The notes: generated from the letters alone by a model not told the origin. A stretch of DNA of 33,141 nt from a virus (IMGVR_UViG_3300025098_000159:1-33141); one strand, 5' to 3'. Positions 1 to 33,141 are shown, numbered from the stretch's first letter. Made by a program: numbers and translations.

Positions 1-1
1 T

Positions 2-1650
2 ACGTCTACCACTACTACGTTTAATACTACTACTACATACTCTACTAATAGAGCAACTACAACTACTTTTAATACGTCAACCGCTACCGTAACAGTATTT
101 AACACATCTACTACCACCGTGTTCAGCACCAATACAAGTAAATCAACTACTACTGTATTTAATACAAGTACAACTACAACTATTAGTACTAACAGGTCAA
201 CTACAACTGTATTTAATACAACCACTACATATAGTACCAATAGAACTACTAATACTGTATTTACTACTAGTACGTCACGTTCTACTAATAGAACAACTAC
301 TACAACATTCACAACAACATTTGAAACAAGTAGAACAACTACGTTTAACACTTCAAGAACTACAACTATAAGTACTAATAGAACTACAAACACTGTGTTT
401 AGCACAACAACAACGTATAGTACAAACAGAACAACTAATACGGTGTTTACAACAACTTTCCCTACTAGTAGAAGCACTAATAGAGCTACTACTACTACGT
501 TTAATACGAGCACAACTACACAGACCAGTAGATCTACAACAACTACATTTAATACAAGTACAACAACCACTTTTAATACATCTAGAACAACTACATTTAA
601 CACAAGTAAATCTACTAATCGTACTACTACAACTACATTTACAACTACGTTCTCTACATCTACTAATAGAAATACCACCACAACATTTAACACTAGTACC
701 ACAACGCAAACATCTAAATCTACCACAACTGTGTTTACTACTAATACAAGTAGGTCTACAAACAGAACAACAACAACAACATTTACTACAACGTTCAATA
801 CTAGTAGAACCACCACATTTAATACTAGTAGAAGTACAGCTACTAGCAGATCAACTACAACTACATTTACTACAAACACAGTAGTGTCAACTAACAGAGC
901 TACTACCACAGCTTATACTACAACATTTAATACGTCAAGAAGTACTAACCGTAACACTACAACAGTTTTTTCAACCACCACAACGTTCAATACAACTACA
1001 ATTTTTAATACTACGTATTCATCACATATACGATCTACAAACAGAAATACGTCTACAAATAAAAATACAACTGAATCAAGAAGTACGTCAACTAATAGAA
1101 ATACTACTACTACGTATTCTTCACATATAAGATCTACCAATAGAACAACTAACACAGTGTTTAATACTCTAACTACGTTCAATACTAGTAGAACAACAAC
1201 GTTTAGTACTACTACACAATACTCTTCACATATACGATCTACTAATAGAAATACATCTACAAGTAGAAGCACAACTACTACGTTTAATACTACTACTATT
1301 TTTAGCACAACCACTGTGTATAGTACTAACAGAAACACAGCTACAAGTAGAAGTACTAATACGGTATTCCAACAGTCAACACTAATGGCATGGTTAACTG
1401 GTACAGTAACACAAATGAATACATCTACTAATAGAAGCACATCAACTACAACTACGTATAGTACAGTTACTACTTTTAACACTAGTACGTCCACAGAAAC
1501 TACTAAAATAACAGTGTTTAACACGACAACTACTTATCAGACTGCTCACAATACAACAACTACATTTACTACAACGTTTAACACGACATTTAACACTAGT
1601 ACATTAACCTATACATTTACAGCGTTTGTAACAATATTTCAAACGTCAAG
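2..1650 (+). repeat. Degenerate in-frame repeat array of protein A (about 24-nt unit)
   Basis: The DNA is a long array of Thr codons broken by TTTAATAC-like stretches (Phe-Asn-Thr) and ACTAATAGA-like stretches (Thr-Asn-Arg). Units are typically 8 codons but vary in length. The third codon positions are shuffled, so it is not a clean tandem repeat at the DNA level although it is strongly repetitive at the protein level. Confidence 0.8.
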
Positions 1651-1705
1651 ATCAACATTCACGTCAGGTGGTGGCGGTGGTGGTTGTAGTAGAGGCTGTA
1701 ACTAA
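2..1705 (+). CDS. Thr/Ser/Asn-rich repeat protein A, putative virion fibre (5' truncated by window edge)
   Basis: The reading frame is open from base 2, so the true start lies left of the window; the first in-window start candidate, a GTG at 119, sits in the middle of a repeat and is probably not real. Almost the whole protein is made of short units of the type x-T-T-T-(F/V/Y)-N-T-S and S-T-N-R-x-T-T, with Thr about half of all residues by eye, regularly spaced Phe/Val/Tyr, and Arg or Lys in the turns. A short non-repeat interruption (about 1366-1420) contains the window's only Trp in this gene. The C-terminus leaves the repeat and ends in six Gly followed by C-S-R-G-C-N. No family is recognised. 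The neighbours (methyltransferase, a second repeat protein, head and tail genes) and the extended repetitive design suggest a tail or head fibre or adhesin. Sure of the CDS, unsure of the role. Confidence 0.75.
   Translation, partial: TSTTTTFNTTTTYSTNRATTTTFNTSTATVTVFNTSTTTVFSTNTSKSTTTVFNTSTTTTISTNRSTTTVFNTTTTYSTNRTTNTVFTTSTSRSTNRTTTTTFTTTFETSRTTTFNTSRTTTISTNRTTNTVFSTTTTYSTNRTTNTVFTTTFPTSRSTNRATTTTFNTSTTTQTSRSTTTTFNTSTTTTFNTSRTTTFNTSKSTNRTTTTTFTTTFSTSTNRNTTTTFNTSTTTQTSKSTTTVFTTNTSRSTNRTTTTTFTTTFNTSRTTTFNTSRSTATSRSTTTTFTTNTVVSTNRATTTAYTTTFNTSRSTNRNTTTVFSTTTTFNTTTIFNTTYSSHIRSTNRNTSTNKNTTESRSTSTNRNTTTTYSSHIRSTNRTTNTVFNTLTTFNTSRTTTFSTTTQYSSHIRSTNRNTSTSRSTTTTFNTTTIFSTTTVYSTNRNTATSRSTNTVFQQSTLMAWLTGTVTQMNTSTNRSTSTTTTYSTVTTFNTSTSTETTKITVFNTTTTYQTAHNTTTTFTTTFNTTFNTSTLTYTFTAFVTIFQTSRSTFTSGGGGGGCSRGCN
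1013..1249 (+). repeat. Three copies of a Y-S-S-H-I-R-S-T-N-R motif
   Basis: Within repeat protein A the ten-residue motif YSSHIRSTNR occurs at 1016-1045, 1115-1144 and 1220-1249. It contains the only His and nearly the only Ile-Arg pairs in this part of the array. The copies are separated by 99 and 105 bases and differ at synonymous positions (for example CGA, AGA and CGA for Arg). This is a higher-order repeat laid over the Thr-rich background. Its function is unknown. Confidence 0.75.
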
Positions 1706-1731
1706 GAAAATAAATATGTAATTATAAAAAT

Positions 1732-2793
1732 ATGTCAGGATACGAAAAACCGTCGGATACGCAGATTAATTATCACAAAGCAGACCTTACAGTTAGGGAT
1801 AATGGTGATATTGTTTGGTTTAATCCGACAGCACAAGAAACATGGGAAGTTATGATGGGTTGGGAACAGCCTATTATGGAAAAGATGGCAGAGGTGTGTG
1901 TCAACGAGGGTGACCATGTTTTAGAGTGTGGTTTTGGTATGGGTATATTAGCTACAGCTGTGCAAGCAAGAAAACCAGCATCACATACAATAGCAGAAAC
2001 ACATCCACAAATACAACCAAAACTTGCTGAGTTTGCTTCTAATAATCCAACAGTAAGAGCTGTAAACGACAGGTGGTATAGCTTAATAGAAGAGGCTGGT
2101 AGGTATGATGTTATACTAATGGATACATATGCTGACGCAGACTTACATCCAAGGTTTGCATATTTTGTAAAACAAAAAGCAAAGCAAGGTAGTAGAATAT
2201 CTTGGTGGAACTGGAGTGGCGGTAAAACAGATCCATGGATGAAATTTTATTGGCCAGACGAACATATTGTTTTTCACGATGTAGATATAAATCCACCTGC
2301 AAATCAATACTACAACAAGTCTGTATATCACTTACCTGTATACACAAATCAAAAGCCAGCAACTGGTTATGGTGTAGTAAGGCAAGATGCTACGATACAT
2401 GTTAATGGTAACGACTCTATTCCTATGTGGCAAGTTGTAAAGCATGATAAGTTATTATCGTCAGACGTAGCAGGTAATAGATCAGAAAAGCAGAGAGGTG
2501 AAAAAAATGTTTTTATAATGAAAGCAAAAGGTATATATACAATAAACTCTGATTTAAAAGCTACTGGCAACCAACCTATAATAGCAAAAAGAAATAATGC
2601 GTGGCGTGAGTTTAACGTAAATCAACTAACCGTTGGCGACAAGTTATATGGTATTGCTGGTAACGAAATAGAAATAACACAAATAGACTTTGACGATTCA
2701 GATACTGTATATGAAATATGCAAGCTAGGCGTTAGTTATAATTACTTTGTTAACGGTATACTTGTTGGGGAAGGAGGTGTAGACAATGCCTAA
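1732..2793 (+). CDS. Guanidinoacetate/arginine N-methyltransferase-like enzyme with a degenerate C-terminal Hint domain
   Basis: Residues 40-205 look like a class I SAM-dependent methyltransferase of the GAMT/RMT2 type: a W-E-x-P-x-M segment at 44-49, motif I VLECGFGMGI at 63-72, an acidic residue after strand 2 (E89 in HTIAE), and L-M-D-T-Y at 129-133, matching the D-T-Y of guanidino methyltransferases. The tail N-x-Y-Y...Y-H-L-P-V-Y (191-204) resembles the end of that fold. Known family members methylate guanidinoacetate or the arginine of a protein (RMT2). Residues 213-349 look like a Hint/intein fold: D-A-T-I-H-V-N-G, then K-H-D-K-L-L, K-A-T-G-N-Q-P-I, L-T-V-G-D-K-L, and Y-E-I...Y-F-V-N-G-I-L-V. 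The usual nucleophile Cys, block B His and terminal His-Asn are absent. The ATG follows an A/T-only leader, and the 3' end overlaps the next gene by 8 bases. The substrate is not known; the flanking Arg-containing repeat proteins are an attractive inference. Confidence 0.7.
   Translation: MSGYEKPSDTQINYHKADLTVRDNGDIVWFNPTAQETWEVMMGWEQPIMEKMAEVCVNEGDHVLECGFGMGILATAVQARKPASHTIAETHPQIQPKLAEFASNNPTVRAVNDRWYSLIEEAGRYDVILMDTYADADLHPRFAYFVKQKAKQGSRISWWNWSGGKTDPWMKFYWPDEHIVFHDVDINPPANQYYNKSVYHLPVYTNQKPATGYGVVRQDATIHVNGNDSIPMWQVVKHDKLLSSDVAGNRSEKQRGEKNVFIMKAKGIYTINSDLKATGNQPIIAKRNNAWREFNVNQLTVGDKLYGIAGNEIEITQIDFDDSDTVYEICKLGVSYNYFVNGILVGEGGVDNA
2771..2779 (+). promoter_or_regulatory. Canonical Shine-Dalgarno sequence for repeat protein B
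   Basis: AAGGAGGTG lies inside the 3' end of the methyltransferase gene, with the GGAGG core ending 8 bases before the ATG at 2786. It is essentially a perfect anti-SD match, whereas the other genes in this window have A/T-only leaders. It also encodes G-E-G-G-V of the upstream protein, so coincidence cannot be excluded. Confidence 0.5.
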
Positions 2794-5700
2794 TACTACT
2801 ACAACCTTTCAAACATCTTTAGGTACAGATAGACCAACGCAAACAACTACTACGTTTAGCACAAGTAGATCTACAAGCAGAACAACTAATAGAAATACTA
2901 CAACCTACTTCAATACTAGCACTAGTACTCAGACTACACGTACAACTATATTTAACACTACCACCGCCTTCAGCACAAACCGAAGTACAGCTACTAGCAG
3001 AACTACAGGTACTACAACTACATTTAATACAACAACATCTTATACAACTCTGTTTAGCACAAATAGAGAACACGTGCTTTGGTCTCCTGCTACACCAGGT
3101 ACAGACCCACTATATAATTTTGATCATGATAGCACTGCTCAAGGTGCTGGTGACTATCCAGGTGATGGGTTGTTTAGAGTAAATAACCCAAGTGGTAATC
3201 CTAAAGATACAACAAAAATTACTGTTTCAAGGTATGGTGCGGCTGGCACAGGTACAGATCACACAGGCGCTATGGATTCTATTGTAAATGCGACAGTTCT
3301 TAATGGCGCTAAAGGTAGGTTGCGACTTCTTGGTATACTTAATGCTAGTGGTGCTGCTTATTCAGCTCCCGGCGTATCATATAGAATTACAGCTGCAACA
3401 AAACGAACAAACGGTTCAGACATACACTTTGAATTTACCGTTGCATATACTGGCTGGGCGGGTGGTGGTCCAAGTTTTACTGAATCAAATGGCGTTGCAA
3501 CAAGTTATGAAGAGAGTAGTTTAGCATTGTATCAAATAGGTATTGCGTTTGAAGATCCAAGCGACACGTGGAATACGTCAACTGCTACAACTACTACGTT
3601 TAGTACAAATACTATTTACAACACGTCAACAACCACAACTACTAATAGAAACACAAGTACTAGCAGCTCAACAACAACAACGTTTAATACAACAACAGTA
3701 TTTAACACAAGTACTGTAACTAATAGAAGTACATCTACAAGTAGAACCACAACGTTTGAAACTAATCTTGCTGTTTCAACTAATTTCGATACTACTACTA
3801 CGTTCAACACTAGCACTATAACAAACAAAACTACAAATACAGTATTTAGCACTACTACAAGTTATACTACAAACACTGTGTTTAATACAAACACCGTGTT
3901 TAACACGAGTACAATAACTACTAGGTCTACAAATAGAAGTACGTCAACAAATAGAACTACAACTACTAATAGAACTACCAATACAGTGTTTACCACAACT
4001 TTCAATACTAGTACAGTAACTCAAAAGTCTACCACAACAACATTTAACACTAGTACTGCAACCACAACTAATAGATCAACCACCACGACATTCAGTACTA
4101 CAACTACATTTAATACTAGCAGAACTACAACATTCAATACTTCTAAGTCAACCAACAGAACTACTACGACTACATTTACAACTACCTTTAGTACGTCTAC
4201 TAATAGAAGCACCACTACTACATTTGGCACTACCACAACTGTATCTACAAATAGAAGCACTAATACAGTGTTTAATACAACTACATCACGTAGTACAAAT
4301 AGAACAACGACTACAACTTTTACTACGACATTTAATACATCACGTACTACAACATTTAATACATCACGCACAACTACTATAAGCACAAATAGAAGTACTA
4401 CAACCACATTCGGTACTACTACCACTGTGTCCACAAACAGAGCTACTACCACAACTTTTACCACTACGTTTAATACATCACGTAGTACAAACAGAAATAC
4501 TACAACTGTGTTTAATACTAGTACTGCAACTTCAACTAATAGAAATACTACTACTGTCTTTAACACTAGTACTACTACTACTTTCAATACTAGTAGAACC
4601 ACAACGTTTAATACTAGTAAGTCAACTAATCGTACGACTACTACAACTTTTACTACAACGTTTGGAACTTCTACAAATAGAAACACAACGACTGTATTTA
4701 ACACGTCTACAGCTACATCAACTAATAGAGCGACGACAACTACGTTTAATACGTCAACTACAACAACAGTATCTACTAATAGATCAACAACAACTACGTT
4801 TACGACATCTACGTCGCGTACAACTACTATATCTACAAATAGATCAACCAATACTGTTGTATCCACTAACAGAGCTACTACTACTGTGTTCAATACCTCT
4901 ACAGCAACGGCCACAAGTAGAACTACTACAGTATCAACTAATAGAGCAACAACTACTACGTACTCTACTAATAGATCTACAACTACTACATTTAATACAG
5001 CTATAAGTACATCAACTAGTAGAACAACTACAATATCTACTAACCGTGCTACTACCACAACGTTCAACACATCAACAGCTACAGCAACTAGTAGAACTAC
5101 TACTATTAGTACAAACAGAGCTACGACTACTACATACAATACAACAAAAACAACTAACACTGTATTCAATACATCGACTACAACGCAAACGTCAAGAACT
5201 ACTACAATATCTACCAATAGGTCTACGACTACAACATTTAATACATCTACTAGTACAACAACTGTATTTAATACTAGTACTACAACTACATTTAATACTA
5301 CAACTACATACAGCACTAATAGAAGTACGACAACTACTTTTAATACTAGTACTACAACTACGTTTGGTACATCAACCACTGTATCTACCAATAGGGCAAC
5401 TACTACTACGTATGAAACTACAAAGACTACAAATACAGTGTTTAACACGAGCACCACTACTCAGTTTGCTACTACCACTACATACAGTACAAACAGAAAT
5501 ACTACCACAACGTTTAATACATCAACGGCAACTGTAACAACATTTAATACAAGTACTACAACTACTTTTATTACAACAACTACGTTTAATACAGCTATAA
5601 GTACTACCACTACGTTTAATACAAGTACCACAACAACATTTAATACCACGACAACGTATAGCACTAATAGAACTACCAATACAGTATTCAATACTAGCAC

Positions 5701-6691
5701 GTCTACTGTTACCGTGTTTAATACATCAACTGTTACGCAAAAAACAACTAGCACTGTTGTTAGTACAAATAGATCCACAAGCACAGTGGTATCTACAAAT
5801 ATCGATACAACTACTACATTTAATACTTCAACTAATACTATAACGGCGTACACAACAACATACTCAACAAACAGAGATACTACTACAACGTATAATACTA
5901 CAAGAGCTACAACAACCACGTATAATACAAGTACTAGTACAACTACAGTGTTTGAAACAACGTATGAAACAAATAGATCTACAACTACAACGTACAGTAC
6001 AAATAGAACAACCAATACTGTATTTAATACATCAACTAACACAACAACTGTATTTAATACAACTACCGCTACAGTAACTACGTTTAATACAAGTACAGCT
6101 ACTACAACTACGTTTAATACAAGTACTAACACTATAACGCTATATAGCACAACATATGAGACTAATATTGATACGACTACAACTTTCAATACATCAAGAA
6201 CTACGATATTTATAACTACTATAAGTACAAACAGAGATACAACCACAGTATTTAATACAAGTACGGTTACTGAAAAAGCTACTAGCACTGCATATAGCAC
6301 TAATAGAACAACAACAACAACTTATGAAACGAGTAAATCTACTAACACTGTAGTGTCAACTAATAGAACAACTAACACGGTGTTTAACACAACTACAGCA
6401 ACAACTACTACGTTTAATACTACAACTGCAACTGTTACCGTGTTTAATACTACAACTACAACAAATAGAAGTACAACTACTACATATAGTACAAATAGAA
6501 GTACAACAACTGTAGTATCAACTAATAAAGCTACAAGTACAGCATACAGTACTAATAGAGCTACTAACACTGTTATAAGTACTAACACTGTGTTTAATAC
6601 AACCACAACATTTAATACGACAATAGCATTTTACAATACAGTAAGATCAGATTACAATACTGACAGGGTAGACTACAATAGCTCTAGTTAG
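2786..6691 (+). CDS. Giant Thr/Ser/Asn-rich repeat protein B with a single folded island, putative phage fibre
   Basis: This 1301-residue protein begins with about 90 residues of Thr-rich repeat. An ordered, repeat-free island follows at about residues 93-265, with Trp, Pro, Gly and Asp, segments such as G-D-G-L-F-R-V-N-N and Y-T-G-W-A-G-G-G, and alternating hydrophobics that suggest a beta-sandwich. About 1000 residues of the same repeats as protein A then run almost to the end. The last residues switch to Y-N-T-x-R-x-D-Y-N units with acidic and Tyr residues. The island resembles beta-rich domains found in phage fibre and tail proteins, which is the best clue to a virion role; no exact family is claimed. 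Start choice is supported by a perfect Shine-Dalgarno sequence and an 8-base overlap with the upstream gene. Long minus-strand open frames over it are repeat artefacts. An adhesin or another surface-exposed beta-solenoid is an alternative. Confidence 0.75.
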   Translation: MPNTTTTFQTSLGTDRPTQTTTTFSTSRSTSRTTNRNTTTYFNTSTSTQTTRTTIFNTTTAFSTNRSTATSRTTGTTTTFNTTTSYTTLFSTNREHVLWSPATPGTDPLYNFDHDSTAQGAGDYPGDGLFRVNNPSGNPKDTTKITVSRYGAAGTGTDHTGAMDSIVNATVLNGAKGRLRLLGILNASGAAYSAPGVSYRITAATKRTNGSDIHFEFTVAYTGWAGGGPSFTESNGVATSYEESSLALYQIGIAFEDPSDTWNTSTATTTTFSTNTIYNTSTTTTTNRNTSTSSSTTTTFNTTTVFNTSTVTNRSTSTSRTTTFETNLAVSTNFDTTTTFNTSTITNKTTNTVFSTTTSYTTNTVFNTNTVFNTSTITTRSTNRSTSTNRTTTTNRTTNTVFTTTFNTSTVTQKSTTTTFNTSTATTTNRSTTTTFSTTTTFNTSRTTTFNTSKSTNRTTTTTFTTTFSTSTNRSTTTTFGTTTTVSTNRSTNTVFNTTTSRSTNRTTTTTFTTTFNTSRTTTFNTSRTTTISTNRSTTTTFGTTTTVSTNRATTTTFTTTFNTSRSTNRNTTTVFNTSTATSTNRNTTTVFNTSTTTTFNTSRTTTFNTSKSTNRTTTTTFTTTFGTSTNRNTTTVFNTSTATSTNRATTTTFNTSTTTTVSTNRSTTTTFTTSTSRTTTISTNRSTNTVVSTNRATTTVFNTSTATATSRTTTVSTNRATTTTYSTNRSTTTTFNTAISTSTSRTTTISTNRATTTTFNTSTATATSRTTTISTNRATTTTYNTTKTTNTVFNTSTTTQTSRTTTISTNRSTTTTFNTSTSTTTVFNTSTTTTFNTTTTYSTNRSTTTTFNTSTTTTFGTSTTVSTNRATTTTYETTKTTNTVFNTSTTTQFATTTTYSTNRNTTTTFNTSTATVTTFNTSTTTTFITTTTFNTAISTTTTFNTSTTTTFNTTTTYSTNRTTNTVFNTSTSTVTVFNTSTVTQKTTSTVVSTNRSTSTVVSTNIDTTTTFNTSTNTITAYTTTYSTNRDTTTTYNTTRATTTTYNTSTSTTTVFETTYETNRSTTTTYSTNRTTNTVFNTSTNTTTVFNTTTATVTTFNTSTATTTTFNTSTNTITLYSTTYETNIDTTTTFNTSRTTIFITTISTNRDTTTVFNTSTVTEKATSTAYSTNRTTTTTYETSKSTNTVVSTNRTTNTVFNTTTATTTTFNTTTATVTVFNTTTTTNRSTTTTYSTNRSTTTVVSTNKATSTAYSTNRATNTVISTNTVFNTTTTFNTTIAFYNTVRSDYNTDRVDYNSSS
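3574..6610 (+). repeat. Degenerate in-frame repeat array of protein B
   Basis: Continuous array of units such as T-T-T-T-F-N-T-S, R-T-T-T-F-N-T-S and S-T-N-R-x-T-T-T. Larger blocks recur: the 16-residue peptide beginning S-K-S-T-N-R is encoded at 4142-4189 and 4616-4663, and once more in protein A at 605-652. Synonymous codons differ widely between copies while the peptide is identical. Confidence 0.8.
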
Positions 6692-6746
6692 AAAACACTA
6701 AAAGTGTGTAATAGTATATAAAGAAATTTAAATTTAATTTAATTAT

Positions 6747-7652
6747 ATGGAAATGTTTAATAGGAAGGTTCTGAAAGAAAGAATAGGGCACCTTCAAAAA
6801 AATGATAAGCTCGATTACTTGGAGCAAGTAGAGGGCTATGTTATACGAAAGTGTAGCGAAAACGGAATAGAGTATGCTTACGATGTGATGGCAGAAGAGA
6901 TGCCTTACTTTAAAACAATGGCATACACAGAGTTGGCAACGTGTTTTTATTTGCAGCCAATGAACTTCAAGATAAGAGACGCACAATTGCCAGATGCGTT
7001 TCATGATAAAGATCATGAAGTTTTAGATTATGCTTCTTACTTTGTAAGTAACATAACAGATAATACTGCCAACAAGTATAAAGATAGGTTAGATGACTAC
7101 CAAAAGTGGCCAGCTAAAGACTACTTAGTAATACTTCCAGGTTCAAACAAATTAAAAGACAGATGTTGTTTGAACAAGATGAGGCACATACAGAGAGTAC
7201 ATAAGGGTAACGTTTTATTTAAACCGCATCCGATAACAACTCATCAAATCATTGGTGAGATGAAAGATTTGTTCGGACAGGAAAATGTACTGCCAAGAGA
7301 AATGGATATGTATTATTATATACAAAAGTCAAAGAAAGTATATACAACTCACTTAAGTGAAAGTGCTGTGTATGCTAGTGTTTTAGGTAAAGACATAGAA
7401 CCATTTGATGTATGGAATAATATATTTTACGGGTCTTTCTATTGTGTTAGTAATCATTTATTTGATAACAAACATGATGCAAGAAATTATATCAACAAAG
7501 TTTTTTCAAGTCCTAAGTCAGGAATTATATGTCCTAGAATAGATAAAAACTGGAAAGAAAAAGTTGATAAGTACTTTGAGTACATAACTGCTAAAAGAGA
7601 TAAGTATAAAAACTGGTTTATTGATAGCAGAAAACCAAAAAATAAAAAATAA
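6747..7652 (+). CDS. Putative GT-B-fold glycosyltransferase (KpsS/sialyltransferase-like motifs)
   Basis: The 301-residue protein has the architecture of the second half of a GT-B nucleotide-sugar transferase. A strand L-V-I-L-P-G-S-N at 127-134 opens the domain, L-F-K-P-H-P at 157-162 matches the HP motif, Y-Y-Y-I-Q-K-S-K-K-V-Y-T at 189-200 precedes T-H-L-S-E-S-A-V-Y-A at 201-210, and D-I-E-P-F follows. The HP motif plus a Ser-rich motif is the pattern of capsule/Kdo transferases of the KpsS/KpsC type and of bacterial sialyltransferases, where these residues bind the nucleotide part of the donor. The N-terminal half is not recognised. There is no signal peptide, so it would act in the host cytoplasm. 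It follows repeat protein B by 55 bases. It may glycosylate the Thr/Ser-rich fibres or alter host surface glycans; both are inference. The ATG at 6747 is used; a second in-frame ATG lies at 6753. Confidence 0.55.
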   Translation: MEMFNRKVLKERIGHLQKNDKLDYLEQVEGYVIRKCSENGIEYAYDVMAEEMPYFKTMAYTELATCFYLQPMNFKIRDAQLPDAFHDKDHEVLDYASYFVSNITDNTANKYKDRLDDYQKWPAKDYLVILPGSNKLKDRCCLNKMRHIQRVHKGNVLFKPHPITTHQIIGEMKDLFGQENVLPREMDMYYYIQKSKKVYTTHLSESAVYASVLGKDIEPFDVWNNIFYGSFYCVSNHLFDNKHDARNYINKVFSSPKSGIICPRIDKNWKEKVDKYFEYITAKRDKYKNWFIDSRKPKNKK

Positions 7653-7663
7653 AATTTAATACA

Positions 7664-7918
7664 ATGAAAATAAAAAAAGACGAACTAAAAGAATTACAGG
7701 ATAGAGTTTCTAACATAAATCAAGCTAAACTTAGACTTGGTACACTAGAAACACAAAAGATGGTTATAGCACAAGCTATAGTAAATCTACAAAGACAGCT
7801 TGAAGAGTTTCACAAGAAGCTTGACGTGTTATATGGTAACGGCGACAAAATAAGTGTTGATGTTACCACGGGTCAATATAAAAAATTAGAAAACGATGAA
7901 GCTGATAAGAAAAATTAG
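7664..7918 (+). CDS. Small coiled-coil protein, unknown function
   Basis: This 84-residue, charged protein is largely helical by inspection. Residues 1-60 show heptad-like spacing of Leu/Val/Ile (K-E-L-Q-D-R-V, L-R-L-G-T-L-E-T-Q, I-V-N-L-Q-R-Q-L-E-E-F) and fit one long coiled coil, followed by a polar C-terminus rich in Asp and Lys. The ATG follows an A/T-rich leader 11 bases after the glycosyltransferase stop. The gene overlaps the next one by 23 bases in another frame. No family is recognised. Small coiled-coil proteins before the packaging genes of tailed phages are often virion or assembly factors, but nothing here proves that. Confidence 0.6.
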   Translation: MKIKKDELKELQDRVSNINQAKLRLGTLETQKMVIAQAIVNLQRQLEEFHKKLDVLYGNGDKISVDVTTGQYKKLENDEADKKN

Positions 7919-8114
7919 TGTTGGCAAAGATTATAAAAACGATGCTATGCACTACTCTGTAGGCCAAGAGGTTTATGGAGGGCATACTATTTGCGACATC
8001 TTAGAAGATGATAGCAAGTACAGTGTGTTTATAAAAAAGAATAATGATGTGTTGCCTTGGAAAGACTTTAACAAAAACATGGCAATATCAGTTGAGTATA
8101 ACTTAGAATATTGA
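7896..8114 (+). CDS. Hypothetical 72-residue protein
   Basis: A short basic N-terminus (M-K-L-I-R-K-I) is followed by a compact beta-like region with Y-S-V-G-Q-E-V-Y-G-G-H-T-I-C-D-I and K-Y-S-V-F-I-K-K-N-N, then L-P-W-K-D-F. The pattern suggests a small beta-barrel, but no family is recognised. It overlaps the upstream coiled-coil gene by 23 bases and its TGA overlaps the TTG start of the next gene, consistent with translational coupling. An internal ATG at 7947 (M-H-Y-S-V-G) would remove the overlap and is an alternative start. Confidence 0.55.
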   Translation: MKLIRKISVGKDYKNDAMHYSVGQEVYGGHTICDILEDDSKYSVFIKKNNDVLPWKDFNKNMAISVEYNLEY

Positions 8115-8707
8115 AAGGGCTATTTGACTTTATCATAACACCAAAAGGTAAACGCTATAACAACACGAAGCAAGTAGGTGATACCGAACTCGTGCTGAAC
8201 GCTTCATTAGAAGACCATTTAATGATAAACCGTACAGGTATTGTAAAAGCGTTACCTACAGTTGGTGATACTAATATACAAGTTGGTGATGAAGTAATTC
8301 TTCACCACAATGTGTTTAGAAGGTGGTACAATGCAGAGGGGTTAGAAAAAAACAGTAGAAGCTTTATAGATGAAGATACATACTGTGTATCTAAAGATCA
8401 AATATTTTTATATAAACATAAAGGTATATGGACAGCCCCTGATGATTATTGTTTTGTAAAGCCAATAAAATCGTATGATAAACTCAGTGATGAAAAAGAG
8501 CAACCGTTAATAGGTATTTTAAAATACTCTAATAATAAATTAAACGCGCTAGGATTAACAGAAAATACTTTAGTGGGTTTTAGCCCTAATAGTAGATTTG
8601 AGTTCGTTATAGAGCGCGAGAGATTATATAGAGTGTTAACTAATTCAATTACAATTAAATATGAATATCAAGGACAAGAAGAAGAATATAATCCAAGCTG
8701 GGTATAA
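8111..8707 (+). CDS. Possible GroES-like co-chaperonin (TTG start)
   Basis: The 198-residue protein has a beta-barrel pattern similar to the co-chaperonin fold: N-R-T-G-I-V-K-A-L-P at 40-49, Q-V-G-D-E-V-I-L-H-H-N-V-F at 57-69, then a charged loop, and later Y-C-F-V-K-P-I. The x-G-x-V...P...V-G-D-x-V arrangement is the core signature of GroES-type barrels, and several tailed phages encode such proteins (for example T4 gp31) to help fold their capsid protein. A location just upstream of packaging and capsid genes fits. A short loop-like stretch (about 70-85, Y-N-A-E-G-L) could be the mobile loop but is not diagnostic. The start is a TTG overlapping the previous stop (TTGA); the next in-frame ATG would remove 37 residues. 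The family call is tentative. Confidence 0.4.
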   Translation: MKGLFDFIITPKGKRYNNTKQVGDTELVLNASLEDHLMINRTGIVKALPTVGDTNIQVGDEVILHHNVFRRWYNAEGLEKNSRSFIDEDTYCVSKDQIFLYKHKGIWTAPDDYCFVKPIKSYDKLSDEKEQPLIGILKYSNNKLNALGLTENTLVGFSPNSRFEFVIERERLYRVLTNSITIKYEYQGQEEEYNPSWV

Positions 8708-8933
8708 AGCTGTTGATGAATTAATCAAAGTTGCTAAAGAAGAAATTGTAGATACAGAAGAGGATGTATCTGCTGATAGATTAAAAAATGCCGCAGCAAC
8801 TAAAAAGCTAGCTATATTTGATGCGTTTGAGATATTAAATAAAATACAAGACGAGCAGAACATGCTTGATGGTAAAGTGCAAGAAGATAAAACACAAGCC
8901 TTTGGCGGCTTTGCTGAAAACAGATCTAAATAA
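8661..8933 (+). CDS. Probable small terminase subunit
   Basis: This 90-residue helical protein has a basic N-terminus (M-N-I-K-D-K-K-K) and a central segment A-D-R-L-K-N-A-A-A-T-K-K-L-A-I-F-D-A-F followed by E-I-L-N-K-I. It lies immediately upstream of the large terminase, which it overlaps by one base (TAATG), the classical position of the DNA-recognition subunit of the packaging motor. It also overlaps the preceding gene by 47 bases. Small terminase subunits vary greatly in sequence, so the call rests mostly on position, size and helical character. A packaging accessory or head-assembly protein is the main alternative. Confidence 0.5.
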   Translation: MNIKDKKKNIIQAGYKAVDELIKVAKEEIVDTEEDVSADRLKNAAATKKLAIFDAFEILNKIQDEQNMLDGKVQEDKTQAFGGFAENRSK

Positions 8934-11146
8934 TGTATAACCAAACATTATGTAAAATTGTTGAACCTATAAAATTAACAACAATAAATAGGTTAAACAA
9001 AAGCAAAAAGTGGAAGTATGGATATAACAAAGAACATGATGTTGTTGTTATATCTAAAACAGGCATGATAGGTGATATAATAGAAATACAAAATCTACAA
9101 ATAGCATTACCTAAACAACCAAAGAAAATACATAAGTTTAAAAAGGACAAATGGGAAGTAACACCATATCCAAAAGAACTTAATAGGATAAAATCTATAT
9201 TTGATTGGAGAGATTATCCTAATGAATTTAAAAGCAAGTATATTGATTATATTGAAGAAGAGTTTACAAAGAGAGAAAATGGCTTCTGGTTTTATAACAA
9301 AGGCATTGCTACTTATATTACTGGTACTCATTACATGTACCTCCAATGGTCAAAGATTGACGTCGGACACCCTGATTTTAGAGAAGCAAATAGATTATTC
9401 TTTATTTTTTGGGAGGCATGTAAAGCGGATGCCAGAAGTTATGGTATGTGCTATCTCAAAAACAGACGCTCAGGCTTTTCTTTTATGGCGTCGGGGGAAA
9501 CAGTTAACCTCGCCACAATATCTTCCGATGCACGTTTCGGGGTATTGTCCAAATCTGGTGCCGATGCGAAGAAAATGTTCACGGATAAAATTGTCCCGAT
9601 TTCGGTCAACTATCCTTTCTTCTTTAAACCGATCCAAGACGGGATGGACAGACCCAAAACAGAGTTGGCTTATAGAGTACCTGCTTCAAAGCTTACTAGA
9701 AGAAAACTCACCGCAAGTTCCGAAGATCAACCTGAAGAACTCACGGGGCTCGATACAACTATTGACTGGAAAAATACCGGTGATAATTCGTATGACGGAG
9801 AAAAATTAAAGTTATTAGTACACGATGAAAGTGGTAAGTGGGAAAGACCAGATAATATACTAAACAACTGGCGAGTAACTAAAACCACATTACGATTAGG
9901 TAGTAGAGTTATTGGTAAGTGTATGATGGGCTCAACTTGTAACGCGTTAGACAAAGGTGGTGATAATTTTAAGAAATTATATTATAACTCTGACGTAACT
10001 AAAAGAAATAAAAATGGCCAGACAGCTTCAGGACTATATTCGTTTTTTATACCAATGGAGTGGAACTATGAAGGCTTTATGGATGAGTATGGCTTACCTG
10101 TGTTTGATACACCAGATAACGAGGTCTACGGTCCACACAATGACCTTATTGATACTGGCGTTATAGATCATTGGCAAAATGAAGCTGATGGTTTGAAGAA
10201 CGACCAAGACGCGTTAAATGAATTTTATAGACAGTTTCCAAGAACTGAAGAGCACGCGTTTAGAGATGAAACTAAAAACAGTATATTTAATTTAGTAAAG
10301 ATATACGAGCAAATAGATTACAATGAAGAAACAAATCAAGGTATATCTATTGGTAATTTTCAATGGATTAACGGGGTAAAAGATTCAAAAGTACAATTTT
10401 ATCCTGATCCAAGAGGTAGATTTAGAATTAGTTGGGTGCCACCAACTCACTTACAAAATAGAGTAATTGACAAAAATGGCACTAAATATCCAGGCAATGA
10501 GCACATGGGTGCTTTTGGTTGTGATAGTTATGATATATCAGGTACTGTAGATGGTTTAGGATCTAACGGCGCTTTACATGGTTTAACAAAGTTTAGCATG
10601 GAAGACGCACCACCTAGTCAGTTCTTTTTAGAATACGTGGCTAGACCAGCAACAGCTGAAATATTTTTTGAAGACGTTTTAATGGCGTTGGTATTTTATG
10701 GTATGCCAATACTTGCAGAAAACAACAAACCACGTTTATTATATCATTTAAGAAGAAGAGGTTATAGAGGTTATTCAATGAATAGACCAGATAAAGTTTG
10801 GAATAAATTATCACAAAGTGAAAAAGAAATAGGTGGTATACCAAACTCTAGTGAAGACATAAAGCAAGCTCATGCGGCAGCAATTGAAACTTACATACAA
10901 GAACATGTGGGTTTAAAACCAGATGGAGGTTGTGGCAATATGTATTTTAACAGAACACTAAATGATTGGTCGAAATTTGATATTACTAAGCGTACTAAGT
11001 TTGATGCTACTATTAGCAGCGGTCTTGCGATTATGGCTTGTAATAGACACTTGTATCAACCGAATAAAAAAATTGAAAGAGCGAAAGTAAACTTAAGTTT
11101 TTCAAAGTATAATAATGAAGGATTTACTTCACAAATAATAAAATAA
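8933..11146 (+). CDS. terL: Terminase large subunit (packaging ATPase/nuclease)
   Basis: The 737-residue protein has the two-domain plan of a phage DNA-packaging motor. A degenerate Walker A-like loop, K-N-R-R-S-G-F-S at 176-183, is followed by Walker B L-K-L-L-V-H-D-E with D298 and E299 as the presumed Mg and catalytic acids. The C-terminal RNase H-like nuclease begins around G-A-F-G-C-D-S-Y-D (D531), with further conserved acidic and Arg segments after it. It translocates DNA into the prohead through the portal and cuts concatemers. The start is the ATG overlapping the upstream stop by one base; the portal gene follows after 3 bases. The stretch between Walker A and B (about 9449-9790) uses codons unlike the rest of the gene, with many CTC, GGG, TCC and CCG, hinting at a mosaic exchange. 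Confidence 0.9.
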   Translation: MYNQTLCKIVEPIKLTTINRLNKSKKWKYGYNKEHDVVVISKTGMIGDIIEIQNLQIALPKQPKKIHKFKKDKWEVTPYPKELNRIKSIFDWRDYPNEFKSKYIDYIEEEFTKRENGFWFYNKGIATYITGTHYMYLQWSKIDVGHPDFREANRLFFIFWEACKADARSYGMCYLKNRRSGFSFMASGETVNLATISSDARFGVLSKSGADAKKMFTDKIVPISVNYPFFFKPIQDGMDRPKTELAYRVPASKLTRRKLTASSEDQPEELTGLDTTIDWKNTGDNSYDGEKLKLLVHDESGKWERPDNILNNWRVTKTTLRLGSRVIGKCMMGSTCNALDKGGDNFKKLYYNSDVTKRNKNGQTASGLYSFFIPMEWNYEGFMDEYGLPVFDTPDNEVYGPHNDLIDTGVIDHWQNEADGLKNDQDALNEFYRQFPRTEEHAFRDETKNSIFNLVKIYEQIDYNEETNQGISIGNFQWINGVKDSKVQFYPDPRGRFRISWVPPTHLQNRVIDKNGTKYPGNEHMGAFGCDSYDISGTVDGLGSNGALHGLTKFSMEDAPPSQFFLEYVARPATAEIFFEDVLMALVFYGMPILAENNKPRLLYHLRRRGYRGYSMNRPDKVWNKLSQSEKEIGGIPNSSEDIKQAHAAAIETYIQEHVGLKPDGGCGNMYFNRTLNDWSKFDITKRTKFDATISSGLAIMACNRHLYQPNKKIERAKVNLSFSKYNNEGFTSQIIK

Positions 11147-11149
11147 AAC

Positions 11150-13534
11150 ATGAACACAAAGAGCGCACAAAATTATTTTCCAAGTCAAGTAGTTAGTGAC
11201 CAAGAAAAAAACAGCTACGAATATGGATTAAAAGTAGCTCAAGCAATTGAAGCTGAATGGTTTGGTAAAGACTTTAATTCTAATAGATTTAGTTTAAACC
11301 AACAAGATTTTCATAAACTAAGACTATACGCAAGAGGCGAACAATCAGTTCAAAAATATAAAGATGAATTATCTATTAATGGTGATTTGTCATATCTTAA
11401 TTTAGACTGGACACCAGTTCCTATAGTTCCAAAATTTGTTGATATTGTTGTAAATGGTATAGCTGAAAGAGGTTATGACTTAAAAGCATATTCTCAAGAT
11501 CCGTTTGGTGTAAAGCAAAGAACAGATTATATGGAATCTATTGTTAGAGACATGCAGACATCTGAAATAAATGACGAAGCATATGTAACGTTAGGTTTAA
11601 ATGTTTATGAAAACGATCCATTATCTTTACCTAAAACAACTGAAGAACTAGAGCTACATATGCAGCTTGATTACAAACAATCAATTGAAATAGCCGAAGA
11701 ACAATCACTTAATGTTTTATTTGATGGTAATAAATACGACAACACGTTAAAAAGATTGTACTATGATTTAACAGTACTTGGTATAGCCGCTGTTAAAAAT
11801 AACTTTGATACATCATCCGGTATAACTGTTGAGTATGTAGATCCTGCAAACTTAGTGTATTCTTACACTGAATCGCCTTATTTTGATGATATATATTATT
11901 GTGGCGAAGTAAAAAACATACCTATCAACGAGCTTAAAAAACAATTTCCACATTTAACAAACGAAGATTTATTAGAGATAGAAGATCAACCACATCAAAA
12001 TGCTTATGCAGCAAATAGGTATAGTTCATCTTATAATGATAACAACGTAGATAATAATATAGCGCAAGTTTTATACTTTAATTATAAGACATATAATAAT
12101 GAGGTATATAAACTAAAACAAACAGCAGCTGGTGGATCTAGAGTTATACCAAAAGATGATTCATTTGAAGCTGTTGGAGATGTTCCATTTGAAAAATTAT
12201 CTAACTCATTAGAGGTTTTATATGAAGGCGCTTTAATATTAGGCACAAAAAAATTACTAAAATGGAATTTAGCAGAAAACATGTTAAGACCAAAGAGTAA
12301 CTATACTAAAGTTAAAATGAATTACGCTATTCACGCGCCAAGAATATATAAAGGCAGAATAGAATCTTTAGTAAAAAGAATAACAGGCTTTGCTGACATG
12401 ATACAGCTAACGCACCTAAAGTTACAACAAGTAATGTCACGTATGGTTCCTGACGGTGTTTATTTAGATGCTGATGGTTTAGCTGAAGTTGATTTAGGTA
12501 ATGGTACAAATTACAACCCACAGGAAGCGTTAAATATGTTCTTTCAAACTGGTAGTATAATAGGTAGATCATTAACACAAGAAGGTGATCCTAATCCAGG
12601 TAAAGTACCTATACAAGAAATAGCAAGTGGTAATGGTGGCGCTAAGTTACAAAGTTTAATAGGCACATACAATTATTACTTGCAAATGATAAGAGATGTA
12701 ACTGGTTTAAACGAAGCAAGAGACGCTAGCACACCGGATAAAAACGCTTTAGTCGGTATTCAAAAGTTAGCGGCAGCTAATTCAAATGTTGCTACTAGAC
12801 ATATACTTCAAGGTGGTTTACATTTAACAGTAGAAACCGCAGAAGCTTTAGCATTAAGAATATCTGATGTTTTAGAATACTCTTCAACAAGAGATGCTTT
12901 TATACAATCTATAGGAGCTCACAATGTAGCATCATTAGAAGAATTACAAGAGCTACATTTATATGACTTTGGAATATTTTTAACTTTAGCTCCTGATGAA
13001 GAAGAAAAGCAATTACTTGAAAATAACATACAAATGGCTTTACAGTCAAATAGTATTGAACTAGAGGATGCTATAGATGTAAGAAATATAAAAAATCTAA
13101 AATTAGCAAATCAAATGCTAAAAGTAAGACGCCAGAAAAAAATAAAGATGGACCAGATGTTAGCTCAGCAAAATATAGAATCGCAAGCTCAAGCTAATGC
13201 ACAAGCGCAACAGGTTGCTGCTCAAGCTGAAGTTCAAAAGCAAAATGCTATAAATTCTTTAAAATTACAAGGTGACGCACAAAAGGCTGAGCTAGAAGCT
13301 AACAAGTTACAACTTGAAGCTGAACTTAAAAAAGACTTAATGGCACAAGAGTTTGAATACAACTTAGCTTTAAAAAATCTAGAGCATAGTTCTATTGCAG
13401 CTAGAGAGGAAGAGGGTAGAAAAGATGATGCAAGTAAACAAGCAATTGCTGCAAGAAAAAATAAAAATTTTGAATCTTCAGGTAATGATATAATGAGTGG
13501 GAGTATTGGTTTAGGAAGATTTGAACCAAGTTAA
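11150..13534 (+). CDS. Portal protein
   Basis: A 794-residue protein directly behind the large terminase, of the large portal type seen in crAss-like and other marine podoviruses. Features include an N-terminal helical part with W-T-P-V-P-I-V-P-K-F-V-D-I-V, a central G-F-A-D-M-I-Q-L-T-H-L-K-L-Q-Q segment, and the strongly portal-like D-V-T-G-L-N-E-A-R-D-A-S at about 515-527 followed by A-L-V-G-I-Q-K-L. Residues from about 655 to 770 form a long Gln/Ala/Glu-rich coiled coil, the likely barrel extension inside the capsid. The dodecameric ring would sit at the unique vertex, bind TerL during packaging and connectors afterwards. The last residues are Gly/Ser-rich. Confidence 0.88.
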   Translation: MNTKSAQNYFPSQVVSDQEKNSYEYGLKVAQAIEAEWFGKDFNSNRFSLNQQDFHKLRLYARGEQSVQKYKDELSINGDLSYLNLDWTPVPIVPKFVDIVVNGIAERGYDLKAYSQDPFGVKQRTDYMESIVRDMQTSEINDEAYVTLGLNVYENDPLSLPKTTEELELHMQLDYKQSIEIAEEQSLNVLFDGNKYDNTLKRLYYDLTVLGIAAVKNNFDTSSGITVEYVDPANLVYSYTESPYFDDIYYCGEVKNIPINELKKQFPHLTNEDLLEIEDQPHQNAYAANRYSSSYNDNNVDNNIAQVLYFNYKTYNNEVYKLKQTAAGGSRVIPKDDSFEAVGDVPFEKLSNSLEVLYEGALILGTKKLLKWNLAENMLRPKSNYTKVKMNYAIHAPRIYKGRIESLVKRITGFADMIQLTHLKLQQVMSRMVPDGVYLDADGLAEVDLGNGTNYNPQEALNMFFQTGSIIGRSLTQEGDPNPGKVPIQEIASGNGGAKLQSLIGTYNYYLQMIRDVTGLNEARDASTPDKNALVGIQKLAAANSNVATRHILQGGLHLTVETAEALALRISDVLEYSSTRDAFIQSIGAHNVASLEELQELHLYDFGIFLTLAPDEEEKQLLENNIQMALQSNSIELEDAIDVRNIKNLKLANQMLKVRRQKKIKMDQMLAQQNIESQAQANAQAQQVAAQAEVQKQNAINSLKLQGDAQKAELEANKLQLEAELKKDLMAQEFEYNLALKNLEHSSIAAREEEGRKDDASKQAIAARKNKNFESSGNDIMSGSIGLGRFEPS

Positions 13535-13558
13535 TGTTTAACAAATAAATAAATAATA

Positions 13559-13915
13559 ATGGCAATAGTAACTAACGATTGGACTGGTAAAATTACTGGA
13601 TCCGTTTTTCAAGTAGGAGGTGGTGATCCTATTGTACCGCCAACTGGTCATGTATTTGTAGCAATCACAGCTCTAGCCGCAACTGATTTTGTAGCTTCAG
13701 GTGGTCTAGTCGCAGATGATGCAACTGTATGGGCTAACACTGAAGATGCTGCTAATGATTTAGCTGCAGACTCTGAAACAATAAGCGAAGGATCTGGTGG
13801 TGTACAAATAAATGCTACAAACTTAGATTTACCAGCTGGCACTACAATTTATGGTAGATATACAAAAATTGATATCAACGCTGGACAAATTATAGCATAC
13901 ATAGGAAAAGCTTAA
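13559..13915 (+). CDS. Small putative capsid decoration or head protein
   Basis: A 118-residue acidic, beta-rich protein without Cys and with many small residues (Ala, Gly, Thr, Val). It begins M-A-I-V-T-N-D-W-T-G and ends T-I-Y-G-R-Y-T-K-I-D-I-N-A-G-Q-I-I-A-Y-I-G-K-A, a C-terminal pattern in which strands alternate with turns. It lies between portal and scaffold genes, where tailed phages often encode head decoration or head-fibre proteins. The ATG follows an A/T-only leader of short TAAATAA repeats, without Shine-Dalgarno. No family is recognised; the structural role is inferred from place and composition. Confidence 0.5.
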   Translation: MAIVTNDWTGKITGSVFQVGGGDPIVPPTGHVFVAITALAATDFVASGGLVADDATVWANTEDAANDLAADSETISEGSGGVQINATNLDLPAGTTIYGRYTKIDINAGQIIAYIGKA

Positions 13916-13960
13916 GAAATTGTACGAGAGTACATATGTTTAATTTTATAATATTATATT

Positions 13961-15151
13961 ATGGCAAATGATGAGAAAAACGTCAATATAGACGAAAAAA
14001 ACGCCGAGTCACCACAGGGTGACGGTAAGGTAAAAAAACCTCGTCTTAAAAAGTTTCAACAAGATGAAGAACCTATAAAGGTAAATCTTGCTGAGCCAAA
14101 AGAAGAAGAGGTTAAAGAAGAAGAACAACCTAAAGAAGAAGTAAAGCAAGAGGAAACACCTGTTGTTGAAGAGGTGGTAGAAGAGAAAAAAGAAGAGGTT
14201 GTTGAAGAAAAAGAAGATCCAGTTGTTGAAGAGGTAACTGATGAAGAAGTAGAGGAAAAGGTAGAAGAAGTACAAGAAGCAGTTGAAGAGGCGATTGAAA
14301 AGGCAGAAGAAACTGGTGAAGAGTTACCAGAGAATATCCAAAAGCTTATGAAGTTTATGGAAGAAACTGGTGGTGATCTTGAGGATTATGTTAAGTTAAA
14401 TCAAGACTATAGTAAATTTGATGACACGGCGTTATTAAGAGAATACTATAGACAAACTAAACCACATTTATCAAGTGATGAGGTTGACTTTTTAATGGAA
14501 GACTCATTTACTTACGATGAAGATGTTGATGATCCTAAGAACATCAAGCGAAAGAAATTAGCGTTTAAAGAGCAAGTTGCCGACGCTAGAGCCCAATTAG
14601 ACAGGCAAAAGTCTAAATACTATGAAGAGATTAATGCTGGTGTTAAGTTAACACCTGACCAAAAAAAGGCTATTGATTTCTTTAATAGATACAATAAAGA
14701 ACGAGGTGAGCAAGATAAAATTGCAAAGCAACGTAAATCTGTATTTCAACAAAGAACTAAAGATGTATTCAACAAAAACTTTAAAGGTTTTGAATATAAC
14801 ATTGGTGAAAAGAAATTTAGATTTAATGTTAAAGATGCAAACAATGTTCAAGAGCAGCAGAGTGATATTAATAATTTTGTTAACAAATTTGTTGATAATA
14901 AAAGTAATACAATATCTGATGCAAAGGGATATCATAAATCTTTGTTTACCGCAATGAACGCAGACAGCGTTGCGAATCATTTTTACGAACAAGGCCGAGC
15001 TGATGCTATAAAAGAAAGTATAGCTAAAGCAAAAAACGTTAGCATGGAACCTAGACAAGGTTTAGGTGAAGTTGAAGCGGGTGGTATGAAAGTAAAAATT
15101 TTACAAGACAATGATATGAGTTCATTTCGTTTTAAACCAAAAACAAAATAA
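13961..15151 (+). CDS. Acidic scaffolding-like prohead core protein
   Basis: The first 130 residues of this 396-residue protein are extremely rich in Glu, Lys and Val (runs such as E-E-V-V-E-E-K-K-E-E-V-V-E-E-K) and are probably disordered or coiled-coil. The middle and C-terminal thirds are helical and charged, and the chain ends with a short basic tail S-F-R-F-K-P-K-T-K. An elongated acidic body with a basic C-terminus directly upstream of the major capsid gene is the classic scaffold arrangement, in which the tail binds the capsid protein during prohead assembly. No protease motif was seen. The E/K/V block is an internally repetitive low-complexity region. An alternative is an internal head protein retained in the virion. 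Confidence 0.65.
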   Translation: MANDEKNVNIDEKNAESPQGDGKVKKPRLKKFQQDEEPIKVNLAEPKEEEVKEEEQPKEEVKQEETPVVEEVVEEKKEEVVEEKEDPVVEEVTDEEVEEKVEEVQEAVEEAIEKAEETGEELPENIQKLMKFMEETGGDLEDYVKLNQDYSKFDDTALLREYYRQTKPHLSSDEVDFLMEDSFTYDEDVDDPKNIKRKKLAFKEQVADARAQLDRQKSKYYEEINAGVKLTPDQKKAIDFFNRYNKERGEQDKIAKQRKSVFQQRTKDVFNKNFKGFEYNIGEKKFRFNVKDANNVQEQQSDINNFVNKFVDNKSNTISDAKGYHKSLFTAMNADSVANHFYEQGRADAIKESIAKAKNVSMEPRQGLGEVEAGGMKVKILQDNDMSSFRFKPKTK

Positions 15152-15179
15152 AGTTTAACAATTATAAATATAAATAATT

Positions 15180-16673
15180 ATGGCAGCAATTACTCCAACA
15201 GGTGGATCGTCGTTAAATAGCGTACCTTCACCAGTTAAAGCGGCGATAACTACTAACTATTTAGATTTTACATCTGGTAGTAACGACTGGTCTCAGCAGT
15301 ATCTACCTGATCTAATTGAGCAAGAAGCAGAAGTATATGGTAAAAGAACTATATCTGGTTTTCTAGCAGCAATTGGGGCAGAAGAGGCAATGAGCTCAGA
15401 CCAAGTAGTTTGGACAGAACAAGGTAGGTTACACCTTTCGTACAAAGTAACAGCATATGCAGCAGGATCAAACACTGGTGACCTTACTTTAGGTCAAGCT
15501 CCAGGATCAAGTGCATCTGCAGCGTCTACTCACGGTATCAGAATCGGTTCAACCGTTCTAGTATCTGATGGACAGGCTAACGCAGTAGTATTTAGAGGGT
15601 TAGTCACTCACTTACCAGCAGGTAACAAAATCACAGTAGCTCCTTATACAACAGGTGATGCTTCAGGTGATATTGCAGATGTTTCAGGTATCAATACAAC
15701 AACTCTAGCAGCAAGTGGTAGAGTATTTGTTTATGGTTCTGAGTATGGTAAGGGAACAAATGGTATGGGCGAAACTACTGGTAATAACCCAGTTATGCCA
15801 CAGTTCACTACGTTTAACAACAAACCAATTATCTTAAAAGATCATTATTCAATTTCTGGATCTGATACTTCAAGAATCGGTTGGGTTGAGGTTAGCGCAG
15901 AAGACGGAACTTCAGGATACTTATGGTATCTAAAAGCAGAAGCTGAAACTAGATTAAGATTTGCTGATTATCTTGAGATGTCTCTTTTAGAGTCAGAAAA
16001 AGGTACAGTAGGTGGATCAGTAGCTGATAATTCAATCAACGGTGCAGGAGAATCATTCGGTACTGAAGGTTTATTTAAAGCTATCACAGCTAGAGGTCAC
16101 GTGACTTCTGGTATTGCAGGAACTAGTGCAGTAGATGATTTAGGATCTTTTGATGAGATTCTTAAAAAGTTTGACGAGCAAGGTGCTATTGAAGAGTACA
16201 TGCTTTATTGTAACAGAACAGTATCATTAGCAATTGATGATATGTTAGCAGCTCAGAACTCTTACGGGTCTGGTGGTACATCTTACGGTGTATTCAGCAA
16301 CTCTGAGGATATGGCATTGAATTTAGGTTTCTCTGGATTTAGAAGAGCATCATATGACTTCTACAAATCAGATTGGAGATACTTAAATGATATTTCATTA
16401 AGAGGTCAAGACGCTTTCAATGATATCAGAGGTGTTTTAATTCCAGCTGGTACTTCAACAGTATATGATGAAGTAGTTGGTAGAAGCATGAGAAGACCTT
16501 TCTTACACGTAAGATACAGAGCTTCTCAAACTGATGACAGAAGAATGAAAACATGGATAACAGGTTCAGTAGGTGGAAACATCACATCTGATCTTGATGC
16601 TATGGAGATCAACTTCTTATCAGAAAGATGTCTAGTAGTACAAGGAGCTAATAACTTCATGTTACTTAACTAA
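15180..16673 (+). CDS. Major capsid protein (HK97-fold expected)
   Basis: A 497-residue protein downstream of the scaffold, in the size range of crAss-like and marine podovirus capsid proteins. The N-terminal arm is Pro/Ser-rich, followed by W-S-Q-Q-Y-L-P-D-L-I-E-Q-E-A-E-V-Y-G and F-L-A-A-I-G-A-E-E. The last third contains R-G-Q-D-A-F-N-D-I-R-G-V-L-I-P-A-G, R-R-P-F-L-H-V-R-Y-R-A and a C-terminal F-L-S-E-R-C-L-V-V-Q-G-A segment. Codon use is visibly more ordered than in neighbours, as expected of the most highly expressed late gene. It is followed within 10 bases by a strong intrinsic terminator. The HK97 fold is an assumption from the gene's place and family, not read from a motif. Confidence 0.85.
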   Translation: MAAITPTGGSSLNSVPSPVKAAITTNYLDFTSGSNDWSQQYLPDLIEQEAEVYGKRTISGFLAAIGAEEAMSSDQVVWTEQGRLHLSYKVTAYAAGSNTGDLTLGQAPGSSASAASTHGIRIGSTVLVSDGQANAVVFRGLVTHLPAGNKITVAPYTTGDASGDIADVSGINTTTLAASGRVFVYGSEYGKGTNGMGETTGNNPVMPQFTTFNNKPIILKDHYSISGSDTSRIGWVEVSAEDGTSGYLWYLKAEAETRLRFADYLEMSLLESEKGTVGGSVADNSINGAGESFGTEGLFKAITARGHVTSGIAGTSAVDDLGSFDEILKKFDEQGAIEEYMLYCNRTVSLAIDDMLAAQNSYGSGGTSYGVFSNSEDMALNLGFSGFRRASYDFYKSDWRYLNDISLRGQDAFNDIRGVLIPAGTSTVYDEVVGRSMRRPFLHVRYRASQTDDRRMKTWITGSVGGNITSDLDAMEINFLSERCLVVQGANNFMLLN

Positions 16674-16681
16674 TACTTTTT

Positions 16682-16722
16682 AAAAGAGTTAGGCGCTTCG
16701 GCGCCTAGCCCTTTTATTTTTT
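16682..16722 (+). terminator. Rho-independent terminator after the capsid gene
   Basis: A 15-position stem with one A-C mismatch and one G-T wobble spans 16682-16715. The inner arms are TTAGGCGC and GCGCCTAG, closed by a TTCG tetraloop at 16697-16700. The outer A4/T4 pairs run into CTTTTATTTTTTT. It is the only strong intrinsic terminator found in the window. Confidence 0.92.
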
Positions 16723-16744
16723 TAATATTTAATTTTATTATATC

Positions 16745-17545
16745 ATGGCAAAAGCAAAAAAGAAAGCGGCAGCTGCAGAAGCACCTGTAGTTGAAGCTAT
16801 AAAACAAGAACCCAAGAAAACAAACACTTGGGAAATAAAGGATAGAAACTACTTTTTACTTAGAAATTTAAATCCTTTAACATACACTATAAGATCAAGA
16901 GGTATATTTTACTTTGATGAGGAGAAGGGATATGAGAGAGAGTTGAAATACACAATTAACCAAAGAACACCATTTGTAGATGAGTTCAAAGGTGAAGCAA
17001 GACTTGGTCATATTGTATTTGAAAACGGTGCACTGTATGTACCAAAAGAAAAACAAACATTACAGAAACTATTATCACTATATCATCCAGATAGAAACAC
17101 TTTGTTCCAAGAACAAAATTTAGTTAAAGAAGCTGAAGATGATATGGATTACCTTAACTTAGAAATAGAAGCTTTAAATCTAGCTAGAGATATGGAGATC
17201 GATAGAGCAGAAGCTATACTAAGAACAGAACAAGGTAGTGAAGTTTCTAACTTAACTTCTAAAGAACTAAGAAGAGACATATTAGTGTTTGCTAAACAAA
17301 ATCCAGAATTACTGATTGAGTTAGCAAATGATGAAAATGTTCAGCTTAGAAACTTTGGAATCAAGTGTGTTGAATTAGGATTAATAACTTTATCTGGCGA
17401 CAACAGAACATTTACATGGGCTAAGACAGGTAGAAAAGTTATGAACGTTCCATTTGATGAGCATCCATATTCAGCTTTAGCTGCTTGGTTCAAAACCGAT
17501 GAAGGTTTAGAAGCTTATAACAATTTAGAAAAAAGATTAAGCTAA
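16745..17545 (+). CDS. Conserved head-proximal protein, unknown function
   Basis: A 266-residue protein with a Lys/Ala-rich N-terminus (M-A-K-A-K-K-K-A-A-A), then a beta-like region R-N-Y-F-L-L-R-N-L-N-P-L-T-Y-T-I at 35-50. The C-terminal two thirds are helical and charged, including R-D-M-E-I-D-R-A-E-A-I-L-R-T-E-Q and S-K-E-L-R-R-D-I-L. Near the end is P-F-D-E-H-P-Y-S-A-L-A-A-W-F. It stands between the capsid gene and the connector genes and is probably a virion or head-completion protein, but no domain family is recognised. It begins behind the capsid terminator, so its expression needs read-through or a promoter in the short gap; none was clearly seen. Confidence 0.6.
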   Translation: MAKAKKKAAAAEAPVVEAIKQEPKKTNTWEIKDRNYFLLRNLNPLTYTIRSRGIFYFDEEKGYERELKYTINQRTPFVDEFKGEARLGHIVFENGALYVPKEKQTLQKLLSLYHPDRNTLFQEQNLVKEAEDDMDYLNLEIEALNLARDMEIDRAEAILRTEQGSEVSNLTSKELRRDILVFAKQNPELLIELANDENVQLRNFGIKCVELGLITLSGDNRTFTWAKTGRKVMNVPFDEHPYSALAAWFKTDEGLEAYNNLEKRLS

Positions 17546-17555
17546 TTAATCACTT

Positions 17556-17592
17556 TATAGAGTAGTCATCTCTATGAGGTGACTACACTATA
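17556..17592. other. Long imperfect palindrome between two head genes
   Basis: The arms GTAGTCATCTC and GAGGTGACTAC pair over 11 positions with one G-T wobble around a three-base loop TAT at 17573-17575. After a single A-A mismatch, five more pairs form between TATAG and CTATA. No T-run follows on either strand, so it is not a standard terminator. An RNA processing site, an mRNA-stabilising hairpin or an operator is possible. Confidence 0.6.
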
Positions 17593-17604
17593 TAAAAAGA
17601 AATT

Positions 17605-18354
17605 ATGGCAGTAAATATAAACACAGTATACACTAGAGTTCAGTCAATTGCAAACAAAGAGCAAAGAGGTTATCTTACACCTATTGAATACAACAGGTTT
17701 GCAAACCAAGCACAATTAGAAATATTTGAACAGTACTTTTATGATTTAGATCAATATCTTAGAAGACCAGGTAATGATACTAGACATGCTGATGCTGTAA
17801 CTAGCTTACAAGAAAAAATAGCACTGTTTGAAGTTTTTGAAACAAACTTAGGAGATTATAACAGTGGTTATGATTTACCAGCCGCGCTACATAAATTATC
17901 AACAGTAGAATTATCATACTCAACAATTGATGGTACTGGAGCTAATTGGCACGAGGTTGAAGGTCTTACAAAAAAAGACTGGAGGTTAATTAGAACAAGC
18001 AACATATTACTACCAACAGATACGCAACCAGTATATATAAGAGAAGCTAATAAACTAAAAGTTTATAAAGGTAAAGCAACAACACCTTTCTTTGAAGAGT
18101 TAACAATCAATGAGGCAATAACAGTAGATTATATAAAAAAGCCTACAACTGTTAATTGGGCTTATTACTTAGATGGAAATGACGCCGCGTTATACAATGC
18201 AACTGGATCAACTAACTTTGAGCTACATGGATCAGAAGAGCCAAACTTAGTTATTAAAATATTAGAACTAGCAGGTGTAGCAATGAAAGCATCTGATGTT
18301 TATCAAGTGGCTGATAAAGAAAATATTGAAGATATACAACAACAAAAAGCATAA
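17605..18354 (+). CDS. Head-tail connector / ring protein (adaptor-like)
   Basis: This 249-residue protein starts with N-I-N-T-V-Y-T-R-V-Q-S-I-A-N-K-E-Q-R-G-Y-L-T-P-I-E-Y at 4-29. It continues with F-A-N-Q-A-Q-L-E-I-F-E-Q-Y-F, a helical pattern seen in adaptor proteins of crAss-like and marine podoviruses. A beta-rich middle (D-L-P-A-A-L-H-K-L-S-T-V-E-L) and a helical end follow. It is encoded right after the head genes and 4 bases before another connector candidate. It would bind under the portal and help close the packaged head and recruit the tail. The assignment is from pattern and gene order; a minor head protein is the alternative. Confidence 0.55.
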   Translation: MAVNINTVYTRVQSIANKEQRGYLTPIEYNRFANQAQLEIFEQYFYDLDQYLRRPGNDTRHADAVTSLQEKIALFEVFETNLGDYNSGYDLPAALHKLSTVELSYSTIDGTGANWHEVEGLTKKDWRLIRTSNILLPTDTQPVYIREANKLKVYKGKATTPFFEELTINEAITVDYIKKPTTVNWAYYLDGNDAALYNATGSTNFELHGSEEPNLVIKILELAGVAMKASDVYQVADKENIEDIQQQKA

Positions 18355-18358
18355 TTAA

Positions 18359-19513
18359 ATGGCAGGATTATTTCAAAAAACACAAGAAGCATATTACCAA
18401 CAAAGCCAAAGTAGCTTTAGTACAGAACCAAATGGCAGTCAACTTACGTTTACATTAACAAATGTTTTCTTTCCTAGTGTACCAAGCGCTAAGACAGATA
18501 TAAGAATTTTTGTTAATGACGTTGAAATAGATACTGATAATTACAGCTACTCATCACCAACAATAACTTTTTCAGGCAACACAAATAACACTAATGAACT
18601 TGAAAGTGATGGAGCACCAAAAGCAAACGCTACATTAAAAGTACAAGAGCGAGCATTAAGTGAAAGCTTTGGTACATATCAATATGTTTCTTTAGATGAT
18701 GTTGTTAATAACTTTTTAATAGCTTATGTAGGTGAAAACAAAGTAATACCAAAAGTAAAAAGAACAGATGTTTTATTTCATGCTAGAAGAGGTTTAGCTG
18801 AGTTTAGTTATGATACATTAAAGTCTAGAAAGTCACAAGAAATAGACGTACCACCATCACTTATAATACCTTTGCCTCACGATTATGTTAATTATGTCGG
18901 TTTACAATTAGTTGATGGGCAAGGTATATACAAAAAATTATACCCAACGCGGTATACAAATAACCCTACATCTTTATTACAAGATGATAATTATAATTAT
19001 CTATTTGATGGTGATGGCAATGCTTTAACTAAATCACCTTCAGAGGCTTGGAGTAAATTTAAAGAAGCAAACAACACAGGCACCGAAACAACACAAAGAT
19101 CATTAAACCTTAGTGATGATACAGACATTGAGTTTCGATTTAATGAAGGTAAACGATATGGATTAACGCCAGAGTTTGCGCAAGATAACGGTACTTTTTA
19201 TATTGATGAAGTACAAGGTAGAATACATTTAAGTGGTGATTGCAGCGGTCATCATTTAGTTATTAACTATATATCAGATAGTTTAGGTACAGATGGTGAA
19301 ATGCAAATACATAAATTTGCTGAAGAGGCTTTATACAAACATATAGCATACTCTATAGCAAGCACACACACATCAGTACAACCAGCGTATGTTGCATTAT
19401 TAAAAAAAGAAAGATTTGCAGCATTACGTAACGCTAAAATAAGATTATCAAACCTTAAGTCAGAGGAGTTAGCTCAGATAATGAGAAACAAATCTAAATG
19501 GATAAAACGCTAA
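18359..19513 (+). CDS. Tail tubular / connector-like protein
   Basis: The 384-residue protein has an N-terminal beta domain (F-S-T-E-P-N-G-S-Q-L-T-F-T-L and D-I-R-I-F-V-N-D-V-E-I) followed by a core with V-L-F-H-A-R-R-G-L-A-E-F-S-Y-D-T-L-K-S at about 139-157 and P-P-S-L-I-I-P-L-P-H-D-Y-V-N-Y-V at 168-183. The pattern 'helical arrival, S-K-S/R-K-S, then P-L-P-H-D-Y-V-N' recurs in tail tubular or ring proteins of podoviruses related to the crAss group. A helical C-terminus with K-F-A-E-E-A-L-Y-K-H follows. It would form a ring between the adaptor and the large stabilization protein encoded next, 6 bases downstream. Confidence 0.6.
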   Translation: MAGLFQKTQEAYYQQSQSSFSTEPNGSQLTFTLTNVFFPSVPSAKTDIRIFVNDVEIDTDNYSYSSPTITFSGNTNNTNELESDGAPKANATLKVQERALSESFGTYQYVSLDDVVNNFLIAYVGENKVIPKVKRTDVLFHARRGLAEFSYDTLKSRKSQEIDVPPSLIIPLPHDYVNYVGLQLVDGQGIYKKLYPTRYTNNPTSLLQDDNYNYLFDGDGNALTKSPSEAWSKFKEANNTGTETTQRSLNLSDDTDIEFRFNEGKRYGLTPEFAQDNGTFYIDEVQGRIHLSGDCSGHHLVINYISDSLGTDGEMQIHKFAEEALYKHIAYSIASTHTSVQPAYVALLKKERFAALRNAKIRLSNLKSEELAQIMRNKSKWIKR

Positions 19514-19519
19514 TAGAAT

Positions 19520-22500
19520 ATGCCAGAGTTTAGACGAGAATTTTTAAAATCCAAGATGAATAAAGACTTGGATGAAAGGCTAATACCACAAGGTGAATAT
19601 AGAGATGCCTTGAACATTGAAGTTTCTACATCAGAAACGTCTGATGCTTTTGCTATAGAAGCGTCCAATGGTACTAAGCTGATAAAATCAATGCCTTCAA
19701 ATTATGATGAGCCTAAGTGTATTGGAGCAGCTAGAGACACAGAGAACAATAAGATCTACTGGTTTGTTGCATGTAACAATAGAGATGCTATTCTAGAATA
19801 TGACGTTGAAGCAGATGTAGTTTCACCGGTTGCTGTTGCTGTTAAAGCGACTAGCGATGTATTTAAATTTAATAAAAACTTTTTTATAACAGGTATAAAT
19901 ATAATTGATGATTTATTGTTCTTTACTGATAATAACTCTGAGCCTAAAAAAATAAATATAAATAGATTTAAAGCAGCTACTAACGGTGACTTTGAGGCAC
20001 ACACACAAATATACGGCGGTAATTTATTAGAAGAACATATTACTGTAATTAAAAAATATCCAAAAGCCGCACCAAACTTAGTTATAAAAAGAACATTACG
20101 AGACGGTATAGTGGATGCTACATTTATTGATACTGACGGTGATGCATTTGTTGACGCTGATGAATCAACAACGCCAAAATCTATAGGTAGTGAAATATCT
20201 TTGATATTAACAGGACAACCAGATTACAAGGAAGATGATATATTAAAGATTACAACTACAGATAATTCAAATGTATACACAGCTAGAGTTGTTGTAAAAT
20301 CTATAGACGATGTTACTAGTATCAGTCAAAGAGTGACGGTTATATTGTTATCAACATCAGAAGAAATGATAAGTGTTGATAAGCAGCTGTGGAATGTTGA
20401 GCTTGAAGAAGGTGATTCATTTTTTCAAGACAAGTTTCCTAGATTTGCTTATAGATGGAAATATAATGACGGTGAATACTCTGCGTTTTCTCCGTTTACA
20501 GGCGTTGCGTTTATACCTGATGATGAAAATTTTGTTTATAACATGGAAGAAGGCCATAATGTTAATATGGTTAATAATGTTAGAAAAATAACACTTAATA
20601 CTTTTGACACGCTACCACCTGATGTAGTTGAGGTTGATGTGTTATATAAAGAATCAAACGCCGCAAATATATATTTAGTATCTACACTAAAAAATAAAGA
20701 AAAGTCTATAGTAATTACATCTGAACAAATAGAAAAAACTATTGAGTCAAACCAGTCACTAAGACCTTATGATAATGTACCACGTAAAGCTAAAGCACAA
20801 GAGATAACAGCTGGTAGGTTGATGTATGGTAACTATTTACAAAACAATACATTTAGAGATGACGTTGTAATAAAACTAACAGTCACACCAACAGAAGTTG
20901 ATAGAAACAAACCTGAACCATCTGCTAAAAGTTTACGAACATATCAAGTTGGTGTTGTTTATTTAGATGAGTTTGGTAGACAGTCACCTGTATTTGCAAG
21001 CTCAAAAGGTGGCTCATTAAAACTAGACGGCACGTACGCTGATAAAAAGAACACACTAAAAGCAAAGATAAATTCCGATGCTCCGACTTGGGCAACTCAC
21101 TATAAATACTACATAAAAGAAAATTCAAACGAATATTATAACGTTATAATGGATAGGTTTTATGAAGGTGAAGAAGATAACTTCTGGTTAAGTTTTCCAT
21201 CATCAGAAAGAAACAAAGTAACTACAGATGATTACTTAATACTTAAAAAACAAAACGGTAAAAACGTAGCTTTTGATCCTGATGAATATGGTGTTAAGTC
21301 TCAGAAGTATAAAATACTAGACATACAAGATGAACCTCCTGAGTTTATAGCTAAGAAAAAAGAATTATTAGGTGAGCTAGCCGATTCTAGTAGATTATTT
21401 CCAGATACTTTAGTTGGCCACCCTCGTGAAGGTTTTAGAACATTTAGAGTGGCTGGTGATAAAATAGGTGTTGATGATAGTGAATTAAGAGACATAGCAA
21501 ATAACGATAACTTTATTAATCAAAATAAGTTTATACGTATTACAGATATAACAGATGTTCGTGCTACTAACTATTACCAAATAGAAAAAGTATTAAAGGT
21601 TGATGCTAATGATGATGGGGATTTTAAAGATAGTGGTGATTACTATGAGTTTACACTAGCGAAAAAATTTGGCGCTGATGTTAACTGGGTAGGAACAAAA
21701 GATAATAGAGTTACTGGTTTAAAGTTACAGTTATTTTCTGAAGAAACTATAATACAAAATGAAGAGTTTTCAGGTAGATTTTTTGTTAAATTAAAACGTG
21801 ATAATATCATAGCAGAAAATATATTTGGCGGGCCAACAGATGAATTTGATCAAGTTGGTGAGGCTAAATTTAAGCTATTTGATTTTAACGATAGTAAAGG
21901 TGCTACTAAAACCTTAACAGCAAAGCAAAGAGGTTTGTCCACTATATATATAGATGACGCAAGAAGAAGTGACTTTGCTGGTGCTGGTTTCGTTATAGAG
22001 CATGACTTAGATAAAGATGGTAACAAACCAACTGGTGATTTAGCGTCTGGTACTACAGCGTTTACAGTGAATAACGCAAATGGCAGCGTTGTTCTTGAAA
22101 ATAACATTGTTGGCCCTAAGAAAGGAAACAACAGATTAATGTTACGTTATATAGATTATGGTGATGATAGAAAAAACTCAGACACAACAGCACCAAAAGA
22201 AAGAGATTTTACAGCGAGAAACGATGAGAACAAAAGAATAACAGGCCAATCAGATTTTCAGTTTCATGAGATGTTAAGAGGTCAAAAGGGCTTATATTTA
22301 TCGTTTGCTGGTGATCCAGATCAACATAGAATACGAATAAAAAACGTATTTATAACAGCTGTAAGAAATTTTAACTCTACAAGAAGACATAGTAGTAGCG
22401 CTAATAGAGGTATAAGATACGATATACTTTTAGAAAAGCCAATTCCATGGGGACCATTAGCATCACAAACTGGCGGTACAGATGGTGGTAACTTACGTGT

Positions 22501-25500
22501 AGATGGTTTAGGTACTAGTCAGGTGTTTCCTATAAGAAAAAGATTAAACTATGCTACAATAAAGTTATGGAGAAAAAGAACTAATCAAGTTCAAAAGAAA
22601 ACAGGTAACCCAGCTGTGTGGGAAACAGAACCAAAACCTTCTATAGTAGATCTTGATTTATATCATGAGGCAAGTGACGCTTATCCAATAGCAGACCATG
22701 GAACAGAGCAAGCGTTGGGTAACAATAGAAATGGTAGTAAGATATGGTACAACTGCTTTAGTTTTGGTAATGGTGTAGAGTCAGATAGAGTTAGAGACGA
22801 TTTTAATGGTATACGTATAGATAAAGGCGCCACAGCATCAACAACATTAGACGAGCCATTTGCTGAAGAAAGAAGAAAAACAAGTATTACATATTCTGGT
22901 TTATTTAACTCTACAAGCGGCGTTAATAAGTTAAATCAATTTATACAAGCAGAAAACATAACAAAAGAAATAAACGATGCGTATGGCTCTATACAGAAGT
23001 TACATGCTAGAGATAATGATCTTACCGTTTTATGTGAAGATAAAGTATTAAAGGTACTTGCAAATAAAGACGCTGTGTTTGAAGCAGATGGCGATGCTAG
23101 ATTAGTATCGACAAATAATGTTTTAGGTCAGGCCATACCTTACGCTGGTGATTTTGGTATAAGTAAAAATCCTGAATCATTTGCTGATTTTAGTTATAGA
23201 AGTTACTTCTCTGATAAAGATAGAGGTAAGGTGTTAAGGTTATCAATTGATGGTTTAACTGATATATCTAACAAGGGTATGGGTGATTACTTTAGTGATC
23301 ATTTAGCAGAAGCCGATACTAGTGTTATTGGTAGTTATGACGAGAATACTAACAGCTACAACTTAACATGGTCAAACGCTTGCCATTCAGATACTATTAG
23401 TTTTAAAGAAGCTGTAGATGGTTGGCCAAGTAGAAAATCATTTCACCCAGATTATGGTATATCACTTGACAATACGTACTACACGTTTAAAAATGGTGAC
23501 TTGCATAAACATACACACGAGGTTAACAAAAACACGTTTCATGGCGCCGCACAAGCAGACTCAACTATAGACATTATATTTAATGAAAATAGAAACGCTA
23601 TAAAGAAATTTAAAACACTTAACTACGAAGGTGACAGTGGTTGGGTTGCAGACGAAATAACAACAGATCAAGAAACTGGAGCGGACGTTACGTTTAAAGC
23701 AAAAGAAAATAAGTACTTTGCTCACATGAAGCATGTTAAGAAACATAAAGTTACTGTCACTGTTGATAATAGTGACGATGGTCCTGTAGATATAGGTGTT
23801 GGTACTGTTTCTTTTAAAATAACACCTGGAACAACCGCGACAAACACATATACGTTTATTGCCAAACCAAAATCAGGAACTACGTTTGATTCAGTGTTTA
23901 CATTTGGAAGTTACAATACAACGTACTTATCTAGCTCTGATACATCAGCATCAATAAACTCAGATGGTAACATGGTAATTACTACAAAGTTAAATAGTTT
24001 TAAAATGCCACCTGAAAATATTGACTTAACGTTACCTATTGTAACGTCTGGTAAAACTTCTAATTCTTCATTTACTCTAGCTGGTACGTTCAATAAAAGT
24101 GTAGAAAACTCTTCAATAAACGATATTAATAGCGGTGGCCTTATATCAGCTTCAGCAACTGACGGATCTTCATGGACAACATCAGGTAGTAGCAACACTA
24201 GCGTAACATTATTAGATGTGTTAGTTACACCTCACTCAAACCATGAGTTCACAGATGATAACTTACCACAGTTAATAGTAACAGGTGACATTGAAGATAA
24301 CTACGAAGTAACTGGACCAACAGCACAGGGCACGGGATATACATTTAAAGTTGTTGGATCAAGAGTTAATAAAAATCTTACAGCTGAAAATATTAAACTA
24401 ATATCTAAACCAAACAAAGCTGTTAGTCTTGAAACTAACGCTATATTTGCCGCAGAAATATCACAAGAAGATTTTGCTAAAGATGAAGAAGAAAGAGAGA
24501 TAATAGTTAGAGGATCTGTTGGAGCACAAGTTTTATTAGGTGCGAGTGTTGTTTCGTCAACAGGCACTGATCTTGCTATCAATATATTAGACGGTAATGG
24601 GTTTTCAACAGGCCAAAAAACATTAACAGTAGGTGATAATGGACAAGCAAAAGCAATAATAAAAGTTACGGCTAACAGTACAAGTGCAAGACGAAACGTG
24701 TTTATATTACTTAGTGAAGCTACAGGATACGTAATAACAGACGAGTTTGATAACTCTGATGGTACAGATGATTCTAAAGTTTTATTTACTATACCTCAAA
24801 CATTATTAGTACATATCAGTGGATTTTTAATAGTATCTGAATCTACATTTCCACATAATACGTTTAGCTCGCTACCTGCTGGACCAAACAATAGTATACA
24901 GTTCCAAGCCCAGTTAACAAACGATTCGGTACTAGGTACAAACCCAGGTACATCTGTGCAAATGAACGAAGCACAAGCTTCTACTAGTTTAATGAGGATG
25001 CCTGCTAACACAGAGTTTCCTACAGAAAACAATAGGTTCTCTCAAATATTCAGTGTTGCAAGGCACAATGCAGCTGATAACCAAAGTTTAATTGTTAAGG
25101 TAGACGATCTTGATGTAGAAAATGATTTCTTAAAAACTGATGGTACTAACGCATACGATTCTAGCACTGGTAACCTTGTGCTGGCTAACGGTAGTATATT
25201 AAAGGTTGTTGATCATAGGTTTGGTATAATTGGTACAGGTGGTAGAGGTAATATAACTGTACAATTTGACATACTTAAATACGGTACAGCTGATGACTAC
25301 GTTGTACTAAAAACACAGAACGTACTTGAATTATCTCAAAACGTTGGTGGCTCAGGCTCTACAGTGTCAACAACAACATTAACTGGAGCAGGTAGTTATA
25401 TTAATAGCGATATAGATGAAAGAGCTGGTGGTGTGTTTGCTACACTAGCAGATAACGGAGCATTAGAGTTTCAGTATACAGTAACATTTTTAGCTGCTGC

Positions 25501-25729
25501 TGCAGGTAAGTTTGTTGATGAGTTTCAAGTTGCTTACAGCTCACTTAGTGCAAATATAGATAACAACACATCAGATACTTACCTTGTACTAGATAGTGGA
25601 TCAGGTGATAAGTTTGGTAGAATAAGAGAAGGTGATACAGCGACAGCTAACTTTAAAGTGTTAGCCAACGGTGCAATAACAGGTGGTACGGCAGTAAGTG
25701 CAACAGTAACAGTAAGTTTATTAAATTAA
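19520..25729 (+). CDS. Giant stabilization/tail protein with Ig-like C-terminal extension
   Basis: The N-terminus, with K-S-K-M-N-K-D-L-D-E-R-L-I-P-Q-G-E-Y-R-D-A at 10-30 and N-I-E-V-S-T-S-E-T-S, is the hallmark start of the stabilization (tail tubular B-like) proteins of crAss-like and marine podoviruses. Residues up to about 1400 are a large beta-rich body containing K-I-Y-W-F and N-S-Y-N-L-T-W propeller-like strands, consistent with a tail tube or nozzle. From about 1400 on, composition changes to Thr/Ser/Gly/Asn-rich beta-sandwich-like segments (K-V-T-V-T-V-D-N-S, P-P-E-N-I-D-L-T-L-P), probably Ig-like or adhesive domains. At 2069 residues it is the largest gene in the window. It would form the distal tail and perhaps contact the host. 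The domain boundary is approximate. Confidence 0.72.
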   Translation: MPEFRREFLKSKMNKDLDERLIPQGEYRDALNIEVSTSETSDAFAIEASNGTKLIKSMPSNYDEPKCIGAARDTENNKIYWFVACNNRDAILEYDVEADVVSPVAVAVKATSDVFKFNKNFFITGINIIDDLLFFTDNNSEPKKININRFKAATNGDFEAHTQIYGGNLLEEHITVIKKYPKAAPNLVIKRTLRDGIVDATFIDTDGDAFVDADESTTPKSIGSEISLILTGQPDYKEDDILKITTTDNSNVYTARVVVKSIDDVTSISQRVTVILLSTSEEMISVDKQLWNVELEEGDSFFQDKFPRFAYRWKYNDGEYSAFSPFTGVAFIPDDENFVYNMEEGHNVNMVNNVRKITLNTFDTLPPDVVEVDVLYKESNAANIYLVSTLKNKEKSIVITSEQIEKTIESNQSLRPYDNVPRKAKAQEITAGRLMYGNYLQNNTFRDDVVIKLTVTPTEVDRNKPEPSAKSLRTYQVGVVYLDEFGRQSPVFASSKGGSLKLDGTYADKKNTLKAKINSDAPTWATHYKYYIKENSNEYYNVIMDRFYEGEEDNFWLSFPSSERNKVTTDDYLILKKQNGKNVAFDPDEYGVKSQKYKILDIQDEPPEFIAKKKELLGELADSSRLFPDTLVGHPREGFRTFRVAGDKIGVDDSELRDIANNDNFINQNKFIRITDITDVRATNYYQIEKVLKVDANDDGDFKDSGDYYEFTLAKKFGADVNWVGTKDNRVTGLKLQLFSEETIIQNEEFSGRFFVKLKRDNIIAENIFGGPTDEFDQVGEAKFKLFDFNDSKGATKTLTAKQRGLSTIYIDDARRSDFAGAGFVIEHDLDKDGNKPTGDLASGTTAFTVNNANGSVVLENNIVGPKKGNNRLMLRYIDYGDDRKNSDTTAPKERDFTARNDENKRITGQSDFQFHEMLRGQKGLYLSFAGDPDQHRIRIKNVFITAVRNFNSTRRHSSSANRGIRYDILLEKPIPWGPLASQTGGTDGGNLRVDGLGTSQVFPIRKRLNYATIKLWRKRTNQVQKKTGNPAVWETEPKPSIVDLDLYHEASDAYPIADHGTEQALGNNRNGSKIWYNCFSFGNGVESDRVRDDFNGIRIDKGATASTTLDEPFAEERRKTSITYSGLFNSTSGVNKLNQFIQAENITKEINDAYGSIQKLHARDNDLTVLCEDKVLKVLANKDAVFEADGDARLVSTNNVLGQAIPYAGDFGISKNPESFADFSYRSYFSDKDRGKVLRLSIDGLTDISNKGMGDYFSDHLAEADTSVIGSYDENTNSYNLTWSNACHSDTISFKEAVDGWPSRKSFHPDYGISLDNTYYTFKNGDLHKHTHEVNKNTFHGAAQADSTIDIIFNENRNAIKKFKTLNYEGDSGWVADEITTDQETGADVTFKAKENKYFAHMKHVKKHKVTVTVDNSDDGPVDIGVGTVSFKITPGTTATNTYTFIAKPKSGTTFDSVFTFGSYNTTYLSSSDTSASINSDGNMVITTKLNSFKMPPENIDLTLPIVTSGKTSNSSFTLAGTFNKSVENSSINDINSGGLISASATDGSSWTTSGSSNTSVTLLDVLVTPHSNHEFTDDNLPQLIVTGDIEDNYEVTGPTAQGTGYTFKVVGSRVNKNLTAENIKLISKPNKAVSLETNAIFAAEISQEDFAKDEEEREIIVRGSVGAQVLLGASVVSSTGTDLAINILDGNGFSTGQKTLTVGDNGQAKAIIKVTANSTSARRNVFILLSEATGYVITDEFDNSDGTDDSKVLFTIPQTLLVHISGFLIVSESTFPHNTFSSLPAGPNNSIQFQAQLTNDSVLGTNPGTSVQMNEAQASTSLMRMPANTEFPTENNRFSQIFSVARHNAADNQSLIVKVDDLDVENDFLKTDGTNAYDSSTGNLVLANGSILKVVDHRFGIIGTGGRGNITVQFDILKYGTADDYVVLKTQNVLELSQNVGGSGSTVSTTTLTGAGSYINSDIDERAGGVFATLADNGALEFQYTVTFLAAAAGKFVDEFQVAYSSLSANIDNNTSDTYLVLDSGSGDKFGRIREGDTATANFKVLANGAITGGTAVSATVTVSLLN

Positions 25730-25733
25730 TAAT

Positions 25734-26246
25734 ATGGCAAACGGAACAATATCATTTAGTGAAATACCAGCAGACATAGAAGCAAAAAATGCAGCTGGTT
25801 ATAACGGTTTTGACGTAGACGATAGAGCGTACGATCTATTGTATGTTTCAGATATATCATCTGGCACAATGGCTACACCTTATTTAGTTGGCCCTATAGT
25901 AGCAAAAAGCAAAACAGTATTAACAATAGACACAAGTGTGTATGATACAGCATCATATAACGGTTCATTATCAGAGCACACTATAGATTTAAAAGATATA
26001 CTTAATATTGGTTTAGGTATATCAACGGCTAATAGTGATGTTTTTGAAGTTGTGGGAGCCACATGGCCTTTTGCAGATAGTGCAGCCAGACACAACTATT
26101 ACTTCTTTGTTGTTAAAGATAGGGTAGCACAAAACAATGGTTTACTGGGTTACTACATGCAAGTTCAAATGAGGTTAACACCTGGTAGCACTAAAAAGAC
26201 TGAACTATTTGCGGTAGGTACTGAGATATTTGAGAGTAGTAAATAA
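25734..26246 (+). CDS. Small beta-rich structural candidate, unknown
   Basis: A 170-residue acidic protein with no signal peptide or membrane segment. It has alternating strands (T-Y/V-L-T-I-D-T-S-V-Y, H-N-Y-Y-F-F-V-V-K-D) and ends near L-F-A-V-G-T-E-I-F-E. It starts 4 bases after the stabilization gene and is followed by the internal-protein genes, so it is probably a tail-associated or virion component. The ATG has an A/T-only leader. Not recognised. Confidence 0.5.
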   Translation: MANGTISFSEIPADIEAKNAAGYNGFDVDDRAYDLLYVSDISSGTMATPYLVGPIVAKSKTVLTIDTSVYDTASYNGSLSEHTIDLKDILNIGLGISTANSDVFEVVGATWPFADSAARHNYYFFVVKDRVAQNNGLLGYYMQVQMRLTPGSTKKTELFAVGTEIFESSK

Positions 26247-26286
26247 TATGAAATTTAGGTAATTATAATAAGATAAGAATAATAAT

Positions 26287-26904
26287 ATGGGATTTTTTCA
26301 AAATTTAAATTTAGATACTTCGGTTGGTATGTCCGGCGCCGCAGACGTTGCGGGTGGCTTAGCTAACGTTGTAAGTGGAATAGTAGGTGGTAGAGAGAGA
26401 AGAAAAGAACAAGCTTTAGCTAGGGAAGAGTTTGAAAGAAGAAAAGCACAATTTGAACAAGCTGATTACTTTGGTACTGTTATGGCAAACCCATTTGCTA
26501 ATGTTACTGTAAATCAAAGACAGGCTAATTTCTTAGCAAGACAACAACAACAAGGTTTAGGTAATACTATGGCACAACTAAGAGGTGCTGCAGGTGGATC
26601 AGGTATTGCAGGCTTAGCGCAGTCTATATCACAACAACAAATGTCAAACCTAGAGCAAATATCTGGAAGTATTGGCCAACAAGAGTCTGTAAATCAAAGG
26701 TTAATGGGTCAGGGTAACATATACAGAGCTCAATCATTAGCAGACGCGGAGCAGAGAGTAAGAGACAAAGGAGAAACAATATATACTTTAGCAGCACAAA
26801 GAAAGCAAATAGCAGATCAAGCTAGAAAAGATGCAACAGAAGCATTAGCTGGTGGTATAATGGACGTTGGCGTTGGTGTTGGTAAAATGTTAATCGGAGC
26901 ATAA
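26287..26904 (+). CDS. Internal virion/ejection protein, T7 gp14-like in plan
   Basis: The 205-residue protein begins with a Gly/Ala/Val-rich segment (G-A-A-D-V-A-G-G-L-A-N-V-V-S-G-I-V-G-G at 17-35) that could insert in a membrane. A charged helix R-E-R-R-K-E-Q-A-L-A-R-E-E-F-E-R-R-K follows, then Gln-rich helices, and a second small apolar segment at the C-terminus (G-G-I-M-D-V-G-V-G-V-G-K-M-L-I-G). This plan (glycine-rich ends, long helical middle, about 200 residues) is that of small ejection proteins such as T7 gp14 or P22 gp7, which leave the capsid and form a channel through the host envelope. It precedes two larger internal-virion candidates, as in T7 (gp14-gp15-gp16). Sequence identity to those families is not claimed. 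Confidence 0.55.
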   Translation: MGFFQNLNLDTSVGMSGAADVAGGLANVVSGIVGGRERRKEQALAREEFERRKAQFEQADYFGTVMANPFANVTVNQRQANFLARQQQQGLGNTMAQLRGAAGGSGIAGLAQSISQQQMSNLEQISGSIGQQESVNQRLMGQGNIYRAQSLADAEQRVRDKGETIYTLAAQRKQIADQARKDATEALAGGIMDVGVGVGKMLIGA

Positions 26905-26914
26905 ATATAATAAC

Positions 26915-29056
26915 ATGGCATTAGATAGTACACAATTTTTATTAGACGCGCAGAAAGCAGCATTACAAGGTGAAAAGTTTGTAGCGTGGGGAGACTTTGC
27001 TAAACGAAGAGTTGGTAAGAAAGTAGATGCGGCTATAAATATAATAAAAGAAAGAGAGAAAAAATATCAAGAACAAATGGTTGATCTTGATAGTAAAGTA
27101 AAAAATGCTCAGTTATTAGCTAAGGATAACCCCGTTCTTATTAAGGCATTGGAGGATATGAAGGATGATTATGCAAACCTAAGAAAAGATTTAACACTGA
27201 CGGGTGAAGGTAGTAGAAGAAGAATAGCGGCTAATGAAAAAATAACAGGTATTAAAAATTCAATAAAAAGTCTTGCAGACCAACAGTCAAACTATCAAGA
27301 TAAAGTTATATTATATAACGAAGTAAAGTCTAGTGGTAACATGTCTGGCGCTGTTTCAGCTATAGACATAGACGAAGCAAACGCTTTTTATAATCCTGAG
27401 GGATCATATGCTTTTGTTGACAAAGATGAAAACAGCGTATATACAATAGGTAGAATGTTTGAATCTACAAATTTTGATGGTGAAAGAATAATTAAAAAGG
27501 TTGTAGGTGATAAAGTATTTACATATCTTGACACCAAGGACTTTAAGGACGTTGATTGGAGACTTGATAACGATCCAGATTTAAATAAAGAAGACTTTTA
27601 CAAAACAATAGAAGGTAACAGTAGATACAAACTTATAGACTCAGACAACGTTAATAAGCTCTCACCTATATTTGAACCATCTAACTCTAAAGAACTAGAG
27701 TACTATGATACTATAACAAAGACATTACAAAATTCATTAAAACTAGAGATGAATGATGATGAAATTGAAAACGAAGTTTACAGAGCGTTTCAATCGTTAA
27801 CAGATGAAAAGAATTTAAAAGGTGTTGACTTACAGAGTTTTCTTTCTGACTTTTCAAACAGAGGAACTGGTGAAAATTATTTAGAGTGGGCTGAACGTAC
27901 GGCAAAGGAAAATAAAGGTGTAAGCATGCAAACACAGTGGAAAGCAGCATTAGATAATTTACCACAGTGTAAAGGTGTGGATGGACTAAATGCTGAAGAG
28001 TGTAGACTTGAAAGAGCAAAATATAGAGAGTTGTGGTATACAAATACAGAGGTACCAGAAAATTTTACTGATGCTGACGGTAGACCTATAAACATAGTGC
28101 AAGAAGCAAGAAAAGAACTATCATTATTTTTATCTGACACAGAGTGGCCTAGTTTAAAAGCACAAGTCGAAGATGAAAAGACAAAAACAAAAATTACAAC
28201 TGGCCTTAGCTCAGGAACTAGAAAAGGTGTAAATACTAGTATTAATGCTTATGTTGATAACACGCTTAACAAAGCGCTTAGCGCACCACAAAATTTAGTT
28301 AACGCTAGCTCAGATTATCATACGGTAGATCCGACAGGTAAAAAAACAGCACTACCTAAAGATCACCCAGCCAGTGTTGGTCCAAACGATATTATATTAA
28401 GTAATTTTAAAGAAACAATGGAGGCTATTTTTCCATCTGAAATAGGTGAGGTTAACTTATTTGTTCAACACGCAGACTCACTAATAGACTTGCCAATAAA
28501 TCCAGACACAGAAAAACCATACAACTCATTAGACGAGCTACGGTTAGCAAATCCAAATAACGCTGAATACATGGAGCAGGTTGCTAATCACGTACTAAAA
28601 GTTTCTAATGAAAACTTTAGGGTATACGGTGGAGGTGAAGGTAAAAATGCGCTACATGTTGTTAATGGAGTACCAAAACCAGTCTTCGATGGAAACGGCA
28701 TGAACGTAAAGATACCTGAAAAAATATCAAAAGGTGATGTGGTGTTTGTTGCGTTTGGCGGCAAAACAGATAAAGTGATATATGATTATAGTGTATCTGT
28801 TGATGACCAGGATTTTGCAAAGAAAGTAACAGAAACGCCGGGTATGATATACGCTGTTCCAGTAGGTGATCTTGAGAACTTTAGAAAAGCTTTTGCGGAT
28901 ATGGCAAGTGCTCACATGACAAAACAAACTGAAATAGCTTTACCTCCTGGTCTTATAGCCCAGTATGGTAATCTTATTCCAGGTAATTTATACGGAACAC
29001 CAGGAACAATAAACAACAAAGGAGGAATAGACCTAACAGGCGGACAAAATAATTAA
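26915..29056 (+). CDS. Large internal virion protein candidate
   Basis: A 713-residue protein. Its first 130 residues form long charged helices with coiled-coil character (I-N-I-I-K-E-R-E-K-K-Y-Q-E-Q-M-V-D-L). The middle is mixed, with three Cys only in one short area (N-L-P-Q-C-K-G and E-E-C-R-L-E). The C-terminal part turns beta-rich, with V-P-K-P-V-F-D-G and G-D-V-V-F-V-A-F-G-G. It sits between the gp14-like gene and the giant metallopeptidase-containing protein, in the position of T7 gp15, and is likely packed in the head and ejected with the DNA. No enzymatic motif was seen. The ATG follows an ATATAATAAC leader 10 bases after the previous stop. Confidence 0.55.
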   Translation: MALDSTQFLLDAQKAALQGEKFVAWGDFAKRRVGKKVDAAINIIKEREKKYQEQMVDLDSKVKNAQLLAKDNPVLIKALEDMKDDYANLRKDLTLTGEGSRRRIAANEKITGIKNSIKSLADQQSNYQDKVILYNEVKSSGNMSGAVSAIDIDEANAFYNPEGSYAFVDKDENSVYTIGRMFESTNFDGERIIKKVVGDKVFTYLDTKDFKDVDWRLDNDPDLNKEDFYKTIEGNSRYKLIDSDNVNKLSPIFEPSNSKELEYYDTITKTLQNSLKLEMNDDEIENEVYRAFQSLTDEKNLKGVDLQSFLSDFSNRGTGENYLEWAERTAKENKGVSMQTQWKAALDNLPQCKGVDGLNAEECRLERAKYRELWYTNTEVPENFTDADGRPINIVQEARKELSLFLSDTEWPSLKAQVEDEKTKTKITTGLSSGTRKGVNTSINAYVDNTLNKALSAPQNLVNASSDYHTVDPTGKKTALPKDHPASVGPNDIILSNFKETMEAIFPSEIGEVNLFVQHADSLIDLPINPDTEKPYNSLDELRLANPNNAEYMEQVANHVLKVSNENFRVYGGGEGKNALHVVNGVPKPVFDGNGMNVKIPEKISKGDVVFVAFGGKTDKVIYDYSVSVDDQDFAKKVTETPGMIYAVPVGDLENFRKAFADMASAHMTKQTEIALPPGLIAQYGNLIPGNLYGTPGTINNKGGIDLTGGQNN

Positions 29057-29061
29057 TTATA

Positions 29062-32000
29062 ATGAATGAAAAATTTATACTTGGGCTATATAAGAAATAC
29101 GCTCCAAACATTACTATTACTGATAACAAGCTAACAGAAATACAAGAGTATTACCAAGGTAATATGACAGCTTTTGTTCAGGACTTTAATAGCCAAGTAC
29201 TAAAAGACTCAGACATAAAACTAGATCCACTAAAAACATCTGATTACGGTAAAGACCTATCAAACAAACTATTCGATATAACTCAACAAAACAAAGACTA
29301 TCAAAAAGAACTAAAAGAGTTTAGAGATACACAAGAAGAAAGAAGGGCAGACAAAGAATCAAAGACTATTGATCCTACTAAGTTTGATCCTTTATCAGGT
29401 ATAACAAATCAATTATTAAGCGGTAACCAAACATACACAAAAGACTTTTTTCTATTAAAAGAAATCTTTGAACCATTTGATTTTGAGGTTGAAATGATAA
29501 ATGATAATAGAGAGGATATTAGTGACGAAGAGTATCAAGAGTTTCTAGATGACGCAGCAAACAACATAAATCCAATACCAACCGACTATGACTTTGATAC
29601 AAAACCTACTATAAGACTAAAAAAGGGTGATCAAGTTTTTGAAATACCTTTAAACCTTGATATACTTGCTCAAGGAAATAATGTTGAAAACTTTGAAGAG
29701 ATACAAGAAAACTTAAAAAAGTTTTTTACTGATAATGTAGATCAGTCATCAGAGGAGTATCAAAACACAACAAAATATTTATCACAAGAATATCAACAGC
29801 TTGTGAGAGATAAACTACTTGTCGAAACGTTATCAGAAGAAGAGATAAACAGCATAAATAATCTTGTTGACAACACTGACATACTAAATGAGTCTGCAGA
29901 TAAATTTCACTTTTCTCAGTTTACGGGCGCAGGTCAAAAGTATACTCAACTTATAAAAGACGCAAAAGAACAACTATCTGAGGATGGTGTTAATGACCCA
30001 ACAGACGGCCAAATTGAAGAGGTTGCTAAAAACTTACTTCAAAGACAGAAAGTAAACGAATTAAAAAAACAAAAGTTAGAAGATTTTCTCAGTGAAAAGG
30101 GTGAAGAGTACAACGCTCGTTACTTCGTATCAGACATGCAGCTTGCAACTCAGCAAGCACAATTAATAGCAGATGAATTACCATTTTTAGAGTTTGACAT
30201 AGAAACGTTTAGCAACGACACTGATGTTAAAATGCTTGACTTAGTTAACAGAAGTTATGACGTATTAACTAATTCAAGACAAGCTAGATATAACATGACA
30301 GAAGAAGATCAAGCAAACATTAACTCGCTAGCTAAAGCAGTTAGTGAAAAAATATATGATCTAAATAGTAGATTAAAAACTAACGCTGCTAAAATAGAAA
30401 CTGTTTCAAACATTGAAGATGGTGTCCAGCTTAGCTTAAAAAACTATAACCAAGCATTAAGATTTGTAGATAAAATATCAACTTTTGCATCAGCTATGCC
30501 AAAAGCCATGCTTAGTGCAGCGGTAAGAACACCACAAGAACTAGCTTTATTAGCAAACGTACTTAACTTTACTAAATCCAAAGAAACTGTAAAGGAAATT
30601 ATAAAGGATCTTTATTCGCCAGACAGCGAGATGTCAAAGTTTGAAGCTGATTTTTTTGAAGATATAATGAAATCAGCAAACAGGTATGAAGACTCAGCTG
30701 CAAGCCTTGGAGCTATAGAAGGTGGAAGAGACTTTGGTAATCTAGTTATAGACACAACCGCGCAGTTTTTACCTTTAATTGGAATAACAGCAGCTGCAAC
30801 ATACCTTGGAAGAGGAGCTGGTATAGTTCCTTTCTTAACTATGTACGGTATAGGTAAGGGTATGAAGATGGGTGAAATAAGCTATGAGAACAAACTAAAA
30901 CCACTTGCTGACCGAATGTCACCTGAGCAGATAGCCATGGTTTCTAGTGGCCACGGGTTAGCTGAGGCAACGTTTGAATACTTAACTACAGTTCAGTTAA
31001 TAAAAAGAATAGCTAGACTTAAACAAACGGGTAAAGTGGGTAATCTAAAACCATTTGGAAAAAAGGCATTAGGCCCAGACGCTGAAGAGTTTGTGAAGAG
31101 TAGATACACTTGGGGTACGTTAGGTTACGGTCTTGTAGCTGAACCTCTTGGTGAATTTTTTACTGAAATAACACAAAACGCTATTGATGGTGAACCTTTA
31201 CTACAAGGTGCAGATATAGCTGCTTTTGGTGGTTTATTAATGGGTGGTGGCGTAGGTGTGTTTAGTGCTTTACAAGGACTGTCAACAGCTTATTTAAGTG
31301 ATGCGCAAGCTTTTAAAGACATAAAAGATGACCTTAGAAAAAAGCGTTACCTTGAAAAGAAGCTGGAAGATATAATACGTTTAAGAGAACGTGGTGCATT
31401 TACTAGGTTATCTGAAAAACAAAAAGCTAAGATAGAACAAGATGCCAGAAAAGAACTAGAAGCTTTTGATAAAGAGTTTGCAAAAAAATACAAAAGGCTT
31501 GTTGAGACAAGAAAAATAAGTAAACAAGACCTTGCATTACTAATGCGTATAGATGCTCAACAACAAAAGCTTAGAGATGATAATCAAAGATTAGAAGATG
31601 ACTATAAAAATAAATCTATACCATACGAGGTTTATGACGCTCGTAAAACTGCTGTTGCATTAGAAGCTGAGTTAAACCAAAAGCAAAAAGATGCTTTTCT
31701 TCAAGTAGATGGTAGTTACTTTATAGCTTTAAAAGCTGGTGATGAAAAAGATATTGAAACATATAATAAATACATAGACAAAGCTAGACAAGAGGGTGTT
31801 GCACCTGAGGGTGTAGAAAAAAGAGCTGAACAATTATTTATTAAAGATGAATACTTAAAATCATTAAAAGAGTTTAAAGAGTTGTACAAAGATACAAAAG
31901 ATCTTGTAATAAAGAACTTTACAATAAAACAAGCTGTAGATTTTTATAAAAAATTAAAAGCACTTAAACCAGCTGAGATAGAAAAAGCAATTGTAGAAAT

Positions 32001-33141
32001 AAGATCTGGAAAGTTAAATGGGTTTGAAATACCATCATCAGAATCAAATGATGGTAAATATTATGTCGTAGGTATTCAAGAAAATGCAATTAAAAATAAC
32101 AGGCCTTATACTATACCACATGAGATAACTCACTATGTGTTTGATAAAAGTTTTTCAGAGTTAGGACTTGACAAGAAACAGGCTGCAGAAGCTACTAAAA
32201 CTCTTGCAGAGGGTTTAATACTATATAGTAAAGAACAGCTGCCAGATGTTTATAATAAACTTGAGGCGCTTGGTTTAGTAGAAGGAAGGTTACGTAAAAA
32301 GCTTGATATACCTATTGATTACGTTGAGGTTCCACCTGTCTGGTTTGAAGCGTTTAAAGAGGGTAATCATAAAGTAGAAGATCACGCAGAGTTATTTCAC
32401 GCTGTTATTAAACAGTTTGAGGGTGAATTTAATACTGACTTTAAATTAAGAACACCTCGTGAGCTTGTTACATGGTGGCAAACTTACATAAATGAATACA
32501 TATCAACAGTAGCTAGTAAAGCTAAAAGAGCTGTAAACGCGCCGGTTAAAAAAAGTACACAAGCAATAGTTGATAACGATCCAAGAGGCTACGCTGTACG
32601 TAGAGATAAAATAAATGAGTTTGTAAAAGACATAAGCGTTAGCATTGAAGCGCAAGAAGAAGAAACTGAAAAGCCAGTATATAATTGGGATGATGACATA
32701 GCAAACGCAGTTATGAAGTATGCGATAGATAATAAAATATTTAACACATATATACTTGGTAAACAAATGGATAAATCTCAACCACCATCGCAGTTTATAC
32801 AAGAAGTTTATAGGGAGTTAAGTGTAGGTCCTGCAAGAACTTACGATCCAAATAAAATTCTTGATAATAAAAACAGACCTGACTTCTTTGGTTGGATAAT
32901 GAAAAACCTAAGGTTTAACGCCTTAGACGTTAGTCTTGAGTCTATAAAACAAAAAACACAAGAAGGTAAAACTGTTGACATTGAAGAGGCAAGAGGTATA
33001 GCGGCAGAAACAGGCACAACAGTAGAAGACTTTGGTTTTACACAAGTAGCAGATAAAATAGGTGTAACACCAGAACAGTTAAAAGCCATAAGTGATGTTG
33101 TATTTAATGAAATGGCTAGATATAAAAAAGGTGTAGATGAA
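29062..33141 (+). CDS. Giant ejection/internal core protein with HEITH zinc-peptidase motif (3' truncated by window edge)
   Basis: The frame is open from the ATG at 29062 to the last base, at least 1360 residues, so the stop lies beyond the window. Residues 1-550 are helical and charged. Residues 554-610 and 714-741 hold Gly/Ala/Leu-rich hydrophobic stretches (F-L-P-L-I-G-I-T-A-A-A; F-G-G-L-L-M-G-G-G-V-G-V-F) typical of membrane-active ejection proteins. A long Lys/Glu coiled-coil region follows. At 1020-1024 is H-E-I-T-H, a zincin Zn-binding motif with E1021 as catalytic candidate, and A-E-L-F with E1110 is a plausible third ligand 86 residues on. Giant multi-domain core proteins of this kind (T7 gp16 position; crAss-like cargo proteins) are ejected into the host. 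The peptidase domain might cut host or phage proteins, or open the envelope. It is the last of four consecutive internal-virion genes. Confidence 0.75.
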   Translation, partial: MNEKFILGLYKKYAPNITITDNKLTEIQEYYQGNMTAFVQDFNSQVLKDSDIKLDPLKTSDYGKDLSNKLFDITQQNKDYQKELKEFRDTQEERRADKESKTIDPTKFDPLSGITNQLLSGNQTYTKDFFLLKEIFEPFDFEVEMINDNREDISDEEYQEFLDDAANNINPIPTDYDFDTKPTIRLKKGDQVFEIPLNLDILAQGNNVENFEEIQENLKKFFTDNVDQSSEEYQNTTKYLSQEYQQLVRDKLLVETLSEEEINSINNLVDNTDILNESADKFHFSQFTGAGQKYTQLIKDAKEQLSEDGVNDPTDGQIEEVAKNLLQRQKVNELKKQKLEDFLSEKGEEYNARYFVSDMQLATQQAQLIADELPFLEFDIETFSNDTDVKMLDLVNRSYDVLTNSRQARYNMTEEDQANINSLAKAVSEKIYDLNSRLKTNAAKIETVSNIEDGVQLSLKNYNQALRFVDKISTFASAMPKAMLSAAVRTPQELALLANVLNFTKSKETVKEIIKDLYSPDSEMSKFEADFFEDIMKSANRYEDSAASLGAIEGGRDFGNLVIDTTAQFLPLIGITAAATYLGRGAGIVPFLTMYGIGKGMKMGEISYENKLKPLADRMSPEQIAMVSSGHGLAEATFEYLTTVQLIKRIARLKQTGKVGNLKPFGKKALGPDAEEFVKSRYTWGTLGYGLVAEPLGEFFTEITQNAIDGEPLLQGADIAAFGGLLMGGGVGVFSALQGLSTAYLSDAQAFKDIKDDLRKKRYLEKKLEDIIRLRERGAFTRLSEKQKAKIEQDARKELEAFDKEFAKKYKRLVETRKISKQDLALLMRIDAQQQKLRDDNQRLEDDYKNKSIPYEVYDARKTAVALEAELNQKQKDAFLQVDGSYFIALKAGDEKDIETYNKYIDKARQEGVAPEGVEKRAEQLFIKDEYLKSLKEFKELYKDTKDLVIKNFTIKQAVDFYKKLKALKPAEIEKAIVEIRSGKLNGFEIPSSESNDGKYYVVGIQENAIKNNRPYTIPHEITHYVFDKSFSELGLDKKQAAEATKTLAEGLILYSKEQLPDVYNKLEALGLVEGRLRKKLDIPIDYVEVPPVWFEAFKEGNHKVEDHAELFHAVIKQFEGEFNTDFKLRTPRELVTWWQTYINEYISTVASKAKRAVNAPVKKSTQAIVDNDPRGYAVRRDKINEFVKDISVSIEAQEEETEKPVYNWDDDIANAVMKYAIDNKIFNTYILGKQMDKSQPPSQFIQEVYRELSVGPARTYDPNKILDNKNRPDFFGWIMKNLRFNALDVSLESIKQKTQEGKTVDIEEARGIAAETGTTVEDFGFTQVADKIGVTPEQLKAISDVVFNEMARYKKGVDE

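Follow-up and report, generated by a model that had tools for sequence, protein, structure and literature searches.

Two giant Thr-rich proteins, A and B, encoded on either side of an enzyme gene in the 33,141-base record of a marine bacteriophage (the window, meaning the whole stretch of DNA analysed), probably form, as judged from their sequences, a single extremely long and thin β-structured virion fibre in which they are antiparallel legs of equal extent. The chains would lie side by side over their whole length in a fixed register, the N-terminus of A meeting the C-terminus of B at the fibre base and the two other ends meeting at the tip. In each chain a face of large residues (Phe/Tyr/Trp, Lys/Arg/His, Thr) would alternate with a small polar face (Ser, Asn, Ala, Thr), large residues being placed opposite small ones across the chains (aromatic:Ser/Ala, basic:Asn, Thr:Thr). 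Like T4 gp37, such a fibre would consist of a hairpin stem and a tip at its distal end, but with legs of up to about 1640 aa. In the window the hairpin would be cut at its tip into two genes separated by the enzyme gene. The tip would carry the knobs and the Gly-rich R-G tail that ends A, and a guanidino-type methyltransferase may methylate the tail Arg. The proposal builds on computed results: the equal lengths of A and B, their complementarity in antiparallel orientation, their mirrored co-indels, the existence of hairpin relatives, and the enzyme fold (the latter from a predicted model).

Organization of the Locus and Its Relatives

An earlier reading of the DNA sequence alone (the sequence-only reading) had described two giant proteins of at least 567 and of 1301 residues flanking an enzyme gene, which is confirmed by ORFs 2–1705 and 2786–6691 found on either side of gene 1732–2793 (Table 1). 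The end of the enzyme gene overlaps the start of B by 8 bases. Both Thr-rich proteins include non-repeat parts, A ending in Gly6-CSRGCN and B carrying a knob (residues 94–262); a knob-like insertion is also found near the A C-terminus in one relative (L008). Full-length A is predicted to have about 1150 aa, from the position of its first residue in the window opposite B residue 719 and from relatives L003–L005, and would begin with an M-W-D-L-F-R-like sequence as these relatives do. The nearest matches to the window's terminase come from an uncultured podovirus (64%) and from phages of Flavobacterium and Cellulophaga. No such Thr-rich ORFs were found in the stretch read of two phages with related terminases (L052, L053).

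Table 1. Coordinates of the features identified in the window.
Feature	Position	Strand	Description
Protein A	2..1705	+	567-aa C-terminal portion, 5′ half beyond the window edge; putative leg 1, Thr-dipeptide
A residues 1–340 facing B 719–380	2..1021	+	Gapless antiparallel match
A non-repeat segment QQSTLMAWLTGTVT	1370..1411	+	Short; roughly level with the B knob insertion
A C-terminal tail GGGGGGCSRGCN	1667..1702	+	Gly-rich, R-G motif; predicted tip; candidate methylation site
Enzyme gene	1732..2793	+	Predicted GAMT-like methyltransferase (~residues 1–212) and C-terminal intein-like (BIL/Hint) domain
Protein B	2786..6691	+	1301 aa; putative leg 2
B knob, residues 94–262	3065..3571	+	Globular; inserted near the predicted tip
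B residues 380–719	3923..4942	+	Opposite A 340–1
B residues 720–1301	4943..6688	+	Predicted partner: absent N-terminal half of A (~580 aa)
Follower gene phrog_26179	6747..7652	+	301 aa
Terminase large subunit	8933..11146	+	Context; relatives infect Flavobacterium and Cellulophaga

A search with the enzyme identified 47 IMG/VR loci, 37 of which have Thr-rich ORFs on both sides. The same A-enzyme-B order in these 37 separately assembled metaviromic contigs rules out the assembly artefact that the sequence-only reading had considered. The Thr-Phe grammar which that reading had pointed out was also recovered elsewhere, a DNA pattern for TTTTFNT yielding at least 120 further stretches; many of those listed carry even-register Thr-rich ORFs in other settings and, among the matches listed, with several other kinds of N-terminal heads. 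In L056 the Thr-rich protein is fused to a baseplate-wedge-like N-terminus (Pfam 26.9 bits, just under the cut-off of 27), while tail-fibre-like genes are found upstream in L019 and L118. This conservation well beyond the contig and in tail-fibre neighbourhoods agrees with the earlier suggestion of a long thin β-type fibre with an important surface role. Protein A terminates differently among relatives: by an S74 chaperone domain in L100 (Peptidase_S74, above the Pfam cut-off), by S74 look-alikes identified by eye in L151 and L153, and by an active-looking Hint/BIL domain in L063/L130. The A protein of the window has no C-terminal S74 domain and ends with GGGGGGCSRGCN.

The Thr-Rich Repeat Has a Two-Residue Register

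Thr accounts for 260 of the 567 residues of A (46%) and 568 of the 1301 residues of B (44%), in line with the previous estimate of about half. Within B residues 276–1301 (1026 residues) the large residues occupy one 2-residue phase (Phe 67:0, Arg 55:1, Lys 10:0) and the small ones the opposite phase (Asn 119:2, Ser 121:3, Ala 31:0), a separation much stronger than chance would give. Spacings between aromatic residues are even in 5467 cases and odd in 762 when all Thr-rich ORFs from the enzyme-containing loci are counted, these being related and not independent sequences. Periodicity analysis of B revealed that these spacings are mixed (10 > 6 > 8 > 4). The invariant of the repeat is a strict 2-residue register and not the 8-residue-scale unit described initially. 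Gly or Pro turns are almost absent from it. Codon changes between the window and L005 are distributed as 82, 98 and 347 in positions 1, 2 and 3, respectively, the excess at third positions showing that selection acts on the protein. Indels between relatives are even-sized (76:3), a bias to which in-phase recombination and the aligner would be expected to contribute.

Searches for known counterparts were negative: A and B had no match in Pfam and PHROGs, and no PDB chain was recovered when all were searched with the B repeat by phmmer (best E 6.9, unrelated). With tblastn and blastn, B gave nothing useful among phage records, as the repeat is masked by the low-complexity filter. Six Staphylococcus matches to B look like simple-repeat matches and were discarded. 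The AF2 monomer model of B residues 80–480 (5 sequences) has a pLDDT of about 25–37 in the repeat. The outcome envisaged by the sequence-only reading, confident disorder of a protein without homologues, is not what was observed, as the prediction is of low confidence and homologues are abundant. Since the monomer model gives no structure for the repeat, its β structure and stoichiometry are those that we infer, as are virion location, polarity and the methylation target.

Mirror-Image Sequence Complementarity of Proteins A and B

Repeat lengths of A and B, measured once a fixed Thr-density rule had been used to take out the non-repeat parts (knobs, Hint and S74 among them), match in 27 phages over a range of 262–1644 aa (Pearson 0.9993, median mismatch 0.9%); none of 20,000 permutations was as good. 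In the ANTIPARALLEL register, A against reversed B peaks at end-to-end overlap, while the parallel orientation has no such peak. When every offset with at least 60% overlap was allowed, the best one fell within 20 residues of end-to-end in 23 of the 27 phages for A against reversed B and in a single one for the parallel register, which was rejected. The cognate B was ranked at the top in 20/27 cases (22–27 candidates each). The same protein family served to derive the pairing rules, whose tests used held-out clusters and single chains; with one cluster left out at a time, the highest pairing scores lie close to end-to-end, at z values of up to 7.5. In the window, A 1–340 against B 719–380 has a score of 64 (z 4.75 relative to same-parity offsets), the best of 700, and the best parallel z is 2.3. 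In L014 the gapless alignment of A and B extends over ~700 residues with 152 complementary pairs, compared to a median of 40 at other offsets. Secondary peaks occur every ~10 residues in L118, L063 and L026, as expected from their highly regular decapeptide arrays. The peaks are weak or ambiguous in L100, L032, L037, L151, L118 and L169, partly because of indels or of near-perfect decapeptide arrays.

The pairing associates large with small residues: Phe/Tyr/Trp with Ser/Ala and Lys/Arg/His with Asn. Relative to same-parity shifts (eight phages, symmetrised), K:N is enriched 4.2-fold, H:N 3.6, R:N 2.8, F:A 2.2, Y:S 1.9, F:S 1.7 and T:T 1.3, while K:S is depleted to 0.12. Many aromatic:Ser matches are also found in a second register shifted by 2 residues, which is inseparable from the S-K-S word, so that no barrel shear is claimed. 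DNA-level inversion was rejected as the source of the mirror pattern because no DNA operation reverses codon order yet keeps the codons.

Length changes are mirrored as well. With A and B aligned independently between relatives, 43 of the 140 A indels of at least 6 aa have a B indel of the same size at the facing position, compared to 10 in the un-mirrored control and to an expectation of 9.7 (500 simulations gave at most 17). Members of one cluster yield dependent pairs, but the un-mirrored and random controls are affected in the same way. From L015 to L023 the series is −12, +2, +2, +12, +2, −4 in A and B alike, and from L032 to L039 both genes begin with −2, −8, −2, +2, −8, −8. The two separate repeat proteins of the sequence-only reading are instead probably mirror-paired partners. 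That reading had missed this pairing, as well as the position of the enzyme gene exactly at the predicted tip.

Single-Chain Hairpins and Comparison with Known Fibres

Single-chain Thr-rich relatives are self-complementary about their midpoint, the best centre lying at 0.49–0.54 of the length in 16/20 when the simple code is used; a learned 20×20 matrix, not transferable to all classes, gives 7/20. A and B, each tested alone as control, behave in this way in 6/54 cases. The A-headed single chains L068, L075, L091, L116, L129 and L161 have hairpin centres at 0.48–0.51, and a non-Thr tip is found at the midpoint of several single-chain hairpins. In view of these self-complementary chains, A plus B looks like a single-chain hairpin cut at its tip. 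This layout would set the base at the A N-terminus and B C-terminus, and bring the knobs and S74 domains to the tip together with the opposite termini.

In the T4 gp37 D11 stem, legs 882–931 and 960–1009 enclose the tip (932–959) at the distal end of the fibre (PMC6957217). Equal legs around a central tip are also the layout of the single-chain relatives, a likeness of sequence pattern only. The gp37 legs have 50 aa and belong to one gene, whereas here they reach ~1640 aa and, in the split form, occupy two genes. No sequence similarity of gp37 to the B repeat was found by phmmer against PDB chains. The gp37 stem has His-coordinated iron, whereas no His-rich motif occurs here (His 4/1301 in B and 4/567 in A), and the low-complexity Thr pairing code is, in turn, a feature of the present proteins unlike gp37. 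Fibres of the gp37 type are trimers with six strands. The S74 domain of L100 A and its look-alikes in L151 and L153, shared with fibres and spikes carrying this endosialidase-type chaperone but lacking in the window A, bear on whether a trimer is formed here. The stoichiometry is perhaps 3A:3B, a suggestion drawn from the S74 domains of these three relatives and from analogy. Residue alternation and the example of gp37 suggest that the strands would be β and run along the fibre axis. An extended β strand rises ~0.33 nm per residue, and the window fibre may be roughly 350 nm long if fully extended.

Insect TxT antifreeze proteins and adhesin β-solenoids have Thr at alternate positions, as here. 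In β-solenoids, however, one chain coils with a constant coil length, while A and B, with aromatic spacings of 4, 6, 8, 10, 14, 16 and more, would pair as two chains; the lack of a single coil period speaks against the β-solenoid with Thr ladders put forward earlier.

The Enzyme, the A Tail and the Follower Gene

The AF2 model of the enzyme has a pLDDT of 85. Foldseek relates the N-terminal domain of this model to GAMT (1xcj, E 2.4e-11, TM 0.72) and the C-terminal one to BIL domains (2lwy, 6tmm); a profile match to 3orh (E 7e-18) and the SAM motif agree with the fold. Residues E45 and D131 are invariant and align with the GAMT WE-P and DTY motifs, and the GAMT Glu aligned with E45 has a guanidino-binding role. 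Asp134 is the catalytic Asp of GAMT (PMC12471008). By alignment, neither the first-block Cys nor the final His-Asn is present in the BIL domain of the window, which ends in NGILVGEGG, unlike the active-looking L063/L130 version of the same fold. The enzyme is, according to its predicted model, a GAMT-like methyltransferase with a catalytically dead intein-like domain. It shares the fold and the guanidino-binding carboxylates with GAMT but is BIL-fused and phage-encoded between two fibre genes. In a scan of genome contigs the distant GAMT relatives recovered numbered only six, all from MAGs of Alphaproteobacteria.

A Gly-rich R-G tail is present in 33 of the 35 A proteins accompanied by the enzyme, in three contexts (CxRGC, RGGGG, PPRGGGG). 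The exceptions are L079 (CFRNC, methyltransferase present) and L024, whose A frame is broken before its end. Most A-headed proteins without the enzyme have no R-G tail, L063/L130 being exceptions that have the tail and no methyltransferase. Enzymes without a BIL domain (L031–L039) go with R-G tails without Cys, and those with BIL go with CxRGC, except in L005/L006 (RGG without Cys) and L079. This correlation led us to propose that the methyltransferase acts on the tail Arg and that the dead BIL helps to dock the Cys-containing tail, to which we give a roughly even chance. We neither favour nor disfavour the alternative that the enzyme is unrelated to the A tail, its substrate being instead a small molecule, a different virion protein, or Lys/Arg residues within the legs. 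GAMT relatives adjoin other tail genes without Thr fibres (L041–L047, L178), and the enzyme slot is occupied by a spermidine-synthase-like gene in L100/L151 and by a different gene in L118, both in keeping with an unrelated substrate, while the association of R-G tails with the enzyme described above is left unexplained by it. This alternative concerns the methylation step only and is compatible with the paired-leg fibre. The occupation of the slot by other genes, or by none (L140/L169), indicates that the enzyme is dispensable for the fibre principle.

The follower gene downstream of B has a homologue (hhalign E 1.8e-22) immediately after the single-chain fibre genes of other phages. Members of its family are found in the cultured phages KVP40, Lullwater, Cr30 and DLP6, of which Lullwater and Cr30 infect Caulobacter, with Thr-rich proteins just upstream in three of the four: KVP40.0254 (29% Thr), Lullwater gp41 (26%) and Cr30 gp254 (20%). 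Vibrio phages 6E35.1a and F86 have short versions with the apices CGKGVC and CSKGGC, which recall the CxRGC tail. The hairpin signal is weak in the short proteins of cultured phages, and these Thr-rich proteins are leads rather than proof. The follower has a KPHPIT motif reminiscent of GT-B glycosyltransferases, an assignment unsupported by Pfam or PDB searches.

Other Explanations for the Two Thr-Rich Proteins

It is unlikely that A and B are two independent fibres of equal length, for example each a homotrimeric β-helix or β-solenoid reaching the same surface. Such fibres would account for the length match and for the S74 domains of relatives, typical of homotrimeric fibres, but not for the residue-level antiparallel register, the same-size mirrored co-indels, the self-complementary single-chain hairpins and the absence of a fixed coil period. 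An unstructured, possibly glycosylated Thr/Ser brush (a mucin-like coat), also considered in the sequence-only reading, is very improbable: the richness in Thr/Ser, low AF2 confidence and conserved follower with its GT-B-like KPHPIT motif (lacking a database match) fit a brush, whereas the strict 2-residue register, even-sized indels, co-indels, mirror complementarity and length match are unexpected for a disordered chain. A glycosylated structured fibre is compatible with the evidence against the brush. An amyloid- or silk-like sheet material, secreted or serving virion aggregation, would fit the two-residue alternation and scarcity of Gly/Pro turns, but we hold it for hardly credible given the unique registers and defined partner pairs, the heads, tails, knobs and S74/Hint domains, the tail-fibre gene neighbourhood, and the L056 fusion to a baseplate-wedge-like N-terminus, whose score lies just below the Pfam cut-off.

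Significance of the Proposed Paired-Leg Fibre

No description of such a fibre was found in the open-access literature, and proteomics or EM evidence was found for no family member. The stem-tip layout is known from gp37, while the two-gene, code-paired form is, as far as we found, undescribed; to our knowledge residue-by-residue pairing of this kind is known only from far shorter fibre stems. We consider tentatively, with slightly less than even confidence, that the system is a protein counterpart of complementary strands, in which chains from separate genes would recognise one another at each residue, along stretches from hundreds to over 1600 residues, by a simple large:small, basic:amide and Thr:Thr code. 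Partner, register and length would be written in the sequence and kept by mirror compensatory indels, and a guanidino methyltransferase whose gene occupies the break point would be dedicated to methylating the tip Arg.

On the paired-leg model, a low-complexity, unannotatable type of sequence that is common in marine viromes would become a predictable structure whose length, partner and tip can be read. Protein design could profit from the natural code by which long antiparallel β fibres would pair, and the system would be a case of compensatory length evolution between two genes with single-unit precision and point to a possible modification of the fibre tip by a phage enzyme. Test systems may be available in the candidate relatives from cultured phages of Caulobacter and Vibrio.

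A conserved gene downstream of the fibre genes

A gene of about 300 codons is conserved across many phage lineages immediately 3′ of the Thr-rich fibre genes (examples in the table). Its product carries the motifs LPG(S/T)N, KPHPIT and SE, and is perhaps a fibre-modifying enzyme or an assembly factor.

Coordinates of genes at or near the fibre loci
Feature	Locus	Position
Downstream gene	window	6747-7652
Downstream gene	L055	5538-6434
Downstream gene	cultured phage KVP40 (KVP40.0256)	
Enzymes within or adjoining the A-B slot	L118	3430-4050; 5706-6299
Enzymes within or adjoining the A-B slot	L100/L151	
GAMT-like gene	L178 (LR745206.1)	9905-10501
Gene A, split	L024	4946-7209

Enzyme genes

The slot between A and B, the proposed antiparallel legs of one fibre, is occupied or adjoined by different enzymes in other phages (L118, L100/L151), their types being nucleotidyltransferase-like (judged by eye), spermidine-synthase-like and class I methyltransferase. 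GAMT-like genes are found also in other tail-gene settings. One immediately follows three large fibre-like genes in a 635 kb phage (L178). L041-L047 have a tandem pair; close by are proteins whose C-terminal end is intein-like, together with several genes that resemble, by eye, 2OG-Fe(II) oxygenases. This group is possibly another tail-modification cluster.

Variation in the fibre proteins

In L063 and L130 an intein-like domain is joined to A and not to the enzyme. Located at the end of gene A, it appears active from its sequence (Cys start, His-Asn end) and is followed by CTRGHPC. A frame change near the 3′ end splits gene A of L024, and is either a sequencing error or real. The A/B pairs of L014, L019, L020 and L029 have a second pairing register, shifted by two residues, with even more aromatic:Ser matches, which could reflect a second neighbouring strand or be a by-product of the S-K-S word. 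Similar-looking small domains (~90-110 amino acids) terminate B in the L015 lineage and A in the L031-L039 lineage, so that on the predicted fibre the two would sit at opposite extremities.
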